Shown here one piece after another: positions 1-64,000 of a stretch of 64,000 nucleotides of DNA. This DNA is from Pseudanabaena galeata CCNP1313 (GTDB taxonomy: Bacteria > Cyanobacteriota > Cyanobacteriia > Pseudanabaenales > Pseudanabaenaceae). The notes beneath the pieces were generated by a model. It worked only from the letters and a program-made list of their open reading frames with translations, had not been told where the DNA came from and made no database searches. A program made the translations under genes and the position numbers. The stretch covers positions 4,578,501-4,642,500 of the forward strand of contig NZ_CP112874.1 in the NCBI RefSeq assembly GCF_029910235.1, read 5' to 3'. Within the stretch, counting starts at the first letter, position 1, and the number at the start of each line of letters is the position of its first letter.

Positions 1-704
1 GCTGCTAGTTCGTTGTTGTAATCACCCAGTAAACTAATTAGGGAAATTAGTCTCGCCTTTTTTTCGCTTGTTACTTCCTGCTTAAATACGATTTCTGCTT
101 CTGTGTACATCATTTTGTACAGTAGCTTTTGCATCTCAGGTAGTTTAACGGCGATCGCATCCATTAAGTAATAAGTGTCTAAGTCTGGGTCAAGAATCAG
201 GTTGGAAAAGTCCACTACATGTCTACGGAATAGATTAATTTCTTCGAGCAGTGCATCGTGATTACGAAACCCTAAAAACTCTTGCCCATCTAGCAAGCCC
301 TGCCACTTAAATTTGACATCTCTAAGCCTCTCACTGGTTTGTATATCTTGCCCAAATTGGCGATCAACTTCTGTAAGCTTGATGAATTCTTGCTCAATTT
401 TCTTTTGTAATTCTGACAATTCCTGATCTGAGGATGCTGTCTCCAAACGCTGAGAACTTTTATAAAACTGACGTTGTAAGATTAACTGTCTTTGGGGGAT
501 ATATTGCCATAACTGATTGAGAGGGCGCAGGTAAGCATTGCCATAGATCTCTTTTTGCGTAAACTCTATACGGCTATCTAGTTCCGAAATTAGGAAATTC
601 ATTACTAATGCTAATGGCAGCACAAATAATAGACTGATCAAGAAAAATTTCTGAGGATATTTCAGGCGATTCATAAGAGCGATCGCTGGTTTAAATAGAG
701 TCAT
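1..704 (-). CDS. N-terminal part of a membrane sensor (chemoreceptor or histidine kinase), cut by the window edge
   Basis: The reverse strand reads open from an ATG at 704 to the window edge, about 234 residues. A single hydrophobic segment follows a short basic N-terminus (residues about 18-36), then a long helical extracellular or periplasmic region. The region contains a D-P-D-L-D-T-Y-Y-L-M-D motif, which I know from the sensor regions of HAMP-containing methyl-accepting chemotaxis proteins and histidine kinases. The output domain lies outside the window, so kinase and chemoreceptor cannot be told apart. A second ATG at 674 is an alternative start; the one at 704 keeps the basic residues before the membrane segment. 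No neighbour gives a clue to the signal. Confidence 0.7.
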   Translation of the reverse strand, partial: MTLFKPAIALMNRLKYPQKFFLISLLFVLPLALVMNFLISELDSRIEFTQKEIYGNAYLRPLNQLWQYIPQRQLILQRQFYKSSQRLETASSDQELSELQKKIEQEFIKLTEVDRQFGQDIQTSERLRDVKFKWQGLLDGQEFLGFRNHDALLEEINLFRRHVVDFSNLILDPDLDTYYLMDAIAVKLPEMQKLLYKMMYTEAEIVFKQEVTSEKKARLISLISLLGDYNNELA

Positions 705-1128
705 ATTTTGCCTTGAAGTCAAGATGGTTAGCCCTTTGCACTGTTAATCGAGCCTTGATTTTATAGAGATCGCTAAGTTTTGGCAGGCATGATTAATCTC
801 AGATTTACGATCCATTTTATAGCCGTTAATCGTTTATTAGTCTTGGTTACAGTCTATTGAAGCCTTGGGTAGAACAGCTTAACTTTTGTAAACGTCGCTC
901 TGCAAAGCTTTCAAAAGTTAAGCTAGGTTTTAAGTTAGCGTTGCATTTATATCGATCTTTGACTAAGAAGGCTGTAGAGATCTAGATCACAAATATGCGG
1001 GGGAACATATCACAAAGGAGGCAGTCATATTAGATTAAATCTAGGTTAAGATTAGGTTAATTAAAGTTAAATCATGATTAGTTGCTTATAAACCAGTAGT
1101 GATAAAAATATAATTCCCATATCTAGGA

Positions 1129-1231
1129 AACCATTTAAGAATTGTCTAGATCCCCCCAGCCCCCATTTTTTAAGGGGAGCTGGGGGATCTCTTAGAACTT
1201 TTGACCGCAGAAAGTAATTCTTAAATGGGTT
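1129..1231. repeat. Inverted-repeat element in the 630-bp gap before the small ORF
   Basis: The gap 705-1335 contains no gene that I can see. Near its right end is an element with about 15-bp terminal inverted repeats (AACCATTTAAGAATT at 1129 and its near complement at 1216-1231). Inside lies a C-rich/G-rich inverted repeat at 1148-1189 (GATCCCCCC...GGGGGATC), the type common in cyanobacterial intergenic DNA. No clear target duplication is visible. The rest of the gap is AT-rich with short direct repeats of the form TTAAGATTAGGTTAA (around 1035-1070). Confidence 0.6.
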
Positions 1232-1335
1232 CTAAGGTGATGTGTTATTCATCTCAGTAACACATTGCTTGGGCAAAATATTCCAAGACTATCTGGAGTC
1301 GCTCTTAAATTTGTAATCTTAAAAGAGGGAAAATT

Positions 1336-1557
1336 ATGTCTACAAACATCCAATGTCTGTTTCCACAGTCTCGTTATTACGGTAAATTTACGCCAGAGAA
1401 CTTAGTGTTCAATGCTAATTTGCAAGAGTTTTCCCATCGTGTCAGTATCATTTGCAGTCTCGAAACGGGCGGTAAAATCTCATCACAGGAAGCCTACTCA
1501 CAAGTCGCAGGGCTATGGCAGCAGCTAGAAAAATCGAAACAGAATCTCTTCACATGA
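1336..1557 (+). CDS. Small conserved cyanobacterial protein (DUF7219-like)
   Basis: A 73-residue soluble protein with no membrane segment or signal peptide. The core R-Y-Y-G-K-F-T-P-E-N-L-V-F-N-A-N-L-Q-E-F and the following S-L-E-T-G-G-K-(I/L)-S resemble a small protein I know to be widespread in cyanobacteria (DUF7219 as far as I recall); its function is unknown. The ATG at 1336 is preceded by an AGAGGGA purine stretch that fits a ribosome binding site. A strong intrinsic terminator follows immediately, so the gene is probably monocistronic. Existence is well supported; the family name is from memory. Confidence 0.75.
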   Translation: MSTNIQCLFPQSRYYGKFTPENLVFNANLQEFSHRVSIICSLETGGKISSQEAYSQVAGLWQQLEKSKQNLFT

Positions 1558-1559
1558 AA

Positions 1560-1597
1560 GGAAAAAGCGGTGTAATACACCGCTTTTTCCTTTTTGG
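1560..1597 (+). terminator. Intrinsic terminator of the small conserved gene
   Basis: A perfect stem GGAAAAAGCGGTGTA / TACACCGCTTTTTCC is followed by a T-run, directly after the stop codon at 1557. Confidence 0.85.
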
Positions 1598-1686
1598 GGC
1601 GATCGCGCAAAGGTGATTGTGTGGATTTGCCAACAATTGATTTAACTACTAGATGTAACTTTCCCTCTTAATGCTATTATTGTAAA

Positions 1687-1789
1687 TGGCTCGGATCTAT
1701 GCGATCGCAACGCCCGAATCGTGTCAGGGTCGGAAGACAGCAGCACTAAGGGATGCTTGAGATAGGCGTAGTACCCGGGCTACTTTTTT
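1687..1789 (+). ncRNA. ffs: Signal recognition particle RNA (4.5S-type, bacterial small SRP RNA)
   Basis: The apical domain is recognisable: GTGTCAGG at 1721-1728, a GGAA tetraloop at 1732-1735 and AGCAGCA at 1738-1744, matching the Ffh-binding loop of bacterial SRP RNA. The helix closes: GGCTCGG (1688-1694) pairs with CCGGGCT (1775-1781), and CTATGC (1697-1702) pairs with GCGTAG (1766-1771). A T6 run after 1783 would end transcription. The stem around the tetraloop is GUC-GGAA-GAC instead of the common UCC-GGAA-GGA, a compensated change. The RNA binds Ffh and targets membrane proteins to the translocon. Exact ends are inferred from the pairing. Confidence 0.92.
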
Positions 1790-1817
1790 AGGTTAGCAAT
1801 GGGTTCAGGAGAGATTC

Positions 1818-3017
1818 ATGGGTCGGGCGAAAAAAGTCGTACTTGCGTATTCGGGCGGCGTTGATACATCTGTTTGCATTCCTTATCTCAAGCAAGAATG
1901 GGGTGTTGAAGAAGTCATTACCCTTGCAGCAGACCTAGGACAAGGCGATGAGTTAGATCCCATCAAGCAAAAAGCTCTTGATTCAGGAGCATCGGTCTCT
2001 CTGGTCAGAGATGTAACTAAAGAATTTGTCACAGACTATGCGTTCCCAGCGATTAAAGCTAATGCGCTTTATGAAAATCGTTATCCTCTAACTACGGCTC
2101 TAGCGCGTCCTCTGATTGCCAAGATTTTGGTAGAAGCAGCCGAAGAATATGGTGCTGATGCTGTAGCCCACGGATGTACGGGTAAAGGCAATGACCAAGT
2201 AAGGTTTGATGTATCGATCGCGGCACTTAATCCTGATATTAAAGTGCTTGCTCCTGCCCGTGAATGGGGCATGAGCCGTGAAGAAACGATCGCCTATGGT
2301 GAAAAATTCGGGATTGCTTCACCAGTCAAGAAATCTTCGCCCTTCAGCATTGATCGCAACTTGCTCGGTCGTAGTATCGAAGCAGGGCCTCTCGAAAATG
2401 CGTGGAATGAGCCACCTGAAGAAATTTATGCGATGACCAAGGCGATCGCTGATACCCCTGACGAGCCTACTTATACTGAAATTGGTTTCGAGAAAGGGCT
2501 TCCTGTGTCCATTGATGGCAAGGCGCTTGAGCCTGTGGAATTGATTACTGCACTTAATGCGATCGCGGGTAACAATGGCTATGGGCGCATTGACATGGTT
2601 GAAAACCGCCTAGTGGGGATCAAGTCTCGTGAAATCTACGAAGCTCCCGCGATGTTGGTTTTGATCCATGCTCACCGCGATCTTGAAAGCCTCGCTTTAC
2701 CATCTGACCTCGCTCAATACAAGCGCGGCATCGAAGATACCTACGGCAAGATGATTTATAACGGGCTTTGGTATAGTCCTCTCAAGACTGCCCTTGATGC
2801 TTTCATTGACAGCAGCCAAGAGCGTGTATGTGGAACCGTCCGCGTCAAGTTCCATAAGGGTAGCGCGATCATTGTTGGTCGTCAGTCGGTGAACTCCCTC
2901 TATGACGAAGACTTGGCAACTTACACCAGTGCTGACCAGTTCGATCATAAAGCGGCTGAAGGCTTTATTTATGTCTGGGGTATGCCAATTCGTGTATGGG
3001 CGCAGAAAAATAGATAG
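1818..3017 (+). CDS. argG: Argininosuccinate synthase
   Basis: Catalyses ATP-dependent condensation of citrulline with aspartate to argininosuccinate, the penultimate step of arginine synthesis, in the cytosol. At 399 residues it has the normal family length. The N-type ATP pyrophosphatase loop S-G-G-V-D-T-S lies at residues 12-18, and the citrulline/aspartate-binding [13 protein letters not shown] at 118-130. GGAGAGATTC just upstream of ATG 1818 fits a ribosome binding site. The gene follows the SRP RNA on the same strand and is followed by a heptamer tandem repeat and a terminator. Confidence 0.97.
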
Positions 3018-3066
3018 CTTTTGGCTTTTGGCTTTTGGCTTTTGGCTTTTGGCTTTTGGCTTTTGG
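3018..3066. repeat. Seven tandem copies of the heptamer CTTTTGG directly after argG
   Basis: Seven exact 7-bp units run from the base after the argG stop codon into the terminator stem. Short heptanucleotide tandem repeats are known in cyanobacteria; copy number is likely to vary between strains. Confidence 0.9.
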
Positions 3067-3087
3067 CGGCGCTAAGCGCCGCCTTTT
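3065..3087 (+). terminator. argG terminator
   Basis: GGCGGCGC-TAA-GCGCCGCC stem followed by TTTTCTTTTT. Confidence 0.85.
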
Positions 3088-3159
3088 CTTTTTGGGTTTG
3101 ATTAGGCTCAAGGCACTGTAAAATATCATAAAATCAGCAATTAGTTGGCAAATTTTTCT

Positions 3160-3597
3160 ATGACAAAAGTACCTTTACCCGATGAGCGCATTCTCTTTAA
3201 AGGTCATCCTGCGGTTATTGGGAGTGTGACAAGATTGCTGGTTTCGATTTTTACTTTAGGTATTGGTACGATCTGGTATTGGTTGCAGTCGATCAATACG
3301 CAGTATTTGATTACATCTCAACGAATTGTTATAGAAAGGGGCGTTTTCTCAAAAGATATTGAAACTCTAGAAATTTACCAAGTTGATGATATTCAGTTAG
3401 AAAAGCCTCTAAATCAGCGCATCATGGGTACTGGTAATATGCTGTTACTTACCCGTGACATTTCTGCTCCTAAAATATTGCTAGAACGCTTGCCAATTGA
3501 TGTAAGGGAGCTATACGAGCAGATGCGTCCATGTATTCAGCAAGCAAGATTTCGTTTTCATATCCGTGATGAAGAAAACCCTAGAGAAATTTTTTAA
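3160..3597 (+). CDS. PH-domain (bPH2-type) membrane protein
   Basis: A protein of 145 residues from ATG 3160 (an in-frame TTG at 3145 gives 150). The N-terminal P-D-E-R-I-L-F-K-G-H-P is followed by one or two hydrophobic stretches (about residues 22-47) and then the pattern Y-L-I-T-S-Q-R-I-V-I-E-R-G ... I-E-x-x-E-I-Y-Q-V-D-D-I, which is typical of bacterial PH domains of the YdbS/YdbT type. The role of the family is unknown; membrane association is likely. ATG 3160 is preferred because the family usually begins near the P-D-E motif. The stop codon lies at the very edge of a MITE (3598). Confidence 0.8.
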   Translation: MTKVPLPDERILFKGHPAVIGSVTRLLVSIFTLGIGTIWYWLQSINTQYLITSQRIVIERGVFSKDIETLEIYQVDDIQLEKPLNQRIMGTGNMLLLTRDISAPKILLERLPIDVRELYEQMRPCIQQARFRFHIRDEENPREIF

Positions 3598-3761
3598 CTG
3601 ATGTTATGTGGAACTCAGATAATGAACCTCTTGCTGCTAGCATAACAGGGCAACCATGGGGGGATTGCCCCTACCTATAAATTCTAGATCTTGTAGGGGC
3701 TGCTCCCCCGTGCCAGCCCTAAACTTACGCCATAGCAAGAATTCCTTCCACGTAACATCAG
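3598..3761. mobile_element. MITE-like element, family 1 (copy A, 164 bp)
   Basis: Terminal inverted repeats CTGATGTTATGTGGAA (3598-3613) and TTCCACGTAACATCAG (3746-3761). The flanks TTTTTAA (3591-3597) and TTCTTAA (3762-3768) match at 6 of 7 positions and look like a 7-bp target duplication. The interior is shared with copy C at 15530-15693 (CAGGGCAACCAYGGGGGGAT...). It is non-coding and too short to encode a transposase. The left flank contains the stop codon of the preceding gene. Confidence 0.85.
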
Positions 3762-3767
3762 TTCTTA

Positions 3768-3807
3768 ATACCAATTCCCAAAAGTGTGGCAACACTTTTG
3801 GGAATTA
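3768..3807. repeat. Palindromic repeat ATACCAATTC...GAATT (copy 1 of 3)
   Basis: ATACCAATTCCCAAAAGTG - TGGCAA - CACTTTTGGGAATT forms a long hairpin. Related sequences lie at 47869-47912 and 52139-52178. Between here and 3882 there is also a hairpin AAGCACAA...TTGTGCTT (3832-3863). No gene is visible in 3762-3970. Confidence 0.75.
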
Positions 3808-3881
3808 AAAACTAAACTCAGCAAGGAGTTTAAAAGCACAAAAAGGCGTAGTCGTCTTGTGCTTTGTCATAAAACGCTAAT

Positions 3882-3916
3882 AGAAAAGGCGGCGCAAAGC
3901 GTCGCCTTTTCTATTT
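3882..3916. terminator. Hairpin AGAAAAGGCGGCGC / GCGTCGCCTTTTCT
   Basis: A GC-rich stem with A- and T-runs on its two sides, so it could terminate on either strand. It sits between the family 1 element and the LON-domain gene. Confidence 0.6.
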
Positions 3917-3988
3917 TTATTTGGTGATCGCTATAAAACTCAAGCTAAACTAGTTAGAACGTCTTAACTAGTGCCAAGTTTAGCAACA

Positions 3989-4624
3989 ATGACTTCATCA
4001 TCGATTTCAGTTCGTGAATTGCCGCTGTTCCCTTTACCTGAGTTGGTACTATTTCCGGGACAGTCTCTACCGCTTCATATTTTTGAGTATCGCTATCGCA
4101 TGATGATCAATACGGTGCTGGAAAGCGATCGCATGTTTGGCGTATTAATGTGGGACTCGGAGACGGGCAAACCTGCAAATATTGGCTGTGTCGCTCAAAT
4201 CGTGCAGTATCATCGCTTGCCCGATGATCGCTTCAAGCTATTGACCATGGGACAACAGCGCTTTCGAGTATTGGAATATGTGCGCGAAACTCCTTATCGG
4301 GTGGGATTAGTGGAATGGATTGAGGATGAGCCTAGTAACGATGCACCATTTTTATTAGCGACAGAAGTACGTGAGTTGCTGAATGATGTGATCCGTCTAT
4401 CGCAAAAGCTTACTGATCAAGAAATAGAGTTACCGAAGATTCCCCGTGGTCCGATCGAGTTGTCCTATTGGGTCGCTAGCAATTTTCAGGGCGCAAGTCT
4501 AGAGCAGCAGTCATTGCTGGAAACTCTGGATACGGCTGCAAGGTTGCGACGTGAGGCAGAGATTTTATCTTCCACTAGAAGTCAATTAGCGGCGCGGACA
4601 GTTTTGAAGGATACTTTTAAGTGA
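3989..4624 (+). CDS. LON substrate-binding-domain protein
   Basis: A 211-residue protein from ATG 3989 (an in-frame GTG at 3971 gives 217). It starts R-E-L-P-L-F-P-L-P-E-L-V-L-F-P-G and continues L-P-L-H-I-F-E-Y-R-Y-R-M-M, the signature of the N-terminal domain of Lon protease (PUA-like fold). There is no ATPase or protease domain, so it is one of the stand-alone LON-domain proteins common in cyanobacteria, presumably a substrate-binding or adaptor protein; no reaction can be assigned. The stop TGA (4622-4624) is made from bases 2-4 of a family 1 element, so the C-terminus was fixed or altered by that insertion. Confidence 0.85.
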   Translation: MTSSSISVRELPLFPLPELVLFPGQSLPLHIFEYRYRMMINTVLESDRMFGVLMWDSETGKPANIGCVAQIVQYHRLPDDRFKLLTMGQQRFRVLEYVRETPYRVGLVEWIEDEPSNDAPFLLATEVRELLNDVIRLSQKLTDQEIELPKIPRGPIELSYWVASNFQGASLEQQSLLETLDTAARLRREAEILSSTRSQLAARTVLKDTFK

Positions 4625-4761
4625 TGTTATGTGGAAGTTTCTAAGACCCTCACCCCTAGCCCCTCTCCCAAAAGGGGAGAGGGGAACAAGAAATTAGTCT
4701 TACTCCCCCTCTCCCTTGATGGGAGAGGGGGCTGGGGGGTGAGGGTTCCACGTAACATCAG
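4621..4761. mobile_element. MITE-like element, family 1 ends with a different core (copy B, 141 bp)
   Basis: Ends GTGATGTTATGTGGAA (4621-4636) and TTCCACGTAACATCAG (4746-4761), the same TIRs as copies A and C. The core differs: a large C-rich hairpin of the CCTCACCCC/CCCTCTCCC type. The flanks TTTTAA (4615-4620) and TTTTAA (4762-4767) are identical and suggest a target duplication. The element supplies the stop codon of the LON-domain gene. Confidence 0.82.
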
Positions 4762-4848
4762 TTTTAAGTAAAAGTGAATAAATTTTTTGTTGAAAGTGCT
4801 GCAAAGTAGCACTTTCAACATAGTCTTAAATTTTCTGGAGCAAGAATC

Positions 4849-5940
4849 GTGAAGATCGGCGTACCGAGCGAAATCAAAGATCGTGAGTTTCGAGTGGGAA
4901 TGACACCTGCGGGGGTAGCAACATTAACGGCGCGATCGCATCAAGTTTTCGTAGAAACAAATGCTGGGCTTGGCTCTGGTTTTAGCGATCAGGAATATAT
5001 CCAAGCAGGGGCAAAGATTGTCGCAACACCACAGGAAGTTTACGCCCAAGAAATGGTGATCAAGGTCAAGGAGCCTTTGCCCAGTGAATATGCATTACTT
5101 CACAAAGAATTAATTCTGTTTACTTATCTGCATCTTGCCGCCGATCGCCTATTAACAGAAGCATTAATCAAGTCGGGTGCAACCTGTATCGCCTACGAAA
5201 CAGTGCAATTAGATAATGGTCAATTGCCTTTATTAGTGCCGATGAGCATCATTGCAGGAAGACTATCAGTGCAGTTTGGGGCGCATTATCTGACCAAGCA
5301 GCAGGGTGGTAGTGGTGTGTTACTGGGCGGTATTCCGGGGGTAAAATCTGGACATGTGGTGGTATTAGGTGGTGGTGTAGTTGGTACTGAAGCCGCAAGA
5401 ATGGCGATCGGTTTGGGGGCAAGGGTAACGATTTTAGATGTTAATCTCAATCGTCTTGGTGAATTGGAAGCTCTCTTTGGTTCACGGGTGCAGTTGTTGT
5501 ATAGCAATGCTAGTAATATCGCCGAGTCAGTAATTTCGGCAGATCTCGTCATCGGCGCAGTGTTAATCACTGGCAAACGCGCACCGACCTTAGTAAAACG
5601 TGAACTTGTCCAAAAAATGCGATCGCATTCTGTAATTGTCGATGTGGCGGTCGATCAAGGTGGTTGTATTGAAACGGGAAGAACTACTTCCCATACATCT
5701 CCTGTCTATGAAGAAGAAGGAGTTTTGCATTATGGTGTGCCGAATATGCCAGGGGCTGTACCTTGGACTGCGACGCAAGCTTTGGTTAATGCCACGCTTC
5801 CATATACTTGCGCCTTAGCGGATTTTGGTTTGGAGGCCCTTAAACGCGATCGCACTTTGGCAAAAGGTGTCAATGTTCAGAATGGTCAAATTGTTTATGG
5901 GGCGGTTGCTGAGGCTTTTCCAGATCTGCCAAAAGCCTAG
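4849..5940 (+). CDS. ald: Alanine dehydrogenase
   Basis: Reversibly deaminates L-alanine to pyruvate and ammonium with NAD. The 363-residue length is normal. Present are M-K-I-G-V-P-S-E-I-K at the N-terminus, the substrate-binding lysine in V-I-K-V-K-E-P (about residue 74), Y-L-H-L-A-A-D (about 95-101) and a Rossmann motif V-V-V-L-G-G-G-V-V-G-T-E-A (about 169-181). The start is GTG 4849; GGAG at 4837-4840 is well placed as ribosome binding site and no ATG suits. A bidirectional terminator separates it from the convergent EcfT gene. Confidence 0.95.
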   Translation: MKIGVPSEIKDREFRVGMTPAGVATLTARSHQVFVETNAGLGSGFSDQEYIQAGAKIVATPQEVYAQEMVIKVKEPLPSEYALLHKELILFTYLHLAADRLLTEALIKSGATCIAYETVQLDNGQLPLLVPMSIIAGRLSVQFGAHYLTKQQGGSGVLLGGIPGVKSGHVVVLGGGVVGTEAARMAIGLGARVTILDVNLNRLGELEALFGSRVQLLYSNASNIAESVISADLVIGAVLITGKRAPTLVKRELVQKMRSHSVIVDVAVDQGGCIETGRTTSHTSPVYEEEGVLHYGVPNMPGAVPWTATQALVNATLPYTCALADFGLEALKRDRTLAKGVNVQNGQIVYGAVAEAFPDLPKA

Positions 5941-5948
5941 TTTATAAA

Positions 5949-5980
5949 GCCTAAAAGCGTCGCTTGGCGACGTTTTTAGG
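5949..5980. terminator. Shared terminator between ald and ecfT
   Basis: CCTAAAAGCGTCGC-TTG-GCGACGTTTTTAGG lies between two convergent genes; the ecfT stop codon (5976-5978) lies in the stem. Confidence 0.8.
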
Positions 5981-6824
5981 TGTAAAGCAACCATGCAAAT
6001 TTGCCAATACCGAAGCCAAAATATAAAGCGATCGCCGTTACAAATAATAAAATAGAACCAGTCATCAATAGGTAATCAGGAGTTGTTAAAGCGGACTGAT
6101 GCAGATAGGTACGATTGGAACTACCTGAAAAAGCTTTTGACTGCAAGACAATTTCTAACTTTTGCGACTTTGAGAGGGAATTTAAGATCAAAGGTACGGC
6201 AACTTTGGCATAAACTTGCGCTTTTTTTAGCCAGCCCATTTTCTCGAAATTTAGACCACGTAAGCGCTGTGACTCAATGATCGATTGGACTTCCTCTAGT
6301 AAAAGTGGCACAAATCGCAGAGTCGATGAAAAGATAAACACCACTTTATAAGGGATTTTGGCGCGTACCATGCCCACTGTCATCTGATTAACATCTGTCG
6401 TAAAAATTGCTAATGGAATTACCAAAATCATCGTCAACGTTTTAAAAACAATATTTAATCCGTAAAGCGTTCCCTCTAAACTCATCTTTGCACCGCCAAC
6501 TATCCACCATGTTTGGGGCAAGCTCAACAGAGTTGTGAGTTCCGTTTTATGAGTCAGTAATTTAACTTGTTCTACATTAAAAAATCCCATACTCAAAATC
6601 AGAAAAATATAAAAAGGAATCATCACTTTGAGAATAGTTCCTAAATAGTTGAGTCTGACTCCAGCCAGAACACAAGCCGCAATCACGCTCAGCATCAACA
6701 CCCCCCCTGAGATCGGGCTTTCCCAAAGAAAGGCAAGAATGGTAACTGAGAGCATCACCACCAACTTAGAGCGAAAGTCTAAGCGGGTAAATAAAGAGTC
6801 ATATTTAACAGTTTGTAATTTCAT
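5976..6824 (-). CDS. ecfT: Energy-coupling factor transporter transmembrane protein (EcfT/CbiQ family)
   Basis: A membrane protein of 282 residues with about five or six hydrophobic segments and, between them, a cytoplasmic stretch with A-K-I-P-Y-K-V-V-F-I-F-S-S-T-L-R-F-V-P-L-L-type and E-S-Q-R-L-R-G sequences, which resemble the coupling helices (A-R-G motifs) of EcfT proteins. With the A-A' ATPases encoded at 8946-10676 it would form the energising module for a vitamin or metal uptake system; the S component is not in the window. Its ATG overlaps the stop codon of the methyltransferase gene by four bases (ATGA), so the two are translationally coupled although functionally unrelated. The R-M pair therefore interrupts an ECF operon. 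Confidence 0.88.
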   Translation of the reverse strand: MKLQTVKYDSLFTRLDFRSKLVVMLSVTILAFLWESPISGGVLMLSVIAACVLAGVRLNYLGTILKVMIPFYIFLILSMGFFNVEQVKLLTHKTELTTLLSLPQTWWIVGGAKMSLEGTLYGLNIVFKTLTMILVIPLAIFTTDVNQMTVGMVRAKIPYKVVFIFSSTLRFVPLLLEEVQSIIESQRLRGLNFEKMGWLKKAQVYAKVAVPLILNSLSKSQKLEIVLQSKAFSGSSNRTYLHQSALTTPDYLLMTGSILLFVTAIALYFGFGIGKFAWLLYT

Positions 6825-8260
6825 TCTTTCTCTAGTAATGCGGTTAAATTTAAGCTGTTTAAGATACTTGATTTAATTGGACGCTTTTCGTCCCAAAAAA
6901 TTTGAGATGAGTAAAAAGAGATCGCTTGCTCTGAGGTTAGCAGTTCAAAAGTCTTATTAGCAATTTGTTCATCATTAAATCCTAAGAAATAAACTGTGTC
7001 ATCAAAAACTATTTGCTTATTATCCAGCTTACTAATTAATCTAAACTCTAATTTTTTATAGAGTCCACAAATAGCAATTTTCCAAGGGGTAAATGTATAA
7101 TTTCCAACACCAAAAATTGAAAATTTAGGATTATTATGATAGATTTTGCTTTTTCGAGCATTTAGATACTTAGCATGAGATTCTAAATAATTCCATGTTT
7201 TTGGAGCTAAATCTTTAATATATTCAGTTGGTTCACCAACAAATTTTTGAGTAACTAAAACATATCGATTAGTAGATTTTATGCGATTTTGTGCAATGTC
7301 AGATCCCTTCATTAAGGGGTATAAATAAGTTTCTTCAATATCAATAGACTCACCTAGCCCATTAACAAATGATTCACCGATTTTATTCAATTCCATTACT
7401 CTTGAACAATCATGTTTAATTCCAGAGCGCCATTTTGTTTTAGTATTTGTATTATATAAATTACTCATTTTTTCAAAAGAATCTATATCTCTAATGAGAA
7501 TATTATTTCTATATCCAATTCTTTTACTCTCTGTTTGACTAAGACTACTAAATACATCGCAAAAGTAATGCTTTGAGTTTGGATTAAACTTACAAAATAA
7601 TAGGCAAGCATCAACTGTTGCACTAAAATACTTTTGAGTATCAATCCCATATGTTGCACAGTACTCAAGATTAAGATTATGAGAATAAAGATAATTTAAT
7701 AGTTTTCTGGCGACAGAAGTTTTACATAGCATTGCTAAACAAGCATTGCGATCTTGAAGCCATTGCGAAAACTGTATTAACATCCATTCAGAAATATCAA
7801 AGTTACTTTTACCTGTAATTGCATCTATCCCATTATACTTTTGGAAATTATTTTTTTTTGGTAAATTCTTGCTGTTAATACTTCCTTGCTGTGAATTCGT
7901 TACCCAAGGAAAGTTGCCAAGCACTAAAATTTCCCCAGCTATTTGATTGATATATGACTGCCACTCAAATTCAAAAAAATCTTTGTTGTGCAACTCAATT
8001 CTTGGATCTTGAGAGAATTTCTGATTATTTTTAATTTCCTGTAAGTATTGATTATTGATCTCAATACCAATAATCCTATTTACTCCTGAGAAAATAGATG
8101 AAGCAGCATTAATAAAATTACCAATCCCACAAGTTGGCTCAATAATAATATCAGGACTAACGTTAAGCTGAAGTAACTGCTGACAAACTTTTTCTGCTAG
8201 TTCGGGTGGTGTCTGAAAATCCCCATATTCAATTTTTGCTTTTTTATCAGTGTAAATCAT
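6821..8260 (-). CDS. Type II adenine-specific DNA methyltransferase (N6A)
   Basis: A 479-residue protein. The SAM-binding motif I reads I-I-I-E-P-T-C-G-I-G-N-F (residues about 38-49) and the catalytic motif IV reads G-N-F-P-W-V-T (about 131-137), an NFPW variant of the NPPY/W motif. The rest is a poorly conserved target-recognition half. The upstream endonuclease gene ends in TAATG, so its stop overlaps this ATG by one base, a tight R-to-M coupling. It protects the host by methylating the site that the partner cuts; the recognition sequence cannot be read from the sequence. Base composition is lower in GC than that of the flanking ECF genes, which fits acquisition. Confidence 0.88.
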   Translation of the reverse strand: MIYTDKKAKIEYGDFQTPPELAEKVCQQLLQLNVSPDIIIEPTCGIGNFINAASSIFSGVNRIIGIEINNQYLQEIKNNQKFSQDPRIELHNKDFFEFEWQSYINQIAGEILVLGNFPWVTNSQQGSINSKNLPKKNNFQKYNGIDAITGKSNFDISEWMLIQFSQWLQDRNACLAMLCKTSVARKLLNYLYSHNLNLEYCATYGIDTQKYFSATVDACLLFCKFNPNSKHYFCDVFSSLSQTESKRIGYRNNILIRDIDSFEKMSNLYNTNTKTKWRSGIKHDCSRVMELNKIGESFVNGLGESIDIEETYLYPLMKGSDIAQNRIKSTNRYVLVTQKFVGEPTEYIKDLAPKTWNYLESHAKYLNARKSKIYHNNPKFSIFGVGNYTFTPWKIAICGLYKKLEFRLISKLDNKQIVFDDTVYFLGFNDEQIANKTFELLTSEQAISFYSSQIFWDEKRPIKSSILNSLNLTALLEKE

Positions 8261-8919
8261 TAACTATTCCTATAAATTACTATCAATCCTTCTTCTTGTC
8301 CAGCAAGGTCAATTACTCTTCCGTATTGAAGTCGCCATTGCAAAGCATTGGAAATAGTTAAAAAGCCTTGAATAGGATGACTAATAATTATTTCATCAGC
8401 AATATTTGACAACTCGATTTCATCAATAGGTAAATTTCGATCAGCCATAAACGCTATCAAATCGTCTTTATTCCCTTCATTAGCTAAAATATTGCGAATA
8501 CCACGAGTCATCTGAAAATCGCTTGTTCTTTCAGCACTTACATAGATTGTATGCAGAATATTTAGAGTTCCAGTTCTATTAATACTATCGTCAGTTTTAT
8601 CATAGACAAAAATGATCAACCCGTAGCCTAGCCCAAAAATCTTTTGTCGGGCAGATTTGAATGGACAAGATGACTGAGGCTGCTTAATGCTTGTCACCTT
8701 AATATCTATGAGCAAACTTGGAAAATCAATTCCACTAGCAGAATTACCTTCTATAAAATCATATTTATTTTTGAGATACAGTCTGAATTTTTGTTCTAAG
8801 TATGTTCCAATAGCTTTTCCATCAGTTACTCCATAAAGTGTTGGTTGTGGATGAATAGACTCAATCTCTGAAAATAGAGCAGCTTCAGCACAAAGAGATT
8901 CTATAGTTAAAAGTGTCAT
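8260..8919 (-). CDS. Type II restriction endonuclease, PD-(D/E)XK type
   Basis: A 219-residue protein next to a cognate-looking methyltransferase. The probable active site is G-I-D65-F-P-S-L-L-I-D72-I-K74, a classical D-Xn-D-X-K arrangement after the G-T-Y-L-E-Q-K-F helix. The following S-C-P-F-K-S-A-R-Q-K-I-F-G-L-G-Y-G-L-I-I-F-V-Y-D-K segment is also typical of small type II enzymes. I do not recognise the specificity. It is encoded before the methyltransferase; the stop-start overlap (TAATG) at 8258-8262 couples their expression. The function rests on the motif and context, not on overall similarity to a named enzyme. Confidence 0.8.
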   Translation of the reverse strand: MTLLTIESLCAEAALFSEIESIHPQPTLYGVTDGKAIGTYLEQKFRLYLKNKYDFIEGNSASGIDFPSLLIDIKVTSIKQPQSSCPFKSARQKIFGLGYGLIIFVYDKTDDSINRTGTLNILHTIYVSAERTSDFQMTRGIRNILANEGNKDDLIAFMADRNLPIDEIELSNIADEIIISHPIQGFLTISNALQWRLQYGRVIDLAGQEEGLIVIYRNS

Positions 8920-8945
8920 AGTAAAAGGGATAGCTGGTATTTATC

Positions 8946-10676
8946 TTAGCCTATAGTGCTTTGTGTTTGAATGAAACAACTGGCTAATTCTGTGGGGGTA
9001 ATTAGAGGATAGTCGCGATCGCAAAAAGCACTCAGCTTTTGCGATAACATCACTGATTGCGGTGGCGTGAGATAGGTAGACTCTAGCAAATCAGTTTGAT
9101 GATAGGCTTGGCGCAACGGTGCATCTAGTAAGATCGTACCTTTTCCCATCACGATCGCGCGATCGGCATAGTCGGGCATTAAGTATAAATGGTGCGTAAT
9201 TACAATTACAGTTTTCCCCATTTGATGCAATTGCCGACTGACTTGTAAAATCGAAGAAGCACCCTGATAGTCTTGCCCTGTCGTCGGTTCATCAAAAATG
9301 ATGATCTCAGGATTCATTGCTAATAGGGCTGCAATCACGATGCGTCCACGTTCTCCTTTGGGTAAAGATAACGGATGAGCATGGCGCTGTTCCCAGAGTT
9401 GCATGGCTTTAAGACTGCGCTCAGTTTCTTTCTTGACGACATCAGGCGCATAACCAAGAAAAGGCAAAGCAAAAGCAACTTCCTTCTCAACGGAAGTATT
9501 AAAAATTTGGTTGTCAGGATTTTGGGCAAGGTAGCCGATGGATTGAGCAAGGTCGCTGACGGATAGCTCTCTGGTATCGCGATCACCTACTAATACTTTG
9601 CCTGATGTCGGTTTTAGCAAGTTGAGAAAATGCTTAACCAATGTACTTTTACCCGCACCATTCTGTCCCACGATCAGCACGTATTCACCCTCATGGATGT
9701 CTAGCGAGACATTTTTGAGAGCTTCCGTACCATCGTCATAGGTATGTTTGAGATTTTGAACTGAGAGAACGGGTGGTCTGCTACTGCGAGTCGGAGTTGT
9801 AAATAGGGGCGGATCATTGGGGAGAATTTGCGATCGCAGTTCAGTTAAAGCTGCTATACCCGCATCCAAAGTAACGGGAATCTGCGGAATATTAATTCCC
9901 TTGTGCTGAATTTGGCTAAAAGCTTGAGCAACTTCGGGCGGACGGAGTTTGTTTTGTTCTAGTAAATCAATCTGTGCGTAGATTTCATCGGGAGTGCCGA
10001 CGGCTAGCAATTTCCCCTTTGAAAGCAAGGCAATGCGATCGCAAAATTCTGCCATTTCTTCCGCAGCATGGGAAACCATGACGATTGCTACGCCGAGTTC
10101 TTCTTTTAATTCTCTGACTGTAGCAAAGACTTCTTGGGAACCAATGGGATCGAGTTGCGAAGTGGGTTCATCAAGAATTAATAAATCAGGTTGCAGTGCT
10201 AAGGCGGCGGCAATGGCTAAACGCTGTTTTTGACCACCTGAAAGCTCTTGGGGATTCTTCTTTTCAAAGCCTTCCAAACGAACTGATTTTAAAACAATGG
10301 GAATGCGGCGCAGGATTTCTTCACGGGGGACACAGAGATTTTCGAGGGCAAAGGCGATCTCATTTTCGACGGATGTAGCGGTAATCTGGATTTCAGGATC
10401 TTCAAACACAATCCCCACATGACGCGCTAGTTCACTGACGGGATGTTCGAGGCTATCTAATCCTGCGATCGCAATTTTGCCAAAAAAACGTCCACCGTAA
10501 AACTGGGGAACGATGCCAGTGAGGGCAAGACATAGGGTAGTTTTACCTGCTCCTGTCGCGCCAATGATTCCTAAAAATTCTCCTTTGTTAATGGTTAACG
10601 AGATATCTTTTAAGACTGTCTCTTTGGAGTTGGGATAGATATAGGAAACTTTGTCTAAGACCGCGATCGCTTGCAT
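8946..10676 (-). CDS. Fused ECF transporter ATPase (two ABC domains, EcfA-EcfA')
   Basis: A 576-residue protein with two complete ABC ATPase domains. The first has Walker A G-A-T-G-A-G-K-T-T (about residues 39-47), signature L-S-G-G-Q-K-Q-R and Walker B L-L-I-L-D-E-P-T. The second has Walker A G-Q-N-G-A-G-K-S-T (about 337), a divergent signature L-S-L-P-K-G-E-R-G-R and Walker B I-I-I-F-D-E-P-T. The fused A-A' arrangement plus the EcfT gene 2.1 kb downstream on the same strand identifies an energy-coupling factor module. The substrate is unknown. In an ordinary operon EcfT would follow directly; here the R-M pair lies between. Confidence 0.93.
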   Translation of the reverse strand: MQAIAVLDKVSYIYPNSKETVLKDISLTINKGEFLGIIGATGAGKTTLCLALTGIVPQFYGGRFFGKIAIAGLDSLEHPVSELARHVGIVFEDPEIQITATSVENEIAFALENLCVPREEILRRIPIVLKSVRLEGFEKKNPQELSGGQKQRLAIAAALALQPDLLILDEPTSQLDPIGSQEVFATVRELKEELGVAIVMVSHAAEEMAEFCDRIALLSKGKLLAVGTPDEIYAQIDLLEQNKLRPPEVAQAFSQIQHKGINIPQIPVTLDAGIAALTELRSQILPNDPPLFTTPTRSSRPPVLSVQNLKHTYDDGTEALKNVSLDIHEGEYVLIVGQNGAGKSTLVKHFLNLLKPTSGKVLVGDRDTRELSVSDLAQSIGYLAQNPDNQIFNTSVEKEVAFALPFLGYAPDVVKKETERSLKAMQLWEQRHAHPLSLPKGERGRIVIAALLAMNPEIIIFDEPTTGQDYQGASSILQVSRQLHQMGKTVIVITHHLYLMPDYADRAIVMGKGTILLDAPLRQAYHQTDLLESTYLTPPQSVMLSQKLSAFCDRDYPLITPTELASCFIQTQSTIG

Positions 10677-10710
10677 AATTTCGAGGGTTGAGCAATTTGA
10701 TAAGTAACTG

Positions 10711-10749
10711 ATTTTTGATGGTGAGACAAAGCCGTGCCATCAAAAATCT
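10711..10749 (-). terminator. Hairpin after the 2-oxoglutarate decarboxylase gene
   Basis: GATTTTTGATGG and CCATCAAAAATC form 12-bp arms around a 15-nt loop. There is no U-run, so it may be a processing or stability element, not an intrinsic terminator. Confidence 0.45.
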
Positions 10750-10762
10750 TACGGAGAAGCCC

Positions 10763-12403
10763 TTACATCGGACAAGATAAATCGCCGACTTTGCGAGAAA
10801 ACAGCATATTTTCGCGGTAATCAACGGGGCAATCGATGACAGCAGGTACATTTTGGGCAAGCGCTTCCTTAAGTGTCGGTATTAAATCCATTGCCGATGT
10901 GACGCGATAGCCTATTAGCCCCATACTCTCGGCAAGTTTCACAAAGTCAGGATTACCAAATTTGATGAATGCGGATCGACCATAATGGATTTGTTGCTTC
11001 CATTCGATCAGTCCATAGCCACCATCATTAAAAATAATCGTCACAAAGGGCGTACCGATACGAGTTGCGGTTTCTAATTCTTGCATATTCATCATAAAGC
11101 CACCGTCACCTGTTACGGCGACGATCTTGCGATCAGGATTGACCAGTTTCGCCGCGATCGCCCCCGGAATTGCGATCCCCATCGCCGCAAAACCATTGGA
11201 AATAATGCAAGTATTAGGGCGATCGCAGTGGTAATGCCTTGCCATCCACATCTTATGCGCTCCCACATCGGAAATCACGATATCCTCAGCAGCCATGACT
11301 TGACGCAGATCGTAGATAATCTTCTGGGGCTTAATCGGAAACCCGTCATCATGGGCATACTGCTCATAGGTAGCCAGAACTTGTGGACGTAGGGCGATCG
11401 CGTGAGGATCAGTCATTCCTGTGCGATCGCAACGGTGCATAATCTCCACCAATGAATCCGAAATATCACCCACAATTTCCACTTGAGGCATATAGCTGCT
11501 GTCAACTTCCGCAGGTAACTCCGCAATGTGAATAATCGGAATTGTGCCATGAGGATTCCATTTCTTGGGGGAATATTCGATTAAGTCATAGCCAACAGCG
11601 ATTACTAAATCCGTTTCATCAAAAGCGCAATTAATTACATCCCTCTGCTGCAAACCGATTGACCAAAGCGCCAGAGGATGACGGTAGGGAATGACACCCT
11701 TACCCATAAAGGTATTTGCCACAGGGATATTTAAACGGGTCGCAAAATCGATGAAAGCTTGACTAGCTTGAGAACGAATTGCCCCATTGCCCACCAGAAT
11801 CAAAGGATTTTTGGCTTGTGCAATCAGTAGAGCGGCTTCCGATAAGCTGCGATAGGATGCATACATCGAATTGCGATCGCCTTTAATCAATAAAGGTTGC
11901 CCTGTGACTTCCATATCGGCAATATTTTCTGGTAAGTCAATATGTACTGCTCCCGGTTTCTCAGATTTAGCCAGTTTAAAGGCTTTACGCACAATTTCAG
12001 GGGTGATGCTAGGGCGCACGATTTGAGCATTCCATTTGGTTACAGGCTCGAACATGGCAACTAGATCAAGGTATTGATGGGAATTGATATGCATCCGATC
12101 AGTTCCCACTTGCCCCGTAATGGCAATCAATGGCGCACAGTCTAAGTTGGCATCGGCAACCCCCGTCATCAAATTTGTAGCTCCTGGCCCAAGCGTCGAT
12201 AAACATACCCCCGGTTTACCTGTAAGTCTGCCATAGACATCTGCCATGAAAGCGGCTCCCTGCTCATGACGTGTAGTAATAAATGTAATCGATGAATTCT
12301 CAAGGGCATTGAGAACCGCCATATTCTCTTCCCCCGGCAGACCGAAGATATATTCTACTCCCTCATTCTCTAAGCATTTGACTAATAGTTCTGCGGTTTT
12401 CAT
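10763..12403 (-). CDS. 2-Oxoglutarate decarboxylase (acetolactate-synthase-like ThDP enzyme)
   Basis: A thiamine-diphosphate enzyme of 546 residues. The activating Glu lies in T-T-R-H-E-Q-G-A-A-F-M-A-D-V-Y-G-R (about residues 43-59), and the ThDP/Mg motif is G-D-G-G-F-M-M-N (about 430). Automatic annotation would read acetolactate synthase, but the N-terminus (C-L-E-N-E-G-V-E-Y-I-F-G-L-P-G-E-E-N) and the pairing with a succinic semialdehyde dehydrogenase gene match the pair shown in Synechococcus sp. PCC 7002 to turn 2-oxoglutarate into succinic semialdehyde and then succinate. The role assignment is by gene pairing and remembered similarity. It is the second gene of a two-gene operon, 59 bp after the dehydrogenase. 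Acetolactate synthase activity cannot be excluded. Confidence 0.8.
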   Translation of the reverse strand: MKTAELLVKCLENEGVEYIFGLPGEENMAVLNALENSSITFITTRHEQGAAFMADVYGRLTGKPGVCLSTLGPGATNLMTGVADANLDCAPLIAITGQVGTDRMHINSHQYLDLVAMFEPVTKWNAQIVRPSITPEIVRKAFKLAKSEKPGAVHIDLPENIADMEVTGQPLLIKGDRNSMYASYRSLSEAALLIAQAKNPLILVGNGAIRSQASQAFIDFATRLNIPVANTFMGKGVIPYRHPLALWSIGLQQRDVINCAFDETDLVIAVGYDLIEYSPKKWNPHGTIPIIHIAELPAEVDSSYMPQVEIVGDISDSLVEIMHRCDRTGMTDPHAIALRPQVLATYEQYAHDDGFPIKPQKIIYDLRQVMAAEDIVISDVGAHKMWMARHYHCDRPNTCIISNGFAAMGIAIPGAIAAKLVNPDRKIVAVTGDGGFMMNMQELETATRIGTPFVTIIFNDGGYGLIEWKQQIHYGRSAFIKFGNPDFVKLAESMGLIGYRVTSAMDLIPTLKEALAQNVPAVIDCPVDYRENMLFSRKVGDLSCPM

Positions 12404-12423
12404 AGCTTCCTCACAAATTTAAG

Positions 12424-12455
12424 TTTGGATTCGCACGATCTGCGTGCGAATCCAA
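12424..12455 (-). promoter_or_regulatory. Intercistronic hairpin between SSADH and 2-OG decarboxylase genes
   Basis: TTGGATTCGCACG-ATCTG-CGTGCGAATCCAA is a 13-bp perfect stem in a 59-bp gap. It lacks a U-run on the coding strand, so it may tune the ratio of the two products more than end transcription. Confidence 0.5.
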
Positions 12456-12462
12456 ATAGGGT

Positions 12463-13827
12463 TTATTTAATCCAAATAGTTTTAATATTCACGAATTCGC
12501 GAATACCTTCGACACCTAACTCACGTCCAAAACCCGATCGCTTGATTCCGCCAAAAGGAATACGCGGATCGGATTTGACCATCCCATTAACAAAGACTGC
12601 ACCCGCCTCGATTTGTTCGATCGCTAATTCTATTTCCTGTTGATCGTTACTCCAAAAGCTTGCTCCCAATCCAAAATTAGTGCTATTCGCAAGGGCGATC
12701 GCTTCAGTGAAGTTCTGCACCCGAAAAACGGAGGCAACGGGGCCAAAAAATTCTTCTTGATAGGGTGGCGCACCCAAAGGAATATCCGCCAAAATTGTCG
12801 GCGCATAAAAATTGCCTTTCTCCTTCACGCGATACCCCCCAACTAAGACCTTTGCCCCTAGATCGACCGTGGCTTTCACTTGCAAATCTAGTTCATTTAA
12901 AATTTGTGGTGTCGCAAGGGGACCCACGTCAGTTTCAGGCTGCATCGGATCGCCTACTTTTAGCGCTTTGAATTTCTCGACAAATTTAGCAATAAACTGA
13001 TCAGCGATCGCCTCTTCGATAATAAAACGCTTCGCCGCAATACAGGTCTGTCCATTGTTCATCACTCGCGCTGTCACTGCGGTACTGACCGCCAAATCTA
13101 AATCCGCACTTTTAAGCACAATAAACGGATCACTGCCCCCAAGTTCCAAAACTACTTTTTTAAGATGATGCCCTGCGATCGCGGCAAGGCTTTGTCCCGC
13201 AGATTCGCTTCCTGTCAATGTCGCCGCCTTTACTCTCGCATCGGCAACTAGTCCCGCTACGCGATCCGCTCCAACTAACAGGGATTGAAATGCACCTTCA
13301 GGTATACCCGCAGCATGGAAGACTTCCGCGATCGCTAAGGCACATTGCGGTACATTCGAGGCGTGCTTTAGCAGTCCCACATTCCCTGCCATCAGTGCAG
13401 GCACAGCAAAGCGAAACACTTGCCAAAATGGAAAGTTCCAAGGCATGACTGCAAGGATAATTCCTAAGGGTTGATAGCGAATGATCGTTCGGCTAGCATC
13501 GGTTTGGGCAGGAGTATCCGCTAAAAACTGTGGTGCATGTTCGGCATAAAAGCGGCAGAGATTGGCACATTTCTCGATTTCGGCGATCGCACTTTTGAGA
13601 GTTTTCCCCATTTCAAGGGTCATGATGATCCCAAATTCAGTTTTCTTTGCTTCCAGAATGTCAGCGGCTTGGAGCATCCATTGGGCGCGATCGCGAAAAC
13701 TCGTGTGTTTGTAAGTGGCAAAGGTGCGATCGGCGAGTGCTAGCTTATGTTCGAGTTGCTGATCTGTCAAAGGCTCAAAGGTCTTTAACACTTCTCCCGT
13801 TACAGGATTTATTGATGCGATCGCCAT
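12463..13827 (-). CDS. gabD: NAD(P)-dependent succinic semialdehyde dehydrogenase
   Basis: An aldehyde dehydrogenase of 454 residues from ATG 13827 ([12 protein letters not shown]); an upstream in-frame extension to 13884 lacks family similarity and is rejected. The catalytic Glu lies in [10 protein letters not shown] (about residue 225-234) and the catalytic Cys in [11 protein letters not shown] (about 259). It oxidises succinic semialdehyde to succinate. Placed first in an operon with the 2-oxoglutarate decarboxylase, it closes the TCA cycle in place of 2-oxoglutarate dehydrogenase. Confidence 0.9.
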
Positions 13828-13956
13828 GATCTTTTCTCCATTCCTGAGCAGATATATTAAGATCTTAATCCTTGCGATCGCCAAATATACCGATAATTCA
13901 AGTTAATTTACGATGTATCACGATTGAAGTTCAAAGAGATCATTATTTAACGCCAA

Positions 13957-14023
13957 AGATAAGGGGCGGCGCTTCGCGCCGCCCCTTATCTTTTGGGTTT
14001 TATGTTCTAAGCAAAACCTTGTA
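13957..14023. repeat. Half copy of a TATAGC-family hairpin element
   Basis: GATAAGGGGCGGCGC/GCGCCGCCCCTTATC hairpin followed by TTTTGGGTTTTATGTTCTAAGCAAAAC, which matches the right half of the family 3 element at 17592-17709. The left arm is missing. It may serve as a terminator. Confidence 0.65.
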
Positions 14024-14046
14024 ATGCAGAAATTTGCATGAATTAC

Positions 14047-14078
14047 TTGACCTTATACTATGGTATAAGGTCTACACT
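14047..14078 (+). promoter_or_regulatory. MerR-type promoter and operator
   Basis: TTGACC (14047-14052) and TACACT (14073-14078) are separated by a long 20-bp spacer. The spacer is filled by the perfect dyad ACCTTATAC-TATG-GTATAAGGT (14050-14071). An over-long spacer occupied by the operator is the hallmark of MerR-family promoters, where the activated regulator untwists the DNA. Expected transcription start is near 14085, just ahead of the MerR gene, so the gene is probably autoregulated. Confidence 0.82.
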
Positions 14079-14105
14079 TGTAACCGTTGGATGGAAAAAG
14101 CAAAG

Positions 14106-14588
14106 ATGTCAATGCTGCAAGTCGGTGAAGTCTCTCGCAAATTGGGTTTAAATCCTCAGACGCTTTATTTCTACGAGCGAATTGGCTTAATTCCCTCTCC
14201 TCTTAGAACTGAGGCGGGATATCGCTTGTTTAGTCAAGAAGATGTAGATCGCTTAGCTTTTATCACCCAGACTAAGGCGATGGGTTTGAGTCTAGATGAC
14301 ATCAGAGAAATTTTGGCGGTCAAAGACGGAAAGTTCCCCGCTTGTCAGGCTGTGCATGATTCTCTGCTTAAAAAAGCCAAAATGATTGAAGAGACAATCC
14401 AGCAACTGCAAATACTGCATGACGAACTTTTGCCACTGATTGATCACTGTAAACAACATATCGAATGCCAAGATTGTCCGAACTCACAGGAATCTTGTGC
14501 TGATGTAGACGATCCGCGTCATGGTTTCCAGCAATCTTGTAGTGCTTGGCAGGGACGTACTGAAATGTCTTCAGTGAGCAGTCAATAA
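14106..14588 (+). CDS. MerR-family transcriptional regulator
   Basis: A helix-turn-helix M-L-Q-V-G-E-V-S-R-K-L-G-L-N-P-Q-T-L-Y-F-Y-E-R-I-G-L-I is followed by R-L-F-S-Q-E-D-V-D-R-L, a long coiled dimerisation helix and a C-terminal region with several cysteines (C-K-Q-H-I-E-C-Q-D-C and later Cys). This resembles metal- or redox-sensing members. An open frame extends upstream to 14034 but runs through its own operator, so the start is ATG 14106, or ATG 14112 six bases on. It lies 84 bp before a desaturase gene on the same strand; whether it controls that gene is not shown. Effector unknown. Confidence 0.85.
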   Translation: MSMLQVGEVSRKLGLNPQTLYFYERIGLIPSPLRTEAGYRLFSQEDVDRLAFITQTKAMGLSLDDIREILAVKDGKFPACQAVHDSLLKKAKMIEETIQQLQILHDELLPLIDHCKQHIECQDCPNSQESCADVDDPRHGFQQSCSAWQGRTEMSSVSSQ

Positions 14589-14672
14589 ATAATTTCCATT
14601 ATCTCCATAGTGGTTTTAATTTTTACGTAGGCAAAATCAAAAGTCCTGTATTAAAAATATTAGTTATAAACT

Positions 14673-15533
14673 ATGACCAGACTATTCTCAGATCTTCTCT
14701 ATCCATCTAGTGAAAACAATCCTAACCCTTTAAAACTAAGTTGGCCAGCAATCGTATTTTTTACAATTTTCCATTCTTTAGCTCTATTAGCTCCTTGGTT
14801 CTTCTCATGGTCAGCTTTAGGCGTGACTCTGATATTGCATTGGTTTTTAGGAAGTATTGGGATTTGTTTGGGATACCATCGTCTGCTGAGTCATCGTAGC
14901 TTTCAAGTCCCTAAATGGCTAGAATATGCGATCGCTCTAGTTGGAGCCGCCGCAGTTCAAGGAGGTCCAATCTTTTGGGTAGCAGGGCATCGTTTACACC
15001 ACGCGCATACTGAAGATGTAGAGAAAGATCCTTACTCGGCTCGTAAAGGATTTTGGTGGAGTCATATGTTGTGGCTGTTCTATCCTAAAGAAGAGTTCTT
15101 TAATCCTACGCTGTACCGCAAATATGCGCCTGAAATGGCTCGCGACCCTTTCTATCTATGGCTAGATAAGTATTATCTACTATTACAAATTCCTCTAGGA
15201 GTGGCGTTATATCTCCTTGGTGGTTGGTCTTATATCATTTGGGGCATGTGTGTGCGCTCAGTTTTACTATGGCATAGTACTTGGTTTATCAACTCGGTTA
15301 CGCATATGTGGGGATATCGCACGTTCGAGACTAATGATAATTCACGGAATCTCTGGTGGGCGGCGATCGTTACCTATGGCGAAGGCTGGCACAATAACCA
15401 TCATGCCTATCCCCATGTTGCCAAAGCAGGTTGGCGCTGGTGGGAAGTTGATGTCACTTGGTGGGCTATCCAATTGCTAAGAAGCTTGGGGTTAGCCACA
15501 AAGGTAATCATGCCTCCTGCACTTAAAAACTGA
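14673..15533 (+). CDS. desC: Acyl-lipid desaturase (delta-9 type)
   Basis: A membrane di-iron fatty acid desaturase of 286 residues with four hydrophobic segments. The three histidine boxes are H-R-L-L-S-H (residues 69-74), H-R-L-H-H (106-110) and H-N-N-H-H (about 240). Cyanobacterial members put the first double bond into membrane lipids using ferredoxin. The closest remembered family is DesC, but the regiospecificity is inferred. The stop TGA (15531-15533) is supplied by a family 1 MITE that begins at 15530, with a perfect 7-bp target duplication around it; the final residues may therefore differ from those of relatives. Confidence 0.88.
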   Translation: MTRLFSDLLYPSSENNPNPLKLSWPAIVFFTIFHSLALLAPWFFSWSALGVTLILHWFLGSIGICLGYHRLLSHRSFQVPKWLEYAIALVGAAAVQGGPIFWVAGHRLHHAHTEDVEKDPYSARKGFWWSHMLWLFYPKEEFFNPTLYRKYAPEMARDPFYLWLDKYYLLLQIPLGVALYLLGGWSYIIWGMCVRSVLLWHSTWFINSVTHMWGYRTFETNDNSRNLWWAAIVTYGEGWHNNHHAYPHVAKAGWRWWEVDVTWWAIQLLRSLGLATKVIMPPALKN

Positions 15534-15693
15534 TGTTACGTGGAACTCAGATGATAAATCTCTTGTTGCTAGCACAACAGGGCAACCACGGGGGGATTGC
15601 CCCTACTCCAATAATTTAGATTTTTGTAGGGCTGTGCCACAGGGCAAGCCCTAGACTTAGATGATCGTAGGGATTCTATCCACGTAACATCAG
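15530..15693. mobile_element. MITE-like element, family 1 (copy C, 164 bp)
   Basis: TIRs CTGATGTTACGTGGAA (15530-15545) and ATCCACGTAACATCAG (15678-15693). Perfect 7-bp target duplication TTAAAAA at 15523-15529 and 15694-15700. The interior matches copy A (3598-3761) in order and length. It provides the desaturase stop codon. Confidence 0.92.
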
Positions 15694-15706
15694 TTAAAAA
15701 TTAAGA

Positions 15707-15737
15707 AAGGTGAGATGCAAAGCATCTCACCTTTTTT
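15707..15737 (+). terminator. Intrinsic terminator after the desaturase
   Basis: AAGGTGAGATGC-AAA-GCATCTCACCTTTTTT. Confidence 0.8.
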
Positions 15738-15743
15738 ATAGGA

Positions 15744-15790
15744 ATATACCAAAACAGAAAATGGCGTAGCCATTTTCTGTTTTGGTATAT
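15744..15790. repeat. Long palindrome ATATACCAAAACAGAAAATGGC... (copy 1 of 2)
   Basis: ATACCAAAACAGAAAATGGC and its complement GCCATTTTCTGTTTTGGTAT flank a GTA centre. A related palindrome lies at 52562-52602. Confidence 0.8.
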
Positions 15791-15824
15791 CATCTTGCTA
15801 ATAGGAGCATTTTTGAGAGATTTT

Positions 15825-16634
15825 ATGCTTAAGCTGGCGATCGCTTATTTAAGAGTATTTTTAAGAGCCTCACTAATTTTTTGCCTACTGGGCTGTCCCA
15901 TTCTTCTAACCTTTGACAGTCCCGTTCAAGCTGGTAAATTCATGGCTTCTCTAGTCTTTGATACGGCAAATGATCCAGTTGAGGTTGCAGCTATCTATGA
16001 CACCTCCTATTCCACCCAGAAAACTCTTGTGAAGTCTTTGAAAGTCAGCAATAAGCTCATGAAAAAAGCTACGGGGTTTAAAGGATTTTCTCTGCTCCAA
16101 AGTCAAGATGGTAAACAAATAATTGCGCTCTCTCAATGGCAAGATCTACCTAGCTATCAGGCTTATGTCCCACCTTTAGCCGCCGACTTTAGTAAGTCCA
16201 AAAGTTCAGAGGGCTTAACTGCACCTCCTGCTCCTAGCCAAACCCTCGTATTTGAAGTTGTAAATGCTCAGACCGCGATCGCAGGTGCGACTCCAGCCCT
16301 TCGCGGTAAAGAGGCTGTTGTCCGACTGACTCAATTAGCTCCAAAAAGTCCTGAAATGCGATCGCAGATTCTGACTAGCATGGAAGAGATGGTTCCCTCT
16401 ATTTTACAAAATCAGCCGATTCCGCAGTCAGTGCTCTTGTTGAAGAGTTTGGATAGTGATGATTTGGTATTGATGACGAATTGGAATTGTAGCGCTATGT
16501 TTGAGGATGTCGGCAAACCTGAAGCGATCAACCTAAGCAGTGATTTAATGGAACTAGTAGATAATAAACAGAACATTTACAACGTTACAAGCATTATTCC
16601 TGCGGAAGTAAAAAAGGCTAAAAAAAGCAAATAA
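15825..16634 (+). CDS. Exported protein with antibiotic-biosynthesis-monooxygenase-like (ABM) domain
   Basis: A 269-residue protein from ATG 15825; an in-frame TTG at 15795 would add ten residues without benefit. A hydrophobic signal sequence (about residues 14-35) ends at V-Q-A-G. The mature part contains G-F-K-G-F-S-L-L-Q-S-Q-D-G-K-Q-I-I-A-L-S-Q-W, the pattern of the small dimeric alpha-beta-barrel (ABM) fold, and a second, weaker half, so it could be a duplicated barrel. The tail is lysine-rich. No catalytic residue can be named and the substrate is unknown. Confidence 0.65.
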   Translation: MLKLAIAYLRVFLRASLIFCLLGCPILLTFDSPVQAGKFMASLVFDTANDPVEVAAIYDTSYSTQKTLVKSLKVSNKLMKKATGFKGFSLLQSQDGKQIIALSQWQDLPSYQAYVPPLAADFSKSKSSEGLTAPPAPSQTLVFEVVNAQTAIAGATPALRGKEAVVRLTQLAPKSPEMRSQILTSMEEMVPSILQNQPIPQSVLLLKSLDSDDLVLMTNWNCSAMFEDVGKPEAINLSSDLMELVDNKQNIYNVTSIIPAEVKKAKKSK

Positions 16635-16684
16635 AAATTATAAGTGTCAAATGGGTCTTTTGGGCAAGATTCATTTGAAAAGCT

Positions 16685-17482
16685 TCATTTAATCTTACAG
16701 AGGTAATAAAGCCACATATCAATGTTGTCGCTTAACTCTTGTGGCGTAGTGAGTTCCAAACCACTTTTCCAAGAATACATTGTGACATTGCCAAAATCTG
16801 CTTTTAATTGATTGAGTTGCTCCTGTGGTCTAACGTAATACTGCTTTAATCGGAAGTTATGGGATTCATCTCGAATAATTTCATAGTCAGAAGATTTGAG
16901 CTGTTGAGGGGAAATAGAACGATTAAAGAAGCGTAGAATTCCCCACATGACCAAGTTAACATAGGTAGTTAGAGGGTTTAGGCTAATCTGCTTTCGCCAG
17001 TTAAATTCTCGTTCTAGCCCCAGTAAACTATGGCTTGAGAAAAAGAAATATCCTCCCGACTTCCCAATTCGGCTGACCTCTTGCAATACCTGCAATCGAT
17101 CTAAATGGGAAAGAGCATCAAGTCCATTAAAGCTAAATAAAATAAAGTCGAAAGAATTATCTGCAAACTGACTCATATCTTTCGCATCGCCCACTGCAAA
17201 CTCTCTTGACTGAGAAGAAGATGCAGAAAACGGTGGGAAGCGTTTCTGGCAAGCCGTAATCATCTCTGGAGAATAATCAATCCCCACATATTCTTGAACA
17301 ATTCCAGAAAAATGTTGAGTAGTGCGTCCTCCCCCCACACCAATATCTAGCATTTTTATACTTGCCCATTCATCGCTTAGAAGATCGAGAATGGTTTGTT
17401 CAGCAGGTTGTAGTTGGCATAACTGGCTATAGTGTTGAACAATTTCACGAGCTGTATAAACTTGATGATTATGCTCAAACAT
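16685..17482 (-). CDS. Class I SAM-dependent methyltransferase
   Basis: A 265-residue protein with the SAM-binding motif I in M-L-D-I-G-V-G-G-G-R-T-T (about residues 44-55), an acidic motif II after V-G-I-D-Y-S-P-E-M, and the post-motif F-A-D-N-S-F-D-F-I-L-F-S-F-N-G-L-D. The fold is that of small-molecule (methyltransf_11/25) enzymes; the substrate cannot be predicted. The gene stands alone between an exported protein gene and gyrA, flanked by repeat elements. Confidence 0.82.
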   Translation of the reverse strand: MFEHNHQVYTAREIVQHYSQLCQLQPAEQTILDLLSDEWASIKMLDIGVGGGRTTQHFSGIVQEYVGIDYSPEMITACQKRFPPFSASSSQSREFAVGDAKDMSQFADNSFDFILFSFNGLDALSHLDRLQVLQEVSRIGKSGGYFFFSSHSLLGLEREFNWRKQISLNPLTTYVNLVMWGILRFFNRSISPQQLKSSDYEIIRDESHNFRLKQYYVRPQEQLNQLKADFGNVTMYSWKSGLELTTPQELSDNIDMWLYYLCKIK

Positions 17483-17591
17483 AAATCACTATGTTTGAAG
17501 AAGAATTCTCGCGGGTTACTTGCATTAAAAAATAAAAGAATTAGGTTCATCAACATACCATTTTGCAGGCAACAACTGTCGAGGAGATCGA

Positions 17592-17709
17592 TATAGCAAT
17601 GGTAAGTTTTGCTTAGGACAAATCAAAACCCAAAAGATGAGTGGCGGCGCGAAGCGCCGCCACTCATCTTTTGGGTTTTATGTCCTAAGCAAAACTTACC
17701 ATTGCTATA
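17592..17709. mobile_element. TATAGC-end MITE, family 3 (118 bp)
   Basis: TATAGCAATGGTAAGTTTTG... at the left and its complement ...CAAAACTTACCATTGCTATA at the right give near-perfect terminal inverted repeats, with an inner stem GGCGGCGCGAAGCGCCGCC. The outer TA on each side behaves as a TA target duplication, as for IS630/Tc1-type elements. Related copies lie at 27284, 27396, 28773, 47993 and 52612. Confidence 0.85.
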
Positions 17710-17710
17710 G

Positions 17711-17800
17711 ATGCAGCAACTACCGATCAAACGAACCACAAGAAAAAAATGAAAGCGTTGCGAAGCAACGCTTTCATTTTTTTCTTGTGGTTGAGCGCAA
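17711..17800. repeat. Hairpin repeat, family 8 (copy 1 of 2)
   Basis: GCAACTACCGATCAAACGAACCACAAG precedes a hairpin GAAAGCGTTGC-GAA-GCAACGCTTTC, then CTTGTGGTTGAGCGCAA. The same frame of sequence recurs at 57303-57402 with a different stem. The rest of 17483-17884 holds no gene. Confidence 0.75.
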
Positions 17801-17884
17801 CGTGATGTAAATCTCTAATTGGGCTTCAAGTCCTCTGGAGCGACTGTTCTAATTTACGTGACCTTTGGTAAGGTCACTAATTCT

Positions 17885-20590
17885 TTAAGTCGTAGAAGTA
17901 TCGTCCTCGCCGTCTAATTCTACGATTTCTGGTGTTTCAGGAGCTAATTCCTCAACATTAGTATCAGTAGCAGTTAACGCCACATCACCATTGAGAATTT
18001 CTGCTTCTTCAATTTCTTCTTCCAAGGCAGGTGGAACTAAGGTAGCACCCACGATCGCATCAGAAGCATCCAACTTTTGCAAACGCACACCTCTGGCAGT
18101 ACGAGATTGACGAGCGATCGCATCGGTACTTTGACGCATGACAATACCGCGACTAGTGACGATCATTAGCTCGTTATTCTCGTCAACTAAACAGAGCGAA
18201 GCAAGTTGATCTTGTCCTGATTTGAACTTGGTCACGCGCAAACCTTTACCTGCGCGTTTTTGGATACGGAACTGGTTGACAGGAACCCGCTTGCCATAGC
18301 CGCCTCTAGTGACGACTAGTACCCAAGGTCCTTGAGCTTTTTCATTCTCAGCCTCGGTTGCCTCAGTTTCGAGATTCTCTTCTTCATTGACAGTTACAGT
18401 CAAATCAATATCTTCTTCAGAACCTTCCACTTCCTCAATTTCGGCTAAGCCTGCGGGGAGAATATCCATACTCACAATTTCATCATCACCAGTTAGACGC
18501 ATCGATCGCACGCCGCGAGTATCCCGACCCATCGGGCGCAACTGCTCATGATCAGTACGGAAGCGGATTGACATGCCTTGACGTGAACCAACGATAATGG
18601 TGTTATCGGCTTTAGCTCGGCGTACCCAACGCAGTAAATCACCTTCCTCTAAGGCGATCGCAATTAGTCCATTGGAACGAATGTTGGCAAAAGCTGGTAA
18701 TTTCGTTTTCTTGATATAGCCGCCAGCCGTGAGCATGACCAGATATTCATCTTCGCTAAACTCGCTGATGGGTAATACTGTAGTAATTTTTTCGTCAGCA
18801 GCGATCGGTAATAGTTGCACCACGGCTGTACCACGGGCGGCGCGACCTGATTCAGGAACTTCGTAAGCCTTGACTCCATAGACCTTACCGCGATCGGTAA
18901 AGAAGAGAACTTTGTCATGGCTGCGACAGGCGAAGAAATGGGCGATCGCATCATCATCCTTAACGTTGGCGCTAGCTTTGCCGCGTGTGGCGCGATGTTG
19001 AGCCGTGAAAGTATCCACAGGCATTCGTTTCACATAGCCCTGCTCCGTCACCATCACAATCGTTTCGCGATTGGCAATCAAATCAGCAGTATCAATATCA
19101 CCTTCATTGGGCAGAATGCGAGAGCGACGAGGGGTAGTAAATTCAGCTTTGATTGCTTCCAATTCTTCACGGGTAATCGTGAGAATGCGATCGCGATTGG
19201 CAAGAATATGTTGTAAATCAGCAATCTTCTCAACTAATTGATTATGCTCATCGTGAATCTTATCGGCATCCTGCGCTGTTAATCGACGCAACTGCATCGC
19301 TAAAATTGCATCGGCTTGAGCTTCTGAAAGCCCATAGTTCTCAATCAAGCCCGCTTTTGCAGAACTACTATCATCGGCTCCACGAATTAGGGCAATAACT
19401 GCATCTAAGTGATTCAGCGCAATTAATAGCCCTTGTAATAGATGATCGCGTTCTTCGGCTTTACGCAGTTCGTACTGAGTACGACGCGTAATCACTTCGT
19501 AACGGAAATCAAGAAATACTTGCAGTGCATTACGCAGGGTTAGCGTAATTGGTTCGCCATCGACTAGAGCGAGCATATTGCAGCTAAAGTTCGATTGTAG
19601 AGGCGTGGATTTGTAAAGATTATTCAGAACTACTTTTGGATAAGCATCGCGCTTTAATTCGATGACTAAACGCATACCATCGCGATCGCTTTCATCGCGA
19701 ATGTCAGAAATGCCATCAATTTTCTTCTCATTGACCATTTCGGCAATACGTTCGATCAGAGCCGCCTTATTGGTTTGGTAAGGCATTTCCGTAATAATAA
19801 TCGCCTCACGATCCTGCCGTCCCGAAGCGGAAATTGTCTCAAAGCTAGCCACTGCTCGCATGGTCACGGAGCCGCGCCCCGTCGTATAGGTTTCGCGAGC
19901 GCCATCGGTTCCTAAGATCAAAGCGCCTGTTGGGAAGTCGGGACCTGGAATATATTGCATCAATTCCAAATCCGTGAGATTCGGATCGGCAATCAGAGCC
20001 ACTAAGCCATCCACTAACTCGCCCAAATTATGCGGTGGAATATTGGTCGCCATCCCCACGGCGATTCCTGAAGAACCATTTAGCAATAATTGGGGGATTC
20101 TGGCAGGTAATACTAGCGGCTCCTGTTGGGAACCGTCATAGTTATCGCCAAAGTTAACCGTATCGCGCTCAATATCTTGAATCAGCCCGAATTGCGAAAT
20201 CCGAGTCAACCGACATTCGGTATATCGCATTGCGGCGGCGGGATCGTTATCAACTGAGCCGAAGTTACCATGACCATCAACCATGCGATCGCGCATCGAG
20301 AAGTCCTGCGCCATCCGCACCAGTGCTTCATATACGGCGGTGTCACCGTGGGGGTGATATTTACCGATTACGTCACCGACCACACGGGCGCATTTCCGAA
20401 ACGGGCGATCGGCGGTCATGCCCAACTCGTGCATAGCGTAGAGAATGCGACGGTGTACGGGTTTGAGTCCATCTCTGGCATCGGGCAGAGCGCGACCGAC
20501 GATCACGCTCATGGCATATTCCAGATACGATCGCGACATTTCGCCGCGCAGGTCTGTGGGGATAATGCGATCTTCTAAGATTTCAGTCAT
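17885..20590 (-). CDS. gyrA: DNA gyrase subunit A
   Basis: The breakage-rejoining subunit of gyrase, 901 residues. The active-site tyrosine is Y123 in M-R-Y-T-E-C-R; the quinolone-resistance region reads [10 protein letters not shown] with Thr at the usual Ser83 position. The C-terminal beta-pinwheel carries the GyrA box as Q-K-R-A-G-K-G, which separates it from ParC. An acidic insert near residues 715-750 and an acidic tail of about 50 residues extend it beyond the E. coli length. It introduces negative supercoils with GyrB, which is not in the window. Monocistronic by context. Confidence 0.96.
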
Positions 20591-20768
20591 ATGCTAATCA
20601 AATTCTCCTTGCATGGCTTGGCTTTGCTTGCCCCGCGTGCGATCGGCAATCATTACTAAGTGTTTTACTATTATAAGGCTTTGCGGGTTTGCTGAGGGTG
20701 ACAAGACTTGATTTGTAGCGGTATATTGGAAAGTAAGAGCTAGCTAAACCTTAGAGGTTTATAAATTT

Positions 20769-21119
20769 ATGCCACAGGTAATCGAGCCGATCTCAGTATC
20801 TTCAGTGGACGTGACTGATGCAGAGCAGCAAGTCATGCTAAATTTCTCTCTGCCTTTACATTCTCTTGTTGATGCGATCGCTAAATTAGGGCTAAGAGAA
20901 TTAATCCAATTAAAACGTCTAATAGAGAGCCAAATTAATCAAGCCTTAGAGAACTATACAGGTGATGATGATCTGATCTTGGATGAAGTAGAGCGTCAAC
21001 ACCCCGCCTATGATGCCACGATGACGCAAGCAGTGCAATCTGCGATGGATGAATCTCAAAATCAAAAATTTACTAATGGGAGTGATTTTCGTGACTGGCT
21101 CATTTCCGTTTCAGATTGA
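20769..21119 (+). CDS. Antitoxin-like protein of a type II TA pair
   Basis: A 116-residue acidic protein with an amphipathic middle (L-G-L-R-E-L-I-Q-L-K-R-L-I-E-S-Q-I) and a D/E-rich tail, the usual plan of a labile antitoxin. I do not recognise a DNA-binding domain with confidence. Its 3' end overlaps the start of the downstream toxin-like gene, which is the main reason for the call. Confidence 0.6.
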   Translation: MPQVIEPISVSSVDVTDAEQQVMLNFSLPLHSLVDAIAKLGLRELIQLKRLIESQINQALENYTGDDDLILDEVERQHPAYDATMTQAVQSAMDESQNQKFTNGSDFRDWLISVSD

Positions 21120-21492
21120 AGTATCTAGTAAGTTTCAACGTAGTTATAAACTTTTGCTCAAGCGTCATTGTAAAGGCGATCGTCAAAAACAAGAGATGAT
21201 TGAGGCGATCGCTGAACTTGTAAACCGCTTATCATCTAGTCCTTATTTGACAGATGCTAATCCTGAACCACTGCCAAAAGGATTAGCTATGTCTGATGAC
21301 TGGAAGTTTTACAAAATCAGGTTTAAGATGCCAAATTTAGCTGGGGCATCGGGACATGGGCGACTGATGTATTTGGTGAGTGAAAGTCAAAAGATTATTA
21401 AGTTGGCTTGGATTTATACCCATGCTGAATACGCAAAACGCCCAGAAGATCGGGATTTAAAGGATTTGCTTAGAGAATTACTTGACGAGTAA
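21091..21492 (+). CDS. RelE/ParE-superfamily toxin-like protein
   Basis: A 133-residue basic protein from GTG 21091; GGGAG at 21076-21080 is the ribosome binding site, and a longer frame from 21049 has no such support. The order F-Q-R-S-Y-K-x-L-L-K-R ... D-W-K-F-Y-K-I-R-F ... G-R-L-M-Y-L-V-S-E-S-Q-K-I-I-K-L-A-W-I-Y-T-H-A-E-Y follows the RelE-like fold (basic helices, then beta strands ending in an aromatic strand). It overlaps the antitoxin gene by 29 bp. RelE-like toxins cleave mRNA at the ribosome; that activity is inferred. Confidence 0.68.
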   Translation: MTGSFPFQIEVSSKFQRSYKLLLKRHCKGDRQKQEMIEAIAELVNRLSSSPYLTDANPEPLPKGLAMSDDWKFYKIRFKMPNLAGASGHGRLMYLVSESQKIIKLAWIYTHAEYAKRPEDRDLKDLLRELLDE

Positions 21493-23907
21493 AGTCTTCT
21501 TGTTTGGACATTTTGTTATCACAACTCCGAATATTTTAGTAAGCCTAGCTTGGGGATTGATGTTAAAATACCTTCCTAATAAAATTTGTTAGTCGTTGAA
21601 GTATGTCGAGATTGCTGGTTACGCAGTATCAATCTGAGGTTGAGAAAATCATTCGCTATGGTGGTTCTAAAAAAGAAACCAGCATTCGCAATGCTTTTGA
21701 GCGTCTATTGAATGATTATTGCAAACCGCGCAATTATTTATTGGTTCCTGAATTGGATTTTAAAACCAAGTTTAATACGACGGTTTTTCCTGATGGTACG
21801 ATTAAGGATGCGATTAGGTTGGAGCATGGTTGGTGGGAGAGTAAGGATCAATACGATAAGCTGGATCTGGAAATTGAGAAGAAGTTTGAGAAGGGTTATC
21901 CTGATGAAAATATTTTGTTTGAGGATTCTCAGAATGCGGTGCTGATTCAGCATAGCCGTGAGATTGGGCGCGTGTCGATGGGAGATGCGGATGCGCTCGA
22001 TCGCCTACTCAACATATTTGTCGATTATGAACGCCCAGAGGTGCGAGATTTTCGGGCTGCCATTACCAAATTCAAAGAAGATATTCCCAGTATTCTTGAA
22101 AAATTACGCGAGACGATTCAGGTTGCGGAAAAGGAAAATCAACAGTTTCGCGATCGCCGCAATGGGTTTTTGGCGGTATGTCGGCAGTCGATTAATCCTG
22201 AAATTGAGATTTTTGATGTGCATGAGATGTTGATTCAGCATATTTTGACGGAGGATATTTTTACAAATATTTTCCATGAGTCGCAGTTTCATCGGGAAAA
22301 TAATATTGCCCGTGAGTTGTCGGCGATGATCGATACGTTTTTTACGGGAACGACGCGGCGCAATACGTTGAAGAGTATTGAGTATTACTATGCGGTGATT
22401 CGCCGTAGTTCGGAAAATATTGCGAATCATCATGAGAAGCAGAAGTTCCTGAAGGCGCTCTATGAGAATTTTTACAAGGCTTATAATCCGAAGGCGGCGG
22501 ATCGGTTGGGAATTGTGTATACGCCGAATGAGATTGTACGGTTTATGATCGAGAGTGCGGATCATTTGGTGCATAAGCATTTTGGCAAGTTGCTATCGGA
22601 TGAAGGTGTGGAGATTCTCGATCCTTGTACGGGGACGGGAACATACATTACGGAGTTGATTGAGTATTTGCCAGCGCATAAGTTGGAGCATAAGTATAAG
22701 CATGAGATTCATTGTAATGAGATGGCGATTCTGCCCTATTACATTGCGAATTTGAATATTGAGTTTACCTATGCTCAGAAGATGAATAAGTATGAGGAGT
22801 TTAAGAATATTTGTCTGGTGGATACGCTGGATCATTGCGGGTTTGAGGGGAAGCAGTTTGATTTGTTTGCGATGAGTGTGCAGAATACAGAGCGTATTCA
22901 AGGTCAAAACGCTAAAAAAATCTCAGTAATTATTGGTAATCCACCTTACTATGCCAATCAAGCAAATGAAAATGATGAAAATAGTAGCCGTTCCTATCCA
23001 AATATTGACAGTCTGATTAAGCAAACATACATCAAAGAAAGTAAAGCCAGAAAAACTAAGCGGTACGATATGTATTCTCGTTTCTTTCGATGGGCTACAA
23101 ATCGTTTAGATGATGAAGGAATCTTAGTATTTATCACAAACTCTAATTTCTTAACTTCTGATGAAGCCGATGGTTTTAGAAAGCTGGTTGCTCAAGATTT
23201 TAGTGATGTGTATGTAATCGATCTAGGTGGTGATGTTCGAGCAAATCCAAAGTTGTCAGGTACTAAACATAATGTTTTTGGTATTCAAGCAGGTGTTGCA
23301 ATCAGCTTTATGGTGAAGAGTGCTTCTCAAAAAAACTCTTGTAAAATTTACTACTCAAGAAGACCTGAGTTTGAAGTATCTGATGATAAGAACAAGTTTT
23401 TAGCAAGTACTAAGTTTGATCAGATATCCTTTAAGCATCTTCAACCAGATCAAGCACATAATTGGCTTAACCTAGGAAATGACAACTTTCAAGATTTGAT
23501 ACCGATAGCGAACCAAGCAACTAAAGCAGCTAAAACAGAGGCTGAAGAATGCGCTATATTCAAGATTTTTTCTATAGGTGTTTCAACTAATAGAGATGAG
23601 TGGGTTGTGGCTCCTTCTGAGATAGCTCTACAAAACAAAATGAAGTTTTTCTCTGATTTCTTTAATCAATATAAAAAGAAAGAGAATGATAAGTATGATG
23701 AAACTATCAAGTGGTCTAGAAATTTAAAAAGGGAATATTCTAGAGGATTAAAGGAAGCATTCGATCCTCATAGAATTGTAAAAGTTCAATATCGCCCTTT
23801 TACGTCACAATATTTGTATAACTCAGATATCTTTGTTGATGAGCATGGAGCAATCTTACAATTCTTTCCAAAAACAAGCAATGAACTCGAAAACTTAGCG
23901 ATTTGCC

Positions 23908-25206
23908 CTTAGTGGTGCAGAAAAGTCTGAGAAAGGTTGCTAGGCATAGAGTCTCAAAATGAGACAAGAGGGATAAAAGGGACAAGAGATGAGATACTCA
24001 AGTTCCTCAACAAAAGATCTTATCCATGCCCCACCTATATCTTCAGCTACAACAACAATTGCGTCAATGGATCAAGCCAAAAGATAAGCGACATCTCCAA
24101 GGATTTGCGGAGTCTGTAGCTGCGATATTGCAATCAGGAAGTGCGAGTCTGAGTCATTGGTTGCCCTATTTAAGCCATCGAGAGTGCCAAGCCAGAAGTC
24201 AGATGGAAAGACTAAGCTACTTTGTGCATAATCCACATATCATCGCCGAGACATTCTATAACCCATTGGTGAAGCACTTTCTCCAAGCATTTGCAGGAGC
24301 ATCGTTGGAACTAGCTCTCGATACGAGTATGCTGTGGGATAAATTCTGTCTGATCGAAATATGCTTGATTTGGGGTGGAAGGTCGATTACTTTAGCGCAA
24401 GTGGTATTAGAGCATGGAAGCGCTACTGTTGGCTTTGAGCATTACCGTCCCGTATTAGAACAAGTACTCACCCTATTGCCGCCAGAAAGCAAAGTGACCT
24501 TACTTGCCGACCGAGGCTTTGAACATGGGGAATTAATCCGATGGTTACAGCAAAATCAATGGTCTTGGGCATTTCGCGCAAAGTCCGATCTGCTAGTGAC
24601 TTTGCCGACAGGTACAACCAAGCGCGTCGAACAACTGATACCTCCCACAGAGCAAGCTTATCTAGTTCCCAATGTCACCGTACTCGGTGATGTTAATTGT
24701 CACTTAGCGACGGCTAACCTAGACATGGCTAACGGTTCATGGGCTGTCCTTACCGATATTCCCCCTTCATTACAGACTTTTGCTCTCTATGGCAAACGCT
24801 TTGGCGGTATTGAACCTCATTTTAAGGATTACAAGTCGGCGGCTTTTAATGTGGTTAGCTCGCATCTCCGTGATGCTCAATCTCTTACCTGTTTGTTTAT
24901 GCTCCTTGCCACTGCTAACCTGATTGCTGTAATTCTTGGCATAATGTTGGTGCGTTTGGGGCAAAGGGCGGCTATTGATTGGCACGATCATCGCGGCTTG
25001 AGTTTTCTGCAACTCGGTCTCCGTCAGCTTCACACCCTTCTTTACCAACAAAAACCTCTTCCTCTTTTGCAGATTTTCCCTAGAACTAATCCTCCACCTG
25101 CCTGTGCTTCTATTGCCAAACGCGAAAAGTTAGATTTTCGTATCGAATTTGCTCGTATTACCATTGTCTCATCTTGAGACTCTCCTGAGTTTTCTGCACC
25201 ACTAAG
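23908..25206 (+). mobile_element. IS4-family insertion sequence (1299 bp) in the R-M gene
   Basis: Terminal inverted repeats CTTAGTGGTGCAGAAAA at both ends (17 bp identical). The target duplication CGATTTGCC is exact at 23899-23907 and 25207-25215. One transposase gene fills it. The sharp ends and intact transposase indicate a recent insertion. Confidence 0.95.
24026..25177 (+). CDS. IS4-family DDE transposase
   Basis: A 383-residue transposase. The catalytic triad is read as D in L-E-L-A-L-D-T-S-M-L, D in V-T-L-L-A-D-R-G-F, and E in Y-G-K-R-F-G-G-I-E-P-H-F-K-D-Y-K, where the Y-R-E-K arrangement of IS4 elements is visible. No frameshift is seen, so it is probably active. ATG 24026 is the first suitable start inside the element. 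It cuts and pastes the 1299-bp unit that breaks the type ISP R-M gene. Confidence 0.93.
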   Translation: MPHLYLQLQQQLRQWIKPKDKRHLQGFAESVAAILQSGSASLSHWLPYLSHRECQARSQMERLSYFVHNPHIIAETFYNPLVKHFLQAFAGASLELALDTSMLWDKFCLIEICLIWGGRSITLAQVVLEHGSATVGFEHYRPVLEQVLTLLPPESKVTLLADRGFEHGELIRWLQQNQWSWAFRAKSDLLVTLPTGTTKRVEQLIPPTEQAYLVPNVTVLGDVNCHLATANLDMANGSWAVLTDIPPSLQTFALYGKRFGGIEPHFKDYKSAAFNVVSSHLRDAQSLTCLFMLLATANLIAVILGIMLVRLGQRAAIDWHDHRGLSFLQLGLRQLHTLLYQQKPLPLLQIFPRTNPPPACASIAKREKLDFRIEFARITIVSS

Positions 25207-25404
25207 CGATTTGCCTAACAATGCACAAGCAAGTTCCTTTTGTTGTTCAAGCTTCTCGTCACTTGTTTGATGCTGGTATAGGCTCTCGTGGCTCTCATGG
25301 AGTATCTCTCTATCGTTATGATAAAAAAGGCGATCGCATTGAGAATATTACTGATTGGGCTTTGGAGAGGTTCCGCGAGCATTACTCAACAACCAAAACT
25401 CAGG

Positions 25405-26066
25405 CAAGGGGCTTAAGCCCCTTGTTACCAGCAGATCCCTCCTCAGAAGAGACAAGGGGCTTAAGCCCCTTGTTACCAGCAGTAGTAGAGGATAGACAAC
25501 TATGGTTCGTGACGTTTGTTACACATAACTCACGCATATCAGAACGGATGGTCACTTATGGCGTACAGGTCGGTGAACCACTGATTTTTACAGATGAAGA
25601 TCAAATTTTTATTGCTGAAAAAATAGCAGAAGCGTCAAAGCGTTATGAAATAACGATCGCCGCTTTTAATGTTTTACCCGATCATGTTCACATGGTCATT
25701 GCTGCTGAAACAGAAAAGAAACTTAACGAACACATCCGTAAAATAAAAGGATTTAGTTCTCACGAATTCCAGCGATCGCGCAAATTTGATAAGGGTCAAA
25801 ATGTCTGGGCGCAAAAATTTAATCGTCAACTCATTGAAGATGAAGATGCTCTAACTAACATTCTTGAGTATGTATCAAACAATCACATTAAGCATTCTGA
25901 ACGTTGGGGACAAGAATTAATCTCAACGTGGGAAAACGGACTACCTGAGAAGGGATTAAGACCTATTTCAGAGATTGTCCAAAATTGCAGTGACCCTAAA
26001 ACAAGGGGCTTAAGCCCCTTGCCTAACAGCGATGAGACTCTGGGAACAAGGGGCTTAAGCCCCTTG
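25405..26066 (+). mobile_element. In-frame REP/RAYT unit (Y1 tyrosine transposase flanked by REP palindromes)
   Basis: Two REP palindromes CAAGGGGCTTAAGCCCCTTG lie on each side (25405-25424, 25453-25472; 26002-26021, 26047-26066). Between them the frame encodes a Y1 (HUH) transposase: W-F-V-T-F-V-T-H-N-S-R at its start, the metal-binding H-V-H in P-D-H-V-H-M-V-I, and a candidate catalytic tyrosine in L-E-Y-V-S-N-N-H-I-K-H. This is the composition of a REP-associated tyrosine transposase. The spacings of the palindromes (48, 549, 45 bp) are all multiples of three and every one is read as R-G-L-S-P-L, so the R-M frame stays open. Exact insertion points are uncertain by a few codons. Confidence 0.85.
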
Positions 26067-26708
26067 CCTGAGATTGAGATAACTGTACGAGAAATCACCA
26101 AACTCGACATCTTCCATTACACTTACGCTGTCCTTCACCATCCCGCCTACCGCACCAAATACGAACTCAACCTCAAACGCGAATTTCCCCGACTTCCCTT
26201 TTACGAAGACTTCCATCAATGGGCGATATGGGGAAAAGCCCTAATGGACTTACACCTCAACTACGAAACCATCGAACCCTACGGACTAAAACGAGTCGAA
26301 ATTGCCACCAAAGACAACCCCAAAGCCAAACTCAAAGCCGATAAACCTAACGGCGCGATCATCCTTGATGATAATACACAGTTAATTGGTGTACCAGCGA
26401 TCGCATGGGAATACAAACTCGGCAACCGTTCCGCCCTTGAATGGATACTCGATCAATACAAAGAAAAGAAACCCAAAGATCCCACCATTGCCAAGCTGTT
26501 CAACACATACAAATTTGCAGACTACAAAGAACAGGTAATCGATTTACTGCAAAGAGTTTGCACCGTCAGCGTGAGGACAATGGCGATCGTTCAACAAATG
26601 CCAGATATATCTTAATTTTTAGGAGATCGCCTCCATGACTTATTTTTAGCGTGATCGCCTTGCACTGCTTCGCGATCGCCCATTATTCGAGTCACTATTC
26701 GAGCAATC

Positions 26709-27128
26709 ATGATTATTCTCGATACAAATGTGCTTTCCAAATTTATGAGAGCAGTTCCCAATCCTATGGTTATGGCTTGGATCGCGCAGCAAATTCCATC
26801 ACAAGTCTTTATCACCACAATTACACAGGCGGAGATATATTACGGTCTAGCGCTTTTGCCTACAAGAAAACGTTGTAGTGATATGGAGAGAGCAGTGCAG
26901 CAAATGTTTGAGCAGGATTTTTTAGAGCGGATTTTGACTTTTGATAGCGTGGCGGCTCTGGAATATGCAAAGTTAGCCTCATTGCGGCGACAAATTGGTA
27001 AACCGATCGCCCAAGCTGATGCTCAAGTTGCAGCGATCGCTCTTTCTAAAAATGCTGTACTAGCAACTCGGAATATTGCAGATTTTTGTGACTGTCATCT
27101 AACTCTTGTCAATCCTTGGGAATGTTAA
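26709..27128 (+). CDS. vapC: PIN-domain toxin (VapC/FitB type) without a visible antitoxin
   Basis: A 139-residue PIN ribonuclease. Acidic residues are in place: D5 in I-I-L-D-T-N-V-L-S, E in T-I-T-Q-A-E-I-Y-Y-G, D in A-Q-A-D-A-Q-V-A-A-I-A, and N/D in T-R-N-I-A-D-F. It ends L-V-N-P-W-E, as FitB-like VapC proteins do. An antitoxin gene would be expected immediately upstream, but 26616-26708 has only stop-ridden sequence after the R-M gene. Family members cleave RNA (often tRNA). Start ATG 26709. Confidence 0.87.
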   Translation: MIILDTNVLSKFMRAVPNPMVMAWIAQQIPSQVFITTITQAEIYYGLALLPTRKRCSDMERAVQQMFEQDFLERILTFDSVAALEYAKLASLRRQIGKPIAQADAQVAAIALSKNAVLATRNIADFCDCHLTLVNPWEC

Positions 27129-27161
27129 AGATAAATGTTTACGATAGATTGTTGTAATTTA

Positions 27162-27272
27162 ACGTCAGTTCGACGAAAGCAAAAAATGGGAAGAATCGCT
27201 AAGCGATTCTTCCCATTTTTTGCCATTTGCAGCGTGCGAAGCACGCCGCAAATAGCTATATCGAACTCACGT
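27162..27272. mobile_element. MITE-like element, family 2 (copy A, 111 bp)
   Basis: Ends ACGTCAGTTCGACG and complement ...TATCGAACTCACGT, two inner stems (ATGGGAAGAATCGC/GCGATTCTTCCCAT and GCGTGC-GAA-GCACGC). Perfect 7-bp target duplication TAATTTA at 27155-27161 and 27273-27279. The same 111-bp element lies in opposite orientation at 29338-29448. Confidence 0.92.
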
Positions 27273-27283
27273 TAATTTATTTG

Positions 27284-27399
27284 TATAGCAATGTAAGTTT
27301 TGCTTAGGACATAAAACCCAAAAGATGAGTGGCGGAGCTTTGCGCCGCCACTCATCTTTTGGGTGTTGATTTGTCCTATCTATCTCTTGCGTTGCTATA
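27284..27399. mobile_element. TATAGC-end MITE, family 3
   Basis: Starts TATAGCAATGTAAGTTTTGC and ends ...CTTGCGTTGCTATA; central stem AAAGATGAGTGGCGG / CCGCCACTCATCTTT. Directly joined to a second element at its right end. Copies at 17592 and 28773 share the stem. Confidence 0.8.
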
Positions 27400-27512
27400 G
27401 CTGTCGCCATTCTTGTTAGAACATAAAACCCAGATAGTGTGAGGCGGCGCGAAGCGCCGCCTCACACTATCTGGGTTTTGATTTGTCCTGATACAGGTGG
27501 CTATAGCTATAT
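27396..27512. mobile_element. TATAGC-end MITE, family 3 variant
   Basis: TATAGCTGTCGCCATTCTTG at the left, ...ACAGGTGGCTATAGCTATA at the right, central stem AGTGTGAGGCGGCGC / GCGCCGCCTCACACT. Closest relative is 47993-48108. A further hairpin CAAATGA...TCATTTG (27519-27547) follows. 27129-27616 holds no gene. Confidence 0.75.
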
Positions 27513-27565
27513 AGCGATTTTCAAATGAATGTATACTCATTTGAAAACAAAAAATCAATCTTAGT

Positions 27566-27618
27566 AAAGGTTTAGAGATTTCATTTTGCCGTAGTCAAAA
27601 TGAAATCTCTAAACCTTT
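27566..27618 (-). terminator. Very long hairpin at the ldpA stop codon
   Basis: AAAGGTTTAGAGATTTCATTTTG (27566-27588) and its perfect complement (27596-27618), 23-bp arms around a 7-nt loop. The ldpA stop codon lies in the arm. Likely terminator or RNA-end protection for ldpA. Confidence 0.75.
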
Positions 27619-28615
27619 AGCTTTGTTTAATTTGTGAAACTAATTGTCGGGCGATCGCTACAGCTTGCCAGAGCAAACAAGGACGATCTTCAAGGCGATC
27701 GGGGATGTCTTCTCCTAGACTTTCTAGAAAATCAATCACGATTTTACGAGCATAGCTGCCATAGGCTACCCCAGCCACAGGGATGTTTGCTTGGCGCAAT
27801 TTGGGGACAGTACTCGCATTTGTGCCACCAGCCAGTTGCACAAAGCCAAGGGGTAGTTTGAAGTCCAGAACCTTCTGCCCAAGTTGCAGCGCCGCACGGG
27901 TTGCACCATCACCAATATCGCCGCTCATCGGTCTGCCATCGGTTTGCCAGATCAGCGATCGCGGTTGGGGATTCATCCCATCGAGCAACGACATCAGATA
28001 ATTCTGTAAATCTTCACAATCTGGGAAGCTTACAGCTACCAACTTGAGCTTAGGGATAATCGGACTCAAGCGCTGCCAAAATGCGGCAAATTCTTTAGTG
28101 CGATTGGGCTGAGTATGAATTTCGATCGCATTAACTGACTGGTTAAGTACTTCATCAAAAATATCTTCAGGGACATAGACCTGTTCGCGGGTATGAATAA
28201 TCTGCACTGGACATAGGGGCAAGCAACGACCGCACCCATAACAAAGACTTGGCATGATCCCATTGAAATCATTACTAAACTTGATTGCAGTGGTGGGGCA
28301 TACTTTTTCGCAAGGTCGGCTGCAATCGCTTGGACAAAGCTCAGGATCAAAAAAAGCTTTCCGAAAATGGGGATCTTCGCCATCATTAAAGCTGACCATC
28401 ACTAAAGGGGCGATCGCCTTTGGGTCTAACTCTAATGCGGCGGCGATGCCTTCCCTTGCAGCAGCGATCGTGGCAGGATCGGGAGCCATATCAATGCAAT
28501 CAGCGCCAGCCAATGTATAAATTAGCGCCAGATGACGAATTGAGGGTAAATGTTGATAACTTGCACCACAAATGAGCTTAAACCACTGGTGCGATCGGAG
28601 GGCTTCAAGTTCCAT
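27617..28615 (-). CDS. ldpA: Circadian clock input protein LdpA (iron-sulfur protein)
   Basis: A 332-residue protein with two clusters of cysteines, C-P-S-D-C-S-R-P-C-E-K-V-C-P and C-Y-G-C-G-R-C-L-P-L-C-P (about residues 92-140), which would hold two 4Fe-4S clusters, followed by an LdpA-type C-terminal domain. In Synechococcus elongatus LdpA senses the redox state and passes light information to the KaiABC clock. The identification rests on the N-terminal S-I-R-H-L-A-L-I-Y-T-L-A-G-A-D-C-I-D region and on the cysteine pattern. The gene is housekeeping and is enclosed by MITEs and defence remnants. Confidence 0.88.
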   Translation of the reverse strand: MELEALRSHQWFKLICGASYQHLPSIRHLALIYTLAGADCIDMAPDPATIAAAREGIAAALELDPKAIAPLVMVSFNDGEDPHFRKAFFDPELCPSDCSRPCEKVCPTTAIKFSNDFNGIMPSLCYGCGRCLPLCPVQIIHTREQVYVPEDIFDEVLNQSVNAIEIHTQPNRTKEFAAFWQRLSPIIPKLKLVAVSFPDCEDLQNYLMSLLDGMNPQPRSLIWQTDGRPMSGDIGDGATRAALQLGQKVLDFKLPLGFVQLAGGTNASTVPKLRQANIPVAGVAYGSYARKIVIDFLESLGEDIPDRLEDRPCLLWQAVAIARQLVSQIKQS

Positions 28616-28772
28616 AGTTTCAGTACTATTTACTCAAGGTCATTAGCACGCTGAAAAACCTCATACTCGTAGTTGGGATATTTTCGATTGTAACCGCGAT
28701 CGGGCTTTGCTTTTCACAACCTAGAAGATGAAGGCGGCGCTTTGCAGCGCTTTCATCTTCTGGGTTGCGTTT

Positions 28773-28888
28773 TATAGCAATGTAAGTTTTGCTTAGGAGA
28801 TAAAACCCAAAAGATGAGTGGCGGCGCAAAGCGCCGCCACTCATCTTTTGGGTTTTGATTTGTCCTTTCTATCTCTTGCGTTGCTATA
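28773..28888. mobile_element. TATAGC-end MITE, family 3
   Basis: TATAGCAATGTAAGTTTTGC ... CTTGCGTTGCTATA with central stem GATGAGTGGCGGCGC / GCGCCGCCACTCATC. Nearly the same as 27284-27399. Another GC-rich hairpin (AGAAGATGAAGGCGGC...) lies just before it at 28725-28762. Confidence 0.82.
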
Positions 28889-28945
28889 TATGCACAACTA
28901 TGATCGATTTTTGCGATAATAATGTATAAAGCGTGAGTTGAGATT

Positions 28946-29254
28946 ATGGCTATTTTTGCTGCTGTTCAAACCCCCGAAAAAGTCAAAGATACTGTCAAAG
29001 AAATAGTACGCAAGCCTTACCCGAAATATAAGGTAATTGTGTTAAATGATGATTTCAATACCTTTGAGCATGTCTCTGAATGCCTGATGAAGTATATTCC
29101 AAATATGACTGAGGAGATGGCTTGGGAGTTAACCAATCAAGTACATTTTGAAGGCTTAGCGATCGTTTGGGTGGGACCAATGGAGCAAGCTGAGCTTTAT
29201 CACGCCCAGCTCAAACAGGCGGGCTTAACGATGGCTCCTCTGGAAGCAGAGTAA
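28946..29254 (+). CDS. clpS: ATP-dependent Clp protease adaptor ClpS
   Basis: A 102-residue adaptor that hands N-degron substrates to the ClpC/ClpA chaperone. Signature: Y-K-V-I-V-L-N-D-D-F-N-T-F-E-H-V (residues about 28-43), then M-T-E-E-M-A-W-E-L-T-N-Q-V-H-F-E-G. The N-D-D and the following H-V-H-like pocket residues are conserved. Start ATG 28946. Monocistronic, followed by a family 2 MITE. Confidence 0.95.
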   Translation: MAIFAAVQTPEKVKDTVKEIVRKPYPKYKVIVLNDDFNTFEHVSECLMKYIPNMTEEMAWELTNQVHFEGLAIVWVGPMEQAELYHAQLKQAGLTMAPLEAE

Positions 29255-29337
29255 AGGCAATTATTTCTATTTGCTGAAGGATGCATCCTGAATGGAGATT
29301 GGCATTTTTTTATTCTCCAAATATTGATTCTAAAATA

Positions 29338-29448
29338 ACGTGAGTTCGATATAGCTATTTGCGTCGTGCTTCGCACGACGCAAATGGCGAAAAATGGGAA
29401 GAATCGCTTAGCGATTCTTCCCATTTTTCGCTTTCGTCGAACTGACGT
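29338..29448. mobile_element. MITE-like element, family 2 (copy B, 111 bp, inverted)
   Basis: Reverse complement of the copy at 27162-27272 with few changes. Perfect 7-bp target duplication TAAAATA at 29331-29337 and 29449-29455. Changes in one stem are compensated: GCAAAAAATGGG/CCCATTTTTTGC becomes GCGAAAAATGGG/CCCATTTTTCGC. Confidence 0.92.
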
Positions 29449-29501
29449 TAAAATATATTTGATGAGGCGATCGCCTAATAAATTGAAATATCCCTACCAC
29501 C

Positions 29502-29742
29502 CTAGGGGGTATTTCCCTGAGTGTTAGGCAATGTTGTATTCATAGGGGATTGGTTCTGTTGCGCCACTCTAATTAGGAATCTTAGGGCTTCGTTAACTGC
29601 ATCGGCGTTTGGAAATATTGCGGCAACATCAGGTTCTAGACGCACAGTTGAGCCACCAAAGCTTTTACGTCCTGAGCCTAGTTTTCTGACACGCAGACTT
29701 TTGAGGTCATATTCGGGTCTAAGGTCGTCTTCTAGTTCTAAG

Positions 29743-29756
<14 letters not shown>
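29502..29756 (-). CDS. brnA: BrnA-like antitoxin
   Basis: An 84-residue protein from ATG 29756, overlapping the 3' end of the BrnT remnant by 14 bp. It has a charged N-terminus (E-L-E-D-D-L-R-P-E-Y-D-L) and a C-terminal half V-R-L-E-P-D-V-A-A-I-F-P-N-A-D-A-V-N-E-A-L-R-F-L-I, a ribbon-helix-helix-like pattern used for DNA binding and dimerisation. In BrnTA modules the toxin is encoded first, as here. With the toxin destroyed, it may persist as a free regulator. Confidence 0.75.
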
Positions 29757-30116
<360 letters not shown>

Positions 30117-30223
30117 TTAACAAGTATTGAAAGCGATCGCCTATTCTCTGATCTGCAATGCGATCGCCTAATAAATTGCCAATGTGATTAGTGATCGCTA
30201 CCAATCAATATTTTGGATGTTGC

Positions 30224-31993
30224 TTAAAGTTGCTTATGCCTTAAAAGTCCTAATACAAGAAGAATATGAATTAGCCTTTCTACAACAACTTGGGAACATT
30301 TATGTTGCATGGAAATGCCATGACAAACATCATTACGGATATTCCAGCCTCGTTGATCGGTTAAAACTACTCGAAAATAAAGAGAAGCATCTTCACCTAA
30401 TGCCTGTTTTACCTGTTCACTTCGGAGAAGATCATCAAGTGTTATCAAGTGAAAACCACCACCTCGTCCACGCTTTAAAACTGTCCCGCCAGAAATTTCC
30501 ACCAGTTTTCTCACAGTTGCCTCAATCTGTGGAATGAGTAGATGAGTAGCCACTACATAATCTTGTTCAAGATATTTTTGAATTCCTTTAAGTAAAAAAT
30601 CTCTTTGGTTGTCTACAAAAACTGGAGACTTAAATAAGTAGCTAACTAAATTATCAGAATCAAGACCAAATTGGTTTATTACTCTGGATATAGTTGCATT
30701 TAAAAATATCGCAGATATATCCATTCTTTGAGACATTTGACTCACAATATTTCCATCCAAGTCCTCTTCTAAAGAACCTACAGTCGCAATTATCCTTCCT
30801 TGTTCGTCAGTTATTTCCTTTGTAAAGAGAAAGCTAATAGGAGCCTTCTCCGCAAGCTCCTGTAACTGTTTCTTAATCTCACAACGTTGTGGAATATGCT
30901 TTATTGCAATGCGAGTAAGAGACTTTTCAAGATCACCGTCTAACATTTGCTCAATATAACTTTCGATTTCATTATGAGAAATCTCCATTTCATAGGATAT
31001 TAATTTCATATCATCGTATACCCTAGGACTGATATCTTGGATGATTCTTAAAATACGCTTTGCATCATTGACAAGCTCATATTCTGTATAGACATGATGC
31101 ATGTGTTCTAGCCAACCAGAAGCGATCAGAGGCTCTGCTTTACTAGCAGCACTTTCAAAAGAATACCCCAGTGTTCTTATGACACGAGAACATTCTTCTT
31201 TAAGTTTTTTTGAGCGATAATAGCGAGCTAGTCTTTCAGCAGCTTTTTCGCATATCCAAGGTTCTTCTCCATCTTTGAGTCTATTTAGTCTATCTTCGAG
31301 ACACTCTATCACTCCCTTCTCTTCGTCTGTGGAAAGAAAAACTTTTTTGTTATCAATGAGTAAATCGAAACTGAAACCCCAGAGATTTGGTTTAGAATCT
31401 TCAGCGATAAAACGCTCGTAATCTAAAATTATTTCTTTTGCACTTGTAATTAGTTCTTGTTTTTTAAAGGAAGTTGCAATGAATAAAGCCCGTTCAAGCT
31501 TCTGGATAATGTCAACCTCATTATCATGATTTCTTTCTTTAGCTACTTTAAGTAGTGCCTGACAATATGTAGTTGCTACTGAATGATAATGATGAGGCTT
31601 TTCACCAGTTACTTTTTGAGTAAAATCATACACTAACCCTGCGTAACGTGCTTGCATGAGCGAATTACTTGTTGATTGAAATCTCTGAGTCCAATAGGAA
31701 ATAACCTTTGCATTAACTCGTTGAATACTAGGACTTTCCATCATTCTTCCATCTTTTTCTGGAGCGGTCATCATTGGTCCAAAATATGTTCCCCAACCAC
31801 TGTTGTGATTAGCAGCATTCTCGTAAAAAGAGAATGCCATTATTTCGTATATCCATTCCTGACAAGGTTCTATTTCTTCGTTGTTGTTATCTCTCAGCAG
31901 TCCTAATTCCAGCTTAATATCATATTCAGAAACATCTATTAATGTTTCAAGGGCAATAAGTTTTTCATCTAAGGCATCTTTTGAGGGATTCAT
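30224..31993 (-). CDS. Large helical protein with a C-terminal HEPN-type RX4H motif (DUF4209-like)
   Basis: A 589-residue, mostly helical cytosolic protein. The C-terminal region holds R553-N-D-V-C-H558, an RX4H arrangement in an amphipathic context (G-W-N-I-R-N-D-V-C-H-G), as in HEPN ribonucleases and DUF4209 proteins. Upstream are features of that domain (A-T-H-L-L-I-P-Q-I-E-A-T-V-R-K-L). The N-terminal 400 residues look like TPR-like or armadillo-like helices; I do not recognise them. It lies in a defence-rich stretch between a broken TA module and a small antitoxin-like gene, so a phage-defence role is plausible but inferred. It has no obvious partner gene. Confidence 0.72.
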   Translation of the reverse strand: MNPSKDALDEKLIALETLIDVSEYDIKLELGLLRDNNNEEIEPCQEWIYEIMAFSFYENAANHNSGWGTYFGPMMTAPEKDGRMMESPSIQRVNAKVISYWTQRFQSTSNSLMQARYAGLVYDFTQKVTGEKPHHYHSVATTYCQALLKVAKERNHDNEVDIIQKLERALFIATSFKKQELITSAKEIILDYERFIAEDSKPNLWGFSFDLLIDNKKVFLSTDEEKGVIECLEDRLNRLKDGEEPWICEKAAERLARYYRSKKLKEECSRVIRTLGYSFESAASKAEPLIASGWLEHMHHVYTEYELVNDAKRILRIIQDISPRVYDDMKLISYEMEISHNEIESYIEQMLDGDLEKSLTRIAIKHIPQRCEIKKQLQELAEKAPISFLFTKEITDEQGRIIATVGSLEEDLDGNIVSQMSQRMDISAIFLNATISRVINQFGLDSDNLVSYLFKSPVFVDNQRDFLLKGIQKYLEQDYVVATHLLIPQIEATVRKLVEISGGTVLKRGRGGGFHLITLDDLLRSEQVKQALGEDASLYFRVVLTDQRGWNIRNDVCHGISMQHKCSQVVVERLIHILLVLGLLRHKQL

Positions 31994-32119
31994 AGGTCTA
32001 CTTTATGAGTGATAGATTTTTTAATGGATGATTCATCGTTTTGAGAAATTACTTTGCTCCCTGCCAGCAGTCGGGTTGAGATTTACAAAATAGATTTGCG
32101 ATCGCAATATAGACATGTT

Positions 32120-32332
32120 TCAAAGACCATCAAAATCTGTAACAGCAGACTCTTGCTGAATCTGAGAAAGCTCAGCTTGAATTTGCGGATCTTGTGCCAT
32201 TGCCACTAGTTCATTTCTAATCCGAATTTGATGCGCTATACGCTCCAAAAGCCACAATTGCTCAGTTAGATTGAGAGCATCTATAGATTTAGCAATTACT
32301 TTAAGATTACTTGACTTTTCCTTAATCAGCAT
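32120..32332 (-). CDS. Small antitoxin-like protein
   Basis: About 70 residues from ATG 32332 (M-L-I-K-E-K-S-S-N-L-K-V-I-A-K-S-I-D-A-L); a GTG at 32341 is also possible. The sequence S-I-D-A-L-N-L-T-E-Q-L-W-L-L-E-R-I-A-H-Q-I is a type I recall from small cyanobacterial proteins next to PIN-domain or other toxins. No toxin follows here: 31994-32119 is non-coding, then comes the HEPN gene. The upstream antitoxin remnant overlaps it. Function uncertain. Confidence 0.55.
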   Translation of the reverse strand: MLIKEKSSNLKVIAKSIDALNLTEQLWLLERIAHQIRIRNELVAMAQDPQIQAELSQIQQESAVTDFDGL

Positions 32333-32538
32333 ATTTTTCACTTAGCTCCGTCCGATTCTCCCACACACCAATCAACCCAGAATTCAGCAATTGCCGCGCA
32401 GTAAAAGTTTTTTTTAGGCTCAGGCAAAGGAGAAAGCGAAACTACCACATCAACCTATTGCCCTTGAAAAACAGGCAGATCGCTTAGATGAATTTCACCA
32501 TCTTTTTCTATAGTTTGATTTAAACGAATTGCTTGCAT
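32322..32538 (-). pseudogene. Broken antitoxin gene (stop and frameshift)
   Basis: From ATG 32538: M-Q-A-I-R-L-N-Q-T-I-E-K-D-G-E-I-H-L-S-D-L-P-V-F-Q-G-Q, then an in-frame TAG and, after a shift at an A-run, F-T-A-R-Q-L-L-N-S-G-L-I-G-V-W-E-N-R-T. The two pieces match the beginning and end of a short cyanobacterial antitoxin type that I know only by pattern. It ends overlapping the small antitoxin-like gene at 32332. A family 4 MITE lies 22 bp upstream of its start. Confidence 0.7.
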
Positions 32539-32560
32539 CGTTTTATATTTGCTGCTTGTG

Positions 32561-32652
32561 TATAGCAATCCTAAATAGGTTGTGAGAGTGCGCCCCGAAG
32601 GGGCGCACTCTCACAAACCTCAAAATCTTACAACTCATTTAGGAGCGCTATA
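32561..32652. mobile_element. TATAGC-end MITE, family 4 (92 bp)
   Basis: Same ends and stem as 29909-29999 (stem GAGAGTGCGCCCC / GGGGCGCACTCTC). The stem differs from the other copy by compensated bases (T-A to A-T type changes). Confidence 0.88.
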
Positions 32653-32700
32653 TACATTCTAAACTAAATCTAACAAACTAGCTCCAGCAAAGTAATTTAG

Positions 32701-32745
32701 CCGATCGCCTTGCTAATTTGTAATGATAGACTTAGGTGATCGCTA
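32701..32745. repeat. HIP1-bounded repeat ahead of the VapBC module (copy 1 of 3)
   Basis: CCGATCGCCTTGCTAATTTG, then TAATGATAGACTTAGGTGATCGC. Copies at 33454-33499 and 33891-33936. It precedes two of the toxin-antitoxin modules and lies in the truncated toxin. Confidence 0.75.
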
Positions 32746-32796
32746 CCTATGCACAAAATTATTGAGGTATGCTTAAACAACAAAGAGGCTTAAGTT

Positions 32797-33024
32797 ATGA
32801 CAATCAAAGAACAACTGATCCGCGAAATCGAGCAAACACCTGAAGCGTCACTAATCCAATTTATGCAGGTTTGGCGATCAACTAAGCAAACATATAGAGT
32901 TAATCAATCACCCACCAAACTCTCCGAATTTTTTCGGCAATCTCCCCTTGTGGAACTTACTGCCAATGGAGAGTTAGACCTCAGCCGCGATAAAAGTCTA
33001 TCGCCTGATCGATTTATTCTATGA
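32797..33024 (+). CDS. vapB: VapB-like antitoxin
   Basis: A 75-residue protein whose stop overlaps the ATG of the PIN-domain gene by four bases (ATGA at 33021). N-terminus M-T-I-K-E-Q-L-I-R-E-I-E-Q-T-P-E is helical, and the tail L-D-L-S-R-D is charged. No DNA-binding fold recognised; the call rests on size and on the coupling with VapC. Confidence 0.78.
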   Translation: MTIKEQLIREIEQTPEASLIQFMQVWRSTKQTYRVNQSPTKLSEFFRQSPLVELTANGELDLSRDKSLSPDRFIL

Positions 33025-33443
33025 CTTATCTCCTTGATACCTGCCTAATCTCCGAATTAGTCGCCAAGAAACCAAATCAACAGGTTTTAGACTGGCTAGA
33101 TACCCAATCCCCTGAAACACTCTATTTAAGCGTGATTACGATGGGTGAAATTGCCAAGGGCATTAGTAAACTCACACCATCTCGCCGCAAAGAAGATCTA
33201 GATATTTGGCTAAAGCAAACTCTTCCCTATCGTTTTACGGGAAGGATTATAGACATCGACCTTCCAACCATGTTGTTATGGGGTGAATTAGTTGGAAAAC
33301 TTGAAAAACAAGGGCGACCACTGCCGATGATGGACTCTCTCATTGCCGCGATCGCGCTCCAGAACTCTTTAACTCTAGTTACTCGTAATGAAAAAGATTT
33401 TGCAGGGATAGAAGTAACCATTGTGAATCCTTGGACTATTTAA
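33021..33443 (+). CDS. vapC: PIN-domain toxin VapC
   Basis: A 140-residue PIN ribonuclease with D6 in Y-L-L-D-T-C-L-I-S-E, E in V-I-T-M-G-E-I-A-K-G, D in M-M-D-S-L-I-A-A-I-A and D in T-R-N-E-K-D-F-A-G; all four acidic positions are present, so it should be active. It ends I-V-N-P-W. Translationally coupled to VapB. Cleaves RNA when the antitoxin is lost. Confidence 0.9.
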   Translation: MTYLLDTCLISELVAKKPNQQVLDWLDTQSPETLYLSVITMGEIAKGISKLTPSRRKEDLDIWLKQTLPYRFTGRIIDIDLPTMLLWGELVGKLEKQGRPLPMMDSLIAAIALQNSLTLVTRNEKDFAGIEVTIVNPWTI

Positions 33444-33453
33444 AGCAACCTAT

Positions 33454-33499
33454 AGCGATCGCCTTGCTAATTTGTAATGATAGACTTAGGCGATCGCCT
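33454..33499. repeat. HIP1-bounded repeat (copy 2 of 3)
   Basis: AGCGATCGCCTTGCTAATTTG, continuing as in copy 1 through ATGATAGACTTAGGCGATCGC. The flanking sequence beyond it (GAGGTTTGCTAAAC) also resembles that after copy 1 (GAGGTATGCTTAAAC), so the promoter regions of the two TA modules look duplicated. Confidence 0.75.
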
Positions 33500-33546
33500 T
33501 AGATACTGAGGTTTGCTAAACTAGAAACAACCTAAGTAAAGACACA

Positions 33547-33795
33547 ATGACCACCTTAGAAATTGCGATCGCCAAAATAAAAAGCTTACCTGCCGAACAG
33601 CACAACGAAGTGATTAGATTTATTGAGTACTTAGAATTCAAAGTTAGTAAACCTATTGATAGCCAAGAAAAGATAAAACCAGAAGAGAAGGATATTTCTT
33701 TTGCTGAAGCTGCCAAAGACTTTATCGGTTGTTTAGATAGCAATCTAGAAGACTTATCCTATAACCCCAAATACATGGAAGGATTTGGCAAATAA
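33547..33795 (+). CDS. DUF2281-like antitoxin
   Basis: An 82-residue protein, M-T-T-L-E-I-A-I-A-K-I-K-S-L-P-A-E-Q-H-N-E-V-I-R-F-I-E-Y-L-E, a pattern typical of DUF2281 antitoxins that pair with PIN toxins. Its stop overlaps the ATG of the next frame by one base (TAATG). The partner is only a stub, so the antitoxin now lacks its toxin. Confidence 0.78.
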   Translation: MTTLEIAIAKIKSLPAEQHNEVIRFIEYLEFKVSKPIDSQEKIKPEEKDISFAEAAKDFIGCLDSNLEDLSYNPKYMEGFGK

Positions 33796-33914
33796 TGCAA
33801 AAAAACGTCATTCTCGATACAGGGGTTTTAGTAGCATTCCTGATGCCTAGCGATAAACATCATCATTGGGCTGTCTCGTCATTGCAATTGAGCGATCGCC
33901 TAGCCAAATCGTGA
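33795..33914 (+). pseudogene. Truncated VapC (first third of a PIN domain)
   Basis: M-Q-K-N-V-I-L-D-T-G-V-L-V-A-F-L-M-P-S-D carries the first PIN aspartate, then the frame ends after 39 codons. The loss begins at about the HIP1-bounded repeat at 33891, so the deletion or insertion probably happened there. Confidence 0.82.
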
Positions 33915-33936
33915 TGATAGGCATAGGCGATCACTT
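33891..33936. repeat. HIP1-bounded repeat (copy 3 of 3, divergent)
   Basis: AGCGATCGCCTAGCCAAATCG, then TGATGATAGGCATAGGCGATCAC. It replaces the rest of the VapC gene and ends 6 bp before the nrdJ stop codon at 33942. Confidence 0.7.
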
Positions 33937-33941
33937 AGAAA

Positions 33942-36900
33942 CTATGGCTTCTGTTCAGGGAACATACACTTATCAGAATCACAACCCGCAGGGCCCGCAT
34001 CCATCAACTCACCCGAATCATAACGCAACAAACTTGCGTAAAAATCATCAGACTGGCGACGTACTAGCACCTCAGCACTGAGCTTCTCATAGGTAGCCTT
34101 ATCGATTGGCTCAAAAGGCAAGCGGGGGAAAGTTTGTAGGTCATCAAAACGCGCCAACAGCGCCGCCGAGATATAACCCTCATCATCACGAATCGCTTCG
34201 TAAATCTTCTTTCCTAAAGGCTCAATTTCCGCCTCACGCAACTCCAAGGTTGCGGAAGTATTATGACGGGTGTAATGCTTCTGCACCTGCATATAGAAAT
34301 CAAACTGCGCCATCACATCGAACTTACTGATTTCCACCTGATCCGCACCGTCAAGGTCAGCCCAAGACACGCTCACAGGAATCTCCACCAGCCATTCTGT
34401 ACATCTCGGATCGAAGGGATCATTGAGCAATAGTCCATTCTCATCCTTATCAGATTGCGAAGGAATGATGCTATAGCCATAGTCCATACAAGCCCGCGCC
34501 ACAGGATCTTCCTTACGGAAAGTAATCCGACGAATAAAGCGTTGTGCCTTCGGAGGATGCCACCCTGGGGAAGCCCCTGTCAATAGAGACTTGGTATTGT
34601 GAGACTTCAGCGCCCCTTGCCAGTACCATGAGTCGTCATCATCAATTCCCGATACCGCAAAGTCATAGCTGTAGTCGGGAGTAGTTTCAAACTCGATACT
34701 GGTGACGCGATAGGGATGGAAGGCAAACTGACGTTTAGGTTCTGGTAATGGACGGAGCTGGCACTTGCGGCTGTAGGTGTTGAGATATGCCAAGGATTCA
34801 GGCTGTGACAACATCCGACTCAGAGATAAGCCCCACATATTCTTTTGACCTTGGAAGTTCTCACCTTGAGTATTATGGAAAATACCAAAGCACAAACCAA
34901 CGGCTTCACCGATCTGTTGCAAGTTACGAATAAAGGCTTCGCTCGATGAGTCAATGGAAAGAGAACCTTTCTCGCGAACACAGCCATCGGTGTCAATCAA
35001 GCCACAGAAGAAGGCAAGAATTGTCTCGCGAGAGGATTTACGAATTGCGAGAGGAATCCGATCTAGATCCTTGCTAATACCTTTCTGCAATTGGTTCAAT
35101 TTCAGCCAATCAAACAACTGTCCAGAGGCAAAACTTAATTCGCCTCTTGTACCGCCATTGCGAGGATCATGGCTGATTTTGCCTGTGAGTCCAAACTGGC
35201 TTTGGGCGATCGCCTGCAAACGCTCAACCAAATCTAATTCTTTCTCATTGAAAGCAAACCGCACCCGATCTTTGCCCTCACTCATTGCGCCATCACCAAA
35301 CAAGCAACCCAAGAAATAGCCCAATTCGGGATTTAGTGTAGTTGGTGTCGTGATTTCCGCAGTCAGCACACCGCGACCATGCCCTAAGATTTCCTTACGA
35401 CCTTCGCAAGTATATTGAGCAGCATTGAGACTTAGCAATAGAGCATCTTCTGTGTGACGATATTCGCCTAATGAATAATCAATATCCATGCCAAGTTCAA
35501 GGTGATCGGCTCTCACCCATTGATTAGCGATCGCCAGACGATGATTAGGAGTCATCCGCAAAACGCGACCATTTTCAAGAGTGACCCGCACTAAATTTAG
35601 AGGCTGATTAGCGATCGCTGTATCTGTAGCAATGCCATTCCGCACACTCAAATCTAAACCTTTGCTTTCGCCACTACCCGCCTCGACAATCTCATCGGCA
35701 TAGAGCAGACCTTGATCAAAGATGCGTAAAGCGGTGCGATCGAGACATCCCGCAGGTTGAGTTGTCGTACAACGATTCGGGCGGCGTAACCCATGCGAGT
35801 CGCAATATTCCCAAACCGTCTGATGGACGATTTCGCGCCAGCGATTGAGATAATTCGCTTCTTTCTCTTTGAAGTCTAGCCCCTGCACAGTGTCAGGACG
35901 ACCTGCCTCAAACCAGCGCAACCATTCCACACCAAAGGCATGAACGAAGAAGTCAAATAGTCCTGTGAAGGATACGCCCACAATTGGGTCAACTTCACGG
36001 CTAAATTGATAACGCTCTTCCAGAAAGCGATGATTGAGCAAAGCGGCAACAGATAAAGCACCTGCTTTAAAGGCTTGTTCTTGCTCCTTGTGATTATGTG
36101 GATCGATTTGGTTTAGATGCACCTCTGAGAGGTTGCAATGAAACCCTGAGCCGATGATTTCCATCGTTTCTCCTGTTTCCAAGAGGATCGGACTATATCT
36201 TCATCCGTTCTGGATGGTGGGCGCTGTTTGAGAGATTATTGTTGGGACTCACTCTCTAGTCTCTGAACCTTTCTAGAAACTTATACCCTTCTAGACTTGG
36301 CTGCTGATTACCCTCGGCTTAACGTTAGGGCTTCCAGACAATTCACCCACTGATTTGTCTATTCATTCCTGAATAGAGCGGCAAAACTAACGGCTACCGC
36401 AAGGATTCAAACCATAACGCTCAAAACGATGATCAAGTTCTCGTTTGGACATATTTGGTTGTAGTGACAACAGCCATTCTTTAGCTTTGGCAATTCCTTG
36501 TGCATAAAGAGCAAGAAATTCTTTCTTCAGATTGGTAGTAGTCAAGATGTCAGAATTAGAACGGGCGATCGCTTCACCTGCCCATTGAATTGCACCTTCA
36601 CCTGAATAATATTGTTTGCGGACTGCATCAACACATTCCTGCTCTGTGGGTTTGCGGTGAAATACTCTCGTGTGGTTTGCCATCCGCAGTGCATCGCGCT
36701 CAGGATCGATACTCCAGTTGCCACTTTCATTTTGTTGCCAGAGATTATCTTTGGCAGCAGCGCCAAGGGCATCTTCTGAGGCAAACTGACGAATCCCCGC
36801 ACTGCGACGGATGTTACCAGCTACGATACAAACTGCGGCTTCATCAATGAGGATGCAGCATTCGACGGAGGTGAGTTGACGACCGATCGCTTTATTTAAA

Positions 36901-37637
36901 ATATTGGCACAGCGATCGTAGAGGGTTGGCAACTTGACAGGATTTGCCATGCCGCCGAAACCTTTGAGGGCTTCACCACTGGGGCGCACATCGCTGATGT
37001 CAACGGTGACTTGGACGGGCTTAGCTGCATCAAATTTTTCTTCGCTGCATAGCTCTAATAGCGATTGGTAGGACTTGACCCAACCTTGACGGCTATCGCC
37101 CACATAGAATTTGACGGCATTATTGGCATAGTCAAATTCGACTTCGGTATTGTGGCGGCGTTTTTCAACGGGAGTATCACCGATCGCACCGATCACATTT
37201 ACTTGCAACTGGTTACGGATTACGGGCAGTTGGCTAATGTACTGCGGCTCTAATACGCCACCTGTACCCGATCCCTGCATCGCGAGATCCATCATCAACC
37301 CAAAGGCTCGCCAGTCGATTACGTTGGTGCTGGTGCAGTTATAGGAGCCAGAGAAATTTTCGGGGCGATCTACCCATTCCGTACCACCGACCCAAAGCCA
37401 GCGCCCAGAGGTAAGGGACTTAAGCTGCTTTTGCATCTTGTCGATCAGGTCAGCTTGTTCTTGGGTCAGCTTACCTAAAGTTTTTAAACCTGTAAGTGTG
37501 CGATCGCATACTTCAGCCCAGCTTTCGCGTTTGTTATTATATTTACGGCTATATGTCCTGAAAAATACAGGATATGCGGCAGGAGCGCTATCGGGGAATC
37601 TGACCTCTTTGGAGATCAGTTTGAGTTCTTGTACCAT
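33942..37637 (-). CDS. nrdJ: Class II (adenosylcobalamin-dependent) ribonucleotide reductase, with a group I intron and an intein
   Basis: Reduces ribonucleoside triphosphates to deoxy forms. Exon 1 (37637-36396) begins M-V-Q-E-L-K-L-I-S-K-E-V-R-F-P and ends at the conserved R-Y-G-L-N-P-C-G; exon 2 (36161-33942) resumes E-I-I-G-S-G-F-H-C-N-L-S-E-V-H-L-N. Between them a 234-nt group I intron gives N-P-C-G-S-R-stop if unspliced. Exon 2 contains an intein of 384 residues between T-Q-P-A-G and T-K-S-L-L-T-G-A-S-P. The C-terminus has C-D-S-D-K-C. Spliced at both levels, the mature protein is about 773 residues, a normal NrdJ size. The start ATG 37637 is preferred over an upstream start at 37649. 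Confidence 0.93.
34596..35747 (-). other. LAGLIDADG intein in NrdJ (384 residues)
   Basis: Starts with Cys in P-A-G/C-L-D-R-T-A-L and ends K-S-H-N/T, so the nucleophiles are Cys1, terminal Asn and Thr+1. Block B T-P-N-H-R-L-A-I carries the conserved His. Two LAGLIDADG-like motifs (L-G-Y-F-L-G-C-L-F-G-D-G and F-F-C-G-L-I-D-T-D-G) form the homing endonuclease. Block F is Y-S-Y-D-F-A-V. The site lies in the conserved T-T-T-Q-P-A-G/T-K-S-L-L-T loop, a known intein position in RNRs. Looks complete and active. Confidence 0.92.
36162..36395 (-). other. Group I intron in nrdJ (234 nt)
   Basis: 5' splice site after the U of GCGGU in the Gly codon; an internal guide GCCGC at intron positions about 15-19 pairs with it, giving a U-G wobble at the cleavage site. 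The last intron base is G (GATG/GAAATC). Core elements are readable: GGAAGCCCUAACGUUAAGCC and AGGGUAAUCAGCAGCCAAG (P4/P6, P3), CAGAGACUA and AGAUAUAGUCC (P7 strands GACUA/UAGUC). There is no ORF inside. Exact removal restores N-P-C-G-E-I-I-G. Confidence 0.92.
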
Positions 37638-37741
37638 AAACAATTGCAAAATACTTTAGAGCTTAGCACATATATAGCGTTGTATTAATCAAAAAAAGCT
37701 AAAATAACGCTACTAGTATTTAAGGTTTATATTTCAGTTAC

Positions 37742-40700
37742 CTAGGATTCCTTTTGTTCAACGATCGCAATTTCTTGTTCTGTTAATTCATATAATTGAT
37801 AAACCAAGCGATCAATTTGGCAATCAATCACTTCGATCTGCTTCTCAATCATGTTTTTTTCATTTGGCGAATTGACTAGCTTGAGCTTGTTATGGAGTGA
37901 CGTAATTTGCTCCACTAGAGAAACCATGCGATCGTGATTTTCGCGATCGTTCTTTACCTCAAAATCAATTAAACGAATAGGAAGCTGTTCGATAAATTGC
38001 GTAAAATAGCGAAAAAAGCCCCCACGAAGTTGAGTACTTACATTTTTTATATAAAAATTCAATACCTTACTATTCAAAAGTCCTAAAATATACTCGGGTG
38101 ATTCCCTAATCGTATTTTTAAAAGTAATTCCATAGCCACTAGTAAAAGTATATTCACCAATTTTGTCCATTGCAAAAGAAGCTCTATCTGCTATATCTGG
38201 CACAAGTATTTTAGGCGATTTCATCAACTCAAGATTTTTAGGATAAACATATCCATACCAATTGGAATTATTCATCTTTCCTTTTTCACGATTTGATAGA
38301 TATTCTCTATTTTGCAACAAATATGTAAATGTCTTTGGAAATGATAACAACATCTCATTTTCAGTAATGAGTTTGGCAGATCCTTTTTCTAAAAGATAAG
38401 GAATGATCACAACTTGATTAGAAGGAATTGTTCTATATTTTTTAATTTCTTTCCCTTTTAAAAACAAAGATACTAACTGGGATTCAATTTCAAATGTACT
38501 GTCAATTTTATTAGAATAAACAACAACAGATTTTTCATTTTTTTCAATTAAATCTAAAACATATATCTTGTTTGCACTAGTGCGAATACCTTGAGAGATT
38601 TTATCTACTATATCTTTAGCCTTGACAGGCATTTTATTTAACCGTTCAAATAAACTTAAATCACTGCCAACAGGAAAATTCCAATTTTTATAAGTAATAG
38701 TTTCCACGTCTATTTTAGTGTCTATTGAACTAGCGAATTCACACCATTCTAAAATATTACTTATTTTTTTAATTTCACATTCAGAAGCAGCTACTTTATC
38801 CAAAAATATTAAACAAGTGTAAGTGGTTGGACCTGTAAAAACCTGTTGATCGCCAAAGTGGACAACTTCTGATAGGTGTTTGCCAGTAGAAATAATTTTG
38901 CGAATTGGTTCCCCATATTGGGCATTAAAAAATTTATGAGGTAAGATATATCCCAATTTACCTGTTTTATTTAATAGGCTTAATCCTTTTTCGAGGAATA
39001 CAACACATATATCATAATTTCCTTTGCTTGCCGCCAAGTAAGTTTGCTTGTAAAATTCGGTTTCTCTTGCTGCCCATTCTTTTAGAGTTTGAATGCGAAT
39101 ATAGGGTGGATTACCTATTACTGCATCAAAGCCACCTGATTTCATGATTGATGAAAATTCATTTTGCCAATCAAACACATTAATTCGATAGACTTCATCT
39201 TCTCTTAACAAACTCATCTGCACTTTGTCGTAAAAGCCAGAGTCAATTAAGGAATTACCACACTTAATATTATTATCTAAATCAGGTAATGCTCTTTCTT
39301 TAAATAGCCTTAATTGATTAGTAACACTTTCTTGAGATTCACCTTCTAAAACTCTTAATAACAAAGATAACTTAGTGACTTCAACTGCCTGAGCATCGAT
39401 ATCTACACCAAAAATATTGTCTAATAAAATCTTTTTCTTTTCAGTTGTCGTCAGTTGCCACCCAGATATTGATTCATAAATGGGAGAATTACGAGTAGGA
39501 TTTTTTAAATAATAATCGCGATACCATTCTAGTAAATATTGATATACTCCAATCAAGAAAGAACCTGAACCACAAGAAGGATCAAGAATTTTTAATTTCG
39601 CGGCTTGTTTAGCAGTTTTACCTTCTAATAATTTGCCAACAGTATTTTTAACAATGTAATCAACGATATAAACTGGAGTATAGTAAACGCCTCCCGCTTT
39701 TCGTACTTCGGGTTTGTCTTCTACAGTGACACCGAGTGTGCTTAGAGTAATTATTTTCCCAAGAAACTGCTCATACACCTGTCCAATAATTTCAATGGGA
39801 ATTACAGAAAACTCGTAGGGACTGGGATAGTAGAGATTCTTGATGATATTTTTTAATGGAAGATCACCAATGATTAAAGTTAAGGTGAAATTATCAAAAT
39901 CAGGTCTATTACGTTCATCTTTAAAATGAAACAAGCCTGAATTATAGCGATCATCAGCTTCTCGAAAAATTTGACATAAGCGATCATAAACATTACTGTC
40001 TTGTTGTAGTTCTTCTAATCTGCCATAGTTTTCAGTTCCACGATCTTCACAAATGCGTAAAAAGATGAGGCGATTGATAGTTATTTGTACGGCGAAGTTG
40101 AGATCACGAGATGTAATTTCAGGATTATAAAACACCAGATTTGCAGCTAAAATACTACGCCAATTCTCAATCTCATTCAAGAAAGCATCATCAACGGTTT
40201 GATTGCCTTTATGGATTGTTTGTAAAGTAATAAATTGGTTTAAAGAACCCGCCAAAACCGCCTCTCGCGAAAATAAGGCGGCTATTTCATCCCATTTATC
40301 TATATAGTCTGTGTATTTAAAATAGAGGATTCTAGCGACAGTTGGTAGATCTTTAACATTCGGTTGAATGCGACAGTCATATACTGCAAATTCTTCAAAA
40401 TCTGTGAGAATACTAACGGGTAAACTTGCTGACCAACCGTAACGTCGAAGTTGAAATGCAGGTTTAGTATTTTGAGCAATATTGATGGATGGCTTTTTTG
40501 CCTCTACAAAAAATTGAGGAGATTTACCAATCCGAAAGCAATAGTCTGGGGCTTTATGGGTGTCGCCTATTTTGACGCTGTACTCATAAATCACTTCTCG
40601 ATATGCTTCAGAGGATCTTTTTTCGTTACGAATATCCCAACCCAACGCTTCAAAAAATGGGGTGATAAAGTCGTTTTTTGTCTGAGTTTCGTTATAGCTA

Positions 40701-40771
40701 ATTGAACGATATTCAGTCTCATTTTGCTGAAAGCGCTGAACTAACTCAGAGATTTTGGCTGGGACACTCAT
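37742..40771 (-). CDS. Type IIG restriction-modification enzyme (Eco57I/TaqI-class)
   Basis: A 1009-residue single-chain enzyme. The N-terminal nuclease has D76 in A-P-D-Y and E90-A-K92 in F-F-V-E-A-K-K-P. Then comes a helical linker and an N6A methyltransferase with L-D-P-S-C-G-S-G-S-F-L (about residue 390-400) and V-I-G-N-P-P-Y-I-R-I-Q (about 555), followed by a TaqI-like target recognition region. It lies at the edge of the defence island next to nrdJ. No stop or shift, so probably functional; the recognition site is not predictable. Confidence 0.9.
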   Translation of the reverse strand: MSVPAKISELVQRFQQNETEYRSISYNETQTKNDFITPFFEALGWDIRNEKRSSEAYREVIYEYSVKIGDTHKAPDYCFRIGKSPQFFVEAKKPSINIAQNTKPAFQLRRYGWSASLPVSILTDFEEFAVYDCRIQPNVKDLPTVARILYFKYTDYIDKWDEIAALFSREAVLAGSLNQFITLQTIHKGNQTVDDAFLNEIENWRSILAANLVFYNPEITSRDLNFAVQITINRLIFLRICEDRGTENYGRLEELQQDSNVYDRLCQIFREADDRYNSGLFHFKDERNRPDFDNFTLTLIIGDLPLKNIIKNLYYPSPYEFSVIPIEIIGQVYEQFLGKIITLSTLGVTVEDKPEVRKAGGVYYTPVYIVDYIVKNTVGKLLEGKTAKQAAKLKILDPSCGSGSFLIGVYQYLLEWYRDYYLKNPTRNSPIYESISGWQLTTTEKKKILLDNIFGVDIDAQAVEVTKLSLLLRVLEGESQESVTNQLRLFKERALPDLDNNIKCGNSLIDSGFYDKVQMSLLREDEVYRINVFDWQNEFSSIMKSGGFDAVIGNPPYIRIQTLKEWAARETEFYKQTYLAASKGNYDICVVFLEKGLSLLNKTGKLGYILPHKFFNAQYGEPIRKIISTGKHLSEVVHFGDQQVFTGPTTYTCLIFLDKVAASECEIKKISNILEWCEFASSIDTKIDVETITYKNWNFPVGSDLSLFERLNKMPVKAKDIVDKISQGIRTSANKIYVLDLIEKNEKSVVVYSNKIDSTFEIESQLVSLFLKGKEIKKYRTIPSNQVVIIPYLLEKGSAKLITENEMLLSFPKTFTYLLQNREYLSNREKGKMNNSNWYGYVYPKNLELMKSPKILVPDIADRASFAMDKIGEYTFTSGYGITFKNTIRESPEYILGLLNSKVLNFYIKNVSTQLRGGFFRYFTQFIEQLPIRLIDFEVKNDRENHDRMVSLVEQITSLHNKLKLVNSPNEKNMIEKQIEVIDCQIDRLVYQLYELTEQEIAIVEQKES

Positions 40772-40845
40772 ACAATTAATCTTACGAACTAGAAAGCCAG
40801 TCTAGCAGAGTTAATCATAATTTGGACTGATGCTGTCTGCCTTGA

Positions 40846-41388
40846 TTATTTTAATAGTCCAGTTGGTAAGCCATCGATGCTATGTTGATTATTCTTTTCC
40901 CAATATTCATACACACCTTCCTCACCTTTTTTCTCAGCCCATTCTTTTAAAACTTGGCGATCGCCTGAAAATTCATAAAAGGGAACTGCAAAACCACAAG
41001 ATGTTTGTACAGATTCCACCTTTACGCGCACAATTTGGCGAGTACCCGCGATCGCAGGAAATAGCGATAAATATTCTTGCCATGCTGCATCTCTGGGGCG
41101 GATTGGTTCACCTTGACCATAGAGGCGCAGAATGAGAGGCTTTTCGGTAAAGCTACAAAGCATGACTGTAATTCGACTGTTTTCGAGGAGATGGGCGGCG
41201 GTTTCATTACCACTTCCTGTGAGATCAAGATAGGCGATTTCGGACTCGCTAATTACGCGTAAAGCATCCATTCCTTTAGGAGATAGATTCACCCGCCCCT
41301 CGTTCGGAGCGCTTGCCACAAAGAAAATATGTTGAGCTTCGATGAATGTTTGCAACTCGGTCGTAATGCGATCGTAAAATTTAGACAT
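40846..41388 (-). CDS. Pyridoxamine 5'-phosphate oxidase family protein
   Basis: A 180-residue FMN-binding split-barrel protein: F-F-V-A-S-A-P-N-E-G-R-V-N-L-S-P-K-G (about residues 22-39) and a following G-S-G-N-E-T-A-A-H-L-L-E-N-S-R-I-T-V-M-L match the family that binds flavin or similar cofactors. It is not the biosynthetic PdxH, whose motif differs. Substrate unknown. Monocistronic. Confidence 0.82.
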   Translation of the reverse strand: MSKFYDRITTELQTFIEAQHIFFVASAPNEGRVNLSPKGMDALRVISESEIAYLDLTGSGNETAAHLLENSRITVMLCSFTEKPLILRLYGQGEPIRPRDAAWQEYLSLFPAIAGTRQIVRVKVESVQTSCGFAVPFYEFSGDRQVLKEWAEKKGEEGVYEYWEKNNQHSIDGLPTGLLK

Positions 41389-41424
41389 CTGTTTAACTAT
41401 TTAACTATCCAATCCTCGTGAATT

Positions 41425-41467
41425 AATATAGCTGTCGCCACTCACTTCTTGGCGACAGCTATATTTT
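41425..41467 (-). terminator. Terminator-like hairpin downstream of the GDSL hydrolase
   Basis: ATATAGCTGTCGCCA ... TGGCGACAGCTATAT, 15-bp arms, overlapping the stop codon of the gene at 41442. The arm is the same sequence as the left end of the MITE at 27396. Confidence 0.7.
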
Positions 41468-42206
41468 TGTAATTGGTGAGTATTTTCAATAACTCCTCGT
41501 TAAGCATTGTATAGCCTTGGTTATTGAGATGCAGAATGTCGCGGCTATAGATTGGGCGAACCTTGCCACTCTCATCCGCTAAAAGTGTTGCTGCGTCTAA
41601 AATAATAACGCGATCGCTTTTGAGGGATTTGATAAATTGATTAATCTCAATAATTGCGCGATCGGCTTCTTCTGGCCAATAAGCTCGAACCGATTGAGAT
41701 AACTCACTAGTCGGGAAAATCGTAGACAGAATTACGGTTGCTTGTAGTTCTTGAGTTAATCGATCAACAATTTTTTGAATGTTCTGTTTGCAATTATTGA
41801 CTATATTCTGTGATTGATTGGGGAATTCAGCAATATCTCTTAGGTCGTTCACACCGACTTGGACAACGACGATTTGGGGTGATAACGAGGCAACATGGGC
41901 TGATAGCCTCCCTAGTACTTGGTCAGTCGTTTGTCCATTGATGCCGCGATTGGCAAATTCAAAGGGGATATTGGCGATCGCTGGCCAAGCCACCGCACGG
42001 GAGTCCCCAAAAAATACGACTAAGGGCTTGTTGAGATCACGATTTGATATGGGACTAGAAGAATACATATTCAATCCATAGCGATCGGTTGGAGAGTCAG
42101 TGATGGCTGATGGTTGATTATTGTTCTGCAACCAGAAAATTAGCCCAAAAGATCCACTGACAAGGATTAGCAAAATAGCTATAGCGAAGTATATTTTGTT
42201 CATCAC
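41442..42206 (-). CDS. SGNH/GDSL-family hydrolase, membrane-anchored
   Basis: A 254-residue protein with an N-terminal membrane anchor or signal (about residues 5-25) and the esterase blocks G-D-S (about residue 67-69, V-F-F-G-D-S-R), G-V-N-D (about 117-120) and D-I-L-H-L-N near the C-terminus with the catalytic Asp and His. It is likely an exported lipase/esterase of the lysophospholipase-like type; the substrate is unknown. Alone between terminators. Confidence 0.87.
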   Translation of the reverse strand: MMNKIYFAIAILLILVSGSFGLIFWLQNNNQPSAITDSPTDRYGLNMYSSSPISNRDLNKPLVVFFGDSRAVAWPAIANIPFEFANRGINGQTTDQVLGRLSAHVASLSPQIVVVQVGVNDLRDIAEFPNQSQNIVNNCKQNIQKIVDRLTQELQATVILSTIFPTSELSQSVRAYWPEEADRAIIEINQFIKSLKSDRVIILDAATLLADESGKVRPIYSRDILHLNNQGYTMLNEELLKILTNYKNIAVAKK

Positions 42207-42229
42207 TTTATTCTCTTAAAAAGAATTCG

Positions 42230-42268
42230 CCCAAAAAGGAGGCGGCGCTTTGCGCCGCCTCCTTTTTG
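42230..42268 (-). terminator. Terminator after the aminotransferase gene
   Basis: CAAAAAGGAGGCGGCGC-TTT-GCGCCGCCTCCTTTTTG. Confidence 0.8.
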
Positions 42269-42278
42269 ACATTTTGGA

Positions 42279-43448
42279 TTAAAAATGTTTTTCAGCAAAT
42301 TGACGGATGCGATCGCAACCTTCACGAATCGTTTCTAAATTAGTAGCATAGGACAGTCGAATGCAGTTATCTAAACCAAAAGCAATTCCCGGAATTACAG
42401 CTACTTGAAACTCTTCTAGTAGTTTGTCGCAAAACTCAAGAGAAGGCATTCCAAAAGACTTAATGCTAGGAAAGAGATAGAAGGCTCCATCGGGTTTAGG
42501 ACAAGTCAGTCCTGAAATGGAAGTTAACAGGTCATACATGACATCACGACGCTCAGCGAAAGCTTTCCGCATTGTTTCTACGCATTCTTGGGAATCATTG
42601 AGCGCAGTTACGGCTCCATACTGAGCAAAGGTGCAGATATTTGAGGTGCTATGTCCTTGAATCATCGTCGTTGCCTTGATGATTTCAGGTGAACCCGCTA
42701 AATAGCCAACTCGCCAACCTGTCATCGAGTAAGCTTTGGCAAAACCGCTACTGATTAAGGTGCGATCGTACATTGCGGGACTTACTGAAGCAATACTGAT
42801 ATGGGTTGCACCATCGTAGAGAATCTTTTCGTAAATCTCATCGGAGACGATATACACATGGGGATGTCGTTCCAAAACTTCAGCAAGAGCCTTAATTTCC
42901 GCAGGTGAATAGACCATCCCTGTGGGATTAGAAGGCGTATTCAGCACAAAAAGTTTGGTTTGGGGATTAATTGCTGCTTCTAATTGCTCAGGGGTGATTT
43001 TGTAGCCAGTTTCCTCAGTGGTAATCACAAATACTGGAGTTGCATCGGCAAGTTTTGCCATTTCGGGATAGCTCACCCAAAACGGCACAGGAATAATCAC
43101 TTCATCCCCCTCATCAAGAATTGCCATCATCAAGTTATAAAGCGAGTGCTTACCACCATTAGTAACGATGATTTGTTCGGGCTTGTAGGTTACTTGATTA
43201 TCGCGCAGGAGCTTGGCGGCGATCGCCTGTTTGAGTTCGGGTATACCTGCGGCAGCAGTATAACGAGTCTTGCCTTGGTCGAGTGCGGTCTTAGCAGCAG
43301 CCTTGATATGGTCGGGTGTATCAAAGTCTGGTTCGCCAGCACTAAAGCTACAAACATCAATTCCACTAGCCTTCATTGCCTTAGCTTTTGCGTCGATCGC
43401 TAGAGTTAAGGAAGGCTGAATATTACGAAGTCTTTTTGCCAGTTGCAT
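42279..43448 (-). CDS. aspC: Aspartate aminotransferase (PLP, fold type I)
   Basis: A 389-residue aminotransferase. The PLP lysine lies in [14 protein letters not shown] (about residue 233), with N-T-P-S-N-P-T-G (about 170) and D-E-I-Y (about 202) binding cofactor. The N-terminus [12 protein letters not shown] is that of the bacterial Ib subgroup that moves the amino group between aspartate and 2-oxoglutarate; prephenate is also a possible acceptor in some members. Monocistronic with its own terminator. Confidence 0.93.
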
Positions 43449-43554
43449 GTTTTCTGGAGGAGCGGAGGCATCTTTATGGGATTAGTTTCGCATTGTATCA
43501 AAGCATACTTGCTAGAGTTTGATAGATTTTTAACAATTTAAGATTTAAACCCTA

Positions 43555-43592
43555 AAAGTAGTGGCGGCGCGAAGCGCCGCCACTACTTTTGA
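43555..43592 (-). terminator. Terminator after the 3-hydroxyacid dehydrogenase gene
   Basis: AAAAGTAGTGGCGGCGC-GAA-GCGCCGCCACTACTTTT; the stem shares the REP-like GCGGCGCGAAGCGCCGC core with the family 3 elements. Confidence 0.75.
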
Positions 43593-43606
43593 AAGTACGC
43601 AAAGCC

Positions 43607-44497
43607 TTATAGATAAGCGCGAATCATCGCTTGTGTGCCTTGCTCTGCACCTTGCCCATCATCGAGTTGACTCACTTTATAGAAGTTTTGCATGGCCAAG
43701 GCGATCGCAGGTAAATCTACGGAAAAATCAAGATTTTGGCGATCGCTGATTTCTTGCACCAGTCGCAAATCCTTGAGCATATGCTTGATGGCAAAACCCG
43801 CTTGATAATCCCCCTTGGCAACTTTCAGCCCTAGATTATTTAAAGCCCATGAGCCAGCCGCCCCACTACCACAGACATCAACTACTAATTGGGGATCAAC
43901 ACCCATTTTCTCGGCAATCTGCATGGTTTCGCAGAGAGCCATCATATACACAGATACAAGAGTTTGATTGCAGAGCTTGACGGCTTGACCACTACCGATC
44001 GCCCCGCAATGTTTGATATTGCTACCCATGGCTTCAAATAGAGGTAGGCATTCTTGCAAATCTTCAGGATTTCCACCCACCATAAAAGTCAATGTACCAT
44101 TGCGTGCGCCCACATCGCCGCCTGAAACTGGTGCATCCAAAAATCTCAAACCGTCATGCATTAAAGCATTGCCAATATTTTTTGCTGCATCACTGCCGAT
44201 GGTACTGGTATCGATAAATAAGGTGTTGGCTCTGGCAAAATGCATGGCTCCCTGATCGCCGATTAACACCTCGTTGACATCAGGGACATCACCGAGGCAA
44301 GAAAAAACCACATCGGCAAAACTGACTGCATCTTCTAAGGAATTAGCTAATGTGCCGCCTACACTCGTAAATGTAGAGATTGTGGGACGCTCTTTAGTGC
44401 GATTCCAACCTAGTACCGAATATCCTCGTTTGACTAAGTTGGCAGCCATTGCACCACCCATTACGCCTAAACCCAGAAATGCAATCTTTTGAGTCAT
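43607..44497 (-). CDS. NAD(P)-dependent beta-hydroxyacid dehydrogenase (3-hydroxyisobutyrate dehydrogenase / glyoxylate reductase family)
   Basis: A 296-residue enzyme with the dinucleotide site I-A-F-L-G-L-G-V-M-G-G-A-M-A (residues 5-18), substrate motif D-A-P-V-S-G-G-D-V-G-A (about 121-131) and the catalytic lysine in G-S-G-Q-A-V-K-L-C-N-Q (about 172). W-N-R-T at the end of the second strand suggests NADPH preference, as in the glyoxylate/succinic-semialdehyde reductases. The exact substrate is open. A perfect dyad lies just before the start codon. Confidence 0.88.
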   Translation of the reverse strand: MTQKIAFLGLGVMGGAMAANLVKRGYSVLGWNRTKERPTISTFTSVGGTLANSLEDAVSFADVVFSCLGDVPDVNEVLIGDQGAMHFARANTLFIDTSTIGSDAAKNIGNALMHDGLRFLDAPVSGGDVGARNGTLTFMVGGNPEDLQECLPLFEAMGSNIKHCGAIGSGQAVKLCNQTLVSVYMMALCETMQIAEKMGVDPQLVVDVCGSGAAGSWALNNLGLKVAKGDYQAGFAIKHMLKDLRLVQEISDRQNLDFSVDLPAIALAMQNFYKVSQLDDGQGAEQGTQAMIRAYL

Positions 44498-44504
44498 ACC
44501 TATA

Positions 44505-44533
44505 ATTTATAAAGCTGATCGAGCTTTATAAAT
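44505..44533. promoter_or_regulatory. Perfect dyad in the leader of the dehydrogenase gene
   Basis: ATTTATAAAGCT-GATCG-AGCTTTATAAAT has 12-bp arms and ends 8 bases before the start codon. It can be an operator or an RNA hairpin masking the ribosome binding site. Confidence 0.6.
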
Positions 44534-44605
44534 TTACTATATAGTCAGCTACAGCTAGAGTTTCTCGTATCCTCATGAAGAATTACCGAAAAAAGCTAGC
44601 TATAA

Positions 44606-44643
44606 ATAAAAGTGGCGGCGCTTCGCGCCGCCACTTTTATTTT
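44606..44643 (-). terminator. Terminator after the first hybrid kinase gene
   Basis: AATAAAAGTGGCGGCGC-TTC-GCGCCGCCACTTTTATT. Confidence 0.75.
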
Positions 44644-44667
44644 GGGTTTTCAGTAAATCTTTTACTA

Positions 44668-47600
44668 CTATAGAAACTGTTGGATTAAAGTGGCTAGTTG
44701 TTTGAGTTTGATCGGTTTACTGAGATATTCATTGGCTCCAGCCGCCAAACATTTCTCGCGATCGCCTTCCATGACAAGTGCCGTCACCGCAACAATTGGG
44801 ACATCAATTAAATTCTGAGCGCGAATCTGTTTGATCGCTTCAAGTCCATCCATACCAGGCATTTGGATATCCATTAGGACTAAATTTGGCTGCTCTGACA
44901 ACACCAAGTTAATTGCCTCCAGTCCATTTTTGGCAATAATCAGCCGATAGCCCTTGGCTTCTAAATAGCTAGAAATTGTCATGATATTCGCTTCATTATC
45001 TTCGGCTAGCAAAATTAGCGGCGAAGAATCGGTCGGGTCATTAGTTAAGGCGATCGCTTCTGAATCTAACTTTGGTGATGCTTGAGGAAAAGGAATCGAG
45101 GTGCTGTCATAGGGGAGTGAGATGGTGAAACGACTGCCAACATCTAATTCACTAGTGACATTAACGTATCCATGATGTAGTTCGACTATGCGTTTGACTA
45201 GCGCTAACCCCAACCCCGCTCCATCATATTGACGGTTGAGAGCGCTATCGATTTGGACAAAGGGTTGGAATAGTGTTTTTAGAGCATCAGGGGCGATGCC
45301 GATACCTGTATCGATGACAGCAAAATGTAACCAGTGAGTGGGTTTAATATCATTATCTGCATTTACAGATTCGAGTGTCACTTCTAAAGTGATTTGCCCC
45401 TCGTCTGGCGTAAATTTCACAGCATTGTTGAGCAGATTGATTAACACTTGGCGAATGCGACGTTCATCGATCATCATTTCAGGAAGGACAGGCGCGACCT
45501 CCATAATTAAATGCAGTTTTTTTTGCATGGACTGCTGCTTGACAAACATCATACTGGACTGGCAAAGCCGATTAACATCGGTTAAGGAGCAATCCAAGAC
45601 CAATTTACCTGCTTCTATTTTGGAGAGATCGAGGATGTCATTGATTAGTTCTAGTAAATGATTGCCGCTCCTTTCAATGATTGGTAATATTCTTCTCTGC
45701 TCTTCACTAAGTGAACCAAAGACCTCATCCATTAGCCCCTCCGTAATGCCCAGAATTGCATTGAGAGGAGTGCGAAGTTCATGACTCATATTGGCGAGAA
45801 ACTCATCTTTGTGACGAGTAGTACGCGCTAGTTCTTGGTTAGATATGGCTAGTTGTTGATTTGTTTCGATTAATTGTTGTTGCGCTTGTTTGCGTTCCGA
45901 TAGTTCTTGTTGCAATCGTTCAAACAAACTGGCTTGTTGAATGGCGATCGCTAATTGATTAGCGATTTGTTGTAGCAGTTGCGCCTCAGACTCTAGCCAT
46001 ACTCGTTTGGTTTGACAAGCATGAATAACCAAAACACCCCAGATCTTTTTAGTTGTCGTAGGTGAAACCCATTGATGGGTTTCGATCCCATGCAAATCTT
46101 GGAGGATTGGGGCGACGATCTTGGACTTAACCTGACCTTCGAGGGAATATTCAATGAGGCAATCTGTCCAGACATCATTCATGACATCAGGAACAATGCG
46201 AGGTTTGCCATGCCAGTAACAATCGAGAATATCCTGCGCCCAAACTTCATTCTCCCAACTACGGGATTTGAGTTTTGGAAAATTATCGCTCACAGATTCT
46301 TCAACTATTTGGCTGCGACCATCATTAAATAGTTGAAAAATGATCACGCGATCGCCATCAAACAAATCTCTGACCTGTTGAGTTACTGCTGCCAAGATTT
46401 CAGGGATATTTAATGATTCACGAATTTGTTGAGTGAGAGCCTCCAACATTTGCTGCTGACGCAATTGTTGGCGAATGATTTGCTCGGCTTGTTTGCGATC
46501 GCTAATATCACGGCATACACAAATCAACAAATCATCCTCTGTAATGGTGAGCGACAATCCCTCAGTAAAAGTAGTTCCATCTTTACGGATAGCGATCGCT
46601 TCTCCTCGCCAACTGCGATCGCGTCCTAGTACAGGAAATACTTCCCGTGCAAATCGAGCAAGTTCCTCTGGTGCATACAACTGTGTCCAAGATTTGCCTA
46701 TAAGCTCTTCAGCCTTTTTATAACCAAACATTTCTAGGTGCGCTTGGTTCAAATAGATGTATTTATTCTCTTGTAAAATCGCAATTCCATCGATTGCTGC
46801 TTCCATCGCCGAAAGTTGTTGTTGCAATGCTTTTTCAGCATGTTTGCGATCACTGATATCACGGACAATCCAGAAAAATTGAATTTCCTTAGTAGCGAGA
46901 CTAATATTTTTTGTGACAGTAACTTCAACAGGAAAAGAATTTCCCTGTCGAGATACCAGCGTAGTTTCCCAATTTGCATTAGTAATGACTGACGTTAGCA
47001 GATGATTGAGTCGGCCATAGAAAATCTCGCTTTGGTTAGGGGCAAAAAAAACAATGAATGGCTTACCTACAATCAACTCACGGTCGATCGCTAATTGGTT
47101 TAAGATTGCTTGGTTTGCCTCTTTAATGTTGCCAGATACGTCAGTAACGAGATAGCCATCGGGAGAAAAGATAAATAAATTGTGGTAGCGTACCTGTTCG
47201 TCTTCCAGATGATGTTGTTTCTCAATTAGTTCTTCAGTACTGCTTCTCAACTCCTCAATCGTGCATTGCAAATCTTCACTTGTCCTTACTAATAAGGCAT
47301 TACTTTCTTCTAGCGCAGTTCGCTGACTTACCATCAAAGCTTCAGCTTCTAATCTGACTAGTTCTGGCAAATTTAGAAATTGGAGTAAGAGCGTCTGGGT
47401 CACAATCCCCACTAATTCATTCTGATCACCTATGACCACTAGTCTATGGATATCTCGCTGTTCCATTAGTTGCTGTACAGCATTGAGCGATTCTTTAGCA
47501 TAGACCGTAACTATTGGCTGGCTCATTACCTCGTGCATCAACAAGCGATCAAGCGGTTGACGCTCAATCGTCAATCGCACTACATCCCGCTCAGTCAAAA

Positions 47601-47811
47601 TTCCGATCGCCTGCCCATCTTCTACCACCAATACACAGCTTGATCTTGCCTTTAGGTACAGTTGCTCTAAATGACTTGGACGAAGACCTTTGTCCTGCAC
47701 GACAATCATTTGAGCGATCGCATCAATGACGCGCTCGTTAGAATTAACTACTAAAGGATTACTAACTATTGCTAGCTTTAGTTCATTAAGCTTAGTATCT
47801 ATGGTAAACAT
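44668..47811 (-). CDS. Hybrid histidine kinase with CBS pair, two PAS, GAF and receiver domains
   Basis: 1047 residues in the order: two CBS motifs (1-155), PAS (about 210-325), PAS (about 335-455), GAF (about 465-650), coiled coil, HisKA with F-L-A-N-M-S-H-E-L-R-T-P-L-N (about 700), HATPase (G-L-G-L-A-L-V-K-R-I about 860) and receiver with D in V-L-M-D-I-Q-M-P-G-M-D (about 975). There is no membrane segment, so it is cytosolic; the CBS pair may bind adenyl nucleotides and GAF/PAS a small molecule or chromophore, though no bilin cysteine is evident. It is a paralogue of the gene at 48175. Phosphorelay within one chain is expected; the output partner is not in the window. Confidence 0.93.
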   Translation of the reverse strand: MFTIDTKLNELKLAIVSNPLVVNSNERVIDAIAQMIVVQDKGLRPSHLEQLYLKARSSCVLVVEDGQAIGILTERDVVRLTIERQPLDRLLMHEVMSQPIVTVYAKESLNAVQQLMEQRDIHRLVVIGDQNELVGIVTQTLLLQFLNLPELVRLEAEALMVSQRTALEESNALLVRTSEDLQCTIEELRSSTEELIEKQHHLEDEQVRYHNLFIFSPDGYLVTDVSGNIKEANQAILNQLAIDRELIVGKPFIVFFAPNQSEIFYGRLNHLLTSVITNANWETTLVSRQGNSFPVEVTVTKNISLATKEIQFFWIVRDISDRKHAEKALQQQLSAMEAAIDGIAILQENKYIYLNQAHLEMFGYKKAEELIGKSWTQLYAPEELARFAREVFPVLGRDRSWRGEAIAIRKDGTTFTEGLSLTITEDDLLICVCRDISDRKQAEQIIRQQLRQQQMLEALTQQIRESLNIPEILAAVTQQVRDLFDGDRVIIFQLFNDGRSQIVEESVSDNFPKLKSRSWENEVWAQDILDCYWHGKPRIVPDVMNDVWTDCLIEYSLEGQVKSKIVAPILQDLHGIETHQWVSPTTTKKIWGVLVIHACQTKRVWLESEAQLLQQIANQLAIAIQQASLFERLQQELSERKQAQQQLIETNQQLAISNQELARTTRHKDEFLANMSHELRTPLNAILGITEGLMDEVFGSLSEEQRRILPIIERSGNHLLELINDILDLSKIEAGKLVLDCSLTDVNRLCQSSMMFVKQQSMQKKLHLIMEVAPVLPEMMIDERRIRQVLINLLNNAVKFTPDEGQITLEVTLESVNADNDIKPTHWLHFAVIDTGIGIAPDALKTLFQPFVQIDSALNRQYDGAGLGLALVKRIVELHHGYVNVTSELDVGSRFTISLPYDSTSIPFPQASPKLDSEAIALTNDPTDSSPLILLAEDNEANIMTISSYLEAKGYRLIIAKNGLEAINLVLSEQPNLVLMDIQMPGMDGLEAIKQIRAQNLIDVPIVAVTALVMEGDREKCLAAGANEYLSKPIKLKQLATLIQQFL

Positions 47812-47868
47812 TAAGGTTAAAAATTACGCAATTTACGCAATTGATAGTGCTTTCCCGAAAAATATTTG

Positions 47869-47912
47869 ATACCAATTCACGAAAGTATAGCAACACTTGT
47901 GTGAATTGGTAT
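47869..47912. repeat. Palindromic repeat ATACCAATTC...GAATTGGTAT (copy 2 of 3)
   Basis: ATACCAATTCACGAAAG ... TGTGTGAATTGGTAT. Complete on both sides, unlike the copies at 3768 and 52139. Confidence 0.75.
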
Positions 47913-47914
47913 TA

Positions 47915-48174
47915 CTGATGTTACATGGAACAAAGATCGTTATCATGTTTCCGTGTCTTCTTAAAAGAGGATTTGCAGACTAAATCCCTACATATAGCTA
48001 TAGCCATTCTTGTTAGGACATAAAACCCAAATAATGTGAGGCGGCGCGAAGCGCCACCTCACATTATTTGGGTTTTGACTTGTCCTGATACAGGTGGCTA
48101 TAGCTATATTTGTAAAGGTAGGGGGCTTGGTCTCCAAGCCCTAATCTCAGCGTAGCATTCTACCTAACATCTAT
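47915..48174. mobile_element. Degenerate family 1 MITE with a nested family 3 element (copy D)
   Basis: Left end CTGATGTTACATGGAA (47915-47930). The right end TTCTACCTAACATCTA (48159-48174) matches the family 1 TIR complement at 13 of 16 bases and stops one base before the downstream gene's stop codon. No target duplication is visible. Inside are a full family 3 element and the hairpin GGGGCTTGGTCTCCAAGCCC, also seen at 59157. Confidence 0.55.
47993..48108. mobile_element. TATAGC-end MITE, family 3 variant, nested in copy D
   Basis: TATAGCTATAGCCATTCTTG at the left and its near complement CAGGTGGCTATAGCTATA at the right, central stem AATAATGTGAGGCGGCGC / GCGCCACCTCACATTATT. Same subfamily as 27396-27512. 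Confidence 0.8.
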
Positions 48175-51100
48175 TTAGTTTAAAAACTGTTGAATCGCTG
48201 TGGTCAGTTGCTTGAGCTTAATCGGTTTACTCAAATAATCATTAGCACCAGCTTGCAGACATTTCTCGCGATCTCCTGTCATCGCCAGAGCTGTAAGGGC
48301 TATAATCGGGGTCATAACATGTTTGTTGCGGATATACTTGATTGCCTCTAGTCCATCCATCTCTGGCATTTGAATATCCATTAAGATCAAATCGGGCTGC
48401 TTTGATTGTACTAGAGTCACCGCTTGTTGTCCATTTTTAGCAAGAATGACTCGATATCCCTTGGCTTGAAGATAGCTAGAAATTGTCATAATATTCGCTT
48501 CGTTATCTTCTGCGAGCAAAATTAAGGGAAGAGAGATTGTCTCATCATCATTTTTGACGGAAATGTTAGGTGATGAAATATTAGCCAATGACTTTTTGGG
48601 AAGCGGTAAGACCAATTCATTGAATGGAAGCTCGATCGCAAAGCAACTACCCACACCAACCTCACTGGTGACACTAGCACGACCACCATGCAGTTCGACA
48701 ATTCTTTTAACAAGCGCTAAGCCCAACCCTGTGCCATCATATTGACGATTGAGAGCGCTATCAACTTGGATAAAAGGTTGGAATAGAGTTTTTAAGTTTT
48801 CAGGAGAAATACCTATACCTGTATCGATCACCTCGAACTTGACCCAATGCGTAATATCTTTCTCACAAGAAGCGATCGCCTCATTTAGGGAGACTTCTAA
48901 GGTAATGCTGCCTCCTTCTGGAGTAAATTTCACGGCATTGTTCAGCAGATTGATTAATACTTGACGAATCCGACGTTCATCAACCATTAGTTCAGGTAAA
49001 ACAGGAGCCAACTTAATATTCAGATTGATATTCTTTTGCCTTGCCTGCTGTTTGACAAATACCAAACTGGCCTGACTAAGCTGACTAATATTACTAGATG
49101 CATAGTCTAGAGTTACCTTGCCTGCTTCGATTTTTGCGAGATCGAGGATATCGTTAATTAGCTCTAGCAGATGGTTACCGCTACGTTCAACTGTGAGTAA
49201 TGCTCTCTGTTGTTGTGGATTAATTGCTCCAAAGACTTTTTCCTGTAAACCTTCGGTGATGCCAAGAATGGCATTAAGAGGAGTGCGGAGTTCATGACTC
49301 ATATTTGCCAGAAATTCATCTTTAAGCCTCGTAGCACGAACCAGAATTTCGTTGGAGACTTCTAGCTCATGATTAGTCTCAGCAAGTTTTTGCTGTGCTT
49401 GCCTGAGATCGGTGATATCAACCACTACACAAACACAATCATCTGTTGTCAGCATGGCTACACCAATGAGTACATGCACAAGAGTGCCATTCTTGTGGTA
49501 GTAGGCTTTTTCCCAAGGATCGATTTTGCCATACATTTTTAAGTAGGCGATCGCATCTAGATCTAGCTGTTGATATTCAGGAGGAGTAATGGTTGCCCAA
49601 TTTATTTGTTTAGTATCGAGTTCTTCTCGTCTATAGCCAATCATCTCTAAAAAGCGATCGTTAGCCTCGTCAACCTGACCATCAAAGCTCGTAAACATCA
49701 TCCCCACAACATTCGATTCAAACACCTGTCGAAAACGGTTTTCACTGTCTCGCAGAGCCGCCTCCGCAAGTTGATGCTCGTGCTGGGCTGCTTTCTGAGC
49801 GCTAATATCTCTAAAAACACAGACAAAACCGATCATGCAATCATTGTGATCCTTGATAGCCTTGACTGATAGCGATATGGGAAGACGATAGCCATCCTTG
49901 CAAATAACTGTCCATTCTTCTTCGCTGACTAGTCCTTGTCTTGCTTTAGCAACCAATACTTCTTGTTCAGAAATATCTTGTCTAAGTTCTACAGAGAGGG
50001 AAGCGGCTCGATCAATTAACTCTTGAAAATCGTAAAAATCTTGAAGATTATTTATGCCAACCACTTTGTCAGCACGGTAACCCAGCATATTCTCCGCACC
50101 AGCATTAAAGGTCTGAATAATGTTATGGCAATTAGTGGAAATGATTGCGTAATTGGTACTATCGAGAATAGCGCGATGTAAACTGCTCACTTGTAAAAGT
50201 TCATGCGTCCGTTCTTCCACTCTAGCTTCTAACTCTTGATTGAGTTGATGGAGTCGGATTTCTGCTTGCTTCAGTTTAGTGATGTCTTGGGCTGTGCCAC
50301 GGGACATAATCGGCGAGCCATCTGCATCGTAAAAGGTTTCACATTTTTCTTGCACATACTTAATATATCCATCAAATAGGAGCACACGATGGACTACATT
50401 GTAGGGAGTGCGATCAACTAGATGTTTTTGGTAGAGAGCATTAACCATATCCCGATCATCGGGATGAATCGCACTGAGAAACCCCGCATAGGTTGAGTCA
50501 AATTGCTGTGGATCAATCTCAAAAATCTTAAATATTTCATCTGACCAACAAAGAGAGTTAGTCCGTAGATCCAATTCCCAATTCCCTAAGTTCGCGATTC
50601 GTTGGGCTTCTCGGAAGAGTTTTTCAGTGTGCCGCAACTCATTTTCCGATTGTTTGCGATCGCTAATATCTCGTACTAATAGTAGAACTTCATTTTCGTC
50701 ATAGGGAAAGATGCGTACCTCCTCAATATGAATCTTATCGCCATCGGAAAAGTCCTGCTCATAAATCTGGATAGAGTTGGTTTCTAAAGCACGCTCCACA
50801 AATTCGAGGCGTTGTTTGACAATATCAGGAGGAAGTGTTTTGGATATATGATTTCCCTCTAATTGAGAGCGATCGCCAATAATCCGATGGGTTTCAGGAA
50901 TCCGCGCAAATTCTAAGTAAATGCCATCCCGATTCATCCGCATGAATAGATCGGGAATAGCTTTGATTAAGGCGCGTTGATGGGCTTCAATTTGCTGTAA
51001 TGACTCTTCAGCGCGTTGTCGTTCTGTTAGTTCATTTTGGAGTAGCTGATAAGTGTTTGATTGCTGAATGGCGATCGCAAATTGAACAGATATCCTCTGC

Positions 51101-52062
51101 AATAGTCTCACATCTTCTGGCTGCCAATTGCGATCTTCTTGGCATTGATGTCCGATCAGAAGCCCCCATAGTTGTCCTAATACCCGAATTGGCACGACAA
51201 GATTTGCTTTGACTTGATACTGTTCTAGCAACTTGATATGGCAGGGGGTATAGCCTGCGGTGTAAATATTGTTGGCAAAGACTGGATGATCGTGGCTGTA
51301 TAGGTTGGAAGATTTCTCCTGAAAACAAGAGTCTTGAATGTGTTTGCCCAAGGACTTAAATAACTTATTTGTAACGGATTCAGCAATGATGATCCCGCTC
51401 CAGTCAGATTGAAATTGATATACCAACACGCGATCGCATTCTAAAAATGCACGGACTTCTGTAACACAAATATCCAAAATCTCTTGGAGATTGAGGGAAC
51501 TACGAATGCGATCGGCAATTTCTGCGACTAGTTGATCGCGTTTTGCAATCATCTGTAAGGAGACAATTCGATCTTCTACTTGTCTCTCTAGATCAACGCC
51601 AATTGATTGAAAGATTTGCCACAAACTTTCATGGGTGAGCATTCCCACGATGCGATCTTGCTCATCCACGATGGGCAGATGGCGTAAATGATGTTGCCGA
51701 AGAAAGTTGATGGCTGACCATAAATCTGTGCAGTCTGACTCGCGCAAAGTGATCGCTGAGGTCATGACATCTCTGATGATCAAACAATCTAGGGGTAACA
51801 TTTGGGCGCTAAGGCGGACTACATCAGCCTCAGTAAAAATCCCAACCACTTTGCCATCTTCTACTACCAGAACACAACCTGCCCTCAGTTCTGCGTTGTA
51901 CTGATTAAGTAGAGGCGTAAAACCATTAGTCTCGTGGTATGGCGATCGCGCACTAACCATTTGGGCGATCGCTTCCATAACGGTTGCATGGGGCGTAACG
52001 ACTAAAGGGTTATGAACAATTGCTGACTTCAGTTCAAGTAGTTTTGGGTTAGATATGTTCAA
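48175..52062 (-). CDS. Hybrid histidine kinase with CBS pair, GAF, several PAS and receiver domains
   Basis: 1295 residues: two CBS motifs (1-155), GAF (about 175-345), PAS (about 360-475), PAS with PAC (about 485-610), PAS (about 645-765), PAS (about 790-900), HisKA (F-L-A-N-M-S-H-E-L-R-T-P-L-N, about 930), HATPase (G-T-G-L-G-L-A-L-V-K-R-I, about 1090) and receiver (L-I-L-M-D-I-Q-M-P-E-M-D, about 1220). No membrane segment. The CBS, kinase and receiver ends are closely similar to the kinase at 44668, so the pair arose by duplication with shuffling of the middle domains. Cys in the GAF domain could not be matched to a bilin site. Confidence 0.93.
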   Translation of the reverse strand: MNISNPKLLELKSAIVHNPLVVTPHATVMEAIAQMVSARSPYHETNGFTPLLNQYNAELRAGCVLVVEDGKVVGIFTEADVVRLSAQMLPLDCLIIRDVMTSAITLRESDCTDLWSAINFLRQHHLRHLPIVDEQDRIVGMLTHESLWQIFQSIGVDLERQVEDRIVSLQMIAKRDQLVAEIADRIRSSLNLQEILDICVTEVRAFLECDRVLVYQFQSDWSGIIIAESVTNKLFKSLGKHIQDSCFQEKSSNLYSHDHPVFANNIYTAGYTPCHIKLLEQYQVKANLVVPIRVLGQLWGLLIGHQCQEDRNWQPEDVRLLQRISVQFAIAIQQSNTYQLLQNELTERQRAEESLQQIEAHQRALIKAIPDLFMRMNRDGIYLEFARIPETHRIIGDRSQLEGNHISKTLPPDIVKQRLEFVERALETNSIQIYEQDFSDGDKIHIEEVRIFPYDENEVLLLVRDISDRKQSENELRHTEKLFREAQRIANLGNWELDLRTNSLCWSDEIFKIFEIDPQQFDSTYAGFLSAIHPDDRDMVNALYQKHLVDRTPYNVVHRVLLFDGYIKYVQEKCETFYDADGSPIMSRGTAQDITKLKQAEIRLHQLNQELEARVEERTHELLQVSSLHRAILDSTNYAIISTNCHNIIQTFNAGAENMLGYRADKVVGINNLQDFYDFQELIDRAASLSVELRQDISEQEVLVAKARQGLVSEEEWTVICKDGYRLPISLSVKAIKDHNDCMIGFVCVFRDISAQKAAQHEHQLAEAALRDSENRFRQVFESNVVGMMFTSFDGQVDEANDRFLEMIGYRREELDTKQINWATITPPEYQQLDLDAIAYLKMYGKIDPWEKAYYHKNGTLVHVLIGVAMLTTDDCVCVVVDITDLRQAQQKLAETNHELEVSNEILVRATRLKDEFLANMSHELRTPLNAILGITEGLQEKVFGAINPQQQRALLTVERSGNHLLELINDILDLAKIEAGKVTLDYASSNISQLSQASLVFVKQQARQKNINLNIKLAPVLPELMVDERRIRQVLINLLNNAVKFTPEGGSITLEVSLNEAIASCEKDITHWVKFEVIDTGIGISPENLKTLFQPFIQVDSALNRQYDGTGLGLALVKRIVELHGGRASVTSEVGVGSCFAIELPFNELVLPLPKKSLANISSPNISVKNDDETISLPLILLAEDNEANIMTISSYLQAKGYRVILAKNGQQAVTLVQSKQPDLILMDIQMPEMDGLEAIKYIRNKHVMTPIIALTALAMTGDREKCLQAGANDYLSKPIKLKQLTTAIQQFLN

Positions 52063-52106
52063 GAGTATTTACCAAAAAAAATATCTATATAAAATATCTA
52101 AATAAG

Positions 52107-52140
52107 ATTAGTAAGGTGGGGCAAGCCCCACCTTACTAAT
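52107..52140. repeat. Perfect palindrome in the leader of the second hybrid kinase
   Basis: ATTAGTAAGGTGGGGC-AA-GCCCCACCTTACTAAT, 16-bp arms with a 2-nt centre, 45 bp upstream of the start codon. Confidence 0.75.
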
Positions 52141-52178
52141 ACCAATTCACGGAAGTGTGACAACACTTTAGAGAATTA
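52139..52178. repeat. Palindromic repeat ATACCAATTC...GAATT (copy 3 of 3)
   Basis: Abuts the previous palindrome. Similar to 3768-3807, and both are followed by AAAA(A/G)CCAAA-type sequence. The stretch 52180-52560 shows no gene. Confidence 0.65.
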
Positions 52179-52561
52179 AAAGCCAAACCCTGTAAGGGTT
52201 TTAAAGACATAAAATGGCGCACCCATTTTGAGCTTTGGGATAATAGGTAGCAACTTGGATTAAATAAGTATTTAGACATAGGTAAACTAAAAAAGCGGGA
52301 AGCTCTAGATAACCGAGCATCGGATGTCTAAAGCTCTAATTTTTGGGTTTAAGTAGAATGAGCTACTTATCATGGAATTAATATTTAGAAAGTCATATAA
52401 TCGCTTTTCAGACAATATTTTTATATCATCTAAAAATAAGTTTTATGGCTTAAATGTCACAGATCTTAGTTTAGTTAAACTCCCCCTTATCCCTAAGTCT
52501 GATCATACTACCTTCCCAGTTAATAATTTAGTGATGAGCCACTAAGTTACTCACATTAATT

Positions 52562-52602
52562 TATACCAAAACACAAAATGGCATAGCCATTTTATGTTTT
52601 GG
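52562..52602. repeat. Long palindrome ATACCAAAACACAAAATGGC... (copy 2 of 2)
   Basis: Related to 15744-15790; the stem holds a few changed pairs. Confidence 0.75.
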
Positions 52603-52611
52603 TAGTAGCTA

Positions 52612-52704
52612 GTATAAATCAAACCCCAAGAAGTGAGGTGCGGCGCTTTGCGCCGCACCTCACTTCTTGGGATGTATGTCCTAAGCAAAACTTGCTTTGC
52701 TATA
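52612..52704. mobile_element. TATAGC-end element, family 3, damaged at the left
   Basis: Stem CCCAAGAAGTGAGGTGCGGCGC / GCGCCGCACCTCACTTCTTGGG and the right end GTCCTAAGCAAAACTTGC...GCTATA match family 3; the left TATAGC end is lost. Confidence 0.65.
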
Positions 52705-52779
52705 GCATCCGACACACTTTAGTCGGCTATGGACTATTGGCAAGCAACAAGATACTCCTATGGATATTTTATTTATCAG

Positions 52780-52827
52780 TTAATCAGCTAAAAAGTGGCG
52801 GCAGAGCCGCCACTTTTTAGCTGATTA
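52780..52827 (-). terminator. Long hairpin at the end of the acyl-ACP reductase gene
   Basis: TTAATCAGCTAAAAAGTGGC ... and its complement, including GCGGC-AGA-GCCGC; over 20 bp of stem. The stop codon of the gene (52817-52819) lies within the hairpin. Confidence 0.75.
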
Positions 52828-53836
52828 ATGGTCTGAATCCATGTTTGATTGACACTTCGCCAATTTTGTCCATGTTCTCGATACTGATTTGGTTGCGTCC
52901 CCAAGAGAAATTAGTGTGCCAACCTTCAAATTCTAAAAGCATCGCTTCCGCAAAACAGGCAAAAAGCTGACGGGCAGGAGCTGTCATATTTACGATTTTC
53001 ATGATTTTCCAATCAATATCCAGACTATGCTCAACAATGCCCCCATCAATCACATGAATACCTTCTTCTTGAACCAGAGTAGACATATTTTTAGGATAGC
53101 CGCCATCAATCAGGATGCAAGGATGCTTGAGGGTGGCAGGGTCGATCGCCATCCCCTTAGCCATACTCGCCACCCACACAATAATGTCAGACTGCGGTAG
53201 CGCCTCATCAATCTCTAAAACCTTACCGCGACCAAGTTGAGCTTGTAGCTCCTGCAATCGCTCCCGATTACGAGCAACTAGCAATAATTCTTTGATATTA
53301 GTCCGCGCATCCAGCCATCGACAAACCGCACTGCCGATGTCACCTGTTGCGCCGCAGACTGTGACCGTGGCTTTAGCTAGGTCAATCCCAAATTTACGAC
53401 TTGCTTCTTCGATCTGACGACATATGATATAGGCGGTATGCGTATTCCCCGTAGTAAAGCGATTAAATTCTAGTTGAATGTTTCTCACACTCGACATCTG
53501 ACTAAGATTGAAATTCTCGAAAATAATCGAGGAGAATCCTCCCAAAGCAGTGATATCCACATCATTCTTTTGAGCAAGAGCCATTGCATTGAGGATCTTG
53601 CGAATGGCAGTTTTGATTTTACTGCCTGCCAACATTTCAGGTAAAAAACAGGACTCTACATATAGTCCCTCGATCTGCTGACCTGTGGCACTCGTAACCT
53701 TGATGCGATCGACAATTTGGGGCGGGGCGCTACACCAAAATTCCAAACCTTGATCGGCGTATTCGGGATAGCCTAATTCCCTTGCTACAGACTGAGCGTG
53801 TTCAAGACTTGTCAAATGCCCTATAAGACCAAACAT
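52817..53836 (-). CDS. aar: Long-chain acyl-ACP reductase (AAR)
   Basis: A 339-residue reductase that turns acyl-ACP into fatty aldehyde, the first step of cyanobacterial alkane synthesis. It starts [15 protein letters not shown], the family start. The NADPH Rossmann motif is [14 protein letters not shown] (about residues 161-174), and a Cys in [12 protein letters not shown] (about 236) lies near the active site; the acylated Cys of the family is further on. It follows the ADO gene by 155 bp and would be co-expressed with it. A hairpin of heptamer repeats lies between them. Confidence 0.96.
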
Positions 53837-53876
53837 CGATTGCGTTACCAGTTACAGTTGTCAGTTATTAATTTGC

Positions 53877-53987
53877 GGTGATTGGTGATTGGTAATTGGT
53901 GATTGGTGTTTGGCTTTTAGAAAAGTAGTATTTATTACGTCTTTACCTAAAAAGCTAATTTTCAATCACCGATTACCAATTACCAAC
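53877..53987. repeat. Heptamer repeat and inverted repeat between ado and aar
   Basis: Five units of GGTGATT-type heptamers (53877-53911) and, 52 bp on, their inverse CAATCACCGATTACCAATTACC (53963-53985). The two can pair into a long hairpin in the intergenic RNA of the alkane operon. Confidence 0.8.
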
Positions 53988-53991
53988 TAAA

Positions 53992-54687
53992 TCAAGCCGC
54001 TACCAAACCCATCGCAGACATTCTCATGATGTCGCGAGTATTAAAGCCGATTTTGCCCAGACTTTCGCCATATTGAATCATGAAGTCTTCAACCAAAGCT
54101 TCTTTTTCCATGCCAAGAACTTTGGCATCGGCTTCGACTTGGTTGAGCATTTTCCAGACAATGGGCAAGTTTTGACGATTGGCTTGCTCTAGAGTTACTT
54201 TGGAATCGTCAAAATGATTTTGCAACCATTCTTCACCAAAGTTGAGATGCAAGTATTCGTCTTTGACTACGCCTTCGGTGATCTTGCGTGCAAAAGGATC
54301 GGCTACGGGAATATAGATGTTGTAGGCAGCGATCGCAAAGCACTCAATGATGAGTGATTGGATCAGCAGACAGGTAACGATATCCCCTGTAGCAAAGGCC
54401 TTTTGAAAATTGCCGTGCAATTCAGAAAAGAATTTTTCTGCAAAGTCCATGTCAGCAGTGACCTTGAGGTTTTTACCACAGGCGATAAAGCCTTTTTTGT
54501 GGCGATCCTCCATCTTGGCAAGTCTGGTAAAATCTTCAGTGAATTCGGGCAGTAGCTCTCCTAGTTGGAGATAGTTGCTGTACGCCTCAGCTTCTCCCTC
54601 AATGACAATGGCATTGATTCGACTGTAGGCATCGCGATAGTTTTCTGTGTGATAGTCAATCGCTACAGCTTCGAGTGTTTGCCCCAT
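53992..54687 (-). CDS. ado: Aldehyde deformylating oxygenase (ADO)
   Basis: A ferritin-like di-iron enzyme of 231 residues that turns fatty aldehyde into alkane or alkene plus formate. The iron ligands are in [10 protein letters not shown] (about residue 28-37), R-L-A-K-M-E-D-R-H (about 56-64) and, in the second half, Q-S-L-I-I-E-C-F-A and [13 protein letters not shown]. Size and motifs are those of the cyanobacterial family. First gene of the alkane pair; the start ATG is at 54687. Confidence 0.97.
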
Positions 54688-54873
54688 GTTTTGCCTCTTT
54701 AAATATCCCTGCTCAATAAAAGTTAATCTCTTGCTATTTTATGCTAAGTGGACTATGCAATAAAATTAAAACCCATAAAGGTGCGATCAAGCTTTGTAGT
54801 CAACACCTTGTCTAAGTTTTAGTTTTTTATACGCCAAAGCGTTAAACTGAAGAGTGTCCCTCAACTCGTGGTT

Positions 54874-57000
54874 ATGGCAAGTTTTCTGTTAGAAGTTGGT
54901 ACTGAAGAGCTACCTGCTAGCTTTATTGTTGATGCTTTGCGCCAATGGCAAGAGCGCATCCCCAAGAATTTAGATGAACACCAACTAACTACGAGTAAGG
55001 TCAGTGTCTATGGTACACCTCGCCGTTTGGCTGTACTTATCGAGGGTTTGCCGACACAACAAAGCGATCGCAGTCTTGAGATTAAGGGGCCAGCAGTTGG
55101 CTCAGCCTTTGTAAATGGCGATCCTCAAGGTGAGCCAACTAAGGCTTTGTTGGGTTTTGCCAAGTCTAAAAGTATAGATTTACAAAATATTGTTATTAAA
55201 GAGACGGATAAGGGCGCGTTTGTATTTGCTAATCAGCAAATTATTGGTCGTGAGACAGCGGATATCTTGCAAGAATTAGCCCCGACTTGGATTACAGGTT
55301 TGGAAGGTAAGCGTTTGATGCGTTGGGGACATGGTGATCTCAAGTTTCCCCGTCCGATCCGTTGGTTGGTGTCATTATTTAATTCCAAGCTGTTGCCGAT
55401 CGCTTTAGAAAATGTGCAGAGCGATCGCCTCAGTCAAGGGCATCGCGTATTGCATCCGCGATCGGTAGTGATTGACACTGCCAAAGATTATGTCGAGACT
55501 CTGCGCGAAGCTTTTGTTTTAGTCGATGGCAAAGAACGCCAAAAGCATATTCTTACCCAAATTCATAGCATTGTGGAATTATTTGGTGGTAAAGCGGAAA
55601 TTTCTGAGGATTTATTAGAAGAAGTTACTTACTTAGTGGAATTTCCCACCGCCGTCATTGGTGAATTTGAGCGTGAGTTTTTAGAACTGCCGCAGCCAGT
55701 AATTAAGACCGAAATGGTCAGTCATCAGCGCTACTTCCCTGTGCATTCGAGCAAAAATCCTGATCAATTATTGCCACGATTTATCACGATTTCCAATGGT
55801 GACCCCGATAAATCACGTTTGATTGCGGCGGGCAATGGTCGCGTTATTAGAGCGCGGCTTTCCGACGGTAAATTTTTCTACGATAGCGATCGCGCCGTAC
55901 ATTTAGAAACTTTCTTGCCACTACTAGAAAAAGTCACATTCCAAGCCCAACTTGGCTCGGTTGCGGAGAAAGTAGATAGGATTAGGGCGATCGCTAAATC
56001 CGTAAGTGCCTCAATTGCCAATTTAGAAATCACTGAAGCCGATCATGCGCTGATCGATCGCACTGCTCAACTTGCCAAAGCCGATCTAGTTACGCAGATG
56101 GTTAAGGAATTCCCTGAACTGCAAGGACAAATGGGCTATTACTATGCCCTCTCCAGTAATGAACCTGTGGCGGTGGCGACGGGCATTCGTGAGCATTATC
56201 AACCCAAAGGTGCATGCGACACTTTGCCCACAACCTTAACGGGGCAGATTATCGCCATTAGCGATCGCATTGATACCCTCGTCGGAATTTTCGGCTTAGG
56301 TATTGTTCCCACAGGCTCCTCTGATCCATTTGCATTGCGCCGCGCCGCCACTGGTGTTGTCCAAATTGCATGGGAAAGCGGTTTTGCCCTTGATTTGCCC
56401 AAACTTTTGCAGGAGGCGATCGCCATTTATGCCGAGAAAAATTTACTAGCGCAACCTGCGGAAACTGTCCTTGAAAATCTTTATAAATGGTTTAAGCAAC
56501 GCTACGAGACGATTTTGGCGGATCAGGGCATTGAATACGATCTTGTGAATGCAGTTTCAGGTACTGAGGATCTCGCCTATACCTTGCAAGGTTTAAGTAA
56601 TCTCACGCGTATCAAAGAACGCGCCCACTTCCTGCAAAAATCCCGTGATGGGGCAACCCTTAGCGCCATTTATGAGCCAATTGTGAGAGCTTCTCGCCTT
56701 GCGGTTCAGGGTGATCTCGATAGCGTGACCGTTGACGTGAAAGCTGTAATCAAGCCTGAAACCTTAACCGAACCAGCAGAACAGGACTTGTATCAGGCGA
56801 TCGCCGCTTTACCCAGTCAGCCTAGTGATGAGCAGTTGATGGAGGGTATTAAGGCGATCGCCCCAATTCTAGCCAAGTTCTTTGATGATGTGCTGGTCAT
56901 GGCTGAAGATCCACAAGTACGTCAAAACCGCCTGAATCTGCTAGGTATTATCCGCAACTACAGCCGCAAACTCGCTGACTTTAGTGCCATCCTGAAGTAA
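54874..57000 (+). CDS. glyS: Glycine-tRNA ligase beta subunit
   Basis: 708 residues from ATG 54874; an in-frame GTG six bases upstream would add two residues. It starts M-A-S-F-L-L-E-V-G-T-E-E-L-P-A-S-F, the conserved N-terminus of GlyS, and the C-terminal half carries the HD-like and anticodon-binding regions. It acts as alpha2beta2 with GlyQ, encoded elsewhere. A terminator follows directly. Confidence 0.97.
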   Translation: MASFLLEVGTEELPASFIVDALRQWQERIPKNLDEHQLTTSKVSVYGTPRRLAVLIEGLPTQQSDRSLEIKGPAVGSAFVNGDPQGEPTKALLGFAKSKSIDLQNIVIKETDKGAFVFANQQIIGRETADILQELAPTWITGLEGKRLMRWGHGDLKFPRPIRWLVSLFNSKLLPIALENVQSDRLSQGHRVLHPRSVVIDTAKDYVETLREAFVLVDGKERQKHILTQIHSIVELFGGKAEISEDLLEEVTYLVEFPTAVIGEFEREFLELPQPVIKTEMVSHQRYFPVHSSKNPDQLLPRFITISNGDPDKSRLIAAGNGRVIRARLSDGKFFYDSDRAVHLETFLPLLEKVTFQAQLGSVAEKVDRIRAIAKSVSASIANLEITEADHALIDRTAQLAKADLVTQMVKEFPELQGQMGYYYALSSNEPVAVATGIREHYQPKGACDTLPTTLTGQIIAISDRIDTLVGIFGLGIVPTGSSDPFALRRAATGVVQIAWESGFALDLPKLLQEAIAIYAEKNLLAQPAETVLENLYKWFKQRYETILADQGIEYDLVNAVSGTEDLAYTLQGLSNLTRIKERAHFLQKSRDGATLSAIYEPIVRASRLAVQGDLDSVTVDVKAVIKPETLTEPAEQDLYQAIAALPSQPSDEQLMEGIKAIAPILAKFFDDVLVMAEDPQVRQNRLNLLGIIRNYSRKLADFSAILK

Positions 57001-57037
57001 AAAACAAAAAGGGACGCAAAGCGTCCCTTTTTGTTTT
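57001..57037 (+). terminator. glyS terminator
   Basis: AAACAAAAAGGGACGC-AAA-GCGTCCCTTTTTGTTT right after the stop codon. Confidence 0.88.
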
Positions 57038-57146
57038 ACAGCAATTGATGATGCGGTGATGATTCATCATCGAAAAAAAACTTAAAATCAAACAAATTAT
57101 TTACCAATCTGGAAACTTTGTTGAAATTTAGCAAAAACTTAATTTA

Positions 57147-57293
57147 ACGTGAGTTCGAGATAAGCTACAAAATTTTAAAAGCCAAAACAGTAAAAGCCTC
57201 GCGAAGCGAGGCTTTTACTGTTTTGGCTCCTAGAGAGGGTTCGCGCTGCGAACCCTCTCTAGGAGCTAGTTTGAAATTAACCCGAACTGAGGT
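57147..57293. mobile_element. MITE-like element with family 2 ends (copy C, 147 bp)
   Basis: Left end ACGTGAGTTCGAG, right end the near complement CCCGAACTGAGGT. The perfect 7-bp target duplication is TAATTTA (57140-57146 and 57294-57300). The interior differs from the 111-bp copies: two big stems, GTAAAAGCCTCGC/GCGAGGCTTTTAC and AGAGAGGGTTCGC/GCGAACCCTCTCT. Confidence 0.88.
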
Positions 57294-57302
57294 TAATTTA
57301 TA

Positions 57303-57402
57303 GCAATTACCGATCAAACGAACCACAAGGAAATTTTTGAAAGCGTTGCGTTGCAAGGCTTTCAAAAATTTCCTTGGTTTGGGTTTGAGCGCAAAGCGCT
57401 GT
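57303..57402. repeat. Hairpin repeat, family 8 (copy 2 of 2)
   Basis: GCAATTACCGATCAAACGAACCACAAGG, a stem GAAATTTTTGAAAGC/GCTTTCAAAAATTTCC, then GGTTTGAGCGCAAAG. Same outer sequence as 17711-17800. No gene in 57038-57499. Confidence 0.75.
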
Positions 57403-57499
57403 AAGAATCTTTTCTTCAATCCAAAGGCTACCCATTGCGCCGCCCTTTATAATATGTACAGTTCACAATTAATTAGAAACAACCCCCCAACTATAAATA

Positions 57500-59128
57500 A
57501 TGCGTGTTTTACTCGTCTATCCGTTATTTCCAAAAAGCTTTTGGTCGTTTGAGAAAACACTGGAATTAGTTGGTTTTAAGGCTCAGCTTCCGCCCCTTGG
57601 TATGGTTACTGTTGCTGCGATCTTGCCCCAAACTTGGGAATTTAAGTTAGTTGATCGCAATGTGCGAGATATCACCGAAGCCGAGTGGGAATGGGCTGAA
57701 GTGGTGATCCTCTCAGCAATGATTGTACAGAAAAATGATTTTCTTGCTCAAATTCAAGAGGCGAAAAAGCGCGGTAAATTAGTGGCAGTTGGAGGACCAT
57801 ACCCCACAGCCTTGCCTGAAGAAGCCAAAGTTTCAGGTGCAGATTTCTTAATTCTTGACGAAGGCGAAATTACTTTACCGATGTTTGTGGCGGCTATCGA
57901 AAGAGGCGATCGCAAAGGCATTTTGAGAGCCAATGGCGAAAAACCTGCGGTTACAGATACGCCTATCCCACGCTTTGATCTCCTAGAAATGAACCGCTAT
58001 GCGGAAATGTCTGTACAATTTTCCCGTGGTTGCCCTTTCCAATGTGAATTTTGTGACATCATCGTTCTCTATGGGCGTAAACCGCGTACCAAGACTCCCG
58101 CGCAAATCCTTGCTGAGCTGCAACGGCTGTACGATCTCGGTTGGAGACGCAGTATTTTCATGGTTGATGATAACTTTATCGGCAACAAGCGCAACGTGAA
58201 GGTGATGCTCCAAGAGCTAAAACCTTGGATGAAGGAACGTAACTATCCCTTCTCCTTTGCCACGGAAGCCTCGGTCGATCTTGCCCAAGACCCTGAAATG
58301 ATGCAAATGATGGTGGAATGCAACTTTGGTTCGGTATTCCTTGGAATTGAAACTCCTGATACTGATAGCCTTGCTCTCACTAAGAAGTTCCAAAATAATC
58401 GCGATCCGCTTTCAGAATCAGTGATTAATATCGCCAAAGCAGGAATTCGAGTAATGGCAGGTTTTATCATCGGCTTTGATGGTGAAAAGAAAGGAGCAGG
58501 CGATCGCATTGTTCAATTTGTCGAGCAAACTGCGGTTCCCACGGCTCTTTTTAGTATGCTGCAAGCCTTGCCTGACACAGGGCTATGGCATCGGTTGAAT
58601 AAAGAAGGGCGAATGATTACCCAGAATAGCAATGGGCATCAAACCACTTTGATGAACTTCATGCCTACTCGTCCTTTAGAAGACATTGCGACAGAGTATG
58701 TTCATGCTTTTTGGACTCTTTACGATCCCCTTGTCTTTCTCAATCGCACCTATCGACATTTCTTGATTCTAGGTGAGTCTCAGTACAAGCGCATCAAGCG
58801 AGAGAAAACCGATCAGAAGAAGAAAACTGATTGGACTGCGATTAGAGCCTTACTGATCCTCTGCTGGAGACAAGGTTTTGTTCGCAAAACCCGTTTCCAA
58901 TTCTGGAGCAACCTATTTGACTTGATGAAACGTTATCCAAACGTGGTCACCAGCTATCTCTCGGTTTGCGCCCAAGGTGAGCATTTCCTCGAATATCGTT
59001 CGATTGTGCGTGAACAGATCGAGTCTCAACTTGCTGATTATCTTGCCAATCCTCCTGTACTTCAGCCCAAAACGTTAACAACGATTCAACCAGTAGAGAA
59101 GGAGCCAGATTTGCAAGAAGTGAAGTAG
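57500..59128 (+). CDS. B12-binding radical SAM protein (DUF4070 type)
   Basis: 542 residues. The first 150 are a cobalamin-binding-like domain (V-L-L-V-Y-P-L-F-P, ... L-V-A-V-G-G-P-Y-P-T). The radical SAM core has F-S-R-G-C-P-F-Q-C-E-F-C-D-I (about residues 174-187), the C-x3-C-x2-C cluster ligand, then V-D-D-N-F-I-G-N. The C-terminal part is a helical DUF4070-like region. Members modify varied molecules, such as tetrapyrrole or hopanoid derivatives; no specific substrate can be given. Start ATG 57500, monocistronic. Confidence 0.88.
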   Translation: MRVLLVYPLFPKSFWSFEKTLELVGFKAQLPPLGMVTVAAILPQTWEFKLVDRNVRDITEAEWEWAEVVILSAMIVQKNDFLAQIQEAKKRGKLVAVGGPYPTALPEEAKVSGADFLILDEGEITLPMFVAAIERGDRKGILRANGEKPAVTDTPIPRFDLLEMNRYAEMSVQFSRGCPFQCEFCDIIVLYGRKPRTKTPAQILAELQRLYDLGWRRSIFMVDDNFIGNKRNVKVMLQELKPWMKERNYPFSFATEASVDLAQDPEMMQMMVECNFGSVFLGIETPDTDSLALTKKFQNNRDPLSESVINIAKAGIRVMAGFIIGFDGEKKGAGDRIVQFVEQTAVPTALFSMLQALPDTGLWHRLNKEGRMITQNSNGHQTTLMNFMPTRPLEDIATEYVHAFWTLYDPLVFLNRTYRHFLILGESQYKRIKREKTDQKKKTDWTAIRALLILCWRQGFVRKTRFQFWSNLFDLMKRYPNVVTSYLSVCAQGEHFLEYRSIVREQIESQLADYLANPPVLQPKTLTTIQPVEKEPDLQEVK

Positions 59129-59149
59129 CGATCGCGCTCTGACATTCTT

Positions 59150-59186
59150 GTACAGGTAGGGGCTTGGTCTGCAAGCCCCAATCTCT
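59150..59186. repeat. Short hairpin repeat GTAGGGGCTTGGTCTGCAAGCCCC (copy 2 of 2)
   Basis: Also at 48115-48150 (GTAGGGGGCTTGGTCTCCAAGCCC); both are followed by (C)AATCTC(T/A)GC. Lies between convergent genes and ends at the metH stop codon. Confidence 0.7.
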
Positions 59187-59187
59187 G

Positions 59188-62100
59188 CTAAGCACTAAAA
59201 TACTTGGCGATCGGATGATGCACTATTAATGCAGTCGTTGACTGTTCAGGATAGAGTTGTTCACTCTCATCCATGATCAAATCAACACGCTTCGCATCAA
59301 GTAAATCCAAAAGCTTGTACTGATCCTGCATATTAGGACAAGCAGGATAGCCGAAACTATAGCGAGAGCCATGATAGCGTTGGGCAAGAATATCTCGGAT
59401 ATTATCGGGATCTTCGGCTCCAAAACCTAACTCATGGCGAATGCGTGTATGTGTCCATTCAGCGATCGCTTCTGCCATCTGCACGGCTAAGCCGTGAAAA
59501 TAGAGATAATCGGTGTATTGATTAGCCTTAAATAGCCCTTGAGCGAACTCAGTTGCTATATGTCCGACAGTGACTGCTTGCAAAGGCAGTACATCAATAA
59601 TTCCTGAATCCTTAGGTGAAAAGAAATCGGCAATGCAGAGACGACGCAGAGACTTCTGACGGGGGAATACAAAGGAATTGATCGGCTCTGCTGCTTGAAT
59701 ATTATTGAGATCTTGAGGGTTGTAAACGTAGACTGTATTACCTTCAGCTAATACAGGGAAATAGCCATACACTGAAGTTGGCACTAACAATTTCTCATGG
59801 ATGACTCGAGCTTTCCAAGTTTCTAAAATTGGGTAGACAGTCTCTTGCAAGAATGCGTCATATTCTTCACGGGATTGATCTTGAGGTTTACGGAACTGCC
59901 ATTGACCAGCAATGAGAGCTTGCATATCCAGATTCCAGAACAGATCCTCAAAGGGAATATCTTCAGATTGGAGGATTTTAGTTCCCCAGAATGGAGGCGT
60001 AGGTCGAGGAATATTTATATCTACAGATTCAGAGCGCTCAATATCGAGATAGCGCTCGGCTAGTAGAGCTTCTTGTTTAGCTTTCTCCTCAGATGCGCTT
60101 ATCCCATTATCATTAGCGATCGCTAAGTCATCAACGGCTAAACTCTCATCTAAAAATCCCTTAGAGTCCTCCCATTTACCTTCAGCTTTAGCGGGCATGT
60201 ATTTGTCCATAAAGTTGAGGTCAGAGAAAGCGTCTTTGCCATAGATCACCTTGCCTTGATAGACATTCTGACAATCGGTATAGACAAACTTCGGTGTTAG
60301 TGCCGCACCACCCAAAATCACAGGCACAGTAATGCCACGATTATTAAATTCTTGCAGGTTATCCTTCATAAAAGCAGTGGATTTCACCAGCAAACCACTC
60401 ATGGCGATACAGTCAGCTTTATGCTCTTCGTAGGCTTTGATAATATTCTCAACGGGTTGCTTGATACCAATATTGACAACTTTGTAGCCATTATTGGAGA
60501 GAATGATATCGACAAGGTTTTTGCCAATATCATGGACATCGCCTTTCACTGTAGCGATCAGGAATACGCCTTTATTTGAACCTTCGACCTTCTCCATAAA
60601 CTTCTCTAGGAAGGCAACGGCAGACTTCATAGTTTCCGCAGATTGCAATACAAAGGGAAGTTGCATTTGTCCAGAGCCAAACAGTTCTCCGACTACTTTC
60701 ATGCCATCAAGGAGATATTTGTTGATGATATCGAGAGGCTCGTATTTCTTGAGGGCTTCAGTGAGCGCGTCATCTAAACCAATGCGATCGCCATCGATAA
60801 CATGGTTTTTGAGTTGCTCCTCAATGGGAGTATCAGCCTTATCAACCTTGACGCGCTTTGCGGAAACACCTTCAAATAGTTTGGTAAACTCGCCGAGCGG
60901 ATCGTAAATACAAATATCACCATCAAACTGACGCTCATCATAGATTAACTGTCTCGCTACTTCTTTTTCGCGATCGCCAATCCGATTAAGCGGCACAATC
61001 TTACTGGCATTGACGATGGATGAATCCATACCCACTTTCATCGCTTCATGCAAAAACACGGAATTAAGCACCACGCGAGAGGCTGGATTGAGACCAAAGG
61101 ACACATTGGAAACACCCAGTAACACATGGGTTTCAGGCATTGATTCCTTAATGCGCCGAATAGATTCAATTGTAGCCGCCGCATTCTGGCGATCCTCTTC
61201 AATCCCTGTGGAAATTGGTAAAGCGAGAGTATCAAAGAAAATCTCACTAGGTGGCATTCCTAACTCTTCCGTAGCCTGTTTGTAGGCACGGGAAGCGATC
61301 GCAAATTTCTTCTCCGCAGTTCGCGCCATCCCCTCTTCATCGATTGTCCCAATGACGATCCCTGCTCCATATTGCTTTGCGAGACTAACGACTTTACAGA
61401 AACGTTCTTCACCATCTTCATAATTAGTAGAGTTGAGAATACATTTACCACCTGCAACTTTCAGCCCTGCTTCCATTTTTTCCCATTCGGTGGAGTCCAG
61501 CATCAGAGGTAAAGTGACATTGGTCACTAGGCGCGATACCAGTTCATGCATATCGCGCACGCCATCGCGTCCCACATAGTCCACATTCACATCAAGGATA
61601 TGTGCTCCCTCTTTTACCTGCGATCGCGCGATCGCTACCAACCCATCCCAATCTTCCGCATTCAACAAATCACGAGTTTTTTTAGAGCCACTGGCATTTA
61701 ATCTCTCGCCGACAATCAGAAAAGAATTATCCTGAATATAGGGTTGAGAACTATAAATAGAAGCTGCTGAAGGGACTATGAGAGGCTCTCTGAGCTTGGG
61801 TTTAAGGTTTTTTGCAGCATCCGCCAAAGCCTTAATGTGAGCGGGAGTCGTGCCACAGCAACCACCGATAATTTGAATACCTAAATCTTCAACAAAATGC
61901 TGAAGATGTCCTCGCAAGTCTTCAGGAGTGAGTCGATAAAAAGCATGACCGCCTACATTTTCAGGCAAGCCTGCATTGGGAACACAGGATACAGCAAAGG
62001 GAGAATGAGCACTTAAATACTGCATATGCTCTTTCATCAAGTCGGGGCCAGTTGCACAGTTCAGTCCTAACACATCAATAGGGTAGGGTTCTAAAATGGT

Positions 62101-62751
62101 TACTACTGCCGAAATATCGGAGCCAACTAGCATTGTGCCAGTAGTTTCCATCGTCACCGATACCATTACGGGAATTCGAGGTTTGCCCTGCTTAGCTACT
62201 TTGGCAAAAAACTCTTCGATCGCATTTAACGCAACTTTAATTTGCAGTACATCCTGACAGGTTTCAACTAGTAGTAAATCTGCACCGCCATCATACAAAC
62301 CTTCGATTTGTTCGATAAATGACTGCTTCATCGTATCAAAATCGATATGCAGCAAAGTTGGTAACTTGGTGGTTGGGCCGATCGAGCCAGCGACAAAACG
62401 TGGTTTTTCAGGGGTCGAAAATTCGGCGGTGACGGACTTAGCTAATTCTGTAGCTTTTTTACTAAGTTCATAGGCGAGATGTCCGAGGTCATACTCATTC
62501 AAGACGATTGATGTCCCGCCAAAGGTATCCGTCTCGATTACGTCTGCCCCTGCTGCCAAGAAATCCCGATGTACTTTGGCTACTGCTTCGGGTTTCGTCA
62601 TCACCAGATACTCGTTGCAACCCTCATACTCTGCACCGCCAAAGTCTTCGGCGGTGAGGTTTTGCACTTGCAAGTTTGTACCCATCGCACCATCAAAAAC
62701 AATTACGGGGCGATCGCTGCTGTGAAGACGTTCCAGAAACAGACTGGTCAT
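59188..62751 (-). CDS. metH: Cobalamin-dependent methionine synthase
   Basis: 1187 residues: homocysteine domain with the zinc ligands in L-N-C-A-T-G-P and G-G-C-C-G-T-T-P (about 230-305), pterin domain ([11 protein letters not shown], about 348-358), cobalamin domain with D-V-H-D-I-G-K-N (about 715-722, lower axial His) and the reactivation domain with R-H-E-L-G-F-G. It transfers the methyl group of methyl-THF to homocysteine via cob(I)alamin. No cobalamin riboswitch or other leader is visible in the 100 bp upstream. Together with nrdJ and the B12-radical SAM protein it shows heavy B12 use. Confidence 0.97.
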
Positions 62752-62851
62752 TTAATCTATACCCTAAGCTAACAAAGTGACTCTAGGTATTAATTTTAGC
62801 AATATCTCTATGTTTTTTACCTATTTGCGCTTTTGTCTAACTCAGGCTTAC

Positions 62852-63526
62852 TTAGCTACGATTGAGTCGATAGCCCATACTGTGAACTGTCTCAATCAAA
62901 TCTTCGTTAGCTCCTGCGGCTTTTAACTTTTGGCGGAGACTGCGAATATGCACTTTGACGGTATGCTCTTCTGGGGGTGATTCTAAAGACCAAACATGCT
63001 CAATCATCACACTGCGGCTCAAGACTCGCCGACCATTGCGTAGTAATAATTCCAAAAGGGCATACTCCTTTGGGGTTAAATGGATCGGATTTTCACCATA
63101 GCCTACTTCACAAGTACTAGGGTTGAGATGTAATTGCCCCCATGCCAAAATTGGTGATGCACTTAGGTTGCCTCGACGCAACGAAGCGCGAATTCGCGCA
63201 AAGAGTTTTTGTAAATCCACTGGCTTAACAATGTAGTCATCGGCTCCTACATCTAACCCGTTAATTTCATCATTGATCGTATCGCAGGCGGTGAGCATGA
63301 GGATAGGCAAGTTGAAACCGTGCGATCGCAAGCGATGGCAAAGACTTATACCATCTAATTCTGGCAACATCAGATCTAATATCATCAAATCGTAGTCTAG
63401 AGACTGAGCTTGATGCCACCCAGATTTTCCATCAGCAGCAATATCCACAACGTAGCGCTCGTCAGTTAACGCTTCTGCCAAGGTTTCGGCAAGGCGGATG
63501 TCATCTTCAACTAGAAGAATCCTCAT
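62852..63526 (-). CDS. OmpR/PhoB-family response regulator
   Basis: 224 residues from ATG 63526 (M-R-I-L-L-V-E-D-D-I-R); a TTG at 63556 is an upstream alternative. The receiver has D-D at 8-9, the phosphorylatable Asp in L-M-I-L-D-L-M-L-P (about 51-55) and K-P (about 102). The winged-helix C-terminus is L-T-P-K-E-Y-A-L-L-E-L-L-L-R-N and V-K-V-H-I-R-S-L-R-Q-K-L. It resembles cyanobacterial regulators that act on light-, nutrient- or copper-responsive genes; I do not assign it to one. It is divergent from the cpcG-like gene, with tandem 12-mers between. Confidence 0.92.
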   Translation of the reverse strand: MRILLVEDDIRLAETLAEALTDERYVVDIAADGKSGWHQAQSLDYDLMILDLMLPELDGISLCHRLRSHGFNLPILMLTACDTINDEINGLDVGADDYIVKPVDLQKLFARIRASLRRGNLSASPILAWGQLHLNPSTCEVGYGENPIHLTPKEYALLELLLRNGRRVLSRSVMIEHVWSLESPPEEHTVKVHIRSLRQKLKAAGANEDLIETVHSMGYRLNRS

Positions 63527-63696
63527 AGAATGGATTTTTTGGGGAGATGCGGTCAAACTTACCTGATTCTACAAAAATTTGTTACCAAAATACGATTCTA
63601 CCTAGATTAAGCAAATCGATTTATCACAAATTGAGGCTAGCCAATTCAAATAAATGTTACACAATATCAAGATTTATTACCTAGGAACAATCTTTC

Positions 63697-63732
63697 CGTT
63701 TTCTTTACAGTTTCCTAACCAGTTTCCTTACT
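63697..63732. promoter_or_regulatory. Three tandem 12-mers upstream of the cpcG-like gene
   Basis: CGTTTTCTTTAC, AGTTTCCTAACC, AGTTTCCTTACT follow without spacing in the 309-bp divergent gap. Near-helical-turn direct repeats are what OmpR/PhoB-type regulators bind, and a gene for such a regulator is next door. Confidence 0.5.
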
Positions 63733-63835
63733 TTTGATATGGGATTATCAAGGCTCATTGTGAGAAAGGCTTGTGAGAAGTCGCCATATTAATTAATTCA
63801 ACTCTTAATTCCACAAAATAATCAAAATAATATTT

Positions 63836-64000
63836 ATGTCAATTCCTTTATTAGAATATAAACCCTTATCCCAAAATCAGCGCGTAGATGGTTTTGAAGT
63901 CGCAGGTGATGAGCAACCTCGGATTTATAGCACTGACAATTTGCTATCTGGCTTTGAGCTAGATCTCCTAATCAGTGCGGCTTATCGTCAAATCTGTAAT
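63836..64000 (+). CDS. cpcG: Phycobilisome rod-core linker (CpcG-like), cut by the window edge
   Basis: The 55 residues present, from ATG 63836, read [17 protein letters not shown], then [16 protein letters not shown] and A-A-Y-R-Q-I. This is the beginning of a CpcG-type linker of the PBS-linker family, which attaches phycocyanin rods to the allophycocyanin core. CpcG1 and the photosystem-I-bound CpcL differ at the C-terminus, which is outside the window. Confidence 0.85.

Follow-up and report, generated by a model that had tools for sequence, protein, structure and literature searches.

How is a toxic gene pair expressed, tolerated and removed when it lies inside a housekeeping pair, and does a start-stop overlap make a host gene dependent on such an insert? 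Both questions can be put to a direct test at a locus where the restriction gene (R) and methyltransferase gene (M) of a type II restriction-modification (R-M) system stand between two genes of an ECF-type transporter, EcfAA' and EcfT. The locus lies in a stretch of 64,000 nucleotides, analysed as a whole and referred to as the window; the genome studied is G000, and the genomes compared with it carry other G-numbers. Furuta et al. (2010) reportedly described R-M insertions and R-M-linked rearrangements; for an R-M pair between EcfAA' and EcfT, no description was found in the literature searched, which is not proof of absence. We consider it likely that a mobile R-M cassette was inserted between EcfAA' and EcfT, where it would be expressed by read-through from the Ecf genes and would be tolerated rather than locked in.

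Layout of the locus and identity of the R-M pair

The four genes lie head to tail on the minus strand, according to open reading frame coordinates checked in the window. EcfAA' (8946-10676), the fused double ATPase, matches TIGR04520 in two stretches (465 bits, E 7e-140) and is followed by R (8260-8919, 219 aa), M (6821-8260, 479 aa) and EcfT (5976-6824), the transmembrane subunit of the CbiQ family (Pfam CbiQ PF02361, E 9.9e-30). The EcfAA' stop is separated from the R start by 26 nt; R overlaps M by 1 nt (TAATG, within GTTAATGATT), and the stop codon of M is overlapped by the start of EcfT over 4 nt (ATGA, 6821-6824, within AAAGAATGAAATT). Coordinates and junction letters thus bear out the four-gene arrangement with TAATG and ATGA overlaps described in the initial annotation. 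Profile searches identified both the EcfA/A' ATPases and EcfT, the components of an ECF module, whose S components are frequently encoded at other loci. Against the cobalt CbiQ equivalog, EcfT scores 89.6 bits, under the 111.8-bit cut-off.

The R-M pair seems intact and most likely works as an ordinary restriction defence, judging from its protein matches. R matches NF052465 at full length (347.9 bits, cut-off 290; residues 4-211 on positions 1-208 of 209) as well as PADLOC REase_II (E 1.2e-126), while the adjoining M is likewise intact against PADLOC MTase_II (E 6e-228; residues 5-472 on 4-472 of 475) and scores 21.3 bits against TaqI_C, under the 26.5 cut-off. M carries EPTCGIGNF and GNFPW, which we take to be methyltransferase motifs and which are retained in a comparison with two homologues; it is probably an N6-adenine methyltransferase. 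Residues D65, D72 and K74 of R are invariant across 30 aligned sequences and make D65...D72-x-K74 a candidate PD-(D/E)xK site. The alignment comprises 30 of the 39 first-listed sequences: L126, L133, L134 and L149 were omitted for internal stops in the chosen range, and L089, L114, L140, L148 and L152 were not re-entered. The AlphaFold model of R has a mean pLDDT of 89, and its best Foldseek matches in the PDB are mostly restriction enzymes, with SfiI, HincII, MutH, MvaI and SwaI ranking high and none at E<=0.001.

A scan of relatives found this R-M family to be common in cyanobacteria. Among the best 80 of at least 429 relatives, 65 have a match to R, partial in some; R is also present on nine plasmid records and one phage record. 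Like the pair studied here, a type II pair of family NF052465, most relatives with a measurable junction, including one on an Aeromonas plasmid, have R upstream of an overlapping M, whereas EcfT lies near the R-M genes in none of the best 80 of at least 429 relatives (flanks up to 6 kb). The R/M junction could be measured at 64 of these 80 loci, with a 4-nt overlap in 45 and a 1-nt overlap in eight; the counts are rough, with starts chosen by rule and 16 loci having no measurable junction. On the comparison with these relatives, the overlap of R with M is native to the cassette, and the ATGA overlap of M with EcfT is peculiar to the Ecf insertion.

The recognition site is probably TTCGAA, an indirect assignment that draws on one product name matching M only and on avoidance of the site. 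A plasmid gene of Nostoc sp. HK-01 annotated as 'type II restriction enzyme NspV homolog' matches M at 66.1% over residues 122-478; its record matched M only and is outside the nine plasmid records with R. A table in PMC4829253 gives TTCGAA as the site of NspV. The locus thus resembles NspV-type systems in its match to the annotated homolog and in the scarcity of TTCGAA in the genome studied (17 sites in 5.84 Mb, against 2739 for the reversed word), and differs in that the pair lies within an ECF gene pair. Among 20 genomes of the genus, TTCGAA density is 2.7-2.9 per Mb in the three with intact R-M, 8.5-10.4 in three with remnants, and 3.7-40.9 in the 14 without R-M, of which 12 are at or below 8.5. 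Across 150 genomes of the class, the median is 2.9 per Mb in seven with R (E<=1e-40) versus 41 in 143 without (one-sided rank test, p 1.6e-4, kinship uncorrected); G152 was kept among the seven despite a stop codon in its R match, three of the seven are at 8-18 per Mb, and three R-negative genomes fall below G000. Four other palindromes have no site in the genus DNA examined, although 23 and 86 would be expected for two of these; TTCGAA itself is found 0 times in the window against 12 expected, among many palindromes at zero. G020 and G011 stand out at about 40 per Mb, several times the density of the 18 others counted in the genus, which would fit a relaxed avoidance in these two.

Base composition sets the pair apart from its surroundings, as is usual for an R-M cassette. 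A GC profile upheld the earlier remark that the R-M part is more AT-rich: GC is 0.302 in M and 0.339 in R, versus 0.392 in EcfT, 0.454 in EcfAA' and 0.425 in the whole window, and among the 36 non-overlapping window open reading frames of at least 150 aa M has the lowest and R the third lowest value. In relatives, the R-M position lies below flank GC in 49 of 49 loci longer than 13,300 bases (fixed coordinates). The window holds two further AT-rich genes on the minus strand. One (37742-40771) is a second R-M system, a 1009-aa type IIG restriction-methyltransferase (PADLOC PDLC03604, E 7.6e-269; Pfam Eco57I and TaqI_C), and the other (30224-31993) encodes a 589-aa protein with DUF4209 that matches the candidate defence family PDC-S39 (E 7.9e-45).

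Gene order and remnants across the genus

EcfAA' orthologues at E<=1e-150 were found in 23 of the 38 genomes of the order-level search, and these 23, which also have close EcfT orthologues, all belong to one genus, Pseudanabaena. At class level, 11 of 155 genomes have EcfT orthologues at E<=1e-50, and each of the 11 belongs to this genus, so that no outgroup shows the order of the Ecf genes. EcfAA' and EcfT are adjacent without R-M in 13 of the 23 genomes (G008, G011, G014, G018, G021, G022, G024, G025, G026, G027, G029, G030 and G032), flank an intact R-M pair in G000 only, and are apart in nine, on the same contig in G009, G013 and G016 and on separate contigs in G010, G012, G017, G019, G020 and G023. 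The synteny comparison thus sustains the proposal that a type II R-M pair interrupts EcfAA'-EcfT, whereas the premise that the two Ecf genes are obliged to sit together fails in the nine genomes where they are apart. The locus is like an ECF energizing module (EcfA-EcfA'-EcfT) in having a fused double ATPase and a CbiQ-family T subunit that adjoin one another in the 13 genomes, and departs from it in the interruption in G000 and in the nine separations; in this genus, ECF operons are poorly predicted by gene order alone.

In five of the adjacent genomes (G018, G022, G025, G026 and G027) the TAG stop of EcfAA' lies 3 nt ahead of the ATG of EcfT, and in G008 EcfT is preceded by TTTAGACCATG, which resembles these clean junctions. 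The five genomes with 3-nt spacing indicate that a close fit of EcfT to the gene before it is native to the clade and not the insert's doing. A separation of another kind is seen in G009, where EcfT and EcfAA' lie about 566 kb apart in opposite orientation and the broken ends (L054:9410-9496 and L055:7878-7964) carry related palindromic repeats with 85% identity over 87 nt, which suggests an inversion through recombination between repeats.

Three of the nine genomes with separated Ecf genes retain remnants of the insert, a broken R at EcfAA' and the tail of M at EcfT. They represent two lineages, G016 and G012/G013, the latter two being nearly identical at the locus and counted as one. The retained tails comprise the final 54-70 codons of M, which are in frame and overlap EcfT by the same ATGA as in G000. 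In G016, the opening 26 nt of R remain behind EcfAA', where they run into an IS1-like element (InsA domain at E 1.6e-4 and 21.7 bits, under the 26.1 cut-off), and an M tail of 54 codons stands ahead of EcfT. Both halves are on one contig, oppositely oriented and separated by 43 kb, with outer neighbours as in the window (argG-PH-LON-ald at EcfT, TPP enzyme-ALDH at EcfAA'), an arrangement as after an inversion. In G013, a single contig, about 3 Mb separate EcfT from EcfAA' and R, which are on the other strand; codon 12 of R is a stop and a short repeat lies within the start of the gene, M is reduced to a 70-codon open reading frame ending in ATGA on EcfT (no other match to M was found at E<=0.001 in the M search), and Mutator-family transposase genes adjoin both halves. 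R is broken in both lineages, as would be expected if R must die before M goes. A short dispersed repeat (window 27510-27605; L063:5871-5995) has one copy within the broken R start of G012/G013; matches to the 125-nt query, not all of them separate copies, number 121 in G013, 123 in G012, 66 in G032 and 30 in G000.

These remnants bear on how many insertions took place. The left flank of R, AAAGCAYYRTAGGYTAAGAT, is common to G000, G016 and G013, as is the ATGA join on the right, and this homologous flank together with the identical junction argues for one insertion. Related cassettes could instead have entered one preferred spot independently in two clades, as the differing chromosomal contexts of the Ecf genes might suggest; we regard this as improbable, since left-flank bases, a 1-nt gap in a promoter-like block and the ATGA junction are all common, and direct repeats of at least 7 nt were not found between the flanks tested. 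The initial annotation had counted an M-EcfT pair found without EcfAA' as evidence against an insertion. Such pairs do occur literally, as the M tails of G016 and G012/G013, but R fragments beside EcfAA' in the same genomes mark them as descendants of the inserted state.

The same genomes speak to the addiction-like arrangement first proposed, in which R-M would be retained because loss of M would abolish translation of EcfT. R-M has been lost twice with EcfT surviving, and EcfT need not adjoin EcfAA'; the idea is therefore weak, and the R-M pair looks like a passenger able to be lost and not a lock on the transporter. The ATGA overlap does fit a lock, and both losses kept the M tail in frame to ATGA, as if EcfT needed a translated tail or a ribosome-binding sequence; EcfT is nevertheless intact in G016 and G012/G013, where R-M is broken or nearly gone, no M tail was found at EcfT in 19 of the 23 genomes, and the tails may simply lie where breaks fell. 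The tail dN/dS (0.13 and 0.09 on 54 and 62 codons) comes from too few sites to test constraint and cannot tell recent loss from it. Taken together, we hold it very unlikely that R-M is locked in. Slightly less remote, though still hard to favour, is a narrower version in which EcfT would have come to need the M tail alone, with the dead R-M persisting as a leader of 54-70 codons ending in ATGA; if true, a restriction remnant would be the translational leader of a transporter gene.

With a single insertion as the preferred reading, one genus displays it in several states: empty, intact, and in two states of decay with R broken in both. R-M insertion is a known kind of event, of which the intermediate states are unusually complete here. 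The cases of Kobayashi and colleagues, as presented in PMC3031569, are alike in having R-M versus empty sites, inversion of a locus and adjoining transposase genes; compared with these cases, the present locus has no target duplication found, a start-stop overlap with a transporter gene, and two readable states of decay.

Proposed expression of the inserted genes

We propose the following course of events. In the Pseudanabaena lineage, a mobile type II R-M cassette, with R overlapping M and a probable TTCGAA specificity, would have entered between EcfAA' and EcfT, the join placing the stop of M on the start codon of EcfT (ATGA). The result would be four genes on one strand, EcfAA'-R-M-EcfT. 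Terminators are not indicated above chance, with three terminator-like sites in the region against a shuffle mean of 4.1. With the cassette's -10-like box missing here, R-M would most likely be transcribed by read-through from EcfAA', and EcfT would lie on the same transcript, receiving ribosomes through termination-reinitiation at ATGA or by direct binding. In two lineages, a small repeat or an IS would then have disrupted R, and M would have shrunk to its tail, leaving EcfT intact.

The missing box is seen by comparison with relatives unlinked to Ecf genes. In 15 of 47 such relatives (loci with an ATG-starting R, out of 55 listed), TATGAT occurs in the 60 nt ahead of R, exactly at -32 in 10 of the 15, whereas letter shuffles give a mean of 1.7 and a maximum of 7 in 500. 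The exact hexamer is absent from G000, G016 and G013; their copies match up with the block around it (GGYTAAGAT...) in seven relatives picked for carrying the TATGAT box and have a 1-nt gap in common. In G000 this block (8936-8951, minus strand) overlaps the EcfAA' stop codon and reads GGCTAAGATAAATACC; the counterpart in G028 and similar relatives is GGTTAAGATATGATACT. The idea that the cassette lost its promoter by decay once under the Ecf genes is suggestive only, because the other 32 of the 47 unlinked relatives also have no exact TATGAT. A promoter scan gave a weak 9-of-12 match at 8925-8898 (minus strand), with 18 matches in total against a shuffle mean of 14.7. The dependence may thus be the reverse of that first proposed, with R-M relying on the Ecf transcript.

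Age and path of the insert

Between G000 and G013, R has a dS of 1.4 and the M tail one of 1.0, compared with 1.7-1.8 for EcfAA' and EcfT, and dN/dS of R is about 0.07, which indicates that R has been under purifying selection. Between G000 and G016, dS of the M tail is 0.24 (7 of 34 sites), below EcfAA' (0.37) and EcfT (0.61). These values imply that the insert is old and was functional for long, or that it derives from an old resident lineage. The initial annotation had considered a recent insertion; the insertion is borne out by empty sites and remnants, but the dS values of R and the M tail do not support its being recent. On these comparisons, the R-M insertion into the ECF gene pair is real and probably old.

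How the insert came to its present distribution is less straightforward. The Ecf genes occupy two chromosomal contexts by clade, argG-PH-LON-ald or histidine kinase-ClpS-CPBP (names by protein inspection). G025 is the sister of G016 in a two-gene tree and yet has a clean junction, which calls for clean loss, repeated gain or allele exchange; G032, close to G013, is likewise clean. Neighbouring genes conflict on the order of G000, G016 and G025, and quartet counts indicate mosaic ancestry among the three. The 160-nt and 100-nt flanks have only one 8-nt inverted word in common and no direct repeat of at least 7 nt, so that target duplication is not evident at the flanks tested.

The main competitor to insertion into the pair followed by exchange between species is vertical descent from an ancestral EcfAA'-R-M-EcfT arrangement with many losses. 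It would account for the identical junctions of two clades that are far apart, G000/G016 and G012/G013, for values of dS for R and the M tail that are not far under those of the Ecf genes, and for the scarcity of TTCGAA in most genus members without R-M. Yet the clean TAG-3 nt-ATG junction of five genomes in the G000 clade, and its counterpart in G008, would have to be re-created, and low GC and an unlinked distribution mark the cassette as foreign; we consider vertical descent possible but doubtful, and favour insertion into a pair that was already there. Recombination as the means by which the insert travelled was considered and set aside: in sliding identities there was no sign of G013 having acquired EcfAA' or EcfT sequence from a G000-like donor, and in each of the four segments compared its nearest genomes are still G012 and G032. 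ClpS-like genes, so named by inspection, lie after M in G028 (L068:130-486), where R-M is unlinked to Ecf genes, and after EcfT in G013 (L062:4350-4631), a coincidence that is probably due to chance.
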